This document shows positions 1 through 64,000 of a stretch of 64,000 bases of DNA, in pieces; position 1 is the first letter of the stretch, and every line of letters starts with the position of its first letter. A model generated the notes under the pieces. The model did not search any database, was not told the DNA's origin, and worked only from the letters and a program-made list of their open reading frames with translations. A program made the translations under genes and the position numbers. The stretch spans positions 62,001-126,000 of the forward strand of contig JAADHU010000028.1 in assembly GCA_013151645.1 (NCBI GenBank). Reading direction: 5' to 3'. The stretch comes from Gammaproteobacteria bacterium. Its GTDB lineage: Bacteria; Pseudomonadota; Gammaproteobacteria; Steroidobacterales; Woeseiaceae.

Positions 1-2
1 CC

Positions 3-611
3 GGTGCTGGTGGTGCCCAGGCGAACTCGGATACGATCACCATGAGACGTGCGACGGTAGCGGCAACGGCATTGCAGCCCGGCCGCCTGCAAATACAATC
101 GACGCGCCTGCAAGGGCAGATCTTCGATGATGGCGTAAGACCGGCCTCGTTCGGTGCGCCGCCATTGTCGGAAACGCATGACCTGCTGGTGAACTCCTAT
201 TACGTTGCGGCAAATTCGACCCTGATTCCGGGAGTTCCCACGTTGCGCCGCAAGACGCTTGGCGTGAATGGTGGCGCGCCACAAATAACCGATATTGAAG
301 TCGCACCCGGTGTCGAAAATATGCAGTTGCAGTTTGGCGTCGACATGAACGGCGACAACAGCGTGGATCGATACGTCAATCCGGGCGATCCGGTGATCGA
401 TCCCGCCGTTGGCATTGGCGGCGGCTGGGTGCCGACCGCGCGCGTGATGACGGCCAGAATCTGGCTGGTGGTGCGCTCAATCTCGGTAGAAACCGGCATT
501 GTTGACCTGAAGGACTACGAACCCGGTGACGTCGATCTTGGCGTACCCAACGATCAGTTTCGGCGTCTGATGGTGTCGAAAACAATACTGCTGCGCAACA
601 CCAGAACGTAG
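3..611 (+). CDS. pilW: Type IV pilus minor pilin PilW, C-terminal part (cut by window edge)
   Basis: This reading frame is open from the first bases of the window and ends at 611, so only the C-terminal ~200 residues are present and the pilin helix lies upstream. The remaining part has the PilW pattern: a variable beta domain, a 'VENMQLQFGVDMNGD' segment matching the 'IEDFQVLYGED' region of the second PilW in this window, a segment on class transitions ('TARIWLVVRS'), and an end of the form 'RLMVSKTILLRN'. PilW is a minor pilin that works with PilV, PilX and PilE in the inner-membrane priming complex that starts pilus assembly. It is followed after 23 bp by pilX. The PilW call rests on order and on these local similarities. 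Confidence 0.8.
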   Translation, partial: GAGGAQANSDTITMRRATVAATALQPGRLQIQSTRLQGQIFDDGVRPASFGAPPLSETHDLLVNSYYVAANSTLIPGVPTLRRKTLGVNGGAPQITDIEVAPGVENMQLQFGVDMNGDNSVDRYVNPGDPVIDPAVGIGGGWVPTARVMTARIWLVVRSISVETGIVDLKDYEPGDVDLGVPNDQFRRLMVSKTILLRNTRT

Positions 612-634
612 CAGGAATATAGCAGGGCATAGCG

Positions 635-1108
635 ATGAAATATTATTCAGGCAAACGAAACCAGGGTGGCGCGGCGCTTATTGTCGGGCTCATTTTGCTG
701 GTCGTGATCACTGTACTTGCCATTTCCGGCATGAATACGGCGACGACCGAAATCGCGATGGCGAGAAATGATCAAAGCAATGAGAACGCTTTCCAGGCAG
801 CCGAGACCGGACTTGAACAAGCATTGGCGCAGGGCAGTTTCAATACGGTCACCCCGGTGACGCTGACGCAGACCATCAACTCCGGTTATGACGAAATCAG
901 TGTGGATATCACTTTCGAAAGCTCAACGATCGTGCCGGACCGCGCCTTTAGTCTGGGCGTCGGCAGTGGCATTGCGGCTTATCATTTCAATGCGATATCG
1001 ACAGCGGATTCGAAACGAATTGCAGCCGGGCCCGCGACCGATCGTGATGCGTCGGCCGTTCATTCTCAGGCATTTTATAAAATTGGCCCGGAGTCATCGA
1101 CGTTGTAA
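635..1108 (+). CDS. pilX: Type IV pilus assembly protein PilX (copy A)
   Basis: The 157-residue protein begins with a short basic leader, then 'GGAALIVGLILLVVITVLAISGMN', the hydrophobic helix typical of PilX, which lacks the strict prepilin F+1/E+5 pattern. The PilX signature follows: 'TTEIAMARNDQSNENAFQAAETGLEQAL', where the 'AFQAAETGL' stretch is the family hallmark. PilX is a minor pilin that joins PilV, PilW and PilE in the priming subcomplex. The gene lies between pilW and a small secreted protein gene in the same direction, and is shorter than the second copy at 11357-11911 (184 residues). The ATG at 635 gives a normal leader length. Confidence 0.85.
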   Translation: MKYYSGKRNQGGAALIVGLILLVVITVLAISGMNTATTEIAMARNDQSNENAFQAAETGLEQALAQGSFNTVTPVTLTQTINSGYDEISVDITFESSTIVPDRAFSLGVGSGIAAYHFNAISTADSKRIAAGPATDRDASAVHSQAFYKIGPESSTL

Positions 1109-1147
1109 ATCGATGATGATCCGATTCAGGACTTGGAGAACCAGCAA

Positions 1148-1489
1148 ATGAAAATATTAAGATCTTCGCTTTTCGGCCTGGCGCTTGCCGTCAGTCTGTC
1201 AGCGACAGCGGATATGCGGACGATCGCTGCGGCTTATGAAGTGGCCCTCAGCGACATTCAAATGCCGGCTTCCGAAAACGGTGTTTTGGCCTTCAAACAA
1301 TGTTCGACCTGCGATCTTGAGGTTGTCAGCGTTAACGACCACACGCAATACGTTCTCGATCACGAAGACCTGGAGCTTGCCGATTTTCGCCGCTCTCTTG
1401 CGACAGTACGCGATCGATCAGCCGTCAGCGTCACCGTAAAACACCATTTGGAATCAGACACCATTGTGCGGGTCTCGGTCAGTTTGTAG
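1148..1489 (+). CDS. Small secreted protein of unknown function in the pilus operon
   Basis: I do not recognise a family. The 113-residue product starts at the ATG at 1148, nine bases after a GGAG at 1135-1138; an earlier TTG would place the start on top of that site. The first ~22 residues form a signal peptide ('ILRSSLFGLALAVSLSATA'), so the mature protein of ~90 residues is probably periplasmic. It has two cysteines in 'KQCSTCDLEV', which could form a disulfide or bind a ligand, and a repeated V/S beta pattern at its end ('VRVSVSL'). Its place between pilX and pilY1 suggests a role in pilus assembly or PilY1 folding, which is inference from position only. Confidence 0.6.
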   Translation: MKILRSSLFGLALAVSLSATADMRTIAAAYEVALSDIQMPASENGVLAFKQCSTCDLEVVSVNDHTQYVLDHEDLELADFRRSLATVRDRSAVSVTVKHHLESDTIVRVSVSL

Positions 1490-1524
1490 CGATCCGGGAC
1501 GACTTAAGAGAAAGGGATAAGATC

Positions 1525-4500
1525 ATGAAGATCGACACGAACAGAGTCACATGGACGAGCCTTGCCTGCGCATTTACGCTTGTATCGGGTGCGCCGGCCT
1601 GGGCCGACGACACCGAATTACTTTTGGTCACGCCGGCGAGCGCCGCGAATACGTTCGATACCAATATCCTCATGGTTATCGATTCGTCGGGCAGCATGGG
1701 TTCGGACGAAGAGGTCAACCAGCCCTACGACGGCACTACGACTTATCCGACTGGCCCGGGCAGCTGCGATGCCAGCAAAATGTATTGGAGCACGACCGGG
1801 GTTACACCGAATTGTAACGCCGGTAATGACCGCTTCATCGACAAGACGTCGTTTTTGTGTGCCGAGGCAACACGACAGGTCGACGGCATTGGAATCTACA
1901 AAGATTTAATGGTACAGCATCGCGTGGATAATACCGGCGCCGTTCGCTGGGAGAATCTGGAATCGGGAAATATGACCGATATCGTGGAATGCCGGGCTGA
2001 TTCCGGCGTCGACGGCATCGGACCTGACACCTACGCACAGGCTGGCACCGATCTCGCTGCGTACACCGCGGACCCGACCAAAGAAATCGCCTGGGGCAGC
2101 GGTCCGGCCTCTCAGTTTTACACCGTTTATGACGGAAATTATCTTAACTGGATTGCCAACCCGACGCTTGTCACGATGAGCCGAATCGATATCGTCAAAA
2201 CGGCAACCAAGATTGCGATGTCGTCAATCAGTCGGTCCAATATCGGTATCATGCGATTTAACGGTAACGATGGCGGTATGGTCATTCAATCGATGATCGA
2301 CCTTGACAGCAATCGAGCTGCACTCGATGCCGTGGTGGACGGTATTAACGCCGGGGGCAATACGCCGCTGGCCGAAACGTTATACGAAGCAGCCTTGTAT
2401 TGGACGGGCGCACCCGCCGAATTCGGCAGCTATGCAATCAGCGATGCCGATGCGTTTGCGACGATAGCACCGACGCCGGAACAATACCTCGCGCCACAGA
2501 GCCCCGTCTGCACGAAAAACTTTAACGTCGTGCTGACGGACGGCACGCCGACGCAGGATGTTGAAGCACAGGTTCTTGCTCCAACCCTGCCGAATTTCGC
2601 CAGCAAACTGGGGCGAGCTACCTGTACCGGCGCCGGCAATGGTAGTTGTCTCGACGACATCGCAGAATATTTGTCACTGCCGGACATTGACGGTTTGCAG
2701 CCAGGCGATCAGTCGGTTACCACCCACACAATCGGCTTTACAATCAATCTGCCCATTCTGAAGGATACCGCCGAGGTCTCCGGTGGCGAATATTTCCTGG
2801 CCGACGACGTCGAAAGCCTGACTCTGGCACTTCTGGAAATATTTCAGGATGCCAGTGAGCAGTCGCTTTCTTTTACCTCGCCAGCGGTCGCGGTCAACGC
2901 GTTTAACCGGACACAGAATCTCAACGACCTGTACATGACCGTTTTCAAGTCCAGAAGCAAAACGCACTGGCCAGGGAACCTCAAGAAATACCGCCTGTTG
3001 AACGGAGAAATTACGGACGTCAATGGCGCTCCGGCCGTCAATGCAGCAACTGGCTTCTTTTTGGATACGGCGACCAGTTTCTGGACGGCGAGCGGGCCAG
3101 ACGGCAAGGAAGTTGAACTAGGCGGAGCCGCAAACAATCTGCCGGCCCCCTCTTCCAGAATCATGTTTACCAACAATGGCGACTCCGATCTCACCGCCGG
3201 TAGCAATGCTTTGTCCACCGCCAATTCCGGCGCTTATGTGCCAGGTGACTTCGGTCTCACGGGCGCCGCCAACGAACCCAGCCTGGACGATCTGATCGAT
3301 TGGGCTCGAGGCGTTGACGTACGTGACGAAGATAACGACGTGACCACGACCGTCAGAAACGCTATGGGAGATCCGTTGCATTCCCAGCCGGCGGCTGTCG
3401 TCTACGGCGGCACGGCGGGCAGTGAAGACGTCGTGGTGTACACGGCGACCAATGATGGCTATTTGCACGCAGTCGATGCGGCGACCGGTACTGAGCTCTG
3501 GTCGTTTATTCCGAAGGAATTGCTGCCCAGACTGTCGGAGTTATATTTTGATCCCGATACGAATTTCAAGAGTTACGGAATTGACGGCGACGTTGTTTCC
3601 GTGGTCGTGGACAGAAATAACAACGGTATTATCGATGGCACAGATTTTGTTCATCTCGTCTTCGGCATGCGCCGCGGCGGCAACAGCTATTATGCCCTGG
3701 ATGTAACCGACAAGAATTCCCCGCAATTGATGTGGAACGTTACCATTCCCGGTTCCGGTCAAAGCTGGTCCACTCCCGTTATTACCAAGGTAAGAATCAA
3801 TGATCCGGCGTTGAACGCAGACGAGGCGGTTGTCATTCTCGGTGCAGGTTACGATCCCGTACACGATACCAACGCTTTTCCGACGACAGCAGACAATGCC
3901 GGTGCCGGCTTGCTAATGCTCGACTTGAAATCGGGCGCAGAACTCTGGCGTGCCAGCAACGACGTCACCGCCGACCTGACGGTTTCGGCAATGACGCGTG
4001 CATTCCCGGCGCAGGTTCGCGTTGTGGACTTGAATGGCGATCGCATTGCAGACCGCATGTACGCGGCTGATGTGGGCGGACAACTGTGGCGATTCGATAT
4101 TTTTAACGGACAGCCCGCATCGAGTCTGGTTACCGGCGGCGTCATCGCCCGGTTAGGAGCAGAGGGAATTCCGACCCCTACCGCGGGTGATACGCGGCGC
4201 ATATACAACGCCGTGGACGTCGCAATGTTCAGTGATCCCATACAGGGTCGACGATTCATCTCCGCCAGCGTCGGCACCGGATACCGTGCACACCCGCTGG
4301 ATAAAACGGCGAACGATCGGTTCTATTCTTTCCGCGACAAAGACGTCTTCAACCGCCTGACGCAGGCTGAATACGACGGTTACGATATTGCCGTCGATGG
4401 CGACTTCGTCGAGGTAGGCGGATCAACCCAGGCGGTTGTCACAACCAACGACCGCGGTTGGCAATTTACACTACCGGCGGACCAGAAAGTGCTGGCCACT

Positions 4501-4863
4501 GCGCGAACGTTTAATGACGAATTATTTTTCGTAGCGTTCGCGCCGGATACGGTTGCCGCCGCTGACTGCCAGGTTCAGGTCGGACGAAATTTCCTGTACC
4601 GCGTCAGCATCGTCAACGGCGATCCCGTCGTGAATAATCTCGACTCTGTTCTGGATGCGGACGCCGACAACGAGCGCGTCTCTGATCTCGCCCAGGGCGG
4701 CATCGCGCCATCACCGACCTTCCTGTTCCCCAGCCCGGCGGCCGGTTGCGTCGGTGCAGCATGTTCGCCGCCACCCATTATGTGCGTAGGTGCCGAGTGC
4801 AGCCCGCCAGGATTCCAAAATAACCCGGTGCGTACCCTGTGGACACAGGACGGCATTAACTAG
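1525..4863 (+). CDS. pilY1: PilY1 tip adhesin / assembly factor (copy A)
   Basis: The 1112-residue protein has a signal peptide (about residues 1-28), then a von Willebrand A-like domain with a MIDAS motif 'DSSGSMG' at residues 53-59, and a C-terminal beta-propeller of the PilY1 type. Around residue 836 'DLNGDRIADRMYAADVGGQ' forms the acidic loop corresponding to the PilY1 calcium site. PilY1 proteins sit at the pilus tip or surface, help pilus extension and retraction, and act in adhesion and surface sensing. An odd feature is the C-terminus, where the nine-residue unit CVGAxCSPP occurs twice a few residues apart before a final tail. The gene ends directly against pilE (TAG then ATG). Confidence 0.92.
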   Translation: MKIDTNRVTWTSLACAFTLVSGAPAWADDTELLLVTPASAANTFDTNILMVIDSSGSMGSDEEVNQPYDGTTTYPTGPGSCDASKMYWSTTGVTPNCNAGNDRFIDKTSFLCAEATRQVDGIGIYKDLMVQHRVDNTGAVRWENLESGNMTDIVECRADSGVDGIGPDTYAQAGTDLAAYTADPTKEIAWGSGPASQFYTVYDGNYLNWIANPTLVTMSRIDIVKTATKIAMSSISRSNIGIMRFNGNDGGMVIQSMIDLDSNRAALDAVVDGINAGGNTPLAETLYEAALYWTGAPAEFGSYAISDADAFATIAPTPEQYLAPQSPVCTKNFNVVLTDGTPTQDVEAQVLAPTLPNFASKLGRATCTGAGNGSCLDDIAEYLSLPDIDGLQPGDQSVTTHTIGFTINLPILKDTAEVSGGEYFLADDVESLTLALLEIFQDASEQSLSFTSPAVAVNAFNRTQNLNDLYMTVFKSRSKTHWPGNLKKYRLLNGEITDVNGAPAVNAATGFFLDTATSFWTASGPDGKEVELGGAANNLPAPSSRIMFTNNGDSDLTAGSNALSTANSGAYVPGDFGLTGAANEPSLDDLIDWARGVDVRDEDNDVTTTVRNAMGDPLHSQPAAVVYGGTAGSEDVVVYTATNDGYLHAVDAATGTELWSFIPKELLPRLSELYFDPDTNFKSYGIDGDVVSVVVDRNNNGIIDGTDFVHLVFGMRRGGNSYYALDVTDKNSPQLMWNVTIPGSGQSWSTPVITKVRINDPALNADEAVVILGAGYDPVHDTNAFPTTADNAGAGLLMLDLKSGAELWRASNDVTADLTVSAMTRAFPAQVRVVDLNGDRIADRMYAADVGGQLWRFDIFNGQPASSLVTGGVIARLGAEGIPTPTAGDTRRIYNAVDVAMFSDPIQGRRFISASVGTGYRAHPLDKTANDRFYSFRDKDVFNRLTQAEYDGYDIAVDGDFVEVGGSTQAVVTTNDRGWQFTLPADQKVLATARTFNDELFFVAFAPDTVAAADCQVQVGRNFLYRVSIVNGDPVVNNLDSVLDADADNERVSDLAQGGIAPSPTFLFPSPAAGCVGAACSPPPIMCVGAECSPPGFQNNPVRTLWTQDGIN

Positions 4864-5310
4864 ATGAAAATGCCCGCACGAAGATTGTCGATGCGCAAGT
4901 ACGTTGCCGGCGTAACGCTCATGGAACTGATGATAGTCGTCGTGATCGTCGGCATTCTTGCGGTCGTCGGCTACCCGAACTACCGCGACTTTGCGGCGCG
5001 CGCAAAACGCACCGAGGCAAAAGCTGCGCTGTTGCAAATAGCGACCAATCAGGAGCGCTTTTACCTGAATAACAACACGTACACCAATGACTTGACCAAT
5101 CTTGGCTTTCCTGTCGCTGGCACCTACACAACGGACAGCGGCTCGTATGATGTTAGTATCGTAGCTGGCGCGAATGCAAACAGTTATACGGCTATCGCAT
5201 CATTCAGACTGGGTGGCGCAGAAGCCGGCAAGTGCTTAACGTTTACCATTGACGGCGCGGGGGCCAGAACGTCCGCACCGCTTGCCGATTGCTGGACCCG
5301 CTCGCGGTAA
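4864..5310 (+). CDS. pilE: Minor pilin PilE (copy A)
   Basis: The 148-residue type IV pilin-like protein has a prepilin cleavage site of the form 'AG/VTLMELMIVV'. Glu at +5 is present, but +1 is Val instead of the usual Phe. The helix continues 'VIVGILAVVGYPNYRDF', followed by 'RAKRTEAKAALLQIATNQERFYLNNNTY', the standard PilE pattern, and a C-terminal disulfide pair (Cys in 'GKCLTF' and 'ADCWTR'). The first ATG (4864) gives a 16-residue leader; an internal ATG at 4891 would give seven residues and is a real alternative. In this operon type PilE is a minor pilin of the priming complex. The second copy is at 15891-16334. Confidence 0.88.
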   Translation: MKMPARRLSMRKYVAGVTLMELMIVVVIVGILAVVGYPNYRDFAARAKRTEAKAALLQIATNQERFYLNNNTYTNDLTNLGFPVAGTYTTDSGSYDVSIVAGANANSYTAIASFRLGGAEAGKCLTFTIDGAGARTSAPLADCWTRSR

Positions 5311-5329
5311 GAAGAGAAAGTGCCGAACA

Positions 5330-5851
5330 TCAAGACTTGGCCGCTGCCCTGCCGGAGATAAACAACGCATCGATAATAATCAATCCGGCGCCGACCGAAA
5401 TAGCAGCATCGGCCACATTGAACGACGGGAACGGCCAACCGGCGATCCACACCTGGAAGAAATCAACGACGTATCCCAACCGAATCCGGTCGAGGACGTT
5501 GCCCACCGCACCACCGAGAATCAGGATCAGACCCGACGTCAGAACGGACAGCTTTTCCTTCCTTAACTGAAAAATCCAGGCGACGATGACCGCACTAACG
5601 ATCGTCGCCAGCACGGTAAAAAACCATCGCTGCCAACCGCCCGCATCGGCGAGGAAACTGAAGGCCGCTCCTTCGTTTCGTTGATGCGTGATATTGATGA
5701 AAGAATTGACCGGTATCCTGTCGTAAAGGGGAACCCATTTAACAATGGCGAACTTCGTCAATTGATCAAGACCGACAATAACGGTCGAGGCGATCATCCA
5801 TAACGCGAATGGCTTCCACGTGCTCGGTTGTTTGCTGGCCGCTTCATTCAA
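5330..5851 (-). CDS. lspA: Lipoprotein signal peptidase LspA
   Basis: This inner-membrane aspartyl protease cuts prolipoproteins before the lipidated Cys. The 173-residue protein has four membrane segments and the two catalytic-Asp boxes: 'GGAVGNVLDRIRLGYVVDF' and 'FNVADAAISVG'. Family motifs 'DQLTKF' and 'NEGAAFSFL' are also present. The start is probably a TTG at 5851, with GAGG about ten bases upstream; the next Met lies inside the first membrane helix. The gene follows ribF after 25 bp, where ileS is normally found, and converges on pilE with a 19-bp gap. Confidence 0.95.
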   Translation of the reverse strand: MNEAASKQPSTWKPFALWMIASTVIVGLDQLTKFAIVKWVPLYDRIPVNSFINITHQRNEGAAFSFLADAGGWQRWFFTVLATIVSAVIVAWIFQLRKEKLSVLTSGLILILGGAVGNVLDRIRLGYVVDFFQVWIAGWPFPSFNVADAAISVGAGLIIIDALFISGRAAAKS

Positions 5852-5876
5852 TTTTCTGCTTCCTCATTGGTTAATT

Positions 5877-6812
5877 TCACGTCGGTCGTTCGGACAGAAT
5901 CAAGCTGGCCCTGGCCATGTGACTGACCATATGATCGACGAGTTTTTCGACAGTATCGAAGTCTTCCTGATCACTGACTCGCGCGATGAAATCGACATCG
6001 AGCTGTGCTCCGCCGACGTCATGATCGCACTGCGGTATGTGCAAGGCGAAATACGATCCGAAGACGGCATTCGCCTGACTTCTCCCAATGCAGGCAACGG
6101 CATCAAGCGACTTTTCCGCAATGCCGCCAACTTTAACAGCAAATACACCTCGCACTGCGCTCTCACGACGCTGCAGATTGACGAATATTGCCGGCACATC
6201 GTGCGGCCGCCGTTCCTGGCGCATGACTTTGCCGGACATCCGGTAATACCGTCCCAACAATAGCCGCGCCCGCTGCATTTCGCCCCCTCGAAGCGCATTT
6301 CGAATAGCGGTACTACTTACCCTCTCACCCGCCAACATTACGCTGGGTACGTCTTCAACGCTGAAATCCAGTGCCCGGCCTGCGCGCTGCAACTGCTCCA
6401 GATTGCCCTCCCGATTCCTCGCAAAAACGAAATCGTCACCGATCACCAGGTGTCGCACGTTCAATGCATGTATCAGTAGTTTCCTGATAAACGTATCAGC
6501 TGAAATATTTCGCATCTCGGCATCAAACTTCGGGCAGTAGAAAACGTCGAAACCCATGCTGTCGAGCGCAATGAATTTTTCACGAAAGCGTGTCAATCGG
6601 GCTGGCGGATCATTCGCCGCGAAATACTCTTTCGGCGTCGGTTCAAAGCTCATGACAATCGCGGCGAGATCACGCGCCACGGCCTCTTCAAGAACGCGTT
6701 CCAGCAATCGCCGGTGGCCCAGATGCAAGCCATCGAAAGCACCAATGGTGACGACACTTCCGCCGGTCACTCGGGAGAACGGGAATGCGCTGTCTGTCCG
6801 TGCTAGATACAT
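5877..6812 (-). CDS. ribF: RibF-family FAD synthetase with a degenerate riboflavin-kinase domain
   Basis: Normal RibF makes FMN from riboflavin (C-terminal kinase) and FAD from FMN (N-terminal adenylyltransferase). The N-terminal domain is intact: 'TIGAFDGLHLGH', 'VIGDDFVFARNREG' and 'SSTAIRNALRGG'. The C-terminal domain aligns over its length, but 'GFPTAN' has become 'DVPAIF', the 'NIGTRPT' loop has become 'CIGRSQA', and the catalytic Glu of 'LEVHL' is Ala in 'FALHI'. The frame is continuous, so this is not a frameshift. I chose the ATG at 6812 because it gives the family-like N-terminus 'MYLAR'; a GTG at 6827 would overlap the murJ stop by one base. The likely activity is FMN adenylylation only. 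Confidence 0.9.
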   Translation of the reverse strand: MYLARTDSAFPFSRVTGGSVVTIGAFDGLHLGHRRLLERVLEEAVARDLAAIVMSFEPTPKEYFAANDPPARLTRFREKFIALDSMGFDVFYCPKFDAEMRNISADTFIRKLLIHALNVRHLVIGDDFVFARNREGNLEQLQRAGRALDFSVEDVPSVMLAGERVSSTAIRNALRGGEMQRARLLLGRYYRMSGKVMRQERRPHDVPAIFVNLQRRESAVRGVFAVKVGGIAEKSLDAVACIGRSQANAVFGSYFALHIPQCDHDVGGAQLDVDFIARVSDQEDFDTVEKLVDHMVSHMARASLILSERPT

Positions 6813-6826
6813 GCCATTCGCGTTCA

Positions 6827-8449
6827 CTAGTCAGTACGCAATCGTAGTGTCGCCGATCTGACACCGAGCACGAAAAGCACCGCGGTATAGACAGCGGCAC
6901 CCACCGCCACATCCAATAGCACAGAGAATACCCGGCTCGAACCATCCAGTTCAATCCACCACTCAAGCGGCCGCGACAGTAACGTGAGACAAAACACCAT
7001 GCCAATATTGGCCAGCAAGAACTTCAATAACAGGGAACGCCATCCCGAAGAATGGTGAACGATTCCATCACGACGCAGGCCCCGGTACAATAACCAGGCG
7101 TTGACGAGCGCCGCGATCGAAATTGCAAGCGCCAGCCCGGCATGCGTACCGACGTATCCGGCTCGCTGCATAAAATACGCCAAAGTCACACTGAGTATGA
7201 AATTGACGCCGAGAGCGATCAGACCGATTTTTACGGGCGTTCGTGTATCTTCGCGAGCAAAATAGGCCGGAGCAAGTATTTTTACGAAAGAAAAGCCGAC
7301 GAGCCCGACCGAAAACGCCTGCAGGCTCAGCGCCGTCATACGAACGTCGAATTTGCTGAATGCGCCACCGTAGAAAATCGCAGCGACCAGCGGCTCGGCC
7401 AATACAATCAGCCCGCACGCCGCTGGAACCGCGATCAATACGACAAGCTTCATCGACCAATCGACGGTATTGGAAAACTCTTTCTTGGAATTCGCAGCAT
7501 GTTGTCGTGACAAATACGGCAATGTTACGGTTGCCAGCGCGATACCGAACAAGCCCAGCGGGAACTCCATTAGTCGGTCTGAAAAATAGAGCAAGCTGAT
7601 TTTCCCGACACCGAGGAGCGAGGCAATAATCCCGCCGAGCAGGACGTTTATTTGTGCCACTGATGAGCCGAATATCGCCGGCAGCATGAGTTTGCCAATA
7701 CGCCGCACGCCGCTGTGCCCCGGCCGCCATTTGGGCCTGGGGATCGCCTTTATCCTGGCGAGGAACGGTAGTTGGAACGCCAGTTGAATTACTCCGGCGA
7801 CCAGCACAGCGTAAGCGAGCGCCATACCCGGCTCGTCAAGCAGAGGAGAAAGCCAAATCGCGAAAGCGATCAGCACCGCGTTAAGGATAACCGGCGTGAA
7901 AGCCGGCACCGCGAATTTTCCGTAGGTATTGAGAATTCCACCGGCAAAGGCGGTTAGCGACACGAAAAAAAGATACGGAAACGTAAATCGCAACATCAAC
8001 GTCGCGAGGTCGAATCGCCCATCATCACCGATAAATCCTGGCGCGACGATCAATACCAGTAGCGGTGCTGCGACGACGCCGATTGCGGTCACTACAACCA
8101 GAATTAACCCCAGCGTACCGGCTACCGCATCGACCAGCCGCCGTGCCTCTTCATGACTATGGCCTTCGCGATACCGCGCCATAACCGGCACAAAACCTTG
8201 CGAAAAGGCCCCTTCGGCAAAAAACCGGCGCAACATGTTCGGGATTCGATTGGCAACAATAAACGCGTCCATGACAATCGTCGCACCGAATAAGCGTGCG
8301 AAGACGATGTCGCGAATCAGCCCAAGAATACGTGACAGCAGCGTCATTGCACTGACGACTGAGGTCGACTTCAACAGGCCCCGACCCGAAATCAGCAGCG
8401 AGGGCTTTCGCGGGGGACGGGGATTGTCAGGTATGTCTTGAAAAGCCAT
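6827..8449 (-). CDS. murJ: Lipid II flippase MurJ
   Basis: The 540-residue multi-spanning membrane protein belongs to the MATE/MOP-type flippases and moves lipid II across the inner membrane for peptidoglycan synthesis. The N-terminus carries the family signature 'LSRILGLIRDIVFARLFGA' followed by 'DAFIVANRIPNMLRRFFAEGAFSQGFVPV'. About 14 hydrophobic segments can be counted. The ~30 residues before the first helix are proline- and basic-rich, slightly longer than usual. It is the first gene of a minus-strand unit murJ-ribF-lspA and is divergent from rpsT, a standard gammaproteobacterial order. Confidence 0.95.
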   Translation of the reverse strand: MAFQDIPDNPRPPRKPSLLISGRGLLKSTSVVSAMTLLSRILGLIRDIVFARLFGATIVMDAFIVANRIPNMLRRFFAEGAFSQGFVPVMARYREGHSHEEARRLVDAVAGTLGLILVVVTAIGVVAAPLLVLIVAPGFIGDDGRFDLATLMLRFTFPYLFFVSLTAFAGGILNTYGKFAVPAFTPVILNAVLIAFAIWLSPLLDEPGMALAYAVLVAGVIQLAFQLPFLARIKAIPRPKWRPGHSGVRRIGKLMLPAIFGSSVAQINVLLGGIIASLLGVGKISLLYFSDRLMEFPLGLFGIALATVTLPYLSRQHAANSKKEFSNTVDWSMKLVVLIAVPAACGLIVLAEPLVAAIFYGGAFSKFDVRMTALSLQAFSVGLVGFSFVKILAPAYFAREDTRTPVKIGLIALGVNFILSVTLAYFMQRAGYVGTHAGLALAISIAALVNAWLLYRGLRRDGIVHHSSGWRSLLLKFLLANIGMVFCLTLLSRPLEWWIELDGSSRVFSVLLDVAVGAAVYTAVLFVLGVRSATLRLRTD

Positions 8450-8561
8450 TGTCGGCTCGTAATTGAGGCAGCAGTGGGCGCTAGTCTATCCTGAAATGCG
8501 GCGGAAAATCAGTCATTTAGCCTTAAAATGTCCCGGAGCCGCCGGTCGGTACCGCAGGTTG

Positions 8562-8590
8562 TTGACAATGCGCCACCAGCCACGAATAAT
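8562..8590 (+). promoter_or_regulatory. Probable sigma-70 promoter of rpsT
   Basis: A perfect -35 box TTGACA (8562-8567) is followed after 17 bp by AATAAT (8585-8590), a 5-of-6 match to the -10 box. Transcription would start near 8597, giving an rpsT leader of about 60 nt. The spacing and both hexamers are close to consensus, as expected for a ribosomal protein gene. Confidence 0.65.
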
Positions 8591-8605
8591 ACGCGGCTCT
8601 TTGCA

Positions 8606-8634
8606 CCCGGGTGGACGGTTTCCCCGGGCTTTTT
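8606..8634 (+). terminator. Terminator-like hairpin in the rpsT leader
   Basis: CCCGGG at 8606-8611 pairs with CCCGGG at 8623-8628 around an 11-nt loop and is followed by CTTTTT (8629-8634). This has the form of a short intrinsic terminator but lies between the rpsT promoter and its GTG start. It may work as an attenuator or as a translational control structure. S20 genes are known in E. coli to be autoregulated at translation, but this exact structure is not one I know. Confidence 0.4.
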
Positions 8635-8656
8635 CCAAATCAAACGGAATAATCGC

Positions 8657-8923
8657 GTGGCAAACATTAAATCGGCGCGCAAGCGCGCCAAACAGGCAGA
8701 AAAGACCCGGCTCCACAAAATGGGCTTACGGTCGAAACTGCGAACGAATATAAAAAACGTTATCACCGCCGTTGAAAAAGGCGACAAGGATGCGGCCGTT
8801 GCAGCTTATAAAGCTGCTGTGCCGGTGATCGACAACATGATCAACAAGGGTGTCGTGAACAAAAACAAGGCCGCTCGTCACAAGAGCCGCCTGAACAAGA
8901 TGGTTAAATCGCTGGCTGCCTAG
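8657..8923 (+). CDS. rpsT: 30S ribosomal protein S20
   Basis: The 88-residue basic protein 'MANIKSARKRAKQAEKTR...' is S20, a small-subunit protein that binds 16S rRNA early in assembly. Its length matches the E. coli protein (87). The start is GTG at 8657; the frame is open further upstream, but the family N-terminus fixes this start. There is only a weak Shine-Dalgarno sequence (CGGA). E. coli rpsT also uses a non-ATG start, which is linked to its autoregulation. It is divergent from murJ. Confidence 0.96.
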   Translation: MANIKSARKRAKQAEKTRLHKMGLRSKLRTNIKNVITAVEKGDKDAAVAAYKAAVPVIDNMINKGVVNKNKAARHKSRLNKMVKSLAA

Positions 8924-9233
8924 CGGTTTTGCGGAGCGCTGTCACCACAGCAATTTTCCGCTATTCGAAACCTAACCCGGTGGTACCGCCCGGGCCGCTA
9001 CCGGGCGTCCGCCGCGTACGATCGCCCGCATTCCGGAGCGGCTCTTGCCAGGCCGTATTTCATACGTCATAAGACGTCAGTCAGCGTTTTGTAAAACGAA
9101 ATTTTTGACCACCCGGCAGCTTTACGAAAGCATCGGAATGTGACCTGGTTCTCATCGCGATTCGCCGTCGCGACCTTGTTCTGTGACCTATTGCACAGCC
9201 TTACATACGGCCGATTTACAGGTCTTTGGGGCG
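8924..9233. other. 310-bp gap between rpsT and the second pilin operon
   Basis: I see no gene here. Near the rpsT end a small hairpin GCTGT/ACAGC (8938-8951) is followed by AATTTT and could be a weak rpsT terminator. A 14-bp palindrome CGTTTT-gt-AAAACG lies at 9085-9098. TTGACC (9105-9110), a 17-bp spacer and AAGCAT (9128-9133) form a weak candidate promoter for fimT. I found no convincing sigma-54 site. Confidence 0.35.
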
Positions 9234-9767
9234 ATGCTATTAATGATCGACATGAACAAGACAAAAGGCTTCACCTTACTGGAATTGCTGATCACGTTGG
9301 CCATCGTTGCGATCGTCGTATCGGTCGGCGTGCCCAGTTTTCGCGGCATTATTATGGACAATCGACTGGTCACTCAAACCAATCAATTTGTCAGATCGAT
9401 CAATTTGACCCGCAGTGCGGCGGTTCGTTACCAACGCAACGCGATTCTCTGCGTTAGCGCGAATTACAACGCGGCCGTTCCGACCTGCTCCGCCGGTACG
9501 GACTGGTCGAACGGGTGGATAATCTGGGTCGACAAAGATCGTGATTTGGCCACGGACGCCAATGAGATTATTTCGGTTTTCGGTCCGCTCGCAGATAGTA
9601 CAACCTTCACGAGTTTGGCTGTCAGTCAATTCTCATACAGCGCCCGCGGGTTTCTCGTCGCCGGCGATGATCTGAGTGTGTGTGACAGCCGTAGCGGAGA
9701 AACAGGACGACTGATACGCGTCAACCCGACCGGCCGAACCCACATTTCGACACAAGGTTGCAGCTGA
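9234..9767 (+). CDS. fimT: Type IV pilus minor pilin FimT (GspH-like)
   Basis: The prepilin peptidase site is 'TKG/FTLLELLITLAIVAIVVSVGVPSF', with Phe +1 and Glu +5. The C-terminal part has the GspH/FimT fold pattern, including 'NGWIIWVDKDRDLATDANE' and 'FSARGF/GRLIRVNPTGR'-type ends. FimT is a minor pilin; in some species it binds DNA during natural transformation. Several starts are possible (GTG 9183, ATG 9234, 9243 or 9252). ATG 9234 or 9243 gives a normal leader behind the G-rich stretch at 9227-9231. It heads the seven-gene operon ending with pilE at 16334 and overlaps pilV by one base (TGATG). Confidence 0.88.
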   Translation: MLLMIDMNKTKGFTLLELLITLAIVAIVVSVGVPSFRGIIMDNRLVTQTNQFVRSINLTRSAAVRYQRNAILCVSANYNAAVPTCSAGTDWSNGWIIWVDKDRDLATDANEIISVFGPLADSTTFTSLAVSQFSYSARGFLVAGDDLSVCDSRSGETGRLIRVNPTGRTHISTQGCS

Positions 9768-10321
9768 TGGGCACTTCCTTGCCGGCGATGAGGAGAAAAG
9801 ATCTCCCCCGTATGACGAACCGACAAGGCGGATTCACGCTGATCGAGGTTATGGTTTCGACGGTGGTGCTTGCCGTAGGGCTGCTCGGACTTGCAGGGTT
9901 GCAGGCCGCATCATTGAGCAGCAACCAGAGCGCATTCATGCGCACACAGGCATCGGCGCTCGCCTATGACCTCGCTGATCGTATGCGATCGAATGTTGCT
10001 GGCGGTACAAGCGGATTCTATGCAGCAGGAACAGCCAGCTATTCACCCGGTTGCAGCTCGACTGCCGGATGCTCCCCCCTGCAAATGGCACAAAACGATC
10101 TCGCCGAATGGAATGCGGCGATCACCACCTATCTGCCTCTCGGAGAGGGCCTTGTTTGTACTGATAGTACACCGGGCGACGGCGCTTCAGTTTTGAATGC
10201 GCAGTGCGACGGCGTTGGTAACCTGCTCTCAATCAAGATCTGGTGGGATGACGACCGTGACGGAGTCATCAATTTGAGCCCGACAAACACCGAGCGATTC
10301 GTAATAAGTTTCCGCTTGTGA
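9767..10321 (+). CDS. pilV: Type IV pilus minor pilin PilV
   Basis: The protein has a prepilin site 'QGG/FTLIEVMVSTVVLAVGLLGLAGLQ' and the PilV hallmark right after the helix: 'SNQSAFMRTQASALAYDLADRMRSN'. The domain ends with 'IKIWWDDDRDG', also typical of PilV. PilV is part of the inner-membrane priming complex. The ATG at 9767 overlaps the fimT stop. Internal ATGs at 9788 and 9812 would give shorter leaders, but neither has a well placed ribosome site. The stop overlaps pilW in a GTGATG arrangement. Confidence 0.88.
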   Translation: MGTSLPAMRRKDLPRMTNRQGGFTLIEVMVSTVVLAVGLLGLAGLQAASLSSNQSAFMRTQASALAYDLADRMRSNVAGGTSGFYAAGTASYSPGCSSTAGCSPLQMAQNDLAEWNAAITTYLPLGEGLVCTDSTPGDGASVLNAQCDGVGNLLSIKIWWDDDRDGVINLSPTNTERFVISFRL

Positions 10322-11337
10322 TGTCGCACCCGGTACTGCAAGGAAAACGGTTATCGTTCGAATCGGGCGTCGGCCTGGTTGAGGTGATGATCGCGATGTT
10401 ACTCGGCCTGCTCTTACTCGCCGGCGTCATGCAGGTTTTCTCCTCTTCGCGCCAAACCTATCGTGTACACGAGGCCGTTTCCAGAATGCAGGAAGACGGG
10501 CGCATGGCACTGGAGGTGATTTCCCGGGACATCCGCATGGCCGACTTTTGGGGGTGCGCCGGACAAATCAGTAACGTGGTGAATAACCTCAACAATGCAA
10601 ATGCCGGCTTCATCGATTTCGGCCAGGGAGGCATTGGCGGTACGAACAGTGCCGGGGGCGCACCGGACACGCTGATTCTCCGCGGCGGCATCAACGAAGG
10701 CCTGTCCATTGCCGCACCCTTCGGACCACTGCCCTCCGCGACCCTCGGAATAGCGGCTAACAACGGCTTACAGCAGGGCGATATCGTCATTGTCAGCGAC
10801 TGCACCAGTGCTGACATTTTCCAGATAAGCAATGCCAACCCGGATGGCTCTGGCCAACTCGTGCACAATACGGGCGCCGCGGTGACTCCCGGAAACTTCA
10901 ACGCAACAAACCCGGGTTGTCCTGGTGCGAATGCACATTGCCTGTCAAAGGTTTACGGCGGAGATGCCAGCGTATTCAGTACCCAGCAAGTCATCTACAC
11001 ATTGGGACCTGGCTCCGAAGGCCAACCGGCCTTGTTCAGAAATGGCCTGGAATTCATTGATGGCATTGAGGACTTCCAGGTTCTCTATGGTGAAGATACT
11101 GACGCCCTGGGTTCCGTCGGGTTTGGTATTGCGAATTACTACGTTGGAGCCGATCAGGTTGTCGACATGAATAACGTGGTCAGCATTCGCTTCGCCGTTG
11201 TCATGCGTTCGTATGCGGATAACCTGAGTGGTGCTGCGGCACAGAGCTACAACCTATTGGGCGCCAATGTCACTCCCGCCGACACTCGCTTGCGGCAGGT
11301 TTACACCAGCACCGTCACGGTCCGTAACCGGATCTGA
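10321..11337 (+). CDS. pilW: Type IV pilus minor pilin PilW (copy B)
   Basis: The 338-residue protein has the prepilin motif 'ESG/VGLVEVMIAMLLGLLLLAGVMQVF', where +1 is Val and Glu +5 is kept. The PilW hallmark follows: 'RVHEAVSRMQEDGRMALEVISRDIRMADFWGC'. The C-terminal part contains 'EGLEFIDGIEDFQVLYGED'-type sequence and ends 'RLRQVYTSTVTVRNRI'. Translation can start at ATG 10321, overlapping the pilV stop (TGATG), or at a GTG one codon earlier. It works with PilV, PilX and PilE. Confidence 0.9.
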   Translation: MSHPVLQGKRLSFESGVGLVEVMIAMLLGLLLLAGVMQVFSSSRQTYRVHEAVSRMQEDGRMALEVISRDIRMADFWGCAGQISNVVNNLNNANAGFIDFGQGGIGGTNSAGGAPDTLILRGGINEGLSIAAPFGPLPSATLGIAANNGLQQGDIVIVSDCTSADIFQISNANPDGSGQLVHNTGAAVTPGNFNATNPGCPGANAHCLSKVYGGDASVFSTQQVIYTLGPGSEGQPALFRNGLEFIDGIEDFQVLYGEDTDALGSVGFGIANYYVGADQVVDMNNVVSIRFAVVMRSYADNLSGAAAQSYNLLGANVTPADTRLRQVYTSTVTVRNRI

Positions 11338-11356
11338 CTTGAAAAAGGCGAATCGT

Positions 11357-11911
11357 ATGAAATCGACATATGCATCAGGCTCGACATTTGCTCGACCGAA
11401 TCGGCAAAAGGGCGCAGTACTCGCGGTCAGTCTGCTGTTACTGCTGGTCCTGACGTTGATCGGTGTAAGCAGTATGCAGGGAACATTGCTCGAAGAGAAA
11501 ATGGCGGGCAATGCCAAAGATCGCAACCTTGCATTTCAGACATCGGAGTCCGGCCTCAGAGAGGCCGAAGATTTTGTTGAACAGTTGGTGAGCCTTGGCA
11601 ATTTTGATGGGTCGTCAGGCTTGTTCGGGGTTGGCGATGCCGAACCGGATTTTTCACTGGTCCAAACGTGGACTGACCCCACCCAACATGTCGTCGCCGC
11701 CAACAGCTACGGCGCGTACCAGCCGCCTCAGTACCTCATAAAACGATTCACAACCGTGACGGGTACCGAAGGCGCTATGAATTTGTCCGGTTACGGAGAC
11801 AACAAAGGCACCGGAGATGTGACGATATTCAAGATCACTGCGCGCGGCACTGGCGGCGGCAATGATTCTGCAGAGGTAATTCTGCGCAGCAACTACGGTC
11901 GAATACTTTAG
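11357..11911 (+). CDS. pilX: Type IV pilus assembly protein PilX (copy B)
   Basis: The 184-residue protein has a leader of ~20 residues, the PilX helix 'GAVLAVSLLLLLVLTLIGVSSMQ', and the family hallmark 'LEEKMAGNAKDRNLAFQTSESGLREAE'. It is predicted to be a priming-complex minor pilin. The frame is open further upstream inside pilW, but the ATG at 11357 gives the normal N-terminus. It follows pilW after 19 bp and precedes pilY1 by 19 bp. Confidence 0.88.
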   Translation: MKSTYASGSTFARPNRQKGAVLAVSLLLLLVLTLIGVSSMQGTLLEEKMAGNAKDRNLAFQTSESGLREAEDFVEQLVSLGNFDGSSGLFGVGDAEPDFSLVQTWTDPTQHVVAANSYGAYQPPQYLIKRFTTVTGTEGAMNLSGYGDNKGTGDVTIFKITARGTGGGNDSAEVILRSNYGRIL

Positions 11912-11930
11912 CGGTTCGGAAGAGAAAATC

Positions 11931-14900
11931 ATGATGACAGCAATGAATATCAAGACTACCAAAACAGGAACCATCGCATCACTGTTGACTTGCGCACTAC
12001 TGAGTCCCCTGGTCGCTTCATCGGCACCCGGTACAATCGCCGATTCACCGCTATTTCTGAGTAATTCCGTCGAGCCCAATGTCCTGTTCATGATCGACGA
12101 CTCCGGCAGCATGGACTGGGGCCTGATGACGCCCGAAGATAGCGGCATCATGAACGTCGGATGTGGATACTTTTACGCACAGCCCGCACCCGACAACGAT
12201 TATTTCTGGGTATTGGCGACTGAAGAAGAACTCATGAACCAGGGCGTCGCGGCACCCTATGGTGGCGTATGGCGTGCGTGGAACAAGGATTACAACCGAC
12301 TTTATTACGACCCGACAGTCACCTACTCACCATGGCCGGGTGAAGACAGCAATAGTGCTCTCTACGCCGACGCCAATCCTGCTGCCGCCCTGTTCAACCC
12401 GTACACACCCGGCGCCGGTGCACAGGACCTGACTACGAATACCACTTACCAGACCGACTATTGTCCAGGCGGTGGCGGAATGTTTACGGTCAATAATTAC
12501 TACCCGGCACGTTATTACACCTGGACGGACAGCGATACCGATGGCCTCGTCGACGACGATGATGCACATACACTGGTCGAAATCCGTGCAGGCGCTACCG
12601 TGTATATCGGTGGCATCAATCGCTCGGATTGCGCCGCAGCTCCTTCTTGTACGTACAACGAAGAAATTCAAAATTTTGCGAACTGGTTTAGCTACTACCG
12701 CAAACGCGAGTATGTTGCCAAGGCCGCGTACGGTCAGGTAATCGCCAGCGCCAGAAACTTGCGCATGGGCATGGTAACCATGCACAACAACGCTGGCGTG
12801 AACACTGCAATCGGCACCATGAATCAGGATCCAACAACGGGTGCCAAGGGCAACCTGCTGGATTCGCTTTACTCTTTCCAGGCATCGGGCGGCACACCGT
12901 TGCGAACGACTCTGGACAACGGTGGAAGATACCTCGGCTGCGAAGCGAATAATTTTTTCGGCGGTTGCCCGGCATTGCCTGTGAGCACCGGTGGGGAATG
13001 CCAGCAAAACTTTACCGTGCTCATGACGGATGGCTTTTACAACGGTGCATTCAATGGAGTCGGCAACACCGATGGCGATAACAGTTCTAATTGGGACAGT
13101 GGCGGCAATGGGCCGTACGGAGACGGAGAATCCGATACGCTGGCCGACATTGCCATGGAGTACTATGAAAATGACCTGAGACCCGGAGTCGCCAACAATC
13201 TGAGCCCGCCGCCCGGAGGCATCGACGACAACAAAGCACAGCATATGGTTACCTATTCCGTTGCATTCGGCGTCAATGGCACGGTGACATCAATGCCGGC
13301 CGATACTACGAGCCCCTTCAACTGGCCGGTCCCGAACAACGATCCGGCGCGTATCGATGATCTGCGTCATTCCGCCTGGAACGGTCGCGGCGATTTTCTG
13401 AGTGCGCAAAATCCCACCCAGCTCATTGCGGGGCTACGTGGCGCACTCCGCTCCATTCAGGGACGCGTGGGCTCAGCTTCATCCGTTGCATTCAATACCG
13501 GATCACTGAGCACCAATTCCGAGGTATATCTCGCTTTGTTTAACAGCGAACGCTGGAGCGGCAATCTGCTTGCGTTCGGTCTGGATCCGAACACTGGCGC
13601 AATCAATGCGGCCCGCAGCTGGGCCGCTGGCTCCGAGCTCAGTGGACGCGACTTAAACTCAAGCCCGCGTACTATTCTTACTTTCGACGGCGCCGATGGT
13701 ATTGCATTCGACTGGTCGCAACTAACAGCGGCGCAGAAAAACGATTTGCGAACGAACGCCAGCGGGGCGCTGGACAACGAAGCAACGGGAATGGCCAGGC
13801 ACGGCTATGTCCGCGGCGATCGCGGTTGCGAAATTTCTTCGTCCGACGCCTGCAACTACAACGACGGATCGAATACGTTTAACACCAAGCAGCTCCGGGA
13901 ACGGGCAAGTCGACTGGGAGACATCGTCCATTCAGGCCCGGTATTTGCAGGCGCGCCGGAGTCAAACTGGCCGGATGTCGCACCGTTTCCGACGGGCACC
14001 GGTCAATCCTATACCGAGTTTCGGACGACTAACGCCACTCGAGCCGGCATTGTCTACGTCGGCGGCAACGACGGCATTCTGCACGGCTTTTCGCAGGCGA
14101 GCGGCCAGGAACTGCTGGGTTACATTCCCAGCAGCCTGTTCTCTACCAATGCGTCTGACGGCTTGCACGTGCTCAGCGATCCTTCCTATACCCATCGTTA
14201 CTACGTGGACTCGACAGTCTCCCTGGCGGACGCATACGTCAAGACAACCAGCGGCGGCAGCGCGAGTTGGAAGACCATTCTGGTCGGCGGATTGCGCGGC
14301 GGCGGCCGGCAACTCTATGCACTGGATGTAACCGATCCGAGCACTTTTTCTGAATCCGGTCTCAACCCGGCCAGGACGGTCATGTGGGAATTCACCAGCG
14401 CGGATGACAGCGACCTTGGAAACACGTTTGGTCGTCCGTCGATTGTTCCCCTCGAAGGCCCTGGAAATACGATTCGCTGGGCGGCTGTGGTCGGCAACGG
14501 TTACAACGATGCCGGCAGCGGCGAGGCCAAGCTATTTATTCTTTTTCTGGAAGGCGGTCTTGATGGTACATGGACAGCCGGCTCCGACTATATCGAAATC
14601 ACGACGAAAACCGGTGACACAACGAATCGAAATGGTTTGTCAACACCGGCGGTAATCGATTCGGATGGCGACGGTCTTGCAGACCGAGCCTACGCCGGAG
14701 ACCTGGAAGGAAACCTCTGGGCATTCGACCTGTCCGGTTCGAACACAGGTAGCTGGGATGTGGACTACAAACAGGGGCAGACGCCCAAGCCGCTGTTCAC
14801 TGCACCGTCGAATCAGCAAATCACGACGACACCAGTCATTACCCGTAACAAGACGATCGGCACCTCACCGTCGAATGCACCCAACACAATGGTCATTTTT

Positions 14901-15500
14901 GGTACTGGCCAATACGTGACGACGGCGGACATCATCACCACCGATACCCAATCCATGTACGGTGTATGGGATTCCGGCAGCGACAGTCTCAGTCAATCTG
15001 ACCTGGTCAGGCAGAATATCGGCTTCGGCAACTCGACGGGAAGTGTTTTCGGGCGCACCTTGACGAACAATCCGGTCAACTATTCATCCGACGACGGCTG
15101 GTATATGAACCTGCCGGACGTCGGCGAGCGCCTCATTACCGACCCGGTCATACGCGGCGACCTGGTATTCTTCAATACCATGATTCCCGATGCCAGCCCA
15201 TGCAACTTCGGTGGCTCCGGTTGGCTGATGGTAGCCAAATGGATTGACGGCTCAGGGCCGGACAATGTCGCCTTTGACCTCAACAACGATAACCTGCTGG
15301 ACACGCTTGACGAAATCTCCACCGAGCCTGCCGCCGGCGTAGAAATACTGGGTATCCCCACATCACCCGTCAATCTGGGCAATATTCGTTATACATCGAC
15401 GACGGAAACGACCGGTGGAAGTACCATCAACGTAACCGTCATTGAAGACATCGGTGGACCCAATACGGGACGCCTGTCCTGGGAAGAGCTCACACCGTAG
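11931..15500 (+). CDS. pilY1: PilY1 tip adhesin / assembly factor (copy B)
   Basis: The 1189-residue exported protein has a signal peptide (about 1-33), a von Willebrand A-like N-terminal region with a MIDAS-like 'DDSGSM' at residues 56-61, and a C-terminal PilY1 beta-propeller. A calcium-binding loop of the DxDGDGxxD type lies at residues 910-918 ('DSDGDGLAD') and is followed by 'RAYAGDLEGNLWAFDL', the classic PilY1 motif. It is closer to the typical family pattern than copy A. It lies between pilX and a small secreted protein, matching the Pseudomonas-type order fimT-pilV-pilW-pilX-pilY1-pilY2-pilE. Confidence 0.93.
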   Translation: MMTAMNIKTTKTGTIASLLTCALLSPLVASSAPGTIADSPLFLSNSVEPNVLFMIDDSGSMDWGLMTPEDSGIMNVGCGYFYAQPAPDNDYFWVLATEEELMNQGVAAPYGGVWRAWNKDYNRLYYDPTVTYSPWPGEDSNSALYADANPAAALFNPYTPGAGAQDLTTNTTYQTDYCPGGGGMFTVNNYYPARYYTWTDSDTDGLVDDDDAHTLVEIRAGATVYIGGINRSDCAAAPSCTYNEEIQNFANWFSYYRKREYVAKAAYGQVIASARNLRMGMVTMHNNAGVNTAIGTMNQDPTTGAKGNLLDSLYSFQASGGTPLRTTLDNGGRYLGCEANNFFGGCPALPVSTGGECQQNFTVLMTDGFYNGAFNGVGNTDGDNSSNWDSGGNGPYGDGESDTLADIAMEYYENDLRPGVANNLSPPPGGIDDNKAQHMVTYSVAFGVNGTVTSMPADTTSPFNWPVPNNDPARIDDLRHSAWNGRGDFLSAQNPTQLIAGLRGALRSIQGRVGSASSVAFNTGSLSTNSEVYLALFNSERWSGNLLAFGLDPNTGAINAARSWAAGSELSGRDLNSSPRTILTFDGADGIAFDWSQLTAAQKNDLRTNASGALDNEATGMARHGYVRGDRGCEISSSDACNYNDGSNTFNTKQLRERASRLGDIVHSGPVFAGAPESNWPDVAPFPTGTGQSYTEFRTTNATRAGIVYVGGNDGILHGFSQASGQELLGYIPSSLFSTNASDGLHVLSDPSYTHRYYVDSTVSLADAYVKTTSGGSASWKTILVGGLRGGGRQLYALDVTDPSTFSESGLNPARTVMWEFTSADDSDLGNTFGRPSIVPLEGPGNTIRWAAVVGNGYNDAGSGEAKLFILFLEGGLDGTWTAGSDYIEITTKTGDTTNRNGLSTPAVIDSDGDGLADRAYAGDLEGNLWAFDLSGSNTGSWDVDYKQGQTPKPLFTAPSNQQITTTPVITRNKTIGTSPSNAPNTMVIFGTGQYVTTADIITTDTQSMYGVWDSGSDSLSQSDLVRQNIGFGNSTGSVFGRTLTNNPVNYSSDDGWYMNLPDVGERLITDPVIRGDLVFFNTMIPDASPCNFGGSGWLMVAKWIDGSGPDNVAFDLNNDNLLDTLDEISTEPAAGVEILGIPTSPVNLGNIRYTSTTETTGGSTINVTVIEDIGGPNTGRLSWEELTP

Positions 15501-15526
15501 ATCTATTCGAATTCAGGAGACAGGAC

Positions 15527-15856
15527 ATGAAGAAGACAATCGCCCTTTTGTTGTTAGCCATCATTCCGCTGGCGTGCCCTGCGCTTGCGGATAAATTGCC
15601 CAGCTATTATCCCGATGAAGGTTTTAGTCGAACCGGCCTGGTCGATGCGGTTTATACGGTAAAAAGCAGAATCGTCATTGACGACATCCCCTATCAAGTA
15701 TCGAAATCGGCGATCGTGCATTCACTAACCTCGGAACGCGTCTCGATTGCAAGAATACGACCCGGTGTGCGCGTTGCTTTTAAAACGGGTAGCGACCGTT
15801 CGATTCAGGAATTCTGGCTGCTGCCAGCCAACTACGACCGGGCAACGCGAAGGTAG
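15527..15856 (+). CDS. Small secreted protein in the PilY2 position
   Basis: The 109-residue product begins with a clear signal peptide ('MKKTIALLLLAIIPLACPALA'). The mature part of ~88 residues has an alternating beta pattern: 'RIVIDDIPYQVSKSAIVHSL', then 'IRPGVRVAFKT' and 'QEFWLLP'. This resembles a small beta-barrel or OB-like fold. Its place between pilY1 and pilE is the place of pilY2 in Pseudomonas, and the size is similar, so a PilY2-type role is likely, but I cannot show homology by eye. An AGGAGA ribosome site lies just upstream of the ATG. Confidence 0.65.
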   Translation: MKKTIALLLLAIIPLACPALADKLPSYYPDEGFSRTGLVDAVYTVKSRIVIDDIPYQVSKSAIVHSLTSERVSIARIRPGVRVAFKTGSDRSIQEFWLLPANYDRATRR

Positions 15857-15890
15857 CGTCTGACAGAGCCATATCCCAGGATTGCAATTT

Positions 15891-16334
15891 ATGAAAAAAC
15901 AGCGCGGATTCTCTTTAGTTGAACTGATGATTGTAGTGGCCATCGTCGGCATCATCGCGGCATTCGCGTATCCATCCTACGTGGAACAGGTACGCAAGAC
16001 TCGCCGGGCGGACTGCTCAGGGGCATTGCTGGGACTGGCGAATGCGATGGAACGATCGTTTACCGTGAACAGCACCTACCTGGGTGTCGGAACCGTAGCC
16101 GGCAATACCGGGACACCCACCATCTATGCCGCCACCTGCCCGGTTGACGGTGGCACGCCGACGTACAATCTGACCATTCAGGCGGCAGCGGCATCCACAT
16201 TCACCCTGCAGGCGACCCCGACCGGCGCTCAAGCGAATGACAAATGCGGTAGCCTGACATTGACCAATACCGGACTTAAATCGGTGACCGGCCAGCAAGC
16301 GGGGCTGACCTGGGAGAATTGCTGGTCCAGATAA
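15891..16334 (+). CDS. pilE: Minor pilin PilE (copy B)
   Basis: The 147-residue pilin has a six-residue leader and a canonical prepilin site 'QRG/FSLVELMIVVAIVGIIAAFAYPSY'. It then shows the PilE pattern ('RADCSGALLGLANAMERSFTVNSTYLGVG') and three Cys residues toward the C-terminal half, two of which ('DKCGSL', 'ENCWSR') match the disulfide of copy A. It closes the second minor-pilin operon. Unlike copy A, the +1 residue is Phe. It converges on obgE, with no clear terminator in the 41-bp gap. Confidence 0.9.
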   Translation: MKKQRGFSLVELMIVVAIVGIIAAFAYPSYVEQVRKTRRADCSGALLGLANAMERSFTVNSTYLGVGTVAGNTGTPTIYAATCPVDGGTPTYNLTIQAAAASTFTLQATPTGAQANDKCGSLTLTNTGLKSVTGQQAGLTWENCWSR

Positions 16335-16375
16335 AGTATGCCCGGGCAGCGCTGTTTGCGAAGTCGTTGTTTGCG

Positions 16376-17416
16376 TTACCGGGACGCGTCCTCCGCGGCA
16401 ACTTCATTCAGACGTTCGATTTCAAGCATGATGGCCTGCGCCAGTTTCTCGGTACCGTGCCCCGCGATGGCGCTAACTTCGAACGAAGGCCCCGTCCAGC
16501 GCAAATCGCTCAGCAGTTTTTGACAAGCGGCCGAGCGCTGATCTTCCGCCAGCAAATCCGTCTTGTTAATGACCAGCCAGCGTGGTTTGACTGCCAGGTC
16601 ATCGGAGAATTTGCTCAATTCTTTTTCAATGGAACGAAACTCAGCGGCTGGATCGATCGATTCATCAATGGGCGCAATATCGACCAGGTGCAGCAACAAA
16701 CGCGTACGTTGCAGATGTTTAAGAAATTGAATGCCGAGACCCTGACCCTCCGCTGCTCCCTCAATCAATCCGGGAATATCGGCCATGACGAAGCTTTGCA
16801 AGGGTCCGACACCAACGACCCCGAGGTTCGGGTACAACGTCGTGAATGGATAGTCGGCTACTTTCGGCCTGGCGGCCGACATCGCTCGAATCAACGTTGA
16901 CTTGCCGGCATTCGGCATCCCAACCAAACCCACGTCTGCGATGACTTTGAGTTCAAGGCGCAAGTGCCGGGCTTCGCCCGCGCTCCCAAGCGTCGTCTTT
17001 CGCGGTGCACGATTGATACTGCTTTTAAAGCGCGTATTGCCAAGACCCGGATGGCCGGCTTCGGCAATCTTGAGACGTTGACCGATCTCGGTCAGGTCAC
17101 CAATTAGCTCACCGGTATCAACATCGTGCACAACCGTGCCGCACGGCACGACCACGTCGAGATCGGCACCGGACCTTCCGGTTCGATTCCGGCCCGCGCC
17201 CGACTGGCCGTTTTCGGCACCGTATCGTCGGGCCACGCGAAAATCCGCTAACGTATTCGTTGCGTCCGTCGCAACCAGGTACACGCTCCCTCCGCGACCT
17301 CCGTCGCCACCATCGGGTCCCCCTTTGGCAACAAATTTTTCACGCAGAAAACTCAGGCAACCGTGCCCACCGTTGCCTGCTTTGACTCGAATGGTTGCTT
17401 CATCAACAAATTTCAT
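16376..17416 (-). CDS. obgE: Obg-family GTPase CgtA
   Basis: The 346-residue essential GTPase acts in 50S ribosome assembly and growth control. The N-terminal Obg domain with glycine-rich loops ('[15 protein letters not shown]') spans about residues 1-158. The G domain follows, with G1 'GMPNAGKST', a G3 'DIPGLIEGA' and G4 'NKTDLL'. The C-terminus is short, without the long acidic tail of the E. coli protein. It lies downstream of rplU-rpmA in the usual order, but a terminator at 17465-17489 separates it from rpmA, so it may have its own promoter. Confidence 0.96.
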
Positions 17417-17464
17417 CGTCTGAATATACGCTTATTGGTACCGTGGGGATTCGCTCATCGCAAA

Positions 17465-17489
17465 ATGAAAAGCCCCGCATTGCGGGGCT
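17465..17489 (-). terminator. Rho-independent terminator after rpmA
   Basis: On the minus strand AGCCCCGC (17489-17482) pairs with GCGGGGCT (17478-17471) around a 3-nt loop, and the RNA continues with TTTTCATTTT. This is a strong GC-rich stem with a T tract, 40 bp after the rpmA stop. It should end most rplU-rpmA transcripts before obgE. Confidence 0.8.
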
Positions 17490-17528
17490 CTGGTGTTCAT
17501 CGATCCGAGCGGCTGCTGCCGCGTGTCT

Positions 17529-17780
17529 TCAGACTACGCTGACATGCTGACGATTCTTGGGACCCTTTTTTCGAAATTCGACCGTACCGTCCTGCTTCGC
17601 AAACAGGGTGTGATCACGACCGATACCAACATTGAGCCCGGGATGAAAATGAGTACCACGTTGACGGACGATAATGTTACCGGCGATCACTTTCTGCCCG
17701 CCGTACATTTTCACGCCCAGTCGCTTACTTTCTGAATCGCGACCGTTCTTGGTACTGCCGCCTGCTTTTTTATGAGCCAC
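17529..17780 (-). CDS. rpmA: 50S ribosomal protein L27
   Basis: The 83-residue protein '[29 protein letters not shown]' is a clear L27, located near the peptidyl-transferase centre of the large subunit. It starts with GTG at 17780. The N-terminus has no cleavable extension, so it begins directly with the functional A-H-K-K end. It is co-transcribed with rplU, 67 bp upstream. Confidence 0.97.
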
Positions 17781-17847
17781 TGCACTATTCCTTTCGTTTC
17801 ATGGAGCCGGTCACGTACAGTGCCTTGGCTCACTCAATCTGTAAGAG

Positions 17848-18351
17848 CTACTCGCTCGTTTTCTTGCTTGCTTTCTTCTTAGCGACCTTTTTCGTCGCGG
17901 TCGTCTTCTCGGCCGTCTTTTTAGCCGCCGCCTTTTTCGCAGCCGGTTTTTTTGTGGCCGCTTTCTTTGCGGCCGGCTTTTCTACCGCCGGCTGCCTGGC
18001 TTCTGTTTTCTCGGCCGCTTTCCTGGGCGCTGCTTTACTGCCTGCACCGATAGCCGTTATCTCCACCTCGGTGAAAAACTGCCGGTGAGTGCCCTGGCGC
18101 AGGTAGTTTTTGCGTCGCCGAAATTTGACGACAGGCACCTTGCGGCTCTTACCCTGCCGCAACACCGTTGCGGTTACCGACGTTCCGGAAAGCAGTGGAC
18201 TGCCGACCTTGACATCACTGCCCTCACCCACGAGCAAAACCTCGTCAAAACTGACGCTGGCGCCTTCTTCGACGTCGAGTTTCTCGACCTGAAGGCGTTC
18301 GCCCGCCTTGGCTCGATATTGTTTACCGCCAGAGCGAAAAACTGCGTACAT
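17848..18351 (-). CDS. rplU: 50S ribosomal protein L21 with a long Lys/Ala-rich C-terminal tail
   Basis: Residues 1-~103 are a normal L21: 'MYAVFRSGGKQYRAKAGERL', 'VPVVKFRRRKNYLRQGTHRQFFTEVEI'. L21 binds 23S rRNA in the large subunit. A ~62-residue tail made of Ala-Lys-Lys units follows, such as 'KKAATKKPAAKKAAAKK', similar in composition to histone H1-like proteins. The family usually ends near 103 residues. The chosen ATG at 18351 has GGAG nine bases upstream; two codons earlier another ATG has poor spacing. It is the first gene of rplU-rpmA. Confidence 0.95.
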   Translation of the reverse strand: MYAVFRSGGKQYRAKAGERLQVEKLDVEEGASVSFDEVLLVGEGSDVKVGSPLLSGTSVTATVLRQGKSRKVPVVKFRRRKNYLRQGTHRQFFTEVEITAIGAGSKAAPRKAAEKTEARQPAVEKPAAKKAATKKPAAKKAAAKKTAEKTTATKKVAKKKASKKTSE

Positions 18352-18538
18352 TGTCATGTGCTCCATTTCGCAATTCGCAACTGATCGCAACTTGCTGAAA
18401 ATAATAAGGTTTGGGAAATTTGCTCGACCGATGACCGGCGTCAGGCGAGACCGCAGCCCCAACGGAGCCGGAATTCTATAGATTTGAGGCCTCCGGGTCA
18501 ACGCCGTAGCAAGGCAAATTCCACTTTAATTCAACGGC

Positions 18539-18568
18539 TTGCCATTCGGCCGAATTACTTCGTATTTT
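18539..18568 (+). promoter_or_regulatory. Candidate sigma-70 promoter of ispB
   Basis: TTGCCA (18539-18544) and TATTTT (18563-18568) are separated by 18 bp, about 48 bp upstream of the ispB ATG. The -35 box matches consensus at five of six bases and the -10 box at four. This is a match by eye only. Confidence 0.35.
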
Positions 18569-18615
18569 TGAACCAGTCGCTAAGAATCTGCTTTTCAGGC
18601 ATTATCGGCGACGCA

Positions 18616-19614
18616 ATGCAGCTCGCTGAAAATAAAACCGTTTCCACCACGTTTGACGACGTCAAAGACCTCGCCAACGCTGACATGCGCGCGGTCGATG
18701 CGTTGATCCGCGATAGCTTGAGCAGTGACGTCGATCTGGTTTCGCAAGTATCGGCCTATATCGTAACCAGCGGCGGCAAACGGCTGCGTCCGCTGATCGT
18801 GCTATTGGCAGCCAGAGCGCTGGGTTATACCGGCCGTCATCATATCAACGCGGCCGCGATTATCGAGTTCATACACACAGCAACACTGCTGCACGACGAC
18901 GTCGTCGACGATTCCGCGAGACGACGCGGGCAGGATACGGCGAATACAGTATTCGGCAACCAGGCCAGCGTGCTGGTCGGCGATTTCCTGTACTCACGGG
19001 CCTTTCAAATGATGGTCGATATCGGCCAGATGCCGGTCATGCAAATCCTCGCCGATGCGACCAATACCATCGCAGCCGGCGAGGTGATGCAACTGATGAA
19101 CGTACATGACCCTGACGTTAGTGAAGAAAACTACAGCTTGGTGATATACCGCAAGACGGCGCGGCTTTTCGAGGCCGGAGCGCAAATCGGCGCCATCCTG
19201 GCGAATCGGCAAGCAGGCGACGAGGCGGCGATGATCACCTACGGGCAATCGCTGGGAACCGCGTTCCAGTTGGTCGATGACGCACTCGATTACGACGCAT
19301 CGCCGGAGGAGTTGGGCAAAAACCTGGGCGACGACCTCGCGGAAGGAAAACCGACCTTGCCTCTGATCTATGCGATGCAAAAAGGCTCCGCCGCGGAACG
19401 CGCCATGATTCGCGCCGCCATCGAATCAGATGGCCTGGATAAATTGCAAGAAATTCAGGCCGTTATCGAGTCTACGGGCGCTCTGAAATACACAGCGGCA
19501 CGAGCCCAGGAAGCGGCCGACCAGGCCATCCAGGCGTTGGCGGGAATTCCCGCCTCCGATTACAAGGAAGCGATGATTACCATTGCGGACTTTGCGGTAA
19601 AACGACGTTCGTAA
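18616..19614 (+). CDS. ispB: Octaprenyl/polyprenyl diphosphate synthase
   Basis: The 332-residue trans-prenyltransferase makes the isoprenoid side chain of ubiquinone and related quinones. The first aspartate motif is 'LLHDDVVDDS' and the second is 'FQLVDDALDY'; both bind Mg-diphosphate. The 'SGGKRLRP' motif is also present. The frame is open upstream, but the ATG at 18616 gives the family length and N-terminus. It is divergent from rplU, the usual proteobacterial arrangement. The product is relevant to the rquA gene in this window, since rhodoquinone carries the same side chain. Confidence 0.94.
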   Translation: MQLAENKTVSTTFDDVKDLANADMRAVDALIRDSLSSDVDLVSQVSAYIVTSGGKRLRPLIVLLAARALGYTGRHHINAAAIIEFIHTATLLHDDVVDDSARRRGQDTANTVFGNQASVLVGDFLYSRAFQMMVDIGQMPVMQILADATNTIAAGEVMQLMNVHDPDVSEENYSLVIYRKTARLFEAGAQIGAILANRQAGDEAAMITYGQSLGTAFQLVDDALDYDASPEELGKNLGDDLAEGKPTLPLIYAMQKGSAAERAMIRAAIESDGLDKLQEIQAVIESTGALKYTAARAQEAADQAIQALAGIPASDYKEAMITIADFAVKRRS

Positions 19615-19700
19615 AACAGGCGTTTGCTCGCGATAACTATCCGACAACATTGGCCGTCGTTGTACAACGGCCCGCGTAAGACTCTCGTGGGGAAAGGAAA

Positions 19701-19778
<78 letters not shown>

Positions 19779-19834
19779 ACCGTGGGGCGCATATTACAAC
19801 AGGTCTGCCGCCAGCGCCACGCCCTGCGCCTGCG

Positions 19835-20908
19835 TCAGGGAATCGGGATAACGAACGAAAAGATCGACCCCTTGCCGGGTTCTGACTCCACCTCAATCCT
19901 GGTACGCAGCAACGTCAGACCCCGGTCAACGATCGAGAGGCCCAGCCCCCGACCGCCACCCTGGCCGACCGGGTCACTGTCCACTCGATAAAACTCATCG
20001 AAAATCATGGCCATCTTGTCGACCGCAATACCGATCCCGGAATCCTCTACCGTAATTCGCAAGCCGTCGCTTTCCCGCCGACAAGACACATCCACTTTTC
20101 CTTCGTTCGTATACCGAATAGCATTGGACAACAGCGATCGCAGAATTTGTGTCAGTAACTTTCCATCCGAGATCGCCACTTCCGAGTTCGCACCAAACTG
20201 CAGATGCAATCCCTTGGCTTGCGCCTGCGGTGAAAACTCCCCCTGTAGTCGCTGAAATATTTCCGTGATCGATACCTCCGTGAATTGCGGTTCCACATCG
20301 CCCGATTCCAGTTCACAAAACTCCAGAATGGAATTCAGAAGGTCACCGAGATGAGCAACAGCATCGTCTTGCTTTCTCGATATATCCTGTGCTTTTGATT
20401 CCACGACGTTTCTGCGCATTACGGCACCCAGCAAACTCAGTGTCTGCAAGTGTTGGCGCATGTCATTGCTGGTTGACTCCAGAAAACGGGATTTGGCGTT
20501 TCTGGCCCGATCCGTTTCCTCCTCGGCTTGTTGCAGAGCCTGCTCCGTCTTTTTCCGTTTCGAGAAAACCAGCCAACCGCCGACAATCGCCGTAAACCAG
20601 ATCAGGGACAATGCCAGAATCCGATTCGCGACGGCCATCCACGGAATACCGGCCGGTTCCGAAAACAGGTAGCCCAGTATCACCAGAACGGAAACGCCGA
20701 CGGCAACGACCAGCGCAGATCGCCAATGCGACAACCAAAGAGAAATGAGAACGACAGCGACATAGGCGACCCCGGCGGCAACCCCGAGTGGCAGCGATGC
20801 GATATCAATAACAAAAATACCGGCCGCCAACGCTATACAGATCAAGAAGATCCGCTTATTGAACTGTTCATCGAGGTATTTGGGCCTCTCGGTGTGCCCT
20901 TTCAACAT
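19835..20908 (-). CDS. Membrane histidine-kinase-like protein lacking the usual phospho-acceptor His
   Basis: The N-terminal ~115 residues contain four or five membrane helices without a large sensor domain. A short coiled coil and a dimerisation region follow, and then an intact HATPase domain: N box 'LLSNAIRYT', G1 'EDSGIGIA', F box 'IFDEFYRVD', G2 'GRGLGLSI'. In the H box, where relatives have 'SHDLRQPLQTL', this protein reads '[11 protein letters not shown]', so Asn replaces the His. It may still bind ATP, act as a pseudokinase, or use another residue. No response regulator lies beside it. ATG 20908 was preferred over GTG 20923. Confidence 0.85.
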
Positions 20909-21156
20909 AATCGCGATCCCCACCCTGGTCTGTCCGTACGTACCAACAGGATGCGTCGGTCATACATACTCCGGAAATATACAATCTGACCGGCGCGTGT
21001 GGGTATACGTAAAAGCCGCTAGCCCGGGCCAGACCGCGGCGGCGGGAAGGGCCGAATATCCTTACGCTGACAGCGATTACGTGCCGGTTTGAATTCGTCA
21101 GCGCCAATACAGGATATTGAGCTAGAATCGAGCCAGAAAACTTTCCGGGGCGAAAC

Positions 21157-21999
21157 ATGTCGACGATATCTGCCTTTAGCCAGTCGCTTACCGACCTATT
21201 GCCAACGTTAGGCAGTGAGCGGTTCTCCGGCGCACTCGTCGATACCGTCCGGGGTTTGGTCCCCGTCGACGAGGCAAGCGTCATCGTGTATGAAAAAGCC
21301 AGCCTGCCATTCATTGAATACACCGACCCCGGCGCGTGGGCACAGCCAAACCTGGACACGTTTCTGAAAAGTGCATTTTTACTTGATCCTTATTTCATCG
21401 CGGCTTCGCGAGAAAAAAAGAGCGGGTTTTTTCGCCTTCGTGATCTGGCGCCGAGCGGATTTCGCCGGAGTGAGTATTATCGTGTGTACTATAAGAAATC
21501 ACGGCTACGCGATGAGTGCGGATACCTTTTCCCGTTGCAAGGTGGAGGATTCATCAATATTTCGCTGGGTCGAATCAGCATGCGAGCTTTTTCCAAGCCA
21601 CAACTGCGATTGCTGGAAGAAATCGCCCCGCTGATTGCTGTACTTTGTCGCATGCACTGGAAAACGGATCAACCGTATGGAGGTCCTGAAAAAAACCTGC
21701 GGGGACAGCTTGAGACAGCCCTGGGGTGTTTCGGTGCAAGCGTATTGACCCAGAGAGAAAGACAGGTAACGAATCTTATACTGCTTGGGCACACGACCAA
21801 AAAACTGGCGGAAGTCCTGAAAATATCACCTGAAACAGTGAAGCTTCATCGCAAACACGTGTATGCGAAACTCGATATACAGACCCAGTCCGAGTTGTTT
21901 TATTTGTTCATTGATTCATTGATGAGTATTGACGGGTATAACAGTGGCGACCCCTTGATCGCATATTCTCAGAAACCGGCCACATCGCCGGCAACCTGA
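21157..21999 (+). CDS. LuxR-family transcriptional regulator
   Basis: The C-terminal ~65 residues are a LuxR-type helix-turn-helix ('LTQRERQVTNLILLGHTTKKLAEVLKI', 'SPETVKLHRKHVYAKLDI'). The ~190-residue N-terminal part looks like a GAF-type sensory domain and has no receiver domain, so it is not a classic response regulator. The ligand is unknown. It is divergent from the histidine-kinase-like gene (gap ~250 bp) and convergent with the PuuA-like gene. It could regulate either neighbour, but the sequence shows no direct link. Confidence 0.85.
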   Translation: MSTISAFSQSLTDLLPTLGSERFSGALVDTVRGLVPVDEASVIVYEKASLPFIEYTDPGAWAQPNLDTFLKSAFLLDPYFIAASREKKSGFFRLRDLAPSGFRRSEYYRVYYKKSRLRDECGYLFPLQGGGFINISLGRISMRAFSKPQLRLLEEIAPLIAVLCRMHWKTDQPYGGPEKNLRGQLETALGCFGASVLTQRERQVTNLILLGHTTKKLAEVLKISPETVKLHRKHVYAKLDIQTQSELFYLFIDSLMSIDGYNSGDPLIAYSQKPATSPAT

Positions 22000-22014
22000 G
22001 CTTCGTCATCGGCT

Positions 22015-23367
22015 TCAAAGATACGTCTGATACTCAAACGGGGTCATGCGCCTGGCGAACTCAGCAATTTCCTGGCGCTTGGTTGACGCGTATATTCGCT
22101 GGAACTCCTGCCCCAGGTAGTTGCCAATAAATTCCGACTGACTGAACTTTTTCAACGCATCCGGCCAATTATTTGGCAATTCCGGTTCATGCTGCCTGTA
22201 AGCGTCGCCAACCACCGGCGATGCAGCTTGCAGTTCATTTTCAATGCCATACAACATGCCTGCCATGATGGCTGCAATAACCAGATGAGGACTCGCGTCA
22301 GCACCGGCCAGCCGATGTTCCAGGCGCATCGCTTTGTGACTGTCAGCAGGAACGCGCACGGCAACTGTTCGATTGTCGTAACCCCAGGTTGGTGCCATCG
22401 GTGCATGACTGTCCACCTGAAATCGGCGGTAGGAGTTCAAGTGTGGCGCGAACAGCAACATGCTGTCAGCCATGGTTGCCAGGCACCCCGCGATAGCCTG
22501 ACGCAAGAGGTCTCCACCTTCATCCGTACCGTTGTCGAACGCGTTGGCACCAATATCGTTGAGCAGGCTACAGTGCACATGCATTCCGCTACCGGCCAGT
22601 TCGGAAAACGGTTTGGCCATGAAGGATGCTCGCATATCATGTTGCCCCGCAACGCCCTTGATGGCACGCTGTAACAGCATGCCCTGGTCGGCCGCCAGCA
22701 GCGCATCGGCCTGGTGAAAAAGATTGATTTCATATTGCGACGGGGCCGCTTCGGTGATCAGCGTGTCTACTGGCAGGTTCTGCACAGCACATGCATCCCG
22801 GATGCCGTGCATCACGTCCGACACAGCCTGCATTGCATCGATACCGTAAGTTTCACCACCAAATGTCGTTTGCGTGTGTACAGGCCGGCCGGCCGCGTCG
22901 CAATCGTTCCGGAAAAGAAAAAACTCCATCTCGGTCGCCAGCACTGGCGTCAGACCATGCTGATTGAATCGTTTTGACAGCTGTCTCAGGATTACGCGGG
23001 GATCGTAGTTGCACGGTTCACCCGACACGTGCTTCAGCGACAACAGAATTTGTGCGGTGGGCCTCTTTAACCAGGGAACCAGGGCCAGCGAGTCCGCGTC
23101 CGCTTCACAAATTCCGTCTGCATCGCCGTCATCGTAAACCCACGCAAGCGGATCCCTGCCCCACACATCGAATCCCAGGGTGCTTAGCGGCATTTTCAGG
23201 CCGCCTGCAAATACCGTTTCGATTTTTGACCGGGGGATCCATTTCCCTCGCAATTTCCCATTGAGGTCAGGCAGAAAGGCCTCGACGATTTCGATGTCAG
23301 GGCTGGCGGACAATAGCTCCGTTAATTGTGGTGGAAGCGCGCTCTGTAGGGGCTCACTCCCACTCAT
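22015..23367 (-). CDS. Glutamine synthetase-family gamma-glutamylamine ligase (PuuA-like, 1)
   Basis: The 450-residue protein has the glutamine synthetase fold in the branch that ligates glutamate to amines such as putrescine. Metal and substrate residues are present: 'TEMEFFLF', 'APSQYEINL', 'GSGMHVHCSL', 'NSYRRF' and 'NRTVAVRVP', with the C-terminal 'EHRLAGADASPHL'. An early part 'DLNGKLRGKWIP' is typical of this branch. The ATG at 23367 overlaps the end of the TonB receptor gene by 14 bp, so the two are translated from one mRNA. Earlier in-frame starts would overlap more. The exact amine is not predictable. Confidence 0.88.
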   Translation of the reverse strand: MSGSEPLQSALPPQLTELLSASPDIEIVEAFLPDLNGKLRGKWIPRSKIETVFAGGLKMPLSTLGFDVWGRDPLAWVYDDGDADGICEADADSLALVPWLKRPTAQILLSLKHVSGEPCNYDPRVILRQLSKRFNQHGLTPVLATEMEFFLFRNDCDAAGRPVHTQTTFGGETYGIDAMQAVSDVMHGIRDACAVQNLPVDTLITEAAPSQYEINLFHQADALLAADQGMLLQRAIKGVAGQHDMRASFMAKPFSELAGSGMHVHCSLLNDIGANAFDNGTDEGGDLLRQAIAGCLATMADSMLLFAPHLNSYRRFQVDSHAPMAPTWGYDNRTVAVRVPADSHKAMRLEHRLAGADASPHLVIAAIMAGMLYGIENELQAASPVVGDAYRQHEPELPNNWPDALKKFSQSEFIGNYLGQEFQRIYASTKRQEIAEFARRMTPFEYQTYL

Positions 23368-25720
23368 AACTGAATCGAATGCCGTAGGTTCGCGGTCGTT
23401 GCGGACCAAAGAAATGTGACGGCAGTATGCCACCGTTGTTGTTCATGCCGTCGTAGGTAAATTCGTTGGTCAGATTCTCCACATACACGCTGCTTGACCA
23501 GCCACTGTCGGCGTAATAACCCGCACGAACAGCGACCAGCATGTTGGAATCAATCATCGTCTCCGGCAAACCGGCCCAGCCACCGCCGCGCTCGCTCTCC
23601 CAGAATGCCTCGACACTACCGGTGATTGCGCCGTTGCCGTAGGGGAAGTCCGCACTCAGGACAGCGGCACCGGACCATTCAGGTGCCCAGAAAAGGGAAC
23701 TACCCTCGCAACTGTCGGCGGTATCGCCATCGCAAACCTGTTGCACACCCTTTGCTTGCGTATCAAGCCAGCTAAGTGCGGCGTAAAAGTTCCAGTTGTC
23801 ACTTAGCCTGGACGTAACCGATCCCTCAAGGCCTTTGCCGTCCACCTGACCCACGTTCTCAACCGTATTGGCGCCGGAGTCGCCATCGAAAAAGCTGATC
23901 TGCAGATCCTTGTAGTCGTAGATAAATGCCGACAAGTCGATGTTTGTCGTGCCGTTGAAAACAGTGCCTTTGTAGCCCAGTTCATACGAATCCACCGTTT
24001 CCGGATTAAACGTTTTGGAGCGCGCACCCGAGGCCTGGGTAACATCCGTTGTACAACACCCTATCCGGTCGCCATTCGCGTCGACCAGCGCAAAACTGCC
24101 AAAGCCGCCCGATTTGAACCCTTCGGTATAGCTGGCAAAAAACAGATTGTCATCGTCGACGCGATAGCGGCCGACCACGCGTACCTGGGTATCGTCCCAG
24201 CTTTTCGAACTGCGGATGTCTCCATCGGTGGTGAAGCCGTAGGCGAATACCGGTCCGAACTGACTTTCCGGTGCCGGAACATTCAGGTTGAAGTTCTTTT
24301 TATCATCCGTGTAGCGTATCCCAAGACCAATATCAAACTGCTCCGTAACCTCGTAGTTCATATCCACATACGCAGCCCAGCCCGTAAACTCGCCCACTAC
24401 ACGACCCGGCTCGGTCAACAATCCGTCGGAACTCGGAGTGAATGGCGAGCCGTAGTAGGCATACAGACTGGCACAATCGGAAATGCCATTGCCCGGGTAG
24501 TAGTAGTTGCCGTAGTAATTACAAAAGACATCCTCGTCGCCTGACAGCGTAAACAGTGTGTCAATATTCTCTTTGTAGTAAGAAGCACCCGCGTACCAGG
24601 AGAACGGACCGTCTCCATTGGACGTCAAGCGCATTTCCTGCTGAAAATAGTCGCCTTTCTGATCCTGCAGGTAATCGCTAATCCGCAACGGCGTTCCGTC
24701 GTAGTCTTCTGTGTAGAAAAACTCATGGTCTTTAAAACCGGTATTGGACGTTAGTGTCGCCCAATCCATATCGTATTCAACTCTCAATCCCAGTGTCAGA
24801 ATATCCGCATTGTCGTTGTCACCGAGTGACTGATCCGAGTCGGCATCCCGTTTCGATCCCTGCGGTGTAATGCCGTTACCGAACACGTCCAGAAGATTCT
24901 CCCAGATCGCGCCTTCAGCGATCGCTCGATACACGGTGCCGGACTGTTCGCGTGTCTCGTATTCGACTTGCGTGTTTACCGTCAATCGCTCATTTTCAAA
25001 CGTGGTCGACCATCGCACCGCCTGTTTGCTGTGCTCGATCAGATCGTTGCCGTCGAATAGATTGTTGACGAAACCGTCTTCCTGCGACGAGTAGCCGGCA
25101 AGGCGCATGGCGAAAGTGTCTGATACCGGTATGTTAACGGCCCCCTCAAACACGAAATGCCCACGTTCGGCAACATCCAGCTCAATATAACCCGACGTTC
25201 CTCCATTCACTTCCGCTTGTCGTGTATAGACGTTGATCGCGCCACCAATGGAGTTACGACCGAACAGAAACCCCTGCGGACCACGAAGGATCTCCGCCCT
25301 GTCGATGTCGTAGAGACTGGTCACGGCCGATCCGTTTCGGCCTTCATACAAGTCATTCTTGAAAATCGCCGCGGAAGGATCGCCGCCAACACCAAAATCC
25401 TGGGTTCGGATGCCACGCACGCTGACAGCATCAATGAAACTGTCCTGGCTGTTGCCGGTAACACCCGGCGTAAACGAGATCAGGTCTTTAACGTCATTCA
25501 GGTTGACCGAGCGTGTGAAATCGCCCGACAACGCTGTGATTGCCAGCGGCACGTCCTGGACGGACTCGTCCCTCTTTGTGGCCGTGACAATGATCTCGTC
25601 AAGCACCTGCGCACTGGCCGGGCTACATAGCGTCGCGGTCACCAAAGCGGCCGTTACCGCAGCGGATACCGCCGTACGCTGCGGCCGAAATAGATTCGCA
25701 TTTGCTGTTTTTTGGTTCAT
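23354..25720 (-). CDS. TonB-dependent outer-membrane receptor
   Basis: The 788-residue protein has a signal peptide (to about residue 37), a TonB box region just before 'DEIIVTATKRDESVQDVPLAI', a plug domain ('GIRTQDFG', 'EILRGPQGFLFGRNSIGGAINV') and a 22-strand-type barrel ending in 'GIRFSYEWE'. It resembles the large group of receptors of marine gammaproteobacteria whose substrates are mostly unknown. The ATG at 25720 has GGGGGAG directly upstream; a GTG four codons earlier is possible. It overlaps the downstream PuuA-like gene, which points to uptake of an amine-containing or amino-acid-like compound. A 13-bp palindrome CATACggtGTATG lies upstream at 25754-25766. Confidence 0.92.
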   Translation of the reverse strand: MNQKTANANLFRPQRTAVSAAVTAALVTATLCSPASAQVLDEIIVTATKRDESVQDVPLAITALSGDFTRSVNLNDVKDLISFTPGVTGNSQDSFIDAVSVRGIRTQDFGVGGDPSAAIFKNDLYEGRNGSAVTSLYDIDRAEILRGPQGFLFGRNSIGGAINVYTRQAEVNGGTSGYIELDVAERGHFVFEGAVNIPVSDTFAMRLAGYSSQEDGFVNNLFDGNDLIEHSKQAVRWSTTFENERLTVNTQVEYETREQSGTVYRAIAEGAIWENLLDVFGNGITPQGSKRDADSDQSLGDNDNADILTLGLRVEYDMDWATLTSNTGFKDHEFFYTEDYDGTPLRISDYLQDQKGDYFQQEMRLTSNGDGPFSWYAGASYYKENIDTLFTLSGDEDVFCNYYGNYYYPGNGISDCASLYAYYGSPFTPSSDGLLTEPGRVVGEFTGWAAYVDMNYEVTEQFDIGLGIRYTDDKKNFNLNVPAPESQFGPVFAYGFTTDGDIRSSKSWDDTQVRVVGRYRVDDDNLFFASYTEGFKSGGFGSFALVDANGDRIGCCTTDVTQASGARSKTFNPETVDSYELGYKGTVFNGTTNIDLSAFIYDYKDLQISFFDGDSGANTVENVGQVDGKGLEGSVTSRLSDNWNFYAALSWLDTQAKGVQQVCDGDTADSCEGSSLFWAPEWSGAAVLSADFPYGNGAITGSVEAFWESERGGGWAGLPETMIDSNMLVAVRAGYYADSGWSSSVYVENLTNEFTYDGMNNNGGILPSHFFGPQRPRTYGIRFSYEWE

Positions 25721-25967
25721 GGTCTCCCCCACGGTCCGGCGAAATGATCAATACATACGGTGTATGACGGACGTTCGTTGTATTCAGGCGAATGTGCATT
25801 ACGACGATCCGGAGACCGACCGCTAGATCGCCCTTTCTACACCATGCTCAAAACTAACGAAATTGCTCTGTGGCAGATATACCCCGAAAGGGTTAATCGC
25901 ACGCCAACACACGCCGCAAATCGCGTCGACAGTGCACCTCGTGCGTTGTCACGCGAATTTCATATAA

Positions 25968-27557
25968 CTAGTCGATACCCTGTCGTGTCAACTCATCGCG
26001 CATCGACTCAAGCTGCTTTTCGTATTTTCGCCATCGACCGACGGACCGCGTATGGACCGGCTCGCGAACCTGTACAGCACTGGCGGTCGAAACGGCCTTG
26101 TTTTGCTCGTGAAAGCGCAGAGCGGCGTCCTCCCAGGGCAAACCCAGGTACTCGACAAGCTCTCGAGCATTGGGCTCCAGATCACTCACGGTACTTTCGT
26201 ACGAAATATCGTGAAAAGAACCGGAAAAACGTTCGCGCCAAACATCCATCAAACGCCGATACCGGGCGTGGTGTCGCGCCATTTCCCTGAGGTCGTAGGA
26301 ATGCAGATACGCGTCCGCAAACAACTGCTTGTAGCTTGAAAAACAGGCATCCATCGGATCCCGCTGCAGATGTACGATTTTCGCGTTCGGCAACGCTTTG
26401 AGAATGAGCGGAATCAACAAATAGTTTTGCGGCAATTTGTCGACGAACCTTGGCCTCGTTCCTCGCATGCGTTTGGTCGATTCCATATAGGTCGCACCTA
26501 TTCTCTTGCAGTCGACCCCAAGGCTCGCCTCGAAGAACCCCGCCGAGAACCGTTTCGGATCCTTGTGATCGCTCAAGCGGCGGATTGCCAGACTAAACTG
26601 TTGCAGTTCGCCGGCTGAATGAACGTGCGAATGGCTGCTGATTATTCGCTCGATCAATGTGGTACCGGTTCTCGGCTGTCCCAGGACGAATATCGGCGCT
26701 GCTGAATCGTCTCCGGTTGAACCGTCAGCAAGCCAGTCAGCCGTAAAATGTTTCTCCAGGAAAGCAAACATTTCAATCTCGGCGGCCTCGTCGTATGCAA
26801 CCGTTGTCCGTCTGACGGCGGCACCCCGACTGAATGCCTCAAACGCATCGTCCCACTCCTGCAAATCTTCCAGTTCCTTGCCAATACCGTAGTAATAAAA
26901 TGCCTGAACCCGCGGCGGCTGACTCTTCTGTGCAAGAAGCAATTGCATTTGCTCAATGTGTTGGCGATCTCTCGCCTTGCGAACGCTGGCTAGAGCCCAA
27001 TGCGCCTGTGGGCTATTTGCCTGCATTACAATGATCTCGCCAAGTGCTGTCTCCGCCTCGCCAGTCTCTCCGTGGTAAATGAGGTTGTTGGCCCGATTGA
27101 GCATGAAAGGCGGATGATCCGGCCGTGCAGTGGTCGCTTTTTCGAACCAGCTTCGCGCCAGGCCGTGCTCACCCATCAACGAGAAGATCGAACCCAGCAA
27201 ATCCTGAACCATGGGATCCTGCGGATCGTTCTTCGCCGCTTCGGCCAGTGCTGCGTCGGCCCGATTGACCTGACCGTCACTAATGAAAAGTTTGGCCAGG
27301 TGCGCCCATGCCGCCGAGTGATTCTTTTGCAGCTTCGTCACCGATGCGAACGCCCTGAATGCCGTGTCCCGGTCTTTTGCCTCAAGTGCGACTAACCCGA
27401 TCAGGAAGTGTCCCTGTACAAGATCCGGCTTGATTTCCAGAATACGTCTGCAGCAATCGCCCGCTTTCTGAAGCTGACCGCGCGACAATAAAACGAAACC
27501 TTCGCGCAGGAGCGCCTGGAGTTCTTCATTGTGGTTGGTGGGCGACTTCGCGCTCAT
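25968..27557 (-). CDS. TPR-repeat sulfotransferase family protein
   Basis: Residues ~1-240 are tetratricopeptide-like repeats (for example 'LLSRGQLQKAGDCCRRILEIKPDLVQGHFLIGL'). Residues ~285-520 are a sulfotransferase domain with the PAPS 5'-phosphate loop 'GQPRTGTTLIERII' and a 3'-phosphate-binding region near 'IVHLQRDPMDACFSSYKQLF'. The domain transfers sulfate from PAPS, but the acceptor is unknown. No signal peptide is visible, so it should be cytoplasmic. Genes of this type often lie beside TonB receptors in aquatic gammaproteobacteria, as here; the reason is not known to me. It is divergent from the transaminase gene. Confidence 0.85.
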   Translation of the reverse strand: MSAKSPTNHNEELQALLREGFVLLSRGQLQKAGDCCRRILEIKPDLVQGHFLIGLVALEAKDRDTAFRAFASVTKLQKNHSAAWAHLAKLFISDGQVNRADAALAEAAKNDPQDPMVQDLLGSIFSLMGEHGLARSWFEKATTARPDHPPFMLNRANNLIYHGETGEAETALGEIIVMQANSPQAHWALASVRKARDRQHIEQMQLLLAQKSQPPRVQAFYYYGIGKELEDLQEWDDAFEAFSRGAAVRRTTVAYDEAAEIEMFAFLEKHFTADWLADGSTGDDSAAPIFVLGQPRTGTTLIERIISSHSHVHSAGELQQFSLAIRRLSDHKDPKRFSAGFFEASLGVDCKRIGATYMESTKRMRGTRPRFVDKLPQNYLLIPLILKALPNAKIVHLQRDPMDACFSSYKQLFADAYLHSYDLREMARHHARYRRLMDVWRERFSGSFHDISYESTVSDLEPNARELVEYLGLPWEDAALRFHEQNKAVSTASAVQVREPVHTRSVGRWRKYEKQLESMRDELTRQGID

Positions 27558-27770
27558 AATTGCGTTTTCTTGTGACTTGTCCCTGGATGCAGGTTATGCG
27601 CTCGAGCACGCTGGTCGATATGATAGCCGTTACGAGCGATATCTGCACTGCGCCGCTCGTCGAACCTACCCGATTGGGGTACGGCATTCTGACAACGATA
27701 GTGTCAGCATAATGACGACCGGCAGGTTCTGCAGGCCTGGCCAGCCAATTTCTCGTGAGGTCTTCTAATT

Positions 27771-29165
27771 ATGAGTCAACCAACACAAACTCGCGTCACG
27801 TCCGAACTCAGCACGTCAGCGCTTCAGGCGCAGGACAAATCGCATCATTTTCATCCGTTTACCGATTTGCACAGCTACGCCCAATCCGGCGGCCGAATCA
27901 TTACCCAGGCTGAGCACGTCTATATTCACGATTCCGAAGGTCGAAAAATTCTCGACGGCATGTCCGGCCTGTGGTGCTGCAATCTTGGCTACAGCCAGCC
28001 ATCGATCGTGTCGGCCGTTACTCGTCAGCTACAAACTCTTCCGTACTACAACAGCTTTTTTAATTGCTCGAACAATGCCGCCGTCGCGCTGGCTAACTAC
28101 CTCGCCGAGGTGACGCCGAAGTCGTTCAATTATTTTTTCTTCACAAGTTCCGGGTCTGAAGCGAACGATACGAACATTCGTTTTGTTCACCGCTACTACG
28201 ACTTGCTCGGCAAACCGGAAAAGAAACAAATCATCAGCCGGAAAAATGCGTACCACGGCAGCACCATTGCGGGTGCCAGCCTCGGCGGTATGGATATGAT
28301 GCACGAGCAATTTATCGGTTTGCCTTACGTGCACCATATTCAACAACCCTACTGGTACAAAGAGGGCGGCGACAGCGATGCGGATACGTTTGGAGTTGTC
28401 GCAGCGCGCACGCTGGAACAGAAAATCGACGAACTCGGCGAGAAAACGGTTGCTGCATTCATCGCGGAACCCATTCAGGGCGCTGGTGGCGTAATCGTGC
28501 CGCCGAAAACCTATTGGCCCGAAATTCAGCGCATATGTGACGAGCGCGACATTTTGTTTATCAGTGATGAAGTCATTACCGGTTTCGGTCGCACGGGCGC
28601 ATGGTTTGGCTGCGAATCCTATTCAACCAGGCCCGATCTGATCACTTTTGCGAAAGGGATCACCGGTGGTTATCAGCCGCTCGGCGGCGTGGCCGTTAGC
28701 GACCGTGTCGCAGATGTCCTGACCGCGGGTGGCGGTGAATTTGCGCACGGCTATACGTATTCGGGACATCCGGCGGCATGCGCCGCGGGAATCGCGACTC
28801 TGGATATTCTGATAAATGAGCAAGTCATTGACTATGTCGGGGCTGACATCGGACCGTACTTTGGTAAATGCTGTCGCGAACTTGCGGAACATCCGATTGT
28901 TGGCGAAGTGCGTACAATCGGCATGCTGGCCGCATTTGAATTAGTCCGGGACAAAAATGCCCGTGAAAGACTGGCGCCTGACGGGCAGGCCGGACTCTTT
29001 TGTCGCGAAGCCGCTATCGGCAACCGCTTGATGGTCAGGGCCGTCGGCGACACCGTCATTAGTGCGCCACCGCTGATCTGCAATCGGCAAGAAGTTGATT
29101 TGTTGATCGAGAGACTGGTGAGGGCACTGGACGCCACCGCAATCGAGTATGGTGTCAGCGTATAG
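27771..29165 (+). CDS. spuC: Class III aminotransferase, SpuC-like (putrescine/polyamine-pyruvate)
   Basis: The 464-residue PLP enzyme aligns from end to end with Pseudomonas SpuC: 'GLWCCNLGYSQ', 'FTSSGSEANDT', 'YHGSTIAGASLGGM', 'AEPIQGAGGVIVPP', 'SDEVITGFGRTG', and the Schiff-base Lys in 'TFAKGITGGYQPLGG'. SpuC moves the amino group of putrescine or related diamines to pyruvate, giving aminobutanal and alanine. A GAGG ribosome site lies nine bases before the ATG. The next gene, an APC permease, follows after 17 bp, so uptake and transamination are coupled. A related omega-amino acid substrate is possible. Confidence 0.87.
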   Translation: MSQPTQTRVTSELSTSALQAQDKSHHFHPFTDLHSYAQSGGRIITQAEHVYIHDSEGRKILDGMSGLWCCNLGYSQPSIVSAVTRQLQTLPYYNSFFNCSNNAAVALANYLAEVTPKSFNYFFFTSSGSEANDTNIRFVHRYYDLLGKPEKKQIISRKNAYHGSTIAGASLGGMDMMHEQFIGLPYVHHIQQPYWYKEGGDSDADTFGVVAARTLEQKIDELGEKTVAAFIAEPIQGAGGVIVPPKTYWPEIQRICDERDILFISDEVITGFGRTGAWFGCESYSTRPDLITFAKGITGGYQPLGGVAVSDRVADVLTAGGGEFAHGYTYSGHPAACAAGIATLDILINEQVIDYVGADIGPYFGKCCRELAEHPIVGEVRTIGMLAAFELVRDKNARERLAPDGQAGLFCREAAIGNRLMVRAVGDTVISAPPLICNRQEVDLLIERLVRALDATAIEYGVSV

Positions 29166-29182
29166 ACAAACAGGTCCAGCGA

Positions 29183-30580
29183 ATGAACGAGACCATTCAG
29201 CGGCATAAGACGCTGGGAAAGACGGACATGGTGCTATTCACCGTGTCGGCCATCTTGCTGCTGGATACGCTTGCAGCAGCGGCTTCGATCGGTGCGTCCA
29301 GCATTTTCTGGTGGCTGTTCCTCGGCCTGATCTTTTTCCTGCCCTTTGCGATGATATGCGCCGAGATGGGGTGCACCTATGCAGAGCAAGGTGGCATATA
29401 CGCGTGGGTCCGAAATGCCTTCGGCGGACGTTGGGGATCACGCGTCAGCTGGGGCTACTGGGTCAATACAGCGGTATGGATTCCCGCTATTTTCATTCTT
29501 TTCGCTGGCATCCTGAAACAACTTTTCTTACCTGGCCTGTCATTGCCAGGTCAGATTGCAATCGGGATAACGCTCCTGTGGATCACCGTTGCGCTAAATG
29601 CCATCACACTCGACATCGGCAAATGGATTCCCAACATCGGAGCAATCTTCAAGATTAGCGTCTTTATCGCCGTGATCGCCGGCGCGGTCATCTATACCCG
29701 GGAGCACGGAATGGCCAACACCATTTCATTGCAATCGATGGCGCCCAGTTGGAATTCCGGCGCACAGTACATCCCCGCAATTATCTACGGCATGCTTGGA
29801 TTCGAACTGGTAAGCGCCAGCAGCGATGAAATGATTGATCCGTCGCGGGACGTACCGCGATCCATTTTCATATCGGGCTTCATCATCATCGTGCTCTATA
29901 CGGCGGCGACAGCCGCCGTTCTTGCGGCATTGCCAGCCGATAAAATCGATTTGGTGGAGGGCTTGATGAACACCCTGAACCTTTTCTTTGACGATGGTGG
30001 TTTTGGGCGATGGTTTGTTTTGGTTCTGGGAGTTGCCACCCTCTATACATTTTTTTCAAACGGCGTTACATGGGCACTGGGCTGCAATCGAGCGGCAGCG
30101 GAAGCGGCCCAGGAAGGCGAACTTCCCGACTTTTTCGGAATTGAACACAGGACGCTCGGAACGCCGATTGGTGCTGCTATTGCCATGGGTATTTTCGGCA
30201 CACTCACGCTTCTTTTGTACGGCTTTTTATCGAACTCGAATGAGGACCTGTTTTGGTCTTTGTTCGCTTTCAGCGCCGTCATTTTCCTGCTTCCCTACAT
30301 CGCGATGCTTTTCGCGTTCATCAAATCACGTAATGTCGATACTGACGTAGTTCGACCCTACAAAGTGCCGGGCGGGAACGCGGTCGCCAAATCCCTCGCT
30401 TACGTTTGCATCGTGATTCTGGCATTGTCAGTTGCGTTGTTTATCTACACGCCCGGTGAGGGAATTCAACGGCCGGTTCTCTTCGGCGCCTTTGTCATGA
30501 TTGCCATCGGCGAAGTGCTCATTAGAGCGACTGAAAAACGTAAGTCAACAACACCTCTGAATCAAAACGAAGCTCACTAA
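29183..30580 (+). CDS. APC-superfamily amino acid/polyamine permease
   Basis: The 465-residue protein has about 12 membrane helices and the APC pattern, with 'FTVSAILLLDTLAAAASIGASS' in the first helix and 'EMGCTYAEQGGIYAWVRNAFGGRWG' after helix two. It resembles the branch containing glutamate/GABA antiporters and putrescine importers such as PuuP. Its place directly behind spuC suggests that it imports the amine used by that enzyme. Substrate and coupling ion cannot be read from the sequence. Confidence 0.85.
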   Translation: MNETIQRHKTLGKTDMVLFTVSAILLLDTLAAAASIGASSIFWWLFLGLIFFLPFAMICAEMGCTYAEQGGIYAWVRNAFGGRWGSRVSWGYWVNTAVWIPAIFILFAGILKQLFLPGLSLPGQIAIGITLLWITVALNAITLDIGKWIPNIGAIFKISVFIAVIAGAVIYTREHGMANTISLQSMAPSWNSGAQYIPAIIYGMLGFELVSASSDEMIDPSRDVPRSIFISGFIIIVLYTAATAAVLAALPADKIDLVEGLMNTLNLFFDDGGFGRWFVLVLGVATLYTFFSNGVTWALGCNRAAAEAAQEGELPDFFGIEHRTLGTPIGAAIAMGIFGTLTLLLYGFLSNSNEDLFWSLFAFSAVIFLLPYIAMLFAFIKSRNVDTDVVRPYKVPGGNAVAKSLAYVCIVILALSVALFIYTPGEGIQRPVLFGAFVMIAIGEVLIRATEKRKSTTPLNQNEAH

Positions 30581-30583
30581 GGG

Positions 30584-30600
30584 ATAACACTTATTGTTAT
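30584..30600. promoter_or_regulatory. Palindrome between the permease gene and rquA
   Basis: ATAACA (30584-30589) and TGTTAT (30595-30600) form a perfect 6-bp inverted repeat with a 5-bp spacer, three bases after the permease stop and 110 bp before rquA. It is AT-rich with no T tract, so it is more like an operator than a terminator. A weak FNR-like half match (TTGAGaataACTAA) lies at 30627-30640. Confidence 0.3.
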
Positions 30601-30709
30601 GACGACTTGTCCAGTCAGACTAGCCATTGAGAATAACTAACAAGCTGGCGCGAAAACACAGACGACGATTGGCACACGTTACCGATACAGGGCAAGGAGG
30701 AGGAACTCG

Positions 30710-31513
30710 ATGCTGAACATGGCGAAGAAATCCATGTCGATCGGCGCAACCTTGGTAGAGGCAGGCGCATTCGCTGACGGTGAATCCGGCGGTAGGTGGC
30801 AATATGCACTCGATATCGCTCGCAACCGCGCTGAGATTGACGCGGATCCCTTCATCCCGGAGTACATGAAAGAGATTTACTACTGGGCTTACCTGAATCC
30901 CAGGAATGTACGCATGCTGGACCGGGAAACGGTCGTTAAAGTCATCCTGTGGTTTCAACACAATAGACTTCAGCGCGCCGCGTTCGCCGAACTCGAGCCG
31001 GGTCAGAAAGTATTGCAACCCGCCAGCGTTTATGGCGATTTTTGCCCCAACCTCGCCCGGCATCTGGGCCCGGACGCCGAACTGGAAATCCTCGATATCG
31101 CGCCCGTCCAGGTTCTGGGTTGTCGCAGAAAGATGGCTTCGTTGCCACAGGCGCGTGTCAATCGCGGCAATGCCGCGGATCTCGGCGAGCAACTTTACGA
31201 TGCCATTTGCTGTTACTTCCTGTTGCATGAGGTACCGCTGGAATACAAGTTTACCATCGTCCAGGAATTGCTGAATCACGTTCGCCCCGGCGGGAAAGTA
31301 GTCTTCGTCGACTACCACAAGCCGCATTGGGCCCACCCGCTGAAACCGATTACGAGCCTGGTTTTCGATACGCTGGAACCCTTCGCCAAAGATTTGTGGC
31401 GTTATCCGATTGAGACTTTCTGCAACGGCGATAAACGTTTCAACTGGCGCCAGCAAAGCTACTTTGGCGGGCTGTTTCAAAAAACCGTCGCGCAACGAAA
31501 CGGCGCTCACTGA
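30710..31513 (+). CDS. rquA: Rhodoquinone biosynthesis protein RquA
   Basis: RquA converts ubiquinone to rhodoquinone by replacing a methoxy group with an amino group. The protein is related to SAM-dependent methyltransferases. The 267-residue product carries the RquA features as I know them: 'IPEYMKEIYYWAYLNPRNVRMLDRE', 'ILWFQHNRLQRAAF', a modified SAM loop 'KVLQPASVYGDFCPNLA', and 'VFVDYHKPHWAHPLKP'. A very strong AGGAGG site precedes the ATG. frdA follows after 24 bp, and the unit continues to frdD. This context independently supports the call, since rhodoquinone's low potential suits fumarate reduction. Confidence 0.9.
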   Translation: MLNMAKKSMSIGATLVEAGAFADGESGGRWQYALDIARNRAEIDADPFIPEYMKEIYYWAYLNPRNVRMLDRETVVKVILWFQHNRLQRAAFAELEPGQKVLQPASVYGDFCPNLARHLGPDAELEILDIAPVQVLGCRRKMASLPQARVNRGNAADLGEQLYDAICCYFLLHEVPLEYKFTIVQELLNHVRPGGKVVFVDYHKPHWAHPLKPITSLVFDTLEPFAKDLWRYPIETFCNGDKRFNWRQQSYFGGLFQKTVAQRNGAH

Positions 31514-31537
31514 GAACAGCCGACGGAGGAACCCGAC

Positions 31538-33289
31538 ATGCAAATGGTATCGACAGATATTGCCATCGTCGGTGCCGGCGGCGCAGGATTACGCGCCGCG
31601 ATCGCGGCGGCTGAACACAATCCATCGCTGCGGATCGCCCTTATTTCCAAGGTCTATCCCATGCGCAGTCACACGGTGGCGGCCGAAGGCGGTGCTGCGG
31701 GGGTGATCAAGGCAGGCGACAGTCTGGACGATCACTTCAACGATACGGTGGCGGGAGGCGACTGGCTATCCGATCAGGATGCGGTCGAATTGTTCGTCGA
31801 GACCGCACCAAAGGAACTGACACAGATGGAACGCTGGGGCTGCCCCTGGAGTCGGCAAGAGGACGGTCATGTTGCCGTACGCCCCTTTGGGGGAATGAAA
31901 ATGGAACGGACCTGGTTCGCGACGGACAAGACCGGCTTTCACTTGCTGCACACCTTGTTCCAGACCTCACTCAAGTACCCGCCGATCCAGCGCTTCGACG
32001 AATACTATTGCATCGACCTGGTTGTCATTGACGGACGCTGCGAAGGCGTGGTCGCTCTGGAAATGCGCACGGGAAAACTGATCCTGTTTCAGGCCCCCGC
32101 AGTGATCATCGCAACCGGCGGTGCAGGAAGGATCTTCCCGTTTACTACCAACGGCGCGGCCAATACGGGTGACGGCATGGCGCTTGCCTATCGGCGGGGT
32201 GTGCCGCTCAAAGACATGGAGTTTGTCCAGTATCACCCCACCGGCCTGCCCGGAACCGGAATTCTGATTACCGAAGCCGCACGCGGTGAAGGAGGTATTC
32301 TGGTCAACAAAGACGGCTACCGCTATCTGCAGGACTACGACCTCGGCCCTCCAGATCCATGGCCCCGAAAAAAAGCGATGGAACTCGGGCCGCGTGATCG
32401 TCTGAGCCAGGCATTTTGGCAGGAACAACAAAAGGGCCGTACTGTTGCATGGCCAAGCGGCGACGTCGTGCACCTGGACTTACGCCACTTGGGCGAAAAG
32501 AAAATCGACGCCCGGCTGCCGCTGGTACGAGAGCTCAGCAGCACCTACGAAAACGTCGATCCGGTTCGGGAGCCGATACCGGTCCGTCCTGTCGTCCACT
32601 ACACCATGGGCGGCATCGACACTGACATCAACACGGCAACACCATTGAGCGGCCTTTTTGCAGCCGGCGAATGTGCTTGCGTGAGTATCAACGGCGCCAA
32701 TCGTCTGGGCTCAAATTCACTGACGGAGATCCTGGTTTTTGGTGCCCGTGCCGGTCGGGCCGCCGCCGAATACCGGGCCGGCAATGACGATCGCCCGAAG
32801 GAGTCCGAACTGCGCCGGCAAGCAACGAAACCCAGAAGCCGGATTGCCAATCTGATGCAAGGCGATGGCAAAGAGCAGGTATCGGTCCTGCGGCGCGAAA
32901 TGAATACTGCCATGGAGTCGGGAGCGGGAATATATCGCAGCGAAGATTCACTGCAAAGTACCTGCGAAACGCTGGAGGCACTGTGTCGGCGATACGCCAA
33001 TCTTGAATTGCAGGACAAGTCCAATGTTTACAATACCGATCTGATCCAGGCCCTGGAACTGGGGGCCATGCTCGATGTCGCACGCACGATCGCGGTCTCG
33101 GCGCTGGGCCGCACAGAGTCCCGCGGTTCTCATCAGCGCCTTGATCATGTGGAACGAGATGACGGGAATTTTCTGACTCACAGCATGGCCCGGTTTCAAG
33201 AGGGAAACGAACCCCAATTGAAATACAAACCGGTTACCATTACGAAATCCCAGCCAGCGCAGCGCGTATACGGAGGCGCAGCGAAATGA
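31538..33289 (+). CDS. frdA: Fumarate reductase flavoprotein subunit FrdA
   Basis: The 583-residue protein aligns closely with E. coli FrdA. The FAD site is '[16 protein letters not shown]', and the His that carries covalent FAD is His45 in '[10 protein letters not shown]'. Catalytic residues are in '[11 protein letters not shown]', '[12 protein letters not shown]' and '[10 protein letters not shown]'. The '[10 protein letters not shown]' signature is present and the C-terminus is 'QRVYGGAAK'. It reduces fumarate to succinate on the cytoplasmic face of the membrane as part of FrdABCD. The stop overlaps frdB by 4 bp. A reverse succinate dehydrogenase role is possible in principle, but similarity and context favour a quinol:fumarate reductase. 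Confidence 0.95.
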
Positions 33290-34029
33290 GCAGGGAGACT
33301 ATCGAGCTTGTGGTATTCCGCTACAACCCGGAAACGGATTGCGAACCTGCTTACCAACGTTATCAGATCCCCTATCACCATGACTGGTTAGTGCTCGATG
33401 CACTGAACTATGTCAAAGACCATCTTGATCGTTCATTGAGCTATCGTTGGTCCTGTCACATGGCCGTTTGCGGAAGCTGCGGCATGATGATAAACGGCGA
33501 GCCCACCCTGACCTGCAAGGCATTCGTTCGGGATTACGCGGACTCAATCCGTATCGAACCGTTGGCGAATTTTCCAGTGGAACGCGACTTGATCGTGAAT
33601 CAGGACGATTTCATGAGCAAGCTTGCGAGCGTCAAACCCTACATCATCGATACAGATGACGTGCCGTTGTCTGAAGGTGAAGAATTGCAGACACCGGCAG
33701 AGTTGGCGGTGTTCGATCAGTACACCGGATGCATTAACTGTCTGCTGTGTTATTCAGCCTGCCCGCAATATTCACTGTCCGCAGATTTTATTGGTCCCGC
33801 CGCACTGACCCTGGCCCATCGCTACAACATCGATTCCCGGGACGACGGCTTCCGGCAGCGCGAAGAGCGCGTGGGCAGCGATGACGGTGTCTGGCAGTGC
33901 AGTTTTGTGGGCGCCTGTTCCGAGGTTTGCCCGAAAGGCGTCGACCCGGCGGCCGCCATCCAGCAAGGAAAGATCACGAGTGCGGCCCACTACTTCAAGA
34001 AGCACCTGATGCCCTGGAGCGACTCATGA
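33286..34029 (+). CDS. frdB: Fumarate reductase iron-sulfur subunit FrdB
   Basis: The 247-residue protein passes electrons from quinol to FrdA. The [2Fe-2S] site is '[12 protein letters not shown]...C', and the [4Fe-4S]/[3Fe-4S] sites are in '[13 protein letters not shown]' and '[25 protein letters not shown]'. The cysteine pattern and the sequence between the sites follow E. coli FrdB closely. Start and stop overlap the neighbouring genes (ATGA at both ends), so translation is coupled. Confidence 0.95.
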
Positions 34030-34415
34030 ACACTGGGCCGCTTGTCCGCCAGATCAGCCGACGCCAATGGTGGCTGGGTGCATCCCGCTATCGTCGCTAC
34101 ATGGTACGTGAACTCACCTCACTGTTTATCGGCGCATTCGCGTTCGCGCTTATTGTGGGTTTGTGGCGACTATCTCAGGGTGCCCAGGCATTTTCTGCAT
34201 GGCTGGACGCCATGCACTCGCCGGCCGGCCTGGCGTTCAATGGAATCGCCCTGGCGGCCGCCTTGTATCACAGTGTCACGTGGTTCAATGTCGCGCCAAA
34301 AGCCATCAGCGTACGAATCGGCACCTTCAAACTACCCGATAGCATCATCAGTGGTGCCCACTACGCCGGCTGGCTGCTGGTATCAATTCTAGTCCTGTAT
34401 TTGGTGAGGGTCTGA
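34026..34415 (+). CDS. frdC: Fumarate reductase membrane anchor FrdC
   Basis: The 129-residue protein has three membrane helices and the FrdC pattern: 'RYRRYMVRELTSLF' corresponds to the E. coli stretch with the quinone-site Glu29, and 'LAAALYHSVTWFNVAPKAI' matches the conserved middle part. It anchors FrdAB and forms part of the quinol site without haem. The ATG at 34026 overlaps the frdB stop; longer frames upstream lie inside frdB. Confidence 0.92.
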   Translation: MNTGPLVRQISRRQWWLGASRYRRYMVRELTSLFIGAFAFALIVGLWRLSQGAQAFSAWLDAMHSPAGLAFNGIALAAALYHSVTWFNVAPKAISVRIGTFKLPDSIISGAHYAGWLLVSILVLYLVRV

Positions 34416-34417
34416 CG

Positions 34418-34765
34418 ATGTCCAGCCATAAGCCCGTTTTCTGGGCGCTGTTCGCAGCCGGGGGCACGCTATCTGCATTGTTGGCACCCGTTCTGATTTT
34501 CCTCATTGGTTTCGCCGTACCGCTGAACCTGATCGATCCTGAAGCGCTCGGTTTCGCCCGGGTTTCCGGTGCATTGGCCACGATTTCCATAGCGTTAACG
34601 ATGCTTGTCATCATCGTATTGTTCCTGTGGCATGCGGCTCACCGACTACGCGTTACTGCACATGATCTGGGCTGGTTCCCGGATTCCGTCGCCGTAGTGC
34701 TGTTCTACGGACTCGCTGCCGCGGGCTCGGTTGCAAGTGGCTGGTTGCTTATCGGCACAACGTAA
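34418..34765 (+). CDS. frdD: Fumarate reductase membrane anchor FrdD
   Basis: The 115-residue protein has three helices and matches FrdD: 'KPVFWALFAAGGTLSALLAPVL' at the N-terminus and 'HAAHRLRVTAHDLG' in the middle, the counterpart of 'HRMHHAMHDL' in E. coli. With FrdC it forms the membrane part and quinol site. It ends the rquA-frdABCD unit. No clear terminator follows before the convergent small gene at 34851. Confidence 0.92.
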   Translation: MSSHKPVFWALFAAGGTLSALLAPVLIFLIGFAVPLNLIDPEALGFARVSGALATISIALTMLVIIVLFLWHAAHRLRVTAHDLGWFPDSVAVVLFYGLAAAGSVASGWLLIGTT

Positions 34766-34850
34766 CGCACATCCGTGCCCTGCTTCTGCGAATCGTCTCA
34801 GGTCGAACTGCTGCATGGATCTTCGGCCAGTCAGCCGCCGACAGCGTTCA

Positions 34851-35207
34851 TCATTGTGTCTGCCACTCCCAATGAACAATCCGTTCTTCCATCGGGTCAA
34901 TTTCTATCGTGTATCTGACACCGGGCAGGCGAATTACCATGCACACCAGCCGTCGACCTATAAATGGCGCAAGCGATTCAACTCGGCGCTGCATTGAATC
35001 GGCCTCCGATCCTTCGGTAACGCCTTGCCCCGTGTTCTCGGTGATTTTTCGAAACAGCGAGTCATCGAAAAGTCGATCTTCAACATGAGCAACATCCGCC
35101 TCCCTGGCTTGTATCGGAATGTCCGGACAATTCTCGACCAGAGTGTGCAAGCGAAGCAGTTCGTAGGCATCGGAGTAAGCACCGTTGCCGGAATTGGGAC
35201 TGTTCAT
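34851..35207 (-). CDS. Hypothetical small protein
   Basis: I do not recognise this 118-residue protein. It is acidic, without signal peptide or membrane segment, and ends in 'RYTIEIDPMEERIVHWEWQTQ', which looks like a beta hairpin with two tryptophans. The ATG at 35207 has AAGG two bases upstream, and a GTG four codons earlier is possible. It stands alone between frdD (convergent) and pdxH. Codon use and composition look like a real gene, but nothing else confirms it. Confidence 0.5.
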   Translation of the reverse strand: MNSPNSGNGAYSDAYELLRLHTLVENCPDIPIQAREADVAHVEDRLFDDSLFRKITENTGQGVTEGSEADSMQRRVESLAPFIGRRLVCMVIRLPGVRYTIEIDPMEERIVHWEWQTQ

Positions 35208-35374
35208 TGCCTTGTACACGATGGACTGCTTTCGATTTCGAACTTCATACCGTTGTTTATCGGTAGGAAGTCTGAAATATTTAGCCCGATCGGGAGTTTT
35301 TCGTCCGCTCGACCCGTACGCACGGCGTCAGCGCGGACTGCCAGCTCCGATTCAGGCCTCCCGCTGCAAACCAA

Positions 35375-36061
35375 TCAGGGCGAAAGGCGCTCGATCTTCC
35401 AGCTATCTTCGTCCGCCCGGCTGTAGAGAAATCGATCGTGCAGGCGATCCGATCGGCCTTGCCAGAATTCGAACGATTGCGGCACTACCCGATAGCCGCC
35501 CCAGAAAGATGGCAGTGGCACTTTTTTGTCGGCGAACTTGCGCTTCATTTCGTCAAACTTTGCCTCAAGCAACGCTCGCGAAGTGATGACACTGCTTTGC
35601 ACGGAAACCCATGCCCCTATCTGGCTGCCACGCGGACGTGTGACGAAATAGCGCATCGTTTCCTGCGTAGAAATCTTCTCCGCCAAACCCCTGATGGCGA
35701 CCTGTCGACCCAGTACGGGCCAAAAGAACAATAGTGCAACGTTCGCATTGGCGGCAATATGAGCCGCTTTGTTGCTCGACTGGTTGGTAAAAAAGACAAA
35801 GCCTCTTTCGTCGAAATACTTGAGTAGTACCGTACGGCAGGCCGGGCGATGCCGTTCATCCACTGTCGTCAAACTCATGGCATTTGGCTCGAGTGTTTCA
35901 GTATCACAAACCTGCCGAAACCAATCCGCAAATTGCTTGACGGGATCCGCGTCAAGCTCATCGGATTCCAGGGTCATGCCCGTTGCCGACAATCTCAACG
36001 ACGACACATCCATGCCAGCATCATGACTTGAATTCGGTTCCTCGATCTTTTTATTTTTCAT
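35375..36061 (-). CDS. pdxH: Pyridoxamine 5'-phosphate oxidase
   Basis: This FMN enzyme oxidises pyridoxine- and pyridoxamine-phosphate to PLP. The 228-residue protein carries 'PNAMSLTTVDERHRPACRTVLLKYFDERGFVFFTNQSSNKAAHI', the FMN-binding core, plus 'FWPVLGRQVAIRG', 'SQIGAWVSVQSSVI' and the C-terminal signature 'PQSFEFWQGRSDRLHDRF'. The first ~25 residues are an unconserved extension. PLP serves the aminotransferases and the dehydratase encoded nearby, although a functional link is not needed. Confidence 0.95.
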   Translation of the reverse strand: MKNKKIEEPNSSHDAGMDVSSLRLSATGMTLESDELDADPVKQFADWFRQVCDTETLEPNAMSLTTVDERHRPACRTVLLKYFDERGFVFFTNQSSNKAAHIAANANVALLFFWPVLGRQVAIRGLAEKISTQETMRYFVTRPRGSQIGAWVSVQSSVITSRALLEAKFDEMKRKFADKKVPLPSFWGGYRVVPQSFEFWQGRSDRLHDRFLYSRADEDSWKIERLSP

Positions 36062-36094
36062 CGCTTCAATCAGGTCAATTCAATCACTGTATAT

Positions 36095-37063
36095 TTATAT
36101 CGTGGGGACTTTCCCGCTGAGTACCGTCAAATACTTGTCGATATCAATGTTGCCGCCGGTCAAAATAACACCAACGGACTTGCCCGACATCGTATCGCGT
36201 TCCTGCATCAAAGCCGCAAGCGCCGCCGCGCCAGCTCCTTCCGCCGCATTGTGAATGGTACGGTAGTAAATACGCATCGCGTTGGCAATTTCGTCTTCAC
36301 TGACCGCAACGATCCGATCCGCACCTTTCGAATAGATTTCAAACGCTTCCGCTACCGGCACTCGCACCGCAACGCCATCCGCGAACGTCGCGGCGCTGTC
36401 TGTCTCCACCAGTTTTCCCTGCTCGAAGGAAAGCTTGGCACCCATCGCCTCTGTCGATACCACGCCAACAACTTTGGTCTTCAGGCCCAGCGCATCGCGT
36501 GCCAGGATCGTAGCGCATATTCCCGACCCGCAACCGATAGGCACATAGACTGTGTCCAGGTGCGGAGCCGCCGTGAACAATTCAAACGCGTAGGTGGCAA
36601 CTCCGCGAGCGATTTCCAGGTGAAACGGCGGTACGGCATGCCAACCGCGCACTTCAGCCTGGCGCATGGCTTCATCTTTCGCCTCATCGAAATCGCTGCC
36701 ATATTCGATAACGTCACCACCAAACGCGCGCATGGCGGCATTTTTTTCCGTCGAATTTCCCCGCGGCACGTAGATGGTCGCGGTCAGCCCCGCTCGTGTC
36801 GCGGCCAATGACTGTGACTGACCATGGTTACCTCTGGTTGCCGTCACAATGCCTGATACCTCCGGGTGCACCCGTTTCAACCAGTCAATGTAAGTGATAC
36901 CGCCGCGCACCTTGAACGCGCCGATCGGCGTGTGATTTTCGTGCTTGACCCAGACTTCGCATCCTGTCTCTTTTTGCAATAAGGGCCAGGCATATTGTGC
37001 CGTTGCCGGCATATACCGATAGACAAGTTCCGCCGCAGCTTCCAGATCTGATTTAACGAACAA
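36095..37063 (-). CDS. PLP-dependent threonine/serine dehydratase family protein
   Basis: The 322-residue fold-type II enzyme has the PLP lysine in 'HENHTPIGAFKVRGG', a substrate loop 'TATRGNHGQSQSLAA', and the phosphate-binding glycine loop 'PIGCGSGICATI'. It lacks the C-terminal regulatory ACT domain of biosynthetic IlvA, so it is a catabolic-type dehydratase or a relative (serine racemase, hydroxyaspartate or ectoine-type lyases are alternatives). The start is probably TTG at 37063 with AGGA seven bases upstream; the next Met would remove conserved sequence. It follows pdxH's direction and could share its transcript (33-bp gap). Confidence 0.82.
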   Translation of the reverse strand: MFVKSDLEAAAELVYRYMPATAQYAWPLLQKETGCEVWVKHENHTPIGAFKVRGGITYIDWLKRVHPEVSGIVTATRGNHGQSQSLAATRAGLTATIYVPRGNSTEKNAAMRAFGGDVIEYGSDFDEAKDEAMRQAEVRGWHAVPPFHLEIARGVATYAFELFTAAPHLDTVYVPIGCGSGICATILARDALGLKTKVVGVVSTEAMGAKLSFEQGKLVETDSAATFADGVAVRVPVAEAFEIYSKGADRIVAVSEDEIANAMRIYYRTIHNAAEGAGAAALAALMQERDTMSGKSVGVILTGGNIDIDKYLTVLSGKVPTI

Positions 37064-37269
37064 AGTAGGTGTCCTGATTTTTTCGCGTCATATCGCCTAT
37101 TCTCGTCCAATAGCGATCCGGGCGCTAGGTCTGACAGTGCTTCAGAAACAGTCATGTAACGCCCTGTGGTGCAAACTTCCAAAGTTCGAATGCAACATTT
37201 AGTAAGATGTCTGCGTGCAGCCGGAAAACTCGCTGAAAGACCGATGACAAGAAACAGAGGACCTAAACG

Positions 37270-37878
37270 ATGACCTCGATCAATGATTTACGTGATCAAG
37301 CCGTAGAGACACTGTTTGCTGACGTACAAACCATGCTGAACGATCACACTCTGAAGCGCGGCTTGCTGACTGAGATTCGCGACAAACTGATCGCGCTAGC
37401 CGGTCAATCCTCGCTTTGGAGCGAAGATGACTTTCCACAAAGTAAGGGCGATACACTGCATGCTCGTTACCTTGTCGCGCAAGCGGGCGATCTCACTGTG
37501 TATCTGAATGTCATGAGGCCGGGAAACAGGACGCCGCCTCACAACCATACGACCTGGGCATGCATCGCGGCGGTTTCGGGAGACGAGCAAAATTACCTGT
37601 ATGAACGTGTCGACGATGCTTCTGTGACCGGCAAGGCCGAACTCAGACAGAGCGCGCATATCACGGTATCACCCGGCAGCGGTGTCGCCCTGATGCCCGC
37701 AGACATCCACCACGTTGAGATCGTCGGCGATCAGGCCATCAGACATCTTCATCTGTACGGTCGACCGCTGGAATCGCTTGACGAGCGACTTAGTTTTGAT
37801 ATGGCCGCGGGCACCTGCAAAATCATGGACATTGGCGTCAAGACTCGCCAGTCGCCGAGTGCCCGTCAGGGACGTTAG
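37270..37878 (+). CDS. Cupin thiol dioxygenase (cysteine/3-mercaptopropionate dioxygenase family)
   Basis: The 202-residue protein has the iron-binding cupin pattern: His91 and His93 in 'PPHNHTTW' and His147 in 'PADIHHVEI'. The family uses O2 to oxidise a thiol such as cysteine or 3-mercaptopropionate to a sulfinate. There is no eukaryote-type Cys-Tyr cross-link position that I can identify, which is normal for bacterial members. AGAGG precedes the ATG. A four-rhodanese protein gene follows after 4 bp, so the two act on linked sulfur chemistry. Confidence 0.82.
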   Translation: MTSINDLRDQAVETLFADVQTMLNDHTLKRGLLTEIRDKLIALAGQSSLWSEDDFPQSKGDTLHARYLVAQAGDLTVYLNVMRPGNRTPPHNHTTWACIAAVSGDEQNYLYERVDDASVTGKAELRQSAHITVSPGSGVALMPADIHHVEIVGDQAIRHLHLYGRPLESLDERLSFDMAAGTCKIMDIGVKTRQSPSARQGR

Positions 37879-37882
37879 ACGC

Positions 37883-39454
37883 ATGCGTTATCTGCAACCA
37901 TCGCAGGCGAAAGACCTTCTTGTAGCGAAGGATGAAATCGCCTTTATCGACGTACGAGAATACGGTCAGTTCGGCGAGGGACATCCTTTTTTCGCCGTCA
38001 ATCTGCCCTACAGCCAGCTTGAGCTTACCGTTTTCGATCTCGTTCCCTTAAAGACAAGCAAACTCTTATTGCTGGATGATAACGACGGTGTCGCCGAAAA
38101 AGCCTTTACCCGACTGACCACTCTGGGCTATCGCGGCGTCCACATTGTCAAAGGTGGTGCGCCTGCCTGGCAAGACGCGGGATTCACGCTTTTCAAAGGC
38201 GTCAACCTGCCGTCGAAATCTTTTGGTGAACTCGTCGAGCACGCGATGAATACACCATCGATGACCGTCGAAGAATTACAGGACAAGCGTCGCGACGGCT
38301 GTAAATTGATTCTGCTCGATGGTCGTTCGCCACAGGAATTCAAGACAATGAACATACCGGGCGCGCTGTCGTGCCCCAATGCCGAACTGCCACATCGTTT
38401 ACCCATGCTTGTCGACGATCCGGACACGACTATCGTCGTCAACTGCGCAGGCCGTACCCGCTCCATCATCGGTGCGCAGTCGCTGCGAAACTTACGGCCA
38501 TCGAATCGTGTTTTCGCACTGCAAAACGGTACCCAGGGCTGGTGTCTTGCCGGTTACGAGCTGGAGCGTGGCGCTGATCCGGGTGAATTGCCGAATCTCG
38601 ATCAAAATGCACTCGCCGTTTCAGCAGACCGGGCAGTATCCCTGATATCCCGCTTCAGCATTCCACAAATCGACCTTGATATTCTGACATCGTGGAGAAA
38701 AGACAATACGCGAACGCTGTACCTGTTCGATGTACGCACCGCCGAGGAATATTCTGACGGCCACCTCGCAGGTGCGTCGCACGCGCCGGGGGGGCAACTC
38801 GTTCAGGCGACCGATCAGTGGGTTGCGGTCCGCGGCGCACGAATCGTGCTAACCGACGACACGGGTTTGCGTGCGGCCAATACAGCGCTATGGCTGCGTG
38901 GCATGGGGCATGACGTTTCCGTGCTGTGCCATGATGCGAGTACGTGCGAGACAGTCACCAGGACTCAGCCACCCACGATGGGGCACCGCCTGCCCGTCGT
39001 CGCTCCAAACGTACTAGCCGACCGATTGGCGAGCAAGGCTGTTTTACTCGATCTATCTCCCGGCATGGCCTACCGCGAAGCACATATCGAAAACGCGATC
39101 TGGGCCACGCGGGCGCGACTCGACTCCCTGAACATTTCCGCAGACCACGACATCATCCTGGCCTGTCGCACGCCCGGCGTCGCCGAACTTGCGGCAGTCG
39201 ACTTACGTGAACGAGGGCATATGCGACTATCACGTCTTGATGGAACGCCCGATGATTGGCGCAAGGCCGGACTCACCGTCGTCGCCAGCCCGGATCGGCC
39301 CGGCGAGAAAGACTGCATCGATTTCCTCTTCTTTGTTCACTCGCGCCACGAGGGCGACCTTGAGGCATCGCGCCGTTACCTCGAATGGGAAGTCAATTTG
39401 TTAAAGCAAATCGATACACAGGAACTGTCGACACTGAATCCTCCTGCCCTCTAG
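37883..39454 (+). CDS. Four-domain rhodanese protein, two domains with catalytic Cys
   Basis: The 523-residue protein consists of four rhodanese-like domains (about residues 1-110, 120-235, 245-355 and 370-470) plus a C-terminal helix region. The second has an active-site loop with Cys188 ('VNCAGRTRS') and the fourth with Cys428 ('LACRTPGVAE'). At the same places the first and third have Asp ('LDDNDGV', 'TDDTGLR'). The alternation suggests duplication of an inactive-active pair, as in classic two-domain rhodaneses. Rhodaneses move sulfane sulfur between thiols. It is coupled to the thiol dioxygenase gene; persulfide or sulfinate handling is inferred. Confidence 0.85.
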   Translation: MRYLQPSQAKDLLVAKDEIAFIDVREYGQFGEGHPFFAVNLPYSQLELTVFDLVPLKTSKLLLLDDNDGVAEKAFTRLTTLGYRGVHIVKGGAPAWQDAGFTLFKGVNLPSKSFGELVEHAMNTPSMTVEELQDKRRDGCKLILLDGRSPQEFKTMNIPGALSCPNAELPHRLPMLVDDPDTTIVVNCAGRTRSIIGAQSLRNLRPSNRVFALQNGTQGWCLAGYELERGADPGELPNLDQNALAVSADRAVSLISRFSIPQIDLDILTSWRKDNTRTLYLFDVRTAEEYSDGHLAGASHAPGGQLVQATDQWVAVRGARIVLTDDTGLRAANTALWLRGMGHDVSVLCHDASTCETVTRTQPPTMGHRLPVVAPNVLADRLASKAVLLDLSPGMAYREAHIENAIWATRARLDSLNISADHDIILACRTPGVAELAAVDLRERGHMRLSRLDGTPDDWRKAGLTVVASPDRPGEKDCIDFLFFVHSRHEGDLEASRRYLEWEVNLLKQIDTQELSTLNPPAL

Positions 39455-39463
39455 CCGGACTAT

Positions 39464-40039
39464 TCATACATCGCACTCGTCCAGCATCGGCAGTATCCAC
39501 GGCTTGTTCTTACGAATTTCCTGCCGGGTCAGTCCGGTGAGTTCATAGGGCAACACCAGCCACTTGTCCGTATCATGCAGATAGTAGTCGGGAACCCGAT
39601 CCGTCTTGTTCTGTTTTGAGCGATAAAATGGCACGGCGATGCGCACGTCATGCGGCATGTTTCGCTTCATCTTCGTTTCAAGACGCTGGATGACTGCTTC
39701 AATATTGCGTCCCGTCCCGTAAACGTCATCAACGATCAGAAGTGAGTCCGCTTGATTGACGTTCTCGAAAATGTACTGCAAGCCGTGGACACGGATTTCC
39801 GATTCCGCCTTCAATTGTTGCAGATATTCATCCATACCGCGGTATGACGTGCGGATGGCGATATGGTCTGTCTCCACACCGAGATACTGGAGGCATTCCT
39901 GCACATAGATACCCACCGTCGAACCACCTCGCCAGACACCGACGATGAATTCCGGCTTGAAGCCACTTTCAAAAATTTCGACCGCGAGTCGATAGGAATC
40001 GGCCAATAGTGCTTCTTCTTCAACGTATTGCTTTTCCAT
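39464..40039 (-). CDS. Phosphoribosyltransferase family protein (1)
   Basis: The 191-residue type I PRTase has the PRPP-binding loop 'SLLIVDDVYGTGRNIEAV' and an early 'FIVGVWRGGSTVGIYVQE' loop resembling the hypoxanthine PRTase pattern. The substrate cannot be named. It is a paralogue of the next gene (shared pattern 'SGFKPxxIxxxWRGG', 'GVETDHIAIRTS'), and the two are divergent with a ~90-bp promoter gap. ATG 40039 was chosen over a TTG four codons earlier. It converges on the rhodanese gene with a 9-bp gap. Confidence 0.8.
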   Translation of the reverse strand: MEKQYVEEEALLADSYRLAVEIFESGFKPEFIVGVWRGGSTVGIYVQECLQYLGVETDHIAIRTSYRGMDEYLQQLKAESEIRVHGLQYIFENVNQADSLLIVDDVYGTGRNIEAVIQRLETKMKRNMPHDVRIAVPFYRSKQNKTDRVPDYYLHDTDKWLVLPYELTGLTRQEIRKNKPWILPMLDECDV

Positions 40040-40129
40040 CTTGCGACTCAACTACGCCCGGACATCTGCAGACAGGCACACTATACTGCACCTCATGGGA
40101 TTGATACCCGCTAAGCACAAAGGCTCGCT

Positions 40130-40696
40130 GTGAGCGGCAAGACCTACTTGTCAGCACAACAACTGCTGGAAGATTCGTTCCGGCTGGGCGCGAAAATTGT
40201 TGCCAGTGGCTTCAAGCCGTCGATCATTACCGCGATCTGGCGCGGCGGAACACCCATTGGCATCGCCGTGCAGGAGTTACTGGCCTATCACGGCATCGAC
40301 ACCGACCACATAGCCATACGTACCTCGTCATACACCGGTATCGACGGCCGTTCGTCGGAAATCAGTATTCACGGAATGAATTACCTCATCAAGAATGTAC
40401 GCCATGAGGACCGGTTGCTGATTGTGGATGACGTTTTCGATACGGGCCATACCATTTCCGCCGTCATTCGACACCTGAAGGAAAAGTCACGTCTGAATAC
40501 GCCTCAAGAAATACGCGTTGCAGTCCCTTACTTCAAACCCACGCGTAACCAGACAGACCAGAAACCTGACTATTTCCTTCACGAAACCGAAGCCTGGCTA
40601 AAATACCCGCACTCGCTCGAAGGTCTGACCGTTGAGGAAATAGCGAAGAACCGGCCGGAGCTGTACGACATCATCCGGAAACACATTCCTTCCTGA
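40130..40696 (+). CDS. Phosphoribosyltransferase family protein (2)
   Basis: The 188-residue PRTase has the PRPP loop 'RLLIVDDVFDTGHTISAV' and the 'WRGGTPIGIAVQE' loop. It starts with GTG at 40130. It is similar to the neighbouring PRTase over the full length but differs in the loop after 'TDHIAIRTS' and at the C-terminus ('EEIAKNRPELYDII'). Hypoxanthine-guanine type activity is possible. Having two divergent, diverged copies suggests either different substrates or a hetero-oligomer. Confidence 0.82.
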   Translation: MSGKTYLSAQQLLEDSFRLGAKIVASGFKPSIITAIWRGGTPIGIAVQELLAYHGIDTDHIAIRTSSYTGIDGRSSEISIHGMNYLIKNVRHEDRLLIVDDVFDTGHTISAVIRHLKEKSRLNTPQEIRVAVPYFKPTRNQTDQKPDYFLHETEAWLKYPHSLEGLTVEEIAKNRPELYDIIRKHIPS

Positions 40697-40728
40697 GCAT
40701 CGCGTCAACGGCCCGATCAATACTCCGG

Positions 40729-43011
40729 TTACCCTTCTTCGTTCTTCCGCCGCCACTCATCAGCGACCGCAATCGCGCTCATGTTAAATATTCCTTTTAC
40801 GGTCGAAGACGGCGTAACAATGTGCGCTGACAATGCGGTCCCGGACAAGATCGGACCGATCATCAACACGTCGTTGATGGATCGAATCAATTCGACAGCA
40901 ATATTGGCCGCATCCAGATTGGGCATTACCAATAAATTGGCGGAACCATTGAGATTTGTATCGTTATTCACCGCATTTCGAATCTTTTCGCTCAACGCAG
41001 CGTCTGCATGCATTTCACCGTCAATCTCGAGGTCCGGCGCGACTCGGCGCAGTATTTCCGTCGCCTTTCGCATCTTGATCGCACCGGGTGCCCGTGAAGA
41101 CCCGAAGTTTGAATGAGACAGCAGCGCGACTTTGGGTTTTATACCGAAATCCCTGATACGCCTGGCGCTGGCCAGCGTCGTATTGGCGATCTGTTCGGCG
41201 CTCGGGTCGACCTCGATATACGCGTCCGTAATGAAAATCGGTCCCCTCGGCAAAATCAATACGGCCAATGACGAAATCTTCTCGCCCGGCCTGCGCATGC
41301 CAATGACTTCAATGATGTGCTGAAGGTGGTGATCGAATCGGCCTTCAGTACCGCAAATTAATGCTTCCGCATCGCCTTGCGCCACCATGCAGGCCCCGAT
41401 CGCCGTATTGTTGGTCCGCATGACCGTTTGGGCCGCCGCAACCGAAACGCCGCGTCGTGACACTTTCTTGTGATAGAACTGCCAGTACTGATGGTAGCGG
41501 GCATCATTCTCGGGGTCGATCAATTGAAAATCCTGCCCTATCTTCAAGTCGATACCCAGATCACCCAAACGCTTGGCCACGACATTTTTTCGGCCTATGA
41601 TGAACGGCTCGGCGATTCCCTCACCGGCAATTTCCTGCACCGCGCGCAACACATTCAGATTTTCACCTTCAGCAAAAACCAGCCGTTCGCGATCACGTTT
41701 GGCGACATCAATGACCGGTTGCATGAACATCAATGATCGATTGCTGAACGACCGAAGTCGTGCCTTGTATTTCCCGAGATCGTCGATAGGACGCAGTGCG
41801 ACACCGGAGTCCATGGCTGCTTTGGCCACTGCGAGAGAAACTTCGACAAACAAACGCGCATCGAACGGTTTCGGAATCAGGTAGGTCGGCCCGAATTGCA
41901 GGCTCTCGTCTTTGTAAACACTCGCCACCTCATCCGTGGACTCACGTCTGGCGATCGATGCAATCGCATCCACACACGCTACTTTCATGGCTTTATTGAT
42001 GGTGGTTGCACCGACATCCAGCGCGCCCCGAAAAATAAACGGAAAGCAAAGAACGTTGTTGACCTGGTTGGGGTAATCCGACCGGCCGGTGGCGATAATT
42101 GCATCCGGTCGGGCTTCGAATGCGATTTCCGGCCGTATTTCCGGGGCTGGATTCGCCAACGCAAGAATAAGTGGTTTTTCGGCCATTCCTTTGACCATCT
42201 CGCCGGTTAGAATGTCCGGCGCAGAAAGGCCCAGGAAAATATCCGCAGCCACGATCGCATCGGCAAGGGTTCTCTCGCTAGTCTCGACCGCGTAACGGGA
42301 CTTGTACTCATTCATATCTTCACTGCGCCCGATATAAACGACTCCCTGCACATCGATAAGCGTCACATTTTCACGTGGCAAGCCAAGCTCAACCAGGAGA
42401 TCAAGGCATGACAAACTGGCTGCTCCACCACCTGTCGCCACCAGCTTGACGTCCGAAATATCCTTGCCCACCAAATCCAGACCATTCCTGACGGCGGCCG
42501 CCACAACGATTGCGGTACCGTGCTGGTCGTCATGAAAAACCGGGATGTTCATTTTTTCACTGAGCGCTGCTTCAACGATAAAACAATCCGGCGCCTTGAT
42601 ATCTTCAAGATTGATCGCACCAAACGTCGGTTCCAGCTTCGCTACAGCGTCTACAAACTTAAGCGGGTCTGATTCATCAACTTCCAGATCAAACGCATCA
42701 ATGTTGGCGAATTTCTTGAATAGAACTGCTTTTCCCTCCATCACCGGCTTAGCCGCCAGTGGGCCGATGTTGCCCAGGCCCAGCACCGCAGAACCATTGG
42801 TAATGACACCGACAAGATTGCTGCGCGCGGTATAGAGCGCCGCCGCTAACGGATCCTTTTCAATGCGCAGACACGGATACGCCACGCCCGGTGAATAGGC
42901 CTGTGCCAGATCGATCTGGTTCGCCAGCGGTTTAGTCGGTGTAACCGCCAATTTACCCGCGGGCGAAGTACTGTGGTAAAGCAGCGAACTTTCTTCCAGT
43001 GAATCTGACAT
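40729..43011 (-). CDS. maeB: NADP-dependent malic enzyme with phosphotransacetylase-like domain
   Basis: The 760-residue protein has a malic enzyme part (residues ~1-430: '[13 protein letters not shown]', '[15 protein letters not shown]', '[15 protein letters not shown]') and a C-terminal phosphate acetyltransferase-like part (~430-760). This is the standard MaeB architecture, in which the second part is regulatory rather than catalytic. It makes pyruvate, CO2 and NADPH from malate. ATG 43011 is preferred over a TTG two codons earlier. In this window it could connect C4 dicarboxylates with pyruvate, next to a fumarate reductase ~6 kb away. Confidence 0.94.
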
Positions 43012-43056
43012 CCGCAATCCAAAGCAGGGAGATGCGACAGTTTGCCATACTTCTAA

Positions 43057-43084
43057 CGCCGACAGGGTGCTTGTCCTGTCGGCG
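43057..43084. terminator. Strong hairpin between the metal module and maeB
   Basis: CGCCGACAGG (43057-43066) and CCTGTCGGCG (43075-43084) form a perfect 10-bp stem with an 8-nt loop. In the minus direction, downstream of the DUF3240 gene, it is followed only by TTAG, so it would be a poor intrinsic terminator by itself. It may still end or protect the efflux-operon transcript. Confidence 0.45.
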
Positions 43085-43140
43085 GTTGTCGGCTCGAACG
43101 GGTGGTGCGGACCAGCGACACCGATCCTGGCGAGTCAGAT

Positions 43141-43207
43141 GGTTCGCTCTCCGCGAAGGGTCACTCGCCGGCCCTTCCGTTCAGCGGATTGGTCCCAGAT
43201 GACCGCC
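43141..43207 (-). pseudogene. Decayed 3' fragment of a TauD/TfdA-family dioxygenase gene
   Basis: Read on the minus strand in its own frame, this segment gives 'TAVIWDQSAERKGRRVTLRG' then 'ERTI' and a stop. The C-terminus of the intact dioxygenase at 50163-51026 reads 'RAIWDYWPAERKGRRVTIRG' then 'ERP'. At DNA level 43145-43182 matches 50191-50228 at 36 of 38 bases. Only ~24 codons remain, with no start and no upstream catalytic region. Part of the fragment overlaps the end of the DUF3240 gene in another frame. Both copies point the same way and flank the metal-efflux module. Confidence 0.75.
43145..43182 (-). repeat. Left copy of a 38-bp direct repeat (partner 50191-50228)
   Basis: The 38 bases match 50191-50228 at 36 positions, in the same orientation. 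The right copy is inside the 3' coding end of the intact TauD-family gene; the left copy is in the decayed fragment. The two enclose about 7.0 kb holding the complete RND efflux operon and its divergent regulator. Confidence 0.8.
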
Positions 43208-43507
43208 GTGAATTAGCGGTAACACCCAGAAATGGATACCTGCAACTCCGAACGATTCTCGAATACTGTCGATGAACGCCTCGACGCCGTCCGCTCGAAT
43301 CTGGATTTGAAATTGTTGGCGACGTTGCCGACCGCTGACCTGTTCCACCGGACTGAGGTCATCGTGGCGGGTGCTATGTCCGTACACCGGAACGCTCGTA
43401 AAACCGGTGCTGTCTTCGCGTGCCAATAGCCAGTCAACGATCGGTTCCTCAAGTTCTGGCGGTACATTCAGCGTTACCAGCGCCTCGGATTGTTTCGACT
43501 CGTTCAT
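43181..43507 (-). CDS. DUF3240-family protein of metal efflux operons
   Basis: The 108-residue soluble protein resembles DUF3240 members, small ferredoxin-like or PII-like proteins encoded beside CzcA-type pumps ('LVTLNVPPELEEPIVDWLLAR', 'QFQIQIRADGVEAFIDSIRESF'). The function is unknown; a role in metal sensing or pump control is plausible. Its start overlaps the pump gene stop by 4 bp (ATGA). Its last ~9 codons overlap the dioxygenase fragment in a different frame, so its C-terminus may have been altered when that junction formed. Confidence 0.78.
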   Translation of the reverse strand: MNESKQSEALVTLNVPPELEEPIVDWLLAREDSTGFTSVPVYGHSTRHDDLSPVEQVSGRQRRQQFQIQIRADGVEAFIDSIRESFGVAGIHFWVLPLIHGGHLGPIR

Positions 43508-46500
43508 GTTACGTACTCCCCATCGCCGAATCGGCGATACAGTATCGGCAGGATGAACAGCGTCAATAAAGTCGCGGTAATGAGCCCGCCGATCACGACA
43601 ATCGCAAGTGGCCTCTGTATTTCTGACCCAGGGCCAGATGCAAACAACAAAGGTACAAGTCCGAACGCCGCAATACTTCCGGTCATCAAAACCGGACGCA
43701 GGCGGCGTTTCGCTCCCTGAACAACCAGCTCGGACATCGATAATCCGCGGGCTCTTAACTGATTGAAATAGGAGACCATCACAACGCCATTCAATACGGC
43801 GATGCCAAGCAATGCAATAAAGCCTACAGAAGCGGGCACCGACAGGTACTCACCGGTCAGCCACAGTGCGAAGACGCCACCTATCAGGGCAAACGGGATA
43901 TTCGCCAGGACCAGCAATGCCTGCCGGACGGAGCCGAAGGTCGAGAAAAGCAGCAGGAAAATCAGCCCGATCGATACCGGTACTACCAGAGCCAGTCGAG
44001 CGGCAGCACGCTGCTGGTTTTCGAACTGACCGCCCCATTCGACGTAGTACCCCGCCGGGAGATCAACGGCGGCCGCAACAGCAGCCCTCGCTTCATCGAC
44101 AAAACCCACCAGATCCCGGCCGGCAACATTTGTTCTCACTACGGTATAGCGTTGGCCGCGCTCCCGCCCCACCGTTACAACACCTTCCACATAGCGAATC
44201 TCGGCGAGACTGCCAAGCGGCACACTGATGCCGCCTTCCAGGGCGATCGGCATGCTCGCAAACGTAGCCGGCGACGTTCCGACCGATGCGTCCGCTCGCA
44301 TCAGGAGCGGCGTTCGACGCGCCCCTTCCTGTACGATTCCCAAAGGCAGGCCTTCCAGTTGAGTGCGAAGTATTCGTTGAATGCTCAGCACATCCATCCC
44401 CAACCGACCGGCCGCGAGCCGGTCGATATCAAGCTCATAGTACTGGACTCCGTCATTCTGACTGGCGAATACATCTTCGCTGCCAGCAACGTTACGAAGC
44501 ACGTCCACTATTTCAGTCGCGTACTGATTCAGTGAATCAAGCTCCGGACCGAAGAGCTTCACCGCCACATCACCGCGCACACCGGTGAGCATCTCCGACA
44601 CCCGCATTTCGATCGGCTGGGTAAAGCCGTACGCGATTCCCGGAAATTTATCCAGAACGATCCGAATCGCGTCTATGAGTTCTTCCTTGCTGTGCATGCG
44701 CCACTCGGACTTCGGCCTCAGCACCATGAAAATATCCGTTTCGTTCAGCCCCATAGGATCCATGCCGATCTCATCAGAACCAACGCGTGCTACCGTGCGG
44801 GCAACCTCGGGGACCTGTGCAAGAATTTCTTTTTGCACACGCAAATCCAGTTCTATCGATTTTTCCAGCGTAATCGACGGCAGCTTTTCGAGTTGCACAA
44901 TGATGTCTCCCTCATCCATTGTCGGCATGAAGCTCTTACCGATCAGCAAGTAGACGCCGGCCGTCGCGGCGAGGGTTGCGAGTGCGCCGATAGTCACCCA
45001 CTTCGTATGGTCGAGACACCAGCGCAGCGCCGGCAGGTAAAGTTCCTGCAATTTGCGCGGCAGCCATGGTTCTTTCTGCGAGACCCGCGTCAGGAGAAAC
45101 GAAGACAACACCGGGATCATGGTCAGCGATAACAGCAATGACGCTGCCAGCGCAAAAACGATCGTCAATGCAACCGGCGTAAACAATTTCCCTTCCAGGC
45201 CCTGCAGCGTCAGAAGCGGAAAAAACACGATGATGATGATCGCGATACCGGATGCAACCGGGACGGATACCTCGCGTACCGCTCTGTAGATAACGTGCAA
45301 GCGCGGAAGACGTCGTTCCTTTTGCCAGTCGCTGAGATGCGTCATGATGTTTTCAACAATGACGACGGCGGCATCAACCAGCATGCCAATCGCGATGGCC
45401 AGTCCGCCCAGGCTCATGAGGTTTGCTGACATTCCGAATTGGCGCATCAGAATAAAAGTCGCAAGCGCTGCCAGCGGCAAGACCATGGCCACAGACAAAG
45501 AGGCCCGCAGATCGCCGAGAAACAACACCAGCAGAATAACGACCAGCAGAGTTGCTTCACCCAGCGCCTTTGACACTGTGCTCACCGCCCGTTCTACAAG
45601 ATTGCCGCGGTCATAGAAGACATCGACAGAGACGCCTGGTGGCAGCGCGGTCGCGATATCATCCAGCTTCTGGCGCACACCGGCAACGACATCACGTGCG
45701 TTCGCACCGCGCAGTCCCAGTACGAGCCCTTCGACCGCTTCACTCTCACCGTTCTGGGTTACGGCGCCATACCGTGTTATCGCTCCTATTTTCACCGTGG
45801 CCACATCACTGACTCTGATGGGTGTGCCGTTTACGACCTTGATCACTATCTGGCGAACGTCGTCGAGCGTTTTTATCCGGCCTTCGGATCGAACCAGCAG
45901 CGCTTCTTCCCCGGCACTCATGCGGCCTGCGCCGTCATTGCGATTGTTGGAGGCCAGCGCCTCGGCCAGCAACAAGGGATTGACACCGCGTGCCGCCATT
46001 CGATGTGGATCCGGCATTACCTCGAAGCTGCGAACGTATCCGCCCAGAGAATTGACATCCGCAACGCCGTGCACCGTTCTCAAAGCCGGCCGTATCACCC
46101 AGTCCAATACGGTACGTCGCTCTGTCAGACTGATATCACCCTCCACCGTGAACATGAACATTTCACCAAGCGGGGTGGTCAGCGGAGCAATGCCACCTTC
46201 GATGTCGGCCGGCAGGTTGTCGCGGGCTGCACTCAGGCGCTCCGCGACTTGCTGTCGGGCCCAGTAAATATCGGTTCCCTCGGCGAAGTCCACCGTAATG
46301 TCAGATAACGCGTACTTCGCCACTGAACGCAACATGACTTGTTTGGGAATACCAAGAAGCTCCAGCTCAATCGGTGCGGTGATCTGGTTTTCCACCTCTT
46401 CGGGCGTCATGCCCGGGGCCTTCACGATGATTTTCACCTGGGTCGGCGAGACATCGGGAAACGCGTCAATCGGCAACTGTTTAAACGCGTAGTAACCAAA

Positions 46501-46575
46501 ACCCGCGAGCATTACTGTCCCCAGCATGACCAGGACTCGCTGTGTCAAGGCAAACTGAATCAGATTTGAAAGCAT
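43504..46575 (-). CDS. Heavy-metal efflux RND pump (CzcA/CusA family)
   Basis: The 1023-residue inner-membrane proton-driven pump has 12 membrane segments and two large periplasmic parts. The N-terminus 'LIQFALTQRVLVMLGTVMLAGFGYYAFKQLPIDAFPDVSPTQV' is typical of the heavy-metal branch. Helix 4 has 'GLAIAIGMLVDAAVVIVENI' with the Asp and Glu of the proton relay. The helix-4 motif is neither the classic CzcA 'DFGxxxDGA' nor exactly CusA, so I do not name the metal. It works with the adaptor and TolC protein encoded upstream, and overlaps both neighbours (TGATG, ATGA). Confidence 0.92.
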   Translation of the reverse strand: MLSNLIQFALTQRVLVMLGTVMLAGFGYYAFKQLPIDAFPDVSPTQVKIIVKAPGMTPEEVENQITAPIELELLGIPKQVMLRSVAKYALSDITVDFAEGTDIYWARQQVAERLSAARDNLPADIEGGIAPLTTPLGEMFMFTVEGDISLTERRTVLDWVIRPALRTVHGVADVNSLGGYVRSFEVMPDPHRMAARGVNPLLLAEALASNNRNDGAGRMSAGEEALLVRSEGRIKTLDDVRQIVIKVVNGTPIRVSDVATVKIGAITRYGAVTQNGESEAVEGLVLGLRGANARDVVAGVRQKLDDIATALPPGVSVDVFYDRGNLVERAVSTVSKALGEATLLVVILLVLFLGDLRASLSVAMVLPLAALATFILMRQFGMSANLMSLGGLAIAIGMLVDAAVVIVENIMTHLSDWQKERRLPRLHVIYRAVREVSVPVASGIAIIIIVFFPLLTLQGLEGKLFTPVALTIVFALAASLLLSLTMIPVLSSFLLTRVSQKEPWLPRKLQELYLPALRWCLDHTKWVTIGALATLAATAGVYLLIGKSFMPTMDEGDIIVQLEKLPSITLEKSIELDLRVQKEILAQVPEVARTVARVGSDEIGMDPMGLNETDIFMVLRPKSEWRMHSKEELIDAIRIVLDKFPGIAYGFTQPIEMRVSEMLTGVRGDVAVKLFGPELDSLNQYATEIVDVLRNVAGSEDVFASQNDGVQYYELDIDRLAAGRLGMDVLSIQRILRTQLEGLPLGIVQEGARRTPLLMRADASVGTSPATFASMPIALEGGISVPLGSLAEIRYVEGVVTVGRERGQRYTVVRTNVAGRDLVGFVDEARAAVAAAVDLPAGYYVEWGGQFENQQRAAARLALVVPVSIGLIFLLLFSTFGSVRQALLVLANIPFALIGGVFALWLTGEYLSVPASVGFIALLGIAVLNGVVMVSYFNQLRARGLSMSELVVQGAKRRLRPVLMTGSIAAFGLVPLLFASGPGSEIQRPLAIVVIGGLITATLLTLFILPILYRRFGDGEYVT

Positions 46576-47690
46576 CAGCCCGGGTCACTTTGTGAGGACC
46601 AAAGTGCCTTCAGTGTCGAAACACCGTCTACCGCAATACCGCTTTCGGGATCCAGATCTGCGTCGAAAACGACATTGGCAGCATCTGCACTCACGACAAT
46701 AATTTCACGGGTATCGAAACCCGTCAGCGTGCGAACGAAGACATAGTGCCGCTCATCCCGTCTGGCGACCGCTCTCGCAGGCACTACCCAAAGAGAGCCT
46801 GCTGAATCGTCTGCTCTTCTTGCGACAATTCTGACCGATACAAATTCGCCCGGACTCAAGCCGTGACCGGCTCCGTGCAAGATGGCTCGCACCGTGATCG
46901 CCTGCGTGGCCGGATCGATCGACCTGGCGATACTGCTAACCTGTGGCGGCGGATCGAGCGGATAACCAGCGACCACCACCGCCATGCCGGTCCTGACGGC
47001 GGTGCGCTTCTCGCGTGGAACGGCTATTTCGAGCCACAATATGGATAAGTCAGCGATCCTGTATATCGGCGACATCCTGTCTACACGCTCTCCCGCAATC
47101 GCCATTCGATCAAGAACGACACCATCAATGGGCGCTCGGACAGTGAGCGTTTGTAGCAGATGCTGCTCTGTTTCAAGCGCACGAATCTCGCTATTGGTCA
47201 GGCCGGCAAACTTCAATAACTGCCGACGTTCATTGATTCCGGTCTTCGCAATCCTGGCGCGAGTCGTCGTCTCCTGCAGGCGTCTTGCGGAAATAATGCC
47301 CTCATCATGCAATTGCTGATCACGGGCGAAGTCATTTTGCGCCAGCAGATGGGTATTGACGGCGTCCAGAAACTCTCGTTGCAGCGAGAGAAATTCGGGA
47401 CCTTGCAACTCTGCAATCGCCTGCCCCCGGGAAACCTCATCTCCAATAGCGACATTCAGACGTAACAGCAGGCCGGCCTGTGGCGCACTGACGAAAACGT
47501 CACCCATGGGGGGAATCACGACATGAGCGGTCGCTTTTATCGCGGTCGTCGCCTGGGCGACTTCCGGCATCGCCAGTTCGATGCCCAGATTCCTGACTTC
47601 TTCCGCCGTAACAACAATGTCGCCAGCCGTCGCCACACGAACGACCAGCACCATCAGGAAACCGCCGATCAGGGATGTTTTTCGAATCAT
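46575..47690 (-). CDS. Periplasmic adaptor subunit of the metal efflux pump (CzcB-like)
   Basis: The 371-residue protein has a signal peptide (about 1-22), a split lipoyl domain ('VFVSAPQAGLLLRLNVAIGDEVSRGQAIAEL' and 'LTVRAPIDGVVLDRMAIAGERV'), a helical hairpin between them ('LHDEGIISARRLQETTTRARI'), and a beta-barrel plus membrane-proximal domain. It links the RND pump to the outer-membrane channel. There is no N-terminal His-rich metal-binding extension of the CzcB kind. The start overlaps the TolC gene stop by 4 bp. Confidence 0.9.
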   Translation of the reverse strand: MIRKTSLIGGFLMVLVVRVATAGDIVVTAEEVRNLGIELAMPEVAQATTAIKATAHVVIPPMGDVFVSAPQAGLLLRLNVAIGDEVSRGQAIAELQGPEFLSLQREFLDAVNTHLLAQNDFARDQQLHDEGIISARRLQETTTRARIAKTGINERRQLLKFAGLTNSEIRALETEQHLLQTLTVRAPIDGVVLDRMAIAGERVDRMSPIYRIADLSILWLEIAVPREKRTAVRTGMAVVVAGYPLDPPPQVSSIARSIDPATQAITVRAILHGAGHGLSPGEFVSVRIVARRADDSAGSLWVVPARAVARRDERHYVFVRTLTGFDTREIIVVSADAANVVFDADLDPESGIAVDGVSTLKALWSSQSDPG

Positions 47691-48964
47691 GGAAGGATAC
47701 CTACAGCTTGGTTATAGAGTGCGATCTGTCGTTTTTCATCAATAATCAACCGGCTCACCTGGCGCTGGGCATCAAGCGCCGTCGTCTGCAGTATTAAGAG
47801 GTTAAAGAGATCAATCTCGCCTTTTTCGTAAGCGCTAAGACCCATTTGCTGGTGCCGGTTGACCAGCTTCATTCGATCGGCCGCGGTTGCCATGTTCTCG
47901 TAAACCACATTGAGGCGGTGTGCGGCTTCGTGTAGCGCCATGGTCAACGCACGTATCCCCCTGACTTGTGCGGCGCGAGCACTTGCCGCCACCCGAGACG
48001 CCGCGCTGATCGCGGTCTGCCGGCTGGAGGATCCGCCAAACGGTATACTCAAGGTGATGCCGATGCTGTCGTCGTAAAAATCTCCCAGCGCCGGCTTTTC
48101 CCTGCGTGCGCCGACCAACAAGCTGGTGCCGGTTGCGGCGGTCTCCTGCACGACGACCACCTGGGCCTCAGCACGGCTGACTTCCGCATTCGCGAAAACC
48201 AGGGCCGGATGGTCGCGCACAACGTCCTGGCGACTACTGATTATTTCCGCCGAGAATTGCGGGCGACGTTCCAGGCCTGTGACACTCCGATAAGTGCGCT
48301 CCGCATCCAGGAGGGACGCCCTCATTTCGATAAGTTTCGTCTGTGCCTCAAGGTAGAAGGACTCGGCATGCATCTTGTCGCTCAACGCGACATCGCCGAG
48401 CTCATAGCGCCTCTTGACAGAAGCGGCCAGGCGTTCGGCCAGTTCCAGAGCTTGCTCAGCCAGTTCAAGGTCGTTTTCTGCAAGTGCGATATTCCACAAG
48501 GTACTTCGCACGAGACCGGCAACTTCCCAGCGCACCGCTTGTTCGGCAGCGGCCGACTCGATGGACATTGATTCGCCCAGCATTTGCACAGCGCTGCGGC
48601 CACCCCAACTCCAGAGCGGCAGCATCACCCCGGCCTCGTACTCGTTCAGACCGTTGTCCGGCCCCCAGCGGTCACTTTGATAGCGCAGCATGAGGGACGG
48701 TCGGCCGGCGAGCAGGCTATCGCCACGAACCGACCAGGCATCGGCCTGCTCTCGTCGGGCCAGCACCTCGGCCATGGTTGGATAGCGTGCGTAGGCAATA
48801 TCGACCGCCGCCGCCAGCGTAAGCGTCTCGTCAACGGGCAACGCGACATGCTCGTGACTCAGCGGCGTAGCGGCGGCGGCCGACGCGGAAACCGCCGCCA
48901 GCAACATACTGCAGATCACCGCACGCCACGACAAACGATGAATGTCGCACACAGTTATCACCAT
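47687..48964 (-). CDS. TolC-family outer-membrane channel (CzcC-like)
   Basis: The 425-residue protein has a signal peptide (about 1-33) and the two-repeat helical OEP pattern: 'LTLAAAVDIAYARYPTMAEVLARREQADA', a first barrel segment ('YEAGVMLPLWSWGG'), long helices, and a second repeat ending 'SIGITLSIPFGGSSSRQT'. It forms the exit duct for the RND pump. The ATG overlaps the cytochrome b stop (TGATG), so it is translated as second gene of the operon. Confidence 0.88.
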   Translation of the reverse strand: MVITVCDIHRLSWRAVICSMLLAAVSASAAAATPLSHEHVALPVDETLTLAAAVDIAYARYPTMAEVLARREQADAWSVRGDSLLAGRPSLMLRYQSDRWGPDNGLNEYEAGVMLPLWSWGGRSAVQMLGESMSIESAAAEQAVRWEVAGLVRSTLWNIALAENDLELAEQALELAERLAASVKRRYELGDVALSDKMHAESFYLEAQTKLIEMRASLLDAERTYRSVTGLERRPQFSAEIISSRQDVVRDHPALVFANAEVSRAEAQVVVVQETAATGTSLLVGARREKPALGDFYDDSIGITLSIPFGGSSSRQTAISAASRVAASARAAQVRGIRALTMALHEAAHRLNVVYENMATAADRMKLVNRHQQMGLSAYEKGEIDLFNLLILQTTALDAQRQVSRLIIDEKRQIALYNQAVGILP

Positions 48965-49530
48965 CAGAGGGCCTTCTTCCGCCCCGTAATCATCGCCTTG
49001 ATGAGGTTCTCCCCATGAATACGACCGGAAACCAGCCCGCCTGCGACGTGAATGACCACCAGCAACAAAGTCAGGTTGGCAAAAACTTCATGCAGTTCTT
49101 CCCAGAAATCTTCACTGTCTGCATAGACAGCAACCCACGTTGCCAGGGGTCCCGCGCCCTCCTCCATGCCGTACAACACGAGCCCCGAGAGAACCGTGCC
49201 AAGCAGAAATGACAGCAGTAACAGGATCATTACGCCGCCGGCCGGATTGTGGCCGATATAGCGCCTGCCCTGGTTTCGGGCCAGGCCAGCGAGATATTCG
49301 AAGACGGCCGATGGCGGTCGTACGAAATCAGAGAATCGAGCATGGCGACTGCCGACGACTCCCCAGATGAGGCGAAAACACACAACGGCACCAATGATGT
49401 AACCCGCCCAGACATGCTGCGTCAGGAATTCGTCTTCCGTGAAATAGGCGATGAAAAATGCGCTCACCAGAGTCCAGTGACCGATTCGCACTACGGGGTC
49501 CCAGACTTTAATGCTGTTTTCGGAATTCAT
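48964..49530 (-). CDS. Cytochrome b561-type membrane protein
   Basis: The 188-residue protein has four membrane helices with haem-type histidines: 'VRIGHWTLVSAFFIAYF', 'QHVWAGYIIGAVVCFRLIWG', a long loop, and 'WEELHEVFANLTLLLVVIHVAGGL'. It resembles the b-type cytochromes that interact with c-type electron carriers. ATG 49530 has GGAG seven bases upstream. It is the first gene of the efflux operon. Such cytochromes are seen with other metal-efflux operons, but their role there is unclear; membrane redox control of the metal is one idea. Confidence 0.85.
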   Translation of the reverse strand: MNSENSIKVWDPVVRIGHWTLVSAFFIAYFTEDEFLTQHVWAGYIIGAVVCFRLIWGVVGSRHARFSDFVRPPSAVFEYLAGLARNQGRRYIGHNPAGGVMILLLLSFLLGTVLSGLVLYGMEEGAGPLATWVAVYADSEDFWEELHEVFANLTLLLVVIHVAGGLVSGRIHGENLIKAMITGRKKAL

Positions 49531-49594
49531 GTGAGTTCTCCAGTGCCCTGCGATGAGAGGCAGTCTTATACTCAAATGAACCTGATACAATCCG

Positions 49595-49609
49595 ACATAT
49601 GACCTATGT
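49595..49609. promoter_or_regulatory. Inverted repeat in the divergent promoter of the efflux module
   Basis: ACATA (49595-49599) and TATGT (49605-49609) form a perfect inverted repeat with a 5-bp spacer in the 108-bp gap between the cytochrome b gene and the LuxR-type regulator gene. The size and position fit an operator for the regulator, but nothing else supports this. Confidence 0.3.
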
Positions 49610-49638
49610 TGGCTTGTTTCACGCGGAAGGCTCGATCT

Positions 49639-50166
49639 ATGTCGGATGACGTACGCGGCAATCGCCCTACAATGACCGCGATTGTTCTTTTCGCCGTGGT
49701 CGTCGTGCTGATCGGCTGGGATTTGTTCGTGGATTATGGCGAAGGTGTCAGCGCGTGGCACCTGGCATCTGAGTTCGCTATCTTCCTGATTGCCCTCGGC
49801 GGTGCCGTGCTCATGTGGCGGCAACTCGATAGAACCCGGTCTGATCTTGTCGATGCGCTGGTGGAAGCAGAGCAGTGGAAAAAGGAAAGCAATGAGCTTA
49901 TCCAGGGGCTCGGCATAGCGATCGAGCGACAGTTCGAACGCTGGAAGCTCACTAACGCCGAAGCAGAAGTCGGCCTTTTCCTGCTAAAAGGCCTTAGCCA
50001 CCGGGAAATTGCGGAAATGCGACAAACCAGCGAACGCACGGTGCGAGAACAATCACGGGCTCTTTACAGGAAATCCGGCTTGTCAGGACGATCGTCATTG
50101 TCCGCGTTTTTCCTGGAGGATTTGCTGCTGCCGCATATCGTCGGCGATGCACGAGATGCGTCCTAA
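49639..50166 (+). CDS. Membrane-anchored LuxR-type regulator
   Basis: The 175-residue protein has two N-terminal membrane helices (about residues 13-30 and 42-60: 'MTAIVLFAVVVVLIGWDLF', 'EFAIFLIALGGAVLMW'), a coiled-coil stretch, and a LuxR-type helix-turn-helix ('LTNAEAEVGLFLLKGLSHREIAEM', 'TSERTVREQSRALYRKSGL'). A DNA-binding domain on a membrane anchor suggests direct sensing at the membrane. ATG 49639 has GGAAGG upstream; an ATG at 49606 is possible. It is divergent from the efflux operon and is its likely regulator. The stop overlaps the convergent dioxygenase gene. Confidence 0.82.
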   Translation: MSDDVRGNRPTMTAIVLFAVVVVLIGWDLFVDYGEGVSAWHLASEFAIFLIALGGAVLMWRQLDRTRSDLVDALVEAEQWKKESNELIQGLGIAIERQFERWKLTNAEAEVGLFLLKGLSHREIAEMRQTSERTVREQSRALYRKSGLSGRSSLSAFFLEDLLLPHIVGDARDAS

Positions 50167-51026
50167 GGCCTGAAATCCGCTAAAGCAGGTCGCTCTCCGC
50201 GAATGGTCACTCGCCGGCCCTTTCGTTCGGCCGGCCAATAGTCCCAAATGGCTCGATGCATACAACATCGATTGTCCCAAAACGCCATATCGTTGTGACC
50301 CCAGCGGTAACGAATCTGGAAATCGATTTTCTCTGCATGATCGAAAAGCATCTGCAGAACGACACCACTCTCATTTTCTGATAATTCATTGATTCTGGTG
50401 GTAAACGTTCTATTAACGTAAAGTGCCGGCCGCTGCGTATCAGGGTGCGTGCGAATAACAGGGTGTACCGATGACGGGCAATCGATGTTGCTGTCATGCT
50501 GCCCACGATCTGAGTATCGACCCGGATAGACATGATCGGATGCATGCGTCGCAGTCAATCCGGCGAGGAACTCCTGCATGGCGCCAGACAACGACTCGTA
50601 GGCCCCATACATATCGCTGAACATCGTATCGCCGCCTGCGGCCGGCAAGACATGCAATTGCAACATGGTCCCCAGCGGCGGCCGTTCGTCGCAAGAGACA
50701 TCTGAATGCCAGAATTCGCCGTTCGCTACAGCAGAATCCTTGTGCACGTGGATCTCGAATATCTCCGGATAACCCGTCATCGACGGTGCCGCCGGATGCG
50801 TATGCAACTCGCCGAACAGACGCCCGAATTCGATCTGCCGCTCTGGAGAAATCTCTTTCTGGTCTTTGAAAAACAACACCTGATGATCAAGAAAGGCTGA
50901 CCTGATTTCACTAAACTGTTCAGGTGACACACCGTCTTCAATTGCAACGCCAGCGATTTCAGCACCCAGGTTCGGCGCGAAAAGTCGAACGTCTATTGTC
51001 GAATAGCGGGCAAGTGGTTTTGGCAT
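50163..51026 (-). CDS. TauD/TfdA-family Fe(II)/2-oxoglutarate dioxygenase
   Basis: The 287-residue protein has the iron triad His107 and Asp109 in 'FWHSDVS' and His257 in 'CMHRAIWDY', and the 2-oxoglutarate-binding Arg in the C-terminal 'GRRVTIRGERP'. Family members oxidise taurine, other sulfonates, aryloxy acids and similar compounds; the substrate here is unknown. ATG 51026 is the family-like start; an upstream in-frame start exists. The last four bases overlap the regulator gene on the other strand. A 38-bp piece of its 3' end is repeated at 43145-43182. Confidence 0.9.
   Translation of the reverse strand: MPKPLARYSTIDVRLFAPNLGAEIAGVAIEDGVSPEQFSEIRSAFLDHQVLFFKDQKEISPERQIEFGRLFGELHTHPAAPSMTGYPEIFEIHVHKDSAVANGEFWHSDVSCDERPPLGTMLQLHVLPAAGGDTMFSDMYGAYESLSGAMQEFLAGLTATHASDHVYPGRYSDRGQHDSNIDCPSSVHPVIRTHPDTQRPALYVNRTFTTRINELSENESGVVLQMLFDHAEKIDFQIRYRWGHNDMAFWDNRCCMHRAIWDYWPAERKGRRVTIRGERPALADFRP
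50191..50228 (-). repeat. Right copy of the 38-bp direct repeat
   Basis: This copy lies inside the last codons of the dioxygenase gene and encodes 'ERKGRRVTIRGER'. It matches 43145-43182 at 36 of 38 bases; the two differences are single-base changes. Confidence 0.8.
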
Positions 51027-51118
51027 AGTGAGAATACGGCCGTGTATTCGCAAAATCGAGGGGCTTCATTGTACAAGAAATGATCGGCGACGATATCCAC
51101 CAACAAACGACATCGCGG

Positions 51119-52849
51119 CTAATCAAGACACGCCTTGTAGCGGCCTCGCACTGAATTGATGAGTATTATCTCCTGTCCCGGCGCCAACTCGTCAAGATGG
51201 ATTTTTCGTTCTTCAATCTCGCCTTTATTCAATAGCGATTCGCGATACGTTCCCGGCAACAAGCCACATTCGATGGGCGGTGTATACCATTGGCCACCAA
51301 TCTGCACGATGACGTTCGCAATACTGGTTTCCGTGATAAGGCGGTCTGAATTCCAGAACAGCACATCGTTGCCACTTGCGGCAGCGCTTAGCGCTTTTTC
51401 ATAAACGTCACGCCGAGTCGTCTTGTGGTACAAAAACGGGCTACTTCGATCAATGGGCTCCGGGGACAGTGTGAGTCTCAACTCAGAGCCCATCTTGTCG
51501 ACGGTCGTATCGCTGATACGAAATTGCCCGTCCCGCTGCAACAAGAGCCGAACGCGACGTGGTTCGTCCGCCCACTCTTTCGCCCGCTTCGACAACGCGT
51601 CCTCGATCAAATTCCCATCGAATTCGAAATCGAAGTAATCGGCCGAAGCACGCAGACGCTGTAAGTGCTGTTGCAACAAAGAATAGCCGCCTGCGGGTTT
51701 CCACAGCAGGGTTTCCAATAGCTCAAAACTGCCGCTGTGATCGTTGCCTTTGAGAATCCGGGCCTTGGCCTGACACTCCCGGTATTCCTCATCGGCGTCG
51801 GAATCCCAGACAATACCGCCGCCAACACCGTAGATACCTTCACCCGTTCGCGTGTCAATCAGTGCCGTACGAATAGCAACACTGAACTGGGCACGTCGAC
51901 CCGGACTTATGAAACCGATTGCACCGGTATAGATACCCCGAGCCGTTGACTCCAGCTCCGCGATAATCTTCATGCTCGACACCTTCGGTGCTCCGGTGAC
52001 CGAGGCACAGGGAAACAGTGCCTGAAAAATTTCCGAAACCGGTGCGCTCGTATGTGCCGACACGGTCGAAGTCATTTGCCAAACGGTGGGATACTTTTCA
52101 ATCTCGAGCAATGTCGGTACTTTGACCGAGCCGGGAACGGCGATCCGGCCAATATCGCTGCGCAACATATCGGTAATCATGACATTTTCCGCACGATTCT
52201 TTGCTGACTGATGGAGTCCATTGCGTAGCGCGATATCTTCGAAGGATGTCAGACCGCGCGCGGCGGTACCTTTCATCGGTTTAGCCAGCAGGTCTTCACC
52301 GTGCAAACGAAAAAACAATTCGGGCGATGCCGAAACGATCACCTGGTGCTCACACTCGATGAACGCTGCGAACGGTGCCTCCGTCGCGATGGCAACGAAC
52401 AATGCCCATGAATCGTTGATTCCGCTCGTTTCCTGCCGGACCGTATAGTTGATTTGATAGGTATTGCCCAGTGCGATTTGTTGCTTGATAGCAGCGATAC
52501 TTTGGCGGTAGGCGTCACGCGGCTGGCTCATCGTCCACATCAGCGGCGAGTCCGGATTTGCCGCGATCACAGGCAGCGCTTTGCTTCTCACGGGTTTCCG
52601 AAACAACCCGAAACAGAGCAACGGCAGCTGACAACCGGGGCGCGTCACAAGGGTGGAATCGAATCCCGAGGCGGCCTCGTAACAAACGAACCCGACCGCA
52701 AACAACGCCTCCTCATTAACCCGTCGTTCTGCCTCTGACAACGCCGTTAGAACATCTTGCGGTTTTTTTGCCAGAAGCACGTCCACCGGCTTGGAAAAAA
52801 TTAGCCATTCCGAGGTATCGGTATCGCGAAGTACTACCCGACGAAGCAT
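51119..52849 (-). CDS. pabB: Aminodeoxychorismate synthase component I fused to aminodeoxychorismate lyase
   Basis: The 576-residue protein has a chorismate-binding PabB domain (residues ~1-370: 'GNTYQINYTVRQ', 'KPMKGTAARG', 'NRAENVMITDMLRSDIGRI', 'SVTGAPKVSSMKII', 'GIYTGAIGF') and a class IV aminotransferase-like PabC domain (~385-576: 'RRVRLLLQRDG', 'FLYHKTTRRDVYEKAL', 'ITETSIANVIV', 'LPGTYRESLL'), with the PLP Lys in 'YHKTT'. With a PabA glutaminase it makes 4-aminobenzoate for folate. ATG 52849 gives the normal N-terminus; the frame is open upstream. It is divergent from fhs, another folate gene. Confidence 0.9.
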   Translation of the reverse strand: MLRRVVLRDTDTSEWLIFSKPVDVLLAKKPQDVLTALSEAERRVNEEALFAVGFVCYEAASGFDSTLVTRPGCQLPLLCFGLFRKPVRSKALPVIAANPDSPLMWTMSQPRDAYRQSIAAIKQQIALGNTYQINYTVRQETSGINDSWALFVAIATEAPFAAFIECEHQVIVSASPELFFRLHGEDLLAKPMKGTAARGLTSFEDIALRNGLHQSAKNRAENVMITDMLRSDIGRIAVPGSVKVPTLLEIEKYPTVWQMTSTVSAHTSAPVSEIFQALFPCASVTGAPKVSSMKIIAELESTARGIYTGAIGFISPGRRAQFSVAIRTALIDTRTGEGIYGVGGGIVWDSDADEEYRECQAKARILKGNDHSGSFELLETLLWKPAGGYSLLQQHLQRLRASADYFDFEFDGNLIEDALSKRAKEWADEPRRVRLLLQRDGQFRISDTTVDKMGSELRLTLSPEPIDRSSPFLYHKTTRRDVYEKALSAAASGNDVLFWNSDRLITETSIANVIVQIGGQWYTPPIECGLLPGTYRESLLNKGEIEERKIHLDELAPGQEIILINSVRGRYKACLD

Positions 52850-52945
52850 AAACACACCGATGGCACCTGCCCGCCATATTTTTCCCGACCACAGATAACC
52901 ACAAGCTGAATACTCATTTGAATGACGCCTGCGCAACATTACGGG

Positions 52946-52973
52946 TTGCGATACCGATGCACAATGCTAGACT
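52946..52973 (+). promoter_or_regulatory. Candidate promoter of fhs
   Basis: TTGCGA (52946-52951) and TAGACT (52968-52973) are 16 bp apart, and the -10 box is preceded by TGC, an extended -10 element. The fhs ATG lies 31 bp downstream. This is a visual match only. Confidence 0.35.
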
Positions 52974-53003
52974 TTCGCGCCTCACTCCGCACGAGAAAAT
53001 AAC

Positions 53004-54683
53004 ATGACGAACGTACCTTCTGATTTGGAAATCGCCCAGGCCGCAAACAAACTGCAAATCACGGAGGTCGCGAACAAACTTGGCGTTCCGTCAGACGCCC
53101 TTATCCCTTTCGGCCATGACAAGGCCAAAGTTGGCTATGACTACCTCGAAAGTCTCGCCGACAAGCCTGACGGCAAGCTCATCCTGGTCACCGCGATTTC
53201 ACCAACGCCGGCAGGCGAAGGGAAAACGACCACGACCGTCGGCCTTGGCGATGGCCTGTGCCAGCTCGGCAAAAAGGCGATTATCTGCCTGCGTGAACCC
53301 AGTCTCGGCCCCTGTTTTGGTATGAAAGGAGGAGCGGCCGGCGGCGGCTATGCGCAGGTTGTACCGATGACAGACATCAATCTGCACTTCACCGGTGATT
53401 TTCACGCCATAGGTGCAGCGCACAATTTATTGTCCGCGATGATCGACAACCATATTCACTGGGAGAACCTGCTTGATATTGACCCACGCCGTATTACCTG
53501 GCGGCGAGTGGTTGATATGAATGACCGCGCATTGCGCGACATCACTTGCGGCCTCGGCGGTCCATTCAATGGTGTACCGCGGCAGTCCGGTTATGACATC
53601 ACCGTGGCATCCGAGATCATGGCAATTTTTTGCCTGGCAACCAGTCTGGACGACCTCAAGAACCGTATTGGTAATATTGTGATCGGTTATTCGCGAAAAA
53701 AAGAACCCGTTACTGTACGGCAGCTCAAGGCAGAGGGTGCCATGACCGCGTTGCTCCGTGATGCGTTCCAGCCCAATCTCGTACAGACCCTTGAAAACAA
53801 TCCCGCGCTCATGCATGGAGGGCCGTTCGCCAACATCGCTCACGGCTGTAATTCCGTCATGGCAACAAAGACCGGGCTAAAACTGGCGGACTATGTAATC
53901 ACCGAAGCGGGCTTCGGTGCCGACCTTGGCGCCGAAAAGTTCATGGATATCAAGTGTCGCAAAGCGGGCTTGCGCCCTGATGCGGTGGTACTGGTGGCCA
54001 CTACCCGGGCACTAAAAATGCACGGTGGCGTTGCGAAGGAACAGCTCGTTGAAGAAAACGTAGACGCCGTTCGCGTCGGTTGTCAGAACCTGGGTCGACA
54101 TATTCGCAATATGGGGCAGTTTGGTGTGCCCGTTACCGTCGCGATTAACCACTTCGTGACAGACACCGCGGATGAGCACGCCGCAATACAGGAGTTTTGC
54201 GCCGAATTTAACGTCGATTGCACGGTCAGCTCGCACTGGGAACACGGTGGCAAAGGCGCGATGGCACTGGCCGAACGGGTGGTCCACATGATCGAGCACC
54301 AGCACACGCAATTTCGGACGCTGTATGACGATGACATGAGTCTTTGGGACAAGGCCCGCCACATTGCCCGCACGATTTACGGTGCAGACGATATCAACGC
54401 CGACAAAAAGGTGCGCGCACAATTCGCCGAATTCGAAGAGGCAGGCTACGGACACTTTCCGGTCTGCATGGCCAAGACGCAGTACAGTTTCTCCACCGAC
54501 CCGCAGTTGCTCGGCGCACCGACTGGCCATAATGTGCCAATTCGGGAAATTCGCCTGGCAACCGGCGCCGAGTTTGTCGTGGTTGTTTGCGGCGATATCA
54601 TGACCATGCCGGGACTGCCGCGAAAACCCGCCGCCGAGAGCATCGACGTCAATGAGGACAGGAAGATCGAGGGACTTTTCTAG
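53004..54683 (+). CDS. fhs: Formate-tetrahydrofolate ligase
   Basis: The 559-residue enzyme makes 10-formyl-THF from formate, ATP and THF. The P-loop is '[18 protein letters not shown]', and other family stretches are '[20 protein letters not shown]', '[19 protein letters not shown]', '[21 protein letters not shown]' and '[11 protein letters not shown]' near the end. Length is normal. The enzyme is not universal in gammaproteobacteria; it allows use of formate as a one-carbon source. It shares a promoter region with the divergent pabB-pabC fusion. Confidence 0.96.
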
Positions 54684-54714
54684 CCGCTCTCTTGCGACAT
54701 CGCAATGAGCAGAG

Positions 54715-55539
54715 CTATTTGCGCACAACGCTCTTTACGATATAACCGCCTGAACGCTCGTCTCGCTCCAGTTCAAGTGCCTTGCGGGATTCTGCTTCTT
54801 CAAGCAAATCGCTAAAGGAATTAAAACCGTAAAACGATTCATTGAATCCCGGGCGTCGCCTTTTCAAAGTCTGCTTAATCATCGAGCCCCAAACTTTTCC
54901 ACGGTCACCACGCTCTGTATATAGCGCTTCGGTTGTGTCGAGAACCAGGTCAATCGCCTCTTGAGCACGGTCCGTCGCCTTTGTTGCACTGTTCTTCTGA
55001 CGACTCTTTTTCCTGGATGCCGTCTTCTTGTCAGTTGCCGCCTTTGGCTTTACTTTCTTCGCGGGCCGCGCCGACTGGACAAGATCGTCATAGAAAATAA
55101 ATTCATCGCAGTTTGCGATCAACAGATCGGAAGTGGAGTTCTTGACACCGACACCGACAACGGTCTTCGCATTTTCCCGTAATTTGCTGACTAACGGGGA
55201 AAAGTCCGAGTCTCCGGATATGATGACAAACGTATCAATGTGTTCCTTCGTGTAACAAAGGTCCAACGCGTCAACAACCATGCGAATATCCGCCGAATTT
55301 TTCCCGGAAATTCGGACGTGCGGAATTTCGATCAGCTCAAACGCCGCCTCATGCATGACCTTTTTGAATTCCTTGTACCGATCCCAGTCGCAGTAGGCCT
55401 TCTTGGTGACGATGCTGCCTTTCAGCAAGAGTCGCTCAAGGACGTATTGAATATCGAATTTATCGTATTTCGCGTCCCGAACACCCAATGCTACGTTTTC
55501 GAAATCGCAAAAAAGTGCGAGATTGCCTTCTCCGTTCAT
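54715..55539 (-). CDS. NYN-domain protein with LOTUS/OST-HTH domain
   Basis: The N-terminal ~150 residues are a NYN (LabA/DUF88) domain of the PIN-like nuclease fold with acidic residues Asp12 ('LFCDFENV'), Asp90, Asp110 and Asp112 ('ISGDSDFSPLV'). A Lys-rich linker (~155-190) follows. The C-terminal ~70 residues ('GKVWGSMIKQTLKRRRPGFNESFYGFNSFSDLLEEAE') look like an OST-HTH/LOTUS domain that binds RNA, especially G-rich RNA. An RNA-cleaving or RNA-binding role is likely; the target is unknown. It is convergent with fhs and stands alone. Confidence 0.85.
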   Translation of the reverse strand: MNGEGNLALFCDFENVALGVRDAKYDKFDIQYVLERLLLKGSIVTKKAYCDWDRYKEFKKVMHEAAFELIEIPHVRISGKNSADIRMVVDALDLCYTKEHIDTFVIISGDSDFSPLVSKLRENAKTVVGVGVKNSTSDLLIANCDEFIFYDDLVQSARPAKKVKPKAATDKKTASRKKSRQKNSATKATDRAQEAIDLVLDTTEALYTERGDRGKVWGSMIKQTLKRRRPGFNESFYGFNSFSDLLEEAESRKALELERDERSGGYIVKSVVRK

Positions 55540-55571
55540 GTTTATCTATTCCCTCGTTATGGGAGCGCAGG

Positions 55572-56408
55572 TCAATGACTGCCCTCTGCAGCCGTTTCCG
55601 CCTGCCACTCAAAAATATTCATCTCAATGAAAATAAACGCGACCAGCCACAAAGTTGCATCCCAGAATTCCAGAAGGCCCCCGACGACCCCCCAGTACGC
55701 GGCGCAGGCGAACAAGATGCCATATAAGCCGCCTTTTAGGTACTTGTTTGCTCTTAACATTCGCTCACTCAGACGGCCACTGACCTGCAACCAGACTTCG
55801 ATCTCCAGAACCGCGACGACAATGAGCCAGTCCGCTGCGTTCACAATATCAGTAACCGCCAGCGCATGGACCAACGAATGCTGTTCCTGCGTGCCGATAA
55901 TCTGCGTACCGGCAATCTGTTGCAAACCGGCACCTTGCATTGCCGCACAGACGTCCGGCGTCAAGGGGAAATACTCATCCAGTGTCCGCGCGTAGGTAAA
56001 GTCTGTACCTATCAGTGAGCAGACATCTGCGACCGTGAATGGCTCCAGATTCGTGACTACACCGTACTTGCTGAGGTAGCCGTAAAAGGAATAGACAATA
56101 AAGAAATAGCACAGACCGCGCAGTACTCCAAGCCCCCATTTCAAAGAACCCTGAAGCTTCTCATCAGGTATTACCGCCGTTTCCAGCTCAAACAACAGCA
56201 ACAATATCACCCAGGCGAATGTGTCTATCGTTGCCGAATAGGCTTCTACAATATTCCGCCAGGTTATCCCGTTCGAAAATGTTTGTGCGCTGGCGGCGAA
56301 ATCCTCAAGAAAGAAGAGCCATATATTGTAGGCAAGAAGACTATAAATCGAATACTTGAATATTCGAAACCCGGTCATGCGCATTCCGGTCATGGGTCCA
56401 TTCGTCAT
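55572..56408 (-). CDS. Unknown multi-spanning membrane protein
   Basis: I do not recognise this 278-residue protein. Five or six hydrophobic segments can be seen: 'YSIYSLLAYNIWLFFL', 'TFAWVILLLLFELETAV', 'GLGVLRGLCYFFIVYSFYGYL', 'AADWLIVVAVLEIEVWL', 'GGLYGILFACAAYWGVVGGLL' and 'ATLWLVAFIFIEMNIFEW'. Between helices 3 and 4 is a ~75-residue loop with two Cys ('DVCSLIG', 'DVCAAMQG') that could be disulfide-bonded if periplasmic. Membrane helices contain several Glu, which is unusual and may indicate a transport or proton role. The gene lies 32 bp downstream of the NYN gene start region, same strand. Confidence 0.7.
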   Translation of the reverse strand: MTNGPMTGMRMTGFRIFKYSIYSLLAYNIWLFFLEDFAASAQTFSNGITWRNIVEAYSATIDTFAWVILLLLFELETAVIPDEKLQGSLKWGLGVLRGLCYFFIVYSFYGYLSKYGVVTNLEPFTVADVCSLIGTDFTYARTLDEYFPLTPDVCAAMQGAGLQQIAGTQIIGTQEQHSLVHALAVTDIVNAADWLIVVAVLEIEVWLQVSGRLSERMLRANKYLKGGLYGILFACAAYWGVVGGLLEFWDATLWLVAFIFIEMNIFEWQAETAAEGSH

Positions 56409-56476
56409 CGGCGTCTACTGATGCTCAGCCTCCGAGTTCCATAAAACTTCACCGACCACAACAGCACTCTGGGATT

Positions 56477-57835
56477 CTAGACATTCAACAGCAGGTATTC
56501 GCGTTCCCATGAACTAATGACGCGGAAGAACGTTTCAAATTCCTTCCGCTTTATTCCAACATAGGCTTTAACAAAATTCCGGCCGAGAATCTCCTGCAGG
56601 GCCGTTTCTTCCTCGAGAAGCGCCAGCGAAACTTCGAACGCAACGGGCAGGGTTTGCTCGAGGTCAAGCGCGCTCCCTTCCGTCCGTGGTGTCGGTTCGA
56701 TTTTCTCCTTCATGCCGAGGTAACCGCATGCAAGTGTCGCCGCGATCGCGAGGTAGGGGTTGACGTCAGATCCTGCGAAGCGACTTTCTACGCGCCGGTT
56801 AGCAGCCGACGACACCGGCACACGCAATCCAGCCGTACGATTGTCGATGCCCCAGGCCACGTTTCTGGGCGCACTGTCCCCATAGGCGATACGTCGATAA
56901 CTATTGACATAGGGCGCGTACAAAATGGTTGCCGCTGCCGTGTATTTCTGCAAACCGCCGATGTAATGGCGAAACGTTTCCGTCAGCTCTCGATCATCCG
57001 GACTGGAAAACACGTTCTTCCCCGTCTTGACGTCGTTCAACGACTGATGAATATGCATCGAGCTACCCGGCTCGTTCTCCATCGGCTTTGCGAGGAATGT
57101 GGCGAAAACATCGTGGCGCATGGCGACTTCGCGCATCATGCGTTTAAAAAGAAAGACCTGGTCGGCTCTGCTTAGTGCGTCGGCATGCTCGAAATTAACC
57201 TCCATTTGTGCCGCCCCCGATTCATGAATCAGCGTATCGACATCCAGATCCATCACCTCACAGAAATCGTACATTTCCTCGAACAATGAATCGAATTCGT
57301 TGAGCGCGTCAATGGAATACGATTGTCGGGCCCGCTCGGGTCGGCCCGAGCGGCCAATCGGCGGACGCAAGCGATTATCGGAATTCACGTTCTTTTCGAC
57401 GAGATAGAACTCAACTTCCGGCGCTACGATCGGTTCCAATCCCTCGTCTGCATAGAGTTGCAGAACCGACCGCAGCACGTTGCGGGAGGATAGTTCGTGG
57501 TATTTCCCCTCGGCATCGACACAGTCATGGATGATCTGCGCTGTAGGTTCCTCCGCCCACGGTACCATGCGCGCTGACGAGGCATCCGGTATCAGGAACA
57601 GATCTCGATCGGCTGGATGAACAAGTTCGTCATACAAGTCATCATCCGGCCATTCGCCGGTTACCGTCTGGACCAGCAATGCTTCCGGCAATCGCACACC
57701 CTCGCCTTTAAGGAAACGATAGGCGGGAATAATTTTTCCACGCGCATTTCCCGTAATATCGGGCACCAGGGCCTCTACCTCGTCGACATTGCGCTCGCTG
57801 AGCCACGCGCGCAATTTTTCATCAACTTCAGTCAT
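56477..57835 (-). CDS. Glutamine synthetase-family gamma-glutamylamine ligase (PuuA/SpuB-like, 2)
   Basis: The 452-residue protein has the GS fold with intact active-site patterns: 'APEVEFYLVEKN', 'SGAAQMEVNFEHAD', 'PGSSMHIHQSL', 'NSYRRIAYGDSAPRN' and 'NRTAGLRVP', and the branch-typical 'DITGNARGKIIP'. A segment near residue 170 is rich in Arg/Gly/Ser ('GRSGRPERARQSYSIDALNEF') and is common in SpuB/SpuI-like ligases. ATG 57835 has AGGAAGAG upstream. It is divergent from the third ligase gene. The amine substrate is unknown; putrescine or diaminopropane are candidates. Confidence 0.88.
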   Translation of the reverse strand: MTEVDEKLRAWLSERNVDEVEALVPDITGNARGKIIPAYRFLKGEGVRLPEALLVQTVTGEWPDDDLYDELVHPADRDLFLIPDASSARMVPWAEEPTAQIIHDCVDAEGKYHELSSRNVLRSVLQLYADEGLEPIVAPEVEFYLVEKNVNSDNRLRPPIGRSGRPERARQSYSIDALNEFDSLFEEMYDFCEVMDLDVDTLIHESGAAQMEVNFEHADALSRADQVFLFKRMMREVAMRHDVFATFLAKPMENEPGSSMHIHQSLNDVKTGKNVFSSPDDRELTETFRHYIGGLQKYTAAATILYAPYVNSYRRIAYGDSAPRNVAWGIDNRTAGLRVPVSSAANRRVESRFAGSDVNPYLAIAATLACGYLGMKEKIEPTPRTEGSALDLEQTLPVAFEVSLALLEEETALQEILGRNFVKAYVGIKRKEFETFFRVISSWEREYLLLNV

Positions 57836-58057
57836 TGCTCTTCCTCTGGATTTCGTTAAGGCGGCACCAAACAGCCACCCGGCTTCGCCATACGCGCGGG
57901 TCACGAGATATCTGATTGAGTCTGGCGCAAAATAGCACCCGAATTTGCTTTATTCAATAACCCGTATTGGGTAGCCGCACTTCTCATCGACCCGAACTTA
58001 CACCTTGCGACGTGCTCTGCTAGGATGATTTCTTCCTGCAGAGACCCGCCGTACACC

Positions 58058-59401
58058 ATGCGCAATTCCGTTAGCGAATTTTTTTCTGCCCATGCGGAAA
58101 CAAGATTTCTGGACCTGATCATTCCGGATATCAATGGCATTGCTCGTGGCAAGCGAGTTCGAATTTCGCCAAAGTCGAGCGTATTCACCGACGGTATCAT
58201 GTTGCCACGCTCACTTTTTGCCTCCGACATATGCGGACGGACCGTACTCGAGACCGGCCTGGGAATTGCAACGGGTGACCAGGATCTTGCCTGCCGTCCT
58301 GACATCAGCACCCTGCGTCCGGTGCCATGGATTGATAAATCCACCGCTCAATGCTTCATGGAAATGTACGACGGCGAAGGCAATCCCTTTCATTCCAGTC
58401 CGCGCCATATTCTGCGACAAGTCGTCGCCGCAATGCATCGTCGCGGATTGCATCCCGTGGTTGCCGTGGAGATGGAATTTTTTCTGCTGCGAAAGCACCT
58501 GGATCGCAAAGGACAGCCACAGTTGCTGCTGGACCCGGTTTCCGGTCGGGAAGAACGCAGTACGCAGGTCTACAGCATGGATGACCTGGACAACGTTGAG
58601 CCGTTCATAGAAAGCGTACAACGATACGCGGCCGCACAAGCCGTTCCGGCATCGGCCGTGATCGCCGAATACGCACCCGGGCAGTTCGAGATCAATCTTG
58701 AGCACAAGGACGATCCGGTCGCGGCCTGTGACGATGCCCTGTGTCTTAAACGCATCATCCGTCGTGCAGCCCGGGATCACGGCCTGTTAGCCACGTTCAT
58801 GGCCAAGCCGTTTGCCGATATTTCCGGTTCAGGAACGCACATACACTTAAGTCTGTACGATAAGAACGGCAATAACCGGTTTGCGGCTAAGCCGGACGAC
58901 CTGAAACACGCCATTGCCGGCTTGCAGGCGACGATGGCTGACGCAATGTTGCTGTTTGCACCGCACGAAAATTCCTATCGCCGATTCCGCAAAAATTGCT
59001 ACGTACCGCTCAGCCCCAGCTGGGGATTTAACAATCGAAGTGTCGCGCTGCGCGTACCTGCCGGCCCTGACTCAGCGCGCCGAATTGAGCATCGCTTGGC
59101 GGGAGCCGATACCAACCCCTACCTGGCCATGGCCGCCATTATCGCCGGGATTCTGCATGGCCTGGAAGAGTGCCTGGAAGCCGATGCGCCGATCGACGGA
59201 GATGCCAGCGAACAGTGCGACCCGACGCTACCGGTTGACTGGTTGCAGTCGATTCGAAATTTTTCCGACAGCCTCTGGATAGAGAAATACCTGGGTGCGG
59301 ATTTCCAGTCGCTCGTTGCGACCATAAAACACGCTGAACACTCCGCGTATCAACAACACGTGTCAGCACTGGATATCCAGTGGTATTTACGCACGGTCTG
59401 A
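58058..59401 (+). CDS. Glutamine synthetase-family gamma-glutamylamine ligase (PuuA-like, 3)
   Basis: The 447-residue GS-fold ligase has 'VEMEFFLLRKHL', 'APGQFEINLEHKDD', 'SGSGTHIHLSL', 'NSYRRFRKNCYVPLSP' and 'NRSVALRVP'. It is closer to the first ligase (22015-23367) than to its neighbour, for example in 'EHRLAGADTNPYL' and 'WLQSIRNFSDSLWIEKYLG'. ATG 58058 gives the family start. It converges with the PuuB-like oxidase gene (23-bp gap), which would act on the gamma-glutamylamine it forms. Confidence 0.88.
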   Translation: MRNSVSEFFSAHAETRFLDLIIPDINGIARGKRVRISPKSSVFTDGIMLPRSLFASDICGRTVLETGLGIATGDQDLACRPDISTLRPVPWIDKSTAQCFMEMYDGEGNPFHSSPRHILRQVVAAMHRRGLHPVVAVEMEFFLLRKHLDRKGQPQLLLDPVSGREERSTQVYSMDDLDNVEPFIESVQRYAAAQAVPASAVIAEYAPGQFEINLEHKDDPVAACDDALCLKRIIRRAARDHGLLATFMAKPFADISGSGTHIHLSLYDKNGNNRFAAKPDDLKHAIAGLQATMADAMLLFAPHENSYRRFRKNCYVPLSPSWGFNNRSVALRVPAGPDSARRIEHRLAGADTNPYLAMAAIIAGILHGLEECLEADAPIDGDASEQCDPTLPVDWLQSIRNFSDSLWIEKYLGADFQSLVATIKHAEHSAYQQHVSALDIQWYLRTV

Positions 59402-59424
59402 GCCCTACATGAATTGAGCGCCGC

Positions 59425-60699
59425 TCATATTCGATCTTTCAGCGAGTGATAAAGCATGCCCGCCACCAGGCCGGGCCAACGGAGAAAGACGCCGCCTGGA
59501 AACCGGGAAACGGGTAGATCGGCCATCACGTCGAAACGAGAAGCATCGCCGCTCACGGCTTCCGCGATCAATTTACCGGCCATTGTCGCCGTTGGGATAC
59601 CGTGGCCCGAATAGCCTTGCGCGTAAAACACGTTGTCCGCCAGGCGCCCGTAACTCGGCAATCGGTTCATGGTGACCGCCAACGTGCCACCCCATGCGTA
59701 GTCGATACGCGTCGCTTCAAGTTGCGGGTAGATGCGCAACATGTATTTGCGAACAAATGATTTCATGTCGGTCGGAAACCGCTTTGTATAATTTTCACCA
59801 CCACCAAACAAAAGTCTGTTGTCGCCGGAGAGCTTCCAGTAGTTGATTACGAATTTCGAGTCCTGCACGGCGACGTCGTCCCGTATAAGCGACTTTGCAA
59901 GTTCGGGCCGTAGCGGCTCGGTTGCAAGTAAGAAGTTGTTGATCGGCATTATTTTCGCCGCCATGGTCGAGTTCAGACGTTCAAGATAGCCATTGCACCC
60001 GACCACCATGAATTTGGCCCTTACCGAGCCCTCGCGCGTAATCGCAACGCAAGTCGAACCGGTTGAAAACGAGGTAACGCGACTGTCCTGGAAAATACTG
60101 GCGCCCGCTTTTTCCGCCGCTGTCGCAATACCGAGCGCAAAATTGAGTGGGTGCAGGTGTAAAGATCCTCCGTCTAACTGTCCGGCGTAAAAATTGCTGC
60201 TTCCGACCATGTTCGCCGTTTCGTCACGATCGACGAAACGAATCTTGTCGTAACCGTAAGCCGAACGAAGGTGCTTCGCCTCGAGCCTGAGGTCATCTAC
60301 GTGGGATAATTTCGCGGCGACATGAAGAACTCCCTGTTTGAGATCACAATCGATATTGTGATTCTCGCAAATAGAACGGACAAGTCCGACCGCCTCAAGA
60401 CCGTAGTCCCAAAGTGTATGCGCCGTCTCATTGCCAACCATCGAGACGAGTTCCCGTTGCCCCTTTCTCTGCCCGACACCGACATGCCCGCCGTTTCGAC
60501 CGGATGCGCCCCAGGCGATTTTTTCCGCTTCCAGTAAAACAACGTCGTAACCCAATTCAGTCAGATGTAACGCTGCTGAAACGCCGGTAAAACCGCCGCC
60601 GATTATGCAGACGTCGGCTTCTATATCGCCCTGCAAGGTCGTTGACTGCGGGCCGCTCACGGCGGTAGCCGCATAATAGGAATCGATGTACTGACTCAT
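59425..60699 (-). CDS. puuB: FAD-dependent oxidoreductase, PuuB-like (gamma-glutamylputrescine oxidase)
   Basis: The 424-residue protein matches the size of E. coli PuuB (426). It has the dinucleotide motif 'DVCIIGGGFTGVSAALHLTELGYDVVLLE', the DAO-type 'AWGASGRNGGHVGVGQR', and the C-terminal 'YAQGYSGHGIPTATMAGKLIAEA'. PuuB oxidises gamma-glutamylputrescine to the aldehyde. ATG 60699 is the family-like start ('MSQYIDSYYAAT'). Two PuuA-like ligases are next door, so the first two pathway steps are encoded together; aldehyde dehydrogenase (PuuC) and hydrolase (PuuD) are not in this window. Confidence 0.88.
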   Translation of the reverse strand: MSQYIDSYYAATAVSGPQSTTLQGDIEADVCIIGGGFTGVSAALHLTELGYDVVLLEAEKIAWGASGRNGGHVGVGQRKGQRELVSMVGNETAHTLWDYGLEAVGLVRSICENHNIDCDLKQGVLHVAAKLSHVDDLRLEAKHLRSAYGYDKIRFVDRDETANMVGSSNFYAGQLDGGSLHLHPLNFALGIATAAEKAGASIFQDSRVTSFSTGSTCVAITREGSVRAKFMVVGCNGYLERLNSTMAAKIMPINNFLLATEPLRPELAKSLIRDDVAVQDSKFVINYWKLSGDNRLLFGGGENYTKRFPTDMKSFVRKYMLRIYPQLEATRIDYAWGGTLAVTMNRLPSYGRLADNVFYAQGYSGHGIPTATMAGKLIAEAVSGDASRFDVMADLPVSRFPGGVFLRWPGLVAGMLYHSLKDRI

Positions 60700-60791
60700 G
60701 GCAGGAAATCCCTCGAACTTACGATCCTGAAAAACTGCAATAGATTGCAGCATACGAGTGGCCGCGAGAATACCCCTTAAGGGCTATGTCA

Positions 60792-62735
60792 TCACCGTGC
60801 TTCTTGCAGGTATTTTTGCACGAATTTTTCGATGGCCCGCAATGATTCCAGGCGGGTTTCACCATTTGAGAGATAATGATCCTCACCTTTCAGACGCACC
60901 AGCTCGACTTTCTTTTTCGCCTTTTTGAGCGCTTTTTGCATGACGGTGCTCTGCGCGATTGGTACAACCGCGTCGTCTTTGCCGTGAATCAGGAGAACCG
61001 GTGCCCGAAATGTGTCGGCATGCCGAACCGGCGAAATAGCATCCAGCGCCGCACGCTCTGCCTCCTCGGAGCCGAACTGATCTTCCCAGTAAGCGACGAC
61101 CCAGTGTTTGCGTCCGTGTCGATTGCGCGATTCGCGGAGCGAGCGGAGCAAGTCGCTAACCCCGGCAATCGACACGATGCACCGGTAGTCAAAATCTGAA
61201 AACGCCCCAGCCGCCAGGGCCGCATACCCGCCGTAGCTCGCGCCGACAATACATACGCGCGATCCGTCGACCATTCCTGACTCGACCAGTTGCAAGACAC
61301 CATCGTCCAGATCAGTCGACATTTTTCGGCCCCACTCACCCCGTCCGGCTGCTGCCAATTGCCACCCGAATCCGCTCGATCCTCGAAACTGAGGTTGCAA
61401 TACCATGTATCCCCGGCTGGAAAAATACTGCGCTAGCCAGCTAAAGCCGAATCGATCATACGATTGAGGACCGCCGTGCGGCATTACGATCAGCGGAGCA
61501 TCGCCGGCCGCGAACACGTCTGGCCTGGCGGTAAGCAGTGCCGGTATTTTCATGCCATCCCGAGCTTCATATTCGTACACAGATGTCGGGCTAACCACAT
61601 CCGGCGGGATTTCGGGCCTTTGATTTGCGACCACAACGGGGGCCGCTTCATCGTGTCGCAGGATTACATACAAACCAGACGTCCAACCACCGCTAAATCT
61701 GAACAATAAATCCGTGAATCCCGGCGTCCAGCCCTCCAGAAAGACCGTTGTGCCATCGTTCTGGGCTTGCAGTTCCCGGACCCGGCGATCAAGGTCCTTG
61801 TCCACAAATTCGTAGCTCGGGTAAAAACCGGAATACCGTACACCGTGAACAACACGATTGAGATCCACCAGTGGTGCCTCCACGCTGGCGTCGTCACGCT
61901 CGAATATCGCTTCTCCCATCGACCCGTCCTGCAGCGACATACGAAAATACGAAAGGAATTGAGAGTCTTCGGCATAGCCGGTGACGATCAGCGCATCACG
62001 ATTGGGAGTAAAGCCCACCACAGCAATATTCGGTTGTTCGGTCTGCTCCTCATAGATGAGTCGTCGCTTACCGTTATCGTGCACCCAAATACGGTATTCA
62101 TCACTATTGTTGTCAAATTCCTCTTGCACTAGTGGCCGCCCGTCGCCATCGACAAGCCAGTCGATCGTAGCCGCCGTTCCCCGCGTGATGAGATTGACGT
62201 TGCTGCCTACCAAAGGGACTCGAAACAGGCCAACGGACAGGTTTCGCGTTGCTGTACCGGTATACGCCGGCATGTATAGCGATTTACCGTCGGCACTACG
62301 ACCAACGATCCGGCCCAGACCCGTTTGTGACGGATAAACTTCCTCGGCGCGCGTCAACAACTGACGCAAGTTACCGTTCACGAAGTCGTAGACAAACGCC
62401 GCACTGTAGTCCAGAACATCACGCGACCCTCGATCGACTCGCGCTTCCGACGCAACCAGCACAACTCGGTCTTCTTCGACAAAATAAAGAAAACGTGGAT
62501 TGACGTTCGATACATCAATGCCGCCAATAATTTCACGATTCCCCAGGTCCTGAACAAGCACCAGGTCGCGACCATCAGCGATACTTCGGTACGCGATCCG
62601 GTCACCGCTGGGGGAAATGGCCATTTGAGAGATTGCCGGCAGTTGCCCGTAAGCCTCCAGCATTGGCGCTTCGGCCGCGGGCACGTTCGCGGCTTGACTG
62701 ATCAGCAGAAGAATAACGAGTCTGAATATTCGCAT
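60792..62735 (-). CDS. Secreted S9-family (prolyl oligopeptidase-type) peptidase
   Basis: The 647-residue protein has a signal peptide (about 1-21), an N-terminal beta-propeller region (~30-370), and an alpha/beta-hydrolase domain. The catalytic Ser is in 'GASYGGYAAL', the Asp in 'LIHGKDDAVVPI', and the His in 'GEDHYLS' near the C-terminus; the 'MPHGGPQSYD' oxyanion-side motif is present. It likely cuts short peptides in the periplasm. ATG 62735 has AGGA eight bases upstream; an upstream in-frame start would only extend the leader. Confidence 0.9.
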   Translation of the reverse strand: MRIFRLVILLLISQAANVPAAEAPMLEAYGQLPAISQMAISPSGDRIAYRSIADGRDLVLVQDLGNREIIGGIDVSNVNPRFLYFVEEDRVVLVASEARVDRGSRDVLDYSAAFVYDFVNGNLRQLLTRAEEVYPSQTGLGRIVGRSADGKSLYMPAYTGTATRNLSVGLFRVPLVGSNVNLITRGTAATIDWLVDGDGRPLVQEEFDNNSDEYRIWVHDNGKRRLIYEEQTEQPNIAVVGFTPNRDALIVTGYAEDSQFLSYFRMSLQDGSMGEAIFERDDASVEAPLVDLNRVVHGVRYSGFYPSYEFVDKDLDRRVRELQAQNDGTTVFLEGWTPGFTDLLFRFSGGWTSGLYVILRHDEAAPVVVANQRPEIPPDVVSPTSVYEYEARDGMKIPALLTARPDVFAAGDAPLIVMPHGGPQSYDRFGFSWLAQYFSSRGYMVLQPQFRGSSGFGWQLAAAGRGEWGRKMSTDLDDGVLQLVESGMVDGSRVCIVGASYGGYAALAAGAFSDFDYRCIVSIAGVSDLLRSLRESRNRHGRKHWVVAYWEDQFGSEEAERAALDAISPVRHADTFRAPVLLIHGKDDAVVPIAQSTVMQKALKKAKKKVELVRLKGEDHYLSNGETRLESLRAIEKFVQKYLQEAR

Positions 62736-62979
62736 TCGTGGGATCCTGCAAATCAAGTGCGTACCGGCAAGGACGATCCCCTGCGCTGCGACACCAGTAA
62801 GGACGTATTTCGAACGACAGCGGACACGCGCGAACCCGGCATCATCGCTTCAGATTCCGTGGCTGCGCACGGACAAGTGAATGGCGGAGATGATTTCCAC
62901 GTCAAGACCCACAGACCACTCGCTGCGAAACTACCTGACCCACCGGGAATAACCGTCGGCGTTCCCGACAGCGGTCATT

Positions 62980-63210
62980 CTAGGCGGCGGTTCGCTTGAT
63001 GAGGAAACGATAGACCGAATCTTCGGTAGTTGTTTCCATCAGGTCGTTGCCCGTTTGGCGACAAAACGCCTCGAAGTCAGCAACCGAACCGGGGTCCGTG
63101 GAGAGTATCTCCAGCGTGCCACCCGCAGGGACCTCTTTCAGCGCCTTTCTGGCTTTGAGAATGGGTAGTGGGCAATTCAGCCCTTTCGCGTCAAGGGTAA
63201 CGTCAGCCAT
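62980..63210 (-). CDS. tusA: TusA-family sulfur carrier
   Basis: The 76-residue protein has the TusA active Cys in 'GLNCPLPILKARKAL' with the family CPxP motif and the following 'GGTLEILSTDPGSVADFEAFCRQTGN'. It carries persulfide sulfur on Cys13. The next gene upstream encodes DsrE2, a usual partner in sulfur trafficking, and a small repeat element lies between them. A role in general thiolation (as E. coli TusA) is an alternative. Confidence 0.9.
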   Translation of the reverse strand: MADVTLDAKGLNCPLPILKARKALKEVPAGGTLEILSTDPGSVADFEAFCRQTGNDLMETTTEDSVYRFLIKRTAA

Positions 63211-63248
63211 GTTTTGTTGCTCCGGTCAGTTTATTTTGATATCGCGTT

Positions 63249-63418
63249 CTAGCAGCCTGTTGAAAAACACCGTTTTTCGGCGGGCTGCGAACGGTACAGG
63301 GATGTACCGTCATTTTCGATGGCTGCAAGCCATTGAAAAATGTGAGCAATTCGAAAACGACGTTTTTCGAATTGCGGTGTTGAAAATACCATGGATGGTT
63401 TTTTCAACAGACTGCTAG
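63249..63418. mobile_element. MITE-like element between tusA and dsrE2
   Basis: The element is ~170 bp with terminal inverted repeats: CTAGCAGCCTGTTGAAAAA at 63249-63267 and, reading inward from the right end (63418), CTAGCAGTCTGTTGAAAAA, with 18 of 19 bases equal. CTAG at both outer edges may be a 4-bp target duplication. Inside are further hairpins: ACGGTACA/TGTACCGT (63291-63310), ATGGCT/AGCCAT (63319-63333) and GCAATTCGAAAA/TTTTCGAATTGC (63346-63375). It carries no gene. The dsrE2 stop codon lies in the right CTAG. Confidence 0.75.
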
Positions 63419-63966
63419 ATGAAGAGATTGATATGCGCTTTTGAAGCGGCCTCAACATACGTTGCAGCACCGCCCAGTTCCGGCCCTTCGATCATCTCGT
63501 CCAGCGAATACTCGAACAGGTCCATGGTCATTTGGCACGCAATCATGCGGACTTCAGCTTCAACGGCCGAGTCGCGCAGTTCTTCGATGGTTGCAACGCC
63601 TTTGCCACTCATCATGTTCTTCATCATCTTTGAGCAGGCGGCGTCCACACCGGGAATAGCCGTCATGATATTTGGCAAGCCGATATGCGCGCCGAACATC
63701 GGCATTTTCATCGCCGGATTACCGGCCGTTGTCATTTGCAGATTGAGTTTCTTGAGTAACAGCGGCAATCCGTAAAAGGTAAAAAACATGGTCACCGGCA
63801 AGCCCATCGCGGCAGCGGTGGTCGCCAGAATAAACGGTGGATAGGCCCAATCCAGGCTGCCTTTGGTCACGATAATGCACATTCCCTTGGCTTCGGGAAC
63901 GGCGGCAGGCGCCACACCGGGCGAGTCTTCGATTTGTTCGGTTACGATCTGGGCTTCAGTGGACAT
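63415..63966 (-). CDS. dsrE2: DsrE2-type membrane sulfurtransferase partner (DsrE/DsrF/DrsH-like)
   Basis: The 183-residue protein matches the DsrE2 pattern: an N-terminal linker, 'MCIIVTKGSLDWAYPPFILATTAAAMGLPVTMFFTFYGLPLL', and the conserved Cys in 'VRMIACQMTMDLF', with a second Cys in 'DAACSKMM'. One or two short hydrophobic segments suggest membrane association. Members pass sulfur with TusA and rhodaneses in sulfur-oxidising and other bacteria. The protein ends '...AHINLFI' and its stop codon overlaps the edge of the MITE-like element. Start ATG 63966 lies 34 bp from the window end. Confidence 0.85.
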   Translation of the reverse strand: MSTEAQIVTEQIEDSPGVAPAAVPEAKGMCIIVTKGSLDWAYPPFILATTAAAMGLPVTMFFTFYGLPLLLKKLNLQMTTAGNPAMKMPMFGAHIGLPNIMTAIPGVDAACSKMMKNMMSGKGVATIEELRDSAVEAEVRMIACQMTMDLFEYSLDEMIEGPELGGAATYVEAASKAHINLFI

Positions 63967-64000
63967 GGCCTTGCACCTCTCGAATTCAGGAGTAATACTC

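Follow-up and report, generated by a model that had tools for sequence, protein, structure and literature searches.

The window, a stretch of 64,000 nucleotides from a gammaproteobacterium of the family Woeseiaceae, carries five genes on one strand between positions 30710 and 34765, which run in the order rquA, frdA, frdB, frdC and frdD and are spaced by 24, -4, -4 and 2 bases. The first, rquA (30710-31513, plus strand, as are all features of the operon), encodes a rhodoquinone biosynthesis enzyme of 267 amino acids (NF038261) and is preceded by a ribosome-binding site, AAGGAGGAGGAA, read from the sequence at 30694-30705. The frdA gene (31538-33289; flavoprotein of fumarate reductase, 583 amino acids; TIGR01176, NF006686) starts 24 bp after rquA behind a site of its own, GGAGG (31525-31529), likewise read from the sequence. 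The iron-sulfur subunit gene frdB (33286-34029; 247 amino acids; NF009051) overlaps frdA by 4 bp and is itself overlapped by 4 bp by frdC (34026-34415; membrane anchor, 129 amino acids; PF02300), and frdD (34418-34765; membrane anchor, 115 amino acids; PF02313, NF003977) follows after a gap of 2 bp. The gene order, the rquA ribosome site, the 24-bp gap and the overlapping or 2-bp junctions are thus all as the initial annotation had described them. Given these small gaps and overlaps, the five genes are probably expressed as a single transcript, so that the quinone-making enzyme and the reductase would be produced together. The next assigned gene downstream of frdD, a member of the PNPOx family (35375-36061), lies on the opposite strand. 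A foreign origin of the operon was considered from base composition and rejected, as GC content is 0.53-0.59 across the operon and 0.51-0.57 nearby, with no clear break.

Identity of the encoded proteins

The product of the first gene, initially described as RquA-like, is RquA by its score against the curated model NF038261 (294.6 bits, cut-off 175), and it is the only RquA above that cut-off in the draft genome. Through their spacing, its residues D129 and N154 were equated with D118 and D143 of Rhodospirillum rubrum RquA, whose double mutant D118A/D143A is reported as dead in an excerpt of PMC9814641. D129, the first SAM aspartate, is D in 85 of 85 aligned RquA rows, a count that includes the borderline RquA of genome G268, which the RquA tree omits; the second SAM position, here N154, is D in 71, N in 13 and C in one. 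The 12 other rows with N include another rquA-first locus. Residues 105-109, 173-174 and 201-203 are also kept in the alignment. A search for rquA on plasmids gave no match at E 1e-20 among 72,556 records.

FrdA exceeds the cut-offs of TIGR01176 (949.7 bits, cut-off 932.7) and NF006686 (972.6, cut-off 854) and stays below that of the SdhA equivalog TIGR01816 (585 vs 727). His233, Glu246, Arg288, His356 and Arg391, which we take to be the catalytic residues, and His45, presumably the flavin histidine, are all kept in the alignment. FrdB scores 371.6 bits with NF009051 (cut-off 333), and FrdD 104.5 with PF02313 (cut-off 25) and 95.1 with NF003977 (cut-off 60). FrdC reaches 129.4 bits with PF02300 (cut-off 24.2) and falls short of the NCBIfam equivalog NF003445 (94.5 vs 143), which marks it as divergent and weakens only the claim of a close likeness to E. 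coli. Matches of both anchors to PF02300 and PF02313 place the complex with the four-subunit quinol:fumarate reductases of the E. coli type. E. coli FrdABCD (PDB 1KF6, 1L0V) shares the four subunits and their order; 345 of 582 aligned FrdA residues are identical, and FrdB, FrdC and FrdD match the 1KF6 chains with 316, 67 and 64 bits, respectively. Aligned to 1KF6_C, FrdC retains E. coli Glu30 (Glu29 without the Met) and His83. In contrast to the E. coli enzyme, where FrdB-59 in the 2Fe-2S loop is Arg, the window's FrdB has His at this position; FrdD, aligned to 1KF6_D, has Val instead of His at E. coli position 85 and Ala instead of Gly at position 19 (Met=1). The window's operon further differs in having rquA in front, in belonging to a genome in which no MenD above the cut-off and no MqnA was found, and in lying on the opposite side of the Frd tree.

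Joint induction of quinone conversion and reductase at low oxygen had also been proposed. However, the best FNR box before rquA has three mismatches, and 71% of 300 random sequences with a similar dinucleotide composition do as well; a scan for promoters and terminators returned fewer matches than shuffled sequences, with no promoter-like match upstream of rquA. Since the FNR box is no better than chance, oxygen control of the window's operon is not claimed. Among the other loci tested, an FNR box above chance (approximately 0.05) precedes rquA in L029, L030 and L032 and frdA in L063 and L073, and none of the remainder exceeds chance.

Quinones available to the reductase

The genome is a draft in 83 contigs, 98% complete. 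No MenD was found above the cut-off (the best of six matches has 77 bits vs 244), nor any MqnA family match, whereas three ubiquinone hydroxylases exceed theirs, in agreement with the earlier view of a ubiquinone-based organism and with its expectation for menaquinone genes. A separate succinate dehydrogenase (SDH) is encoded elsewhere, with two Sdh_cyt anchors, an SdhA of 984 bits (cut-off 727) and an SdhB above its subfamily cut-off, which makes Frd a second complex II. Taken together, RquA, the ubiquinone hydroxylases, the separate SDH and the failure to find MenD or MqnA in this genome make rhodoquinone the likely donor for the window's Frd. As UbiU and UbiV were not found in the genome, the synthesis of ubiquinone, and hence of rhodoquinone, may depend on oxygen in this organism. 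In a published survey, 73 of 84 rquA genomes had the oxygen-free ubiquinone route, so that the window's genome, where UbiU/UbiV were not found, is among the less usual rquA carriers.

The distribution of such reductases was followed in a class sample of 369 genomes, of which 28 matched PF02313 and 18 of these passed its cut-off. Eleven were kept as having a clear Frd: ten above 93 bits and G399 (32.7 bits), whose frdD is broken by a contig end and has frdABC alongside. The other 17 were dropped as too weak (at most 26.6 bits, partial, seven at or over the cut-off) and may be SDH anchors. RquA accompanies Frd in three of the 11 genomes, a borderline RquA in one and MenD in four; none has both, and three have neither. 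These last three are also without MqnA; thus, an Frd of this kind need not accompany a visible low-potential quinone pathway.

Recurrence of the linkage and the Frd tree

Although rhodoquinone is known from bacteria, its fumarate reductase partner has seldom been pinned down, and rquA-frd operons offer a direct genetic answer. Among 84 distinct RquA loci (80 loci, the window, and those of G042, G126 and G256), 16 have rquA immediately next to an frd operon, as the first gene in 11 (three truncated at contig ends) and the last in five, and three more have it within 3 kb of frd; the 80 loci alone give ten, three and three. L017, L018, L019 and L021 are duplicates of named loci and L160 was left out; two loci were not counted as linked, L074, where the pair about 0.8 kb past rquA is FrdA/FrdB-like but more remote (identities of 36 and 32%), and L084, whose neighbor is an SDH on the other strand. 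As rquA abuts frd genes on many other contigs, the adjacency is more than chance, and its recurrence across both Alpha- and Gammaproteobacteria strengthens the argument for rhodoquinone that was first drawn from physical linkage in the window. Gene order and strand are the same as in the window in L037 (G011, also Woeseiaceae), L035 (G002), L033, L041, L053 and L056, with a contig end inside frdA or frdB in L033, L035 and L041. G011 differs from the window's genome, where UbiU/UbiV were not found, in having a second rquA next to ubiD, ubiV and ubiU (L018), and in other genomes rquA neighbors ETF-quinone oxidoreductase (ETF-QO) or ubiU/ubiV genes. The RquA nearest to that of the window (L024) has no Frd within its 16.6 kb.

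On the RquA tree, which is weakly supported, the linked RquAs sit on separate branches, and this, together with the two gene orders, suggests repeated origins of the linkage. The rquA-first loci are scattered (nine changes for 11 rows, a number equally low in 35 of 500 shuffles), so that the histories of RquA and Frd have no clear match; on these grounds, and given the lack of Frd in L024, strict joint inheritance of the two is not claimed.

The Frd tree is unrooted and drawn from 31 available rows, with L035 too short to enter. Seven of eight menaquinone-labelled rows fall in one branch (support 100/100) that holds no rquA-linked operon. By its sequence, the window's Frd groups with the rquA-accompanying Frds of Alpha- and Gammaproteobacteria and not with the menaquinone branch that E. 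coli represents, a placement that speaks against the initial picture of an E. coli-type enzyme adapted locally. The AU test is compatible with a single clade of the 18 linked Frds (p 0.397), and an SDH outgroup, on a very long branch, puts the root among the linked rows, so that the menaquinone branch may be nested within them.

Position 59 of FrdB is His in 18/18 linked rows and Arg in 12/12 others. FrdD-85 is Val, Ile or Thr in 17/17 rows from rquA genomes (16 linked and the borderline G268) and His or Phe in 7/7 menaquinone-labelled rows, and neither FrdD-85 nor FrdD-19 overlaps between linked and menaquinone-labelled rows. G268, whose Frd groups with the menaquinone rows, has Ile at FrdD-85 and Gly at FrdD-19. 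FrdC Glu30, FrdD His81-Arg82 and FrdB Lys229, the last presumably a functional position, are kept in all rows that cover them. The role of Glu30 is taken from an excerpt of a modelling paper (PMC5907181), whose list of residues near the quinol site includes Rv1555 Phe88. FrdD-85 would correspond to this residue, as matched through the His84-Arg85 pair and a Phe in Rhodococcus, and by the same list FrdD-85 and FrdD-19 are predicted to lie near the quinol site. Two to three changes on the tree suffice to explain the differing residues, a number that does not permit a test, and a sign test of FrdD-85 against RquA has only two to three independent pairs; the residues form a small set testable for quinol choice. 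The pattern suggests that rquA-linked Frds are a rhodoquinol-type Frd, apart from the menaquinone-genome Frds of Proteobacteria in a way that tracks few phylogenetic splits, and that the rquA-Frd pair marks a separate fumarate reductase branch retained with rhodoquinone.

A probable rhodoquinone-fumarate operon and its alternatives

That rquA-frdABCD is an operon for rhodoquinone-fumarate respiration is highly probable. RquA enzymes replace a methoxy substituent on ubiquinone with an amino group, and by this published family chemistry the window's RquA would yield rhodoquinone. Complex I or another dehydrogenase would reduce it to rhodoquinol, which FrdABCD would oxidize at its membrane site while reducing fumarate to succinate. 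As the ubiquinone hydroxylases require oxygen and UbiU/UbiV were not found, the cell would convert ubiquinone formed with oxygen into rhodoquinone, a supply that would fit a bacterium that meets passing anoxia.

Complex II enzymes can work in both directions, and the complex might instead work chiefly in the succinate dehydrogenase direction, with ubiquinone, rquA serving other enzymes and sharing only regulation with frd. In line with this, three genomes of the class sample have such an Frd without RquA, MenD or MqnA, and the ETF-QO and ubiU/ubiV neighborhoods indicate that rquA is not tied to Frd alone. It is nevertheless very unlikely, given that the genome already contains an SDH, that the window's FrdA passes the Frd equivalogs and fails the SdhA one while the genome's other flavoprotein does the reverse, and that rquA abuts frd in two orders and on distinct RquA branches. 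Even less credence goes to an RquA that is inactive or has another substrate, with a strongly reduced pool driving Frd on ubiquinol: N154 would favor it, but the equivalog score, the conservation of D129 and the other kept residues, and the recurrence of N, also beside frd, speak against it.

A further alternative, that Frd is an ordinary menaquinol-type enzyme tolerating rhodoquinol and that the residue differences are neutral marks of lineage, is compatible with a rhodoquinone-fumarate operon and denies only a specialized quinone pocket. It agrees with the invariance of Glu30, His81-Arg82 and Lys229 and with the few changes required on the tree; against it stand the proximity of FrdD-85 and FrdD-19 to the modelled quinol site, their clean separation between linked and menaquinone-labelled rows, and the Ile of G268 despite its menaquinone-group Frd, although G268 retains Gly at FrdD-19. 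On balance it is doubtful, though a good deal more plausible than the other two. The broadest reading, for which the case is about evenly poised, is a distinct rhodoquinol-type branch of four-subunit Frd marked by a particular quinone pocket (FrdD-85 Val, Ile or Thr for His or Phe, FrdD-19 Ala) and by a His for Arg beside the 2Fe-2S cluster in FrdB, transferred between Alpha- and Gammaproteobacteria as a cassette with rquA; more generally, rquA would be a plug-in beside any enzyme meant to use rhodoquinone, be it Frd, ETF-QO or the oxygen-free ubiquinone genes.

Stairs et al. (2018; PMC5953543, section 8) had already noted rquA close to complex II genes and raised the possibility of an operon. 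Rhodospirillum rubrum RquA and the loci of that paper share the RquA family and have rquA near complex II; proximity there means within 15 genes, and that section names no Frd type. The principle is thus not new, and what is added to that section here is the immediate rquA-frdABCD operon, its recurrence and the Frd branch. Beyond the papers cited, the open-licence literature yielded neither such an operon nor a rhodoquinol-type Frd branch, and the terms fumarate, quinone and frd are absent from the text of PMC12175321, on Woeseiaceae. Another gammaproteobacterium, Candidatus Thiosymbion oneisti, is described in an excerpt of PMC8269255 as having frdABCD and rquA without menaquinone, and its frdA is raised in anoxic sulfidic conditions.

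Gene order, neighbourhood and quinone background

The positions and identities that the initial annotation had assigned to rquA and frdA-D (30710-34765, + strand) were both borne out by the sequence read and by family models. The rquA gene precedes frdA by 24 bp, frdA shares 4 bp with frdB, as does frdB with frdC, and frdC is separated from frdD by 2 bp; from gene spacing only, we infer joint expression of rquA and the frd genes. Upstream of rquA, where neither an FNR box better than chance nor a promoter-like match was found, an amino-acid permease gene on the same strand ends at 30580 (gap of 129 bp), and the assigned genes next downstream of frdD lie on the opposite strand. Since none of the four scanned neighbours (aminotransferase, permease, PNPOx family and PALP family) is respiratory, the operon seems to stand alone.

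According to the available text of one study, RquA turns ubiquinone (UQ) into rhodoquinone (RQ) with SAM and Mn2+, and a double alanine mutant of the R. rubrum enzyme loses activity (PMC9814641). RquA D129, the equivalent of R. rubrum D118, is present in 85/85 rows. The equivalent of D143, matched by spacing, is N154; Asn occupies this second aspartate site in 13/85 rows, including the window and one other locus in which rquA directly precedes the frd genes (rquA-first), and is likely tolerated there.

The draft genome of the window (3.96 Mb, 83 contigs, 98% complete) encodes one RquA above the cut-off (175 bits, NF038261) and one FrdD. In agreement with the initial suggestion of a ubiquinone-based organism, a check of this genome for menaquinone genes (menD, mqnA) returned no MenD above the cut-off (six matches, best 77 bits vs 244) and zero matches to the MqnA/MqnD family PF02621. 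Three ubiquinone hydroxylases exceed their cut-offs, and an SDH locus contains two anchors together with SdhA (984 bits vs 727) and SdhB (368 vs 228). The UbiU/UbiV family PF01136 (U32 family) has no match in this 98% complete genome; the same model matched in 8/14 control genomes, E. coli included, and also picks up both proteins in a family member. From these results the organism looks like a UQ user with a separate SDH, in which menaquinone genes were not found and the UQ route found appears to be the oxygen-requiring one only. In the available text of a survey, the oxygen-free UQ route occurs in 73/84 rquA genomes and menaquinone in 5 (PMC11707229). Additionally, G011, a member of the same family as the window genome, has ubiU and ubiV.

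A possible branch of rquA-linked fumarate reductases

In a tree of joined FrdA-D (31 Frd rows plus the SDH of the window genome), the 18 Frds whose operons adjoin or lie near rquA (linked) fall outside a 12-row branch with 100/100 support, comprising seven menaquinone-labelled Proteobacteria, Halomonas, and genomes G268, G318, G388 and G207, the last three with no RquA, MenD or MqnA found. The menaquinone label is based on MenD for G309, G421, G378, G399 and E. coli, and Rhodococcus, Aeromonas and Proteus also carry it as presumed menaquinone users. Rhodococcus, the eighth menaquinone-labelled row, has a long branch and is placed beside the linked rows. A single clade of the 18 linked Frds was not rejected (AU topology test, p 0.397, tree without SDH). 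With SDH, whose own branch is very long, as the outgroup, the tree has its root among the linked rows, so either the linked or the menaquinone side may be the older. Of the ten rquA-first operons in this tree, eight group in a single supported branch (96/91) that spans Alpha- and Gammaproteobacteria, with loci L030 and L032 outside it; this mixed-class branch fits transfer between the two classes.

Alignment columns were screened for positions with no residue common to both groups; residue numbers include the first Met, and in crystal structures FrdC and FrdD are usually numbered one lower. FrdB-59 is His in 18/18 linked rows and Arg in 8/8 menaquinone-labelled and 4/4 other rows, and FrdB-36 separates the groups without overlap (Val/Leu vs Ser/Ala). 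FrdD-85 is V/I/T in 17/17 rows (16 linked plus G268), H in 6/7 and F in 1/7 menaquinone-labelled rows, and Y, Y, L and H in the others. FrdD-19 is Ala in 16/16 linked rows, whereas the other 12, G268 among them, have Gly or Ser there; FrdD-10 and FrdD-97 also lack overlap, both being highly variable inside groups. In the available description of an M. tuberculosis model, FrdD Trp20, Phe23, Ser24, His84, Arg85 and Phe88 lie near the quinol site (PMC5907181), positions that correspond to E. coli 15, 18, 19, 81, 82 and 85 with the His-Arg pair matched. FrdC Glu30, FrdD His81-Arg82 and FrdB Lys229 are invariant in all rows covering them, so all Frd rows probably share one basic mechanism. The group-specific states represent 2-3 changes on the tree, too few for a test, and the differing residues are candidates, not proof.

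As far as the available texts go, many bacteria have rquA no more than 15 genes away from genes for complex I, II or III, and its operons with complex II were already suggested (PMC5953543), a symbiont carries frdABCD and rquA with menaquinone missing (PMC8269255), and FrdA is reported from genomes of Woeseiaceae without mention of its quinone (PMC8443593). The literature searched yielded no published description of a rhodoquinol-type FrdABCD branch. Thus, the operon itself is of a kind already known, and what may be new is this branch with its residues.

Co-occurrence and linkage in other genomes

Among 369 genomes in the class sample, 11 have a clear Frd of the window type (weak matches excluded). 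RquA is present in three of these (the window genome, G126 and G256) and narrowly below the cut-off in G268 (173.4 vs 175 bits), MenD is present in G309, G421, G378 and G399, and the two occur together in 0/11. RquA, MenD and MqnA were all not found in G318, G388 and G207, which speak against a strict Frd-quinone pairing rule. The FrdABCD loci of these three are L149, L150 and L151, respectively, and FrdC-83 is Asn in G318 and G207. The borderline RquA gene of G268 (L157, 2707-3780) lies between a Crp-family regulator gene and a citrate synthase gene; the Frd of this genome groups with the menaquinone branch, yet its FrdD-85 is Ile.

RquA is present in 5/60 genomes of relatives, the window genome counted. 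In G002, rquA-frdA is followed by the contig end; G011 has rquA-frdABCD plus a second rquA adjoining a Crp/Fnr-family regulator, ubiD, ubiV and ubiU; no Frd was found near rquA in the stretches read for G042 (14 kb) and G051 (19.5 kb). Scanning genome contigs yielded 295 RquA relatives; the best 80, chosen by likeness to the window RquA and its relatives, were retained, so their linkage proportion is not valid for all RquA. Among these best 80 loci, ten are rquA-first (L027, L029, L030, L032, L033, L035, L037, L041, L053 and L056; the contig ends inside frdA or frdB in L033, L035 and L041, and frdA is split over two frames in L029), three carry rquA directly after frdABCD (L058, L063 and L067), and three have it within 3 kb of frd genes (L073, L076 and L078). 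Together with the window, G042, and G126 and G256, both with rquA directly after frdABCD, this makes 84 distinct loci, with 11 rquA-first, 5 rquA-last and 3 within 3 kb, counts that are lower bounds because 17 of the remaining 65 have a flank below 1.5 kb. The differing gene order, and the separate branches on which linked RquAs fall in a quick RquA tree, suggest that the linkage arose more than once. Four genomes have two rquA genes, one frdABCD-linked and the other elsewhere (L037 and L043; L032 and L047; L030 and L048; L063 and L055).

Other neighbours of rquA

In five Kiloniellaceae loci (L040, L044, L049, L052 and L092), the gene immediately after rquA, on the same strand, is that for ETF-quinone oxidoreductase (ETF-QO), named by PF05187 and PF21162 in the case of the L044 protein and by BLAST to L044 elsewhere. 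Such a gene directly precedes rquA in L054 and lies ~4.5 kb from it in L048. This adjacency suggests ETF-QO as a further RQ client in bacteria. Genes of the oxygen-free UQ route also neighbour rquA: ubiU and ubiV adjoin it in five loci (L018/L043, L038, L042, L062 and L087), with ubiD in 4/5; UbiU and UbiV of L018 exceed NCBIfam equivalog cut-offs, and the other loci were named by BLAST to L018. Finally, L074 carries, at about 9458-12207 and ~0.8 kb after rquA, genes for a different and more distant complex II pair, a flavoprotein and an iron-sulfur subunit with 36 and 32% identity, respectively, to Frd.
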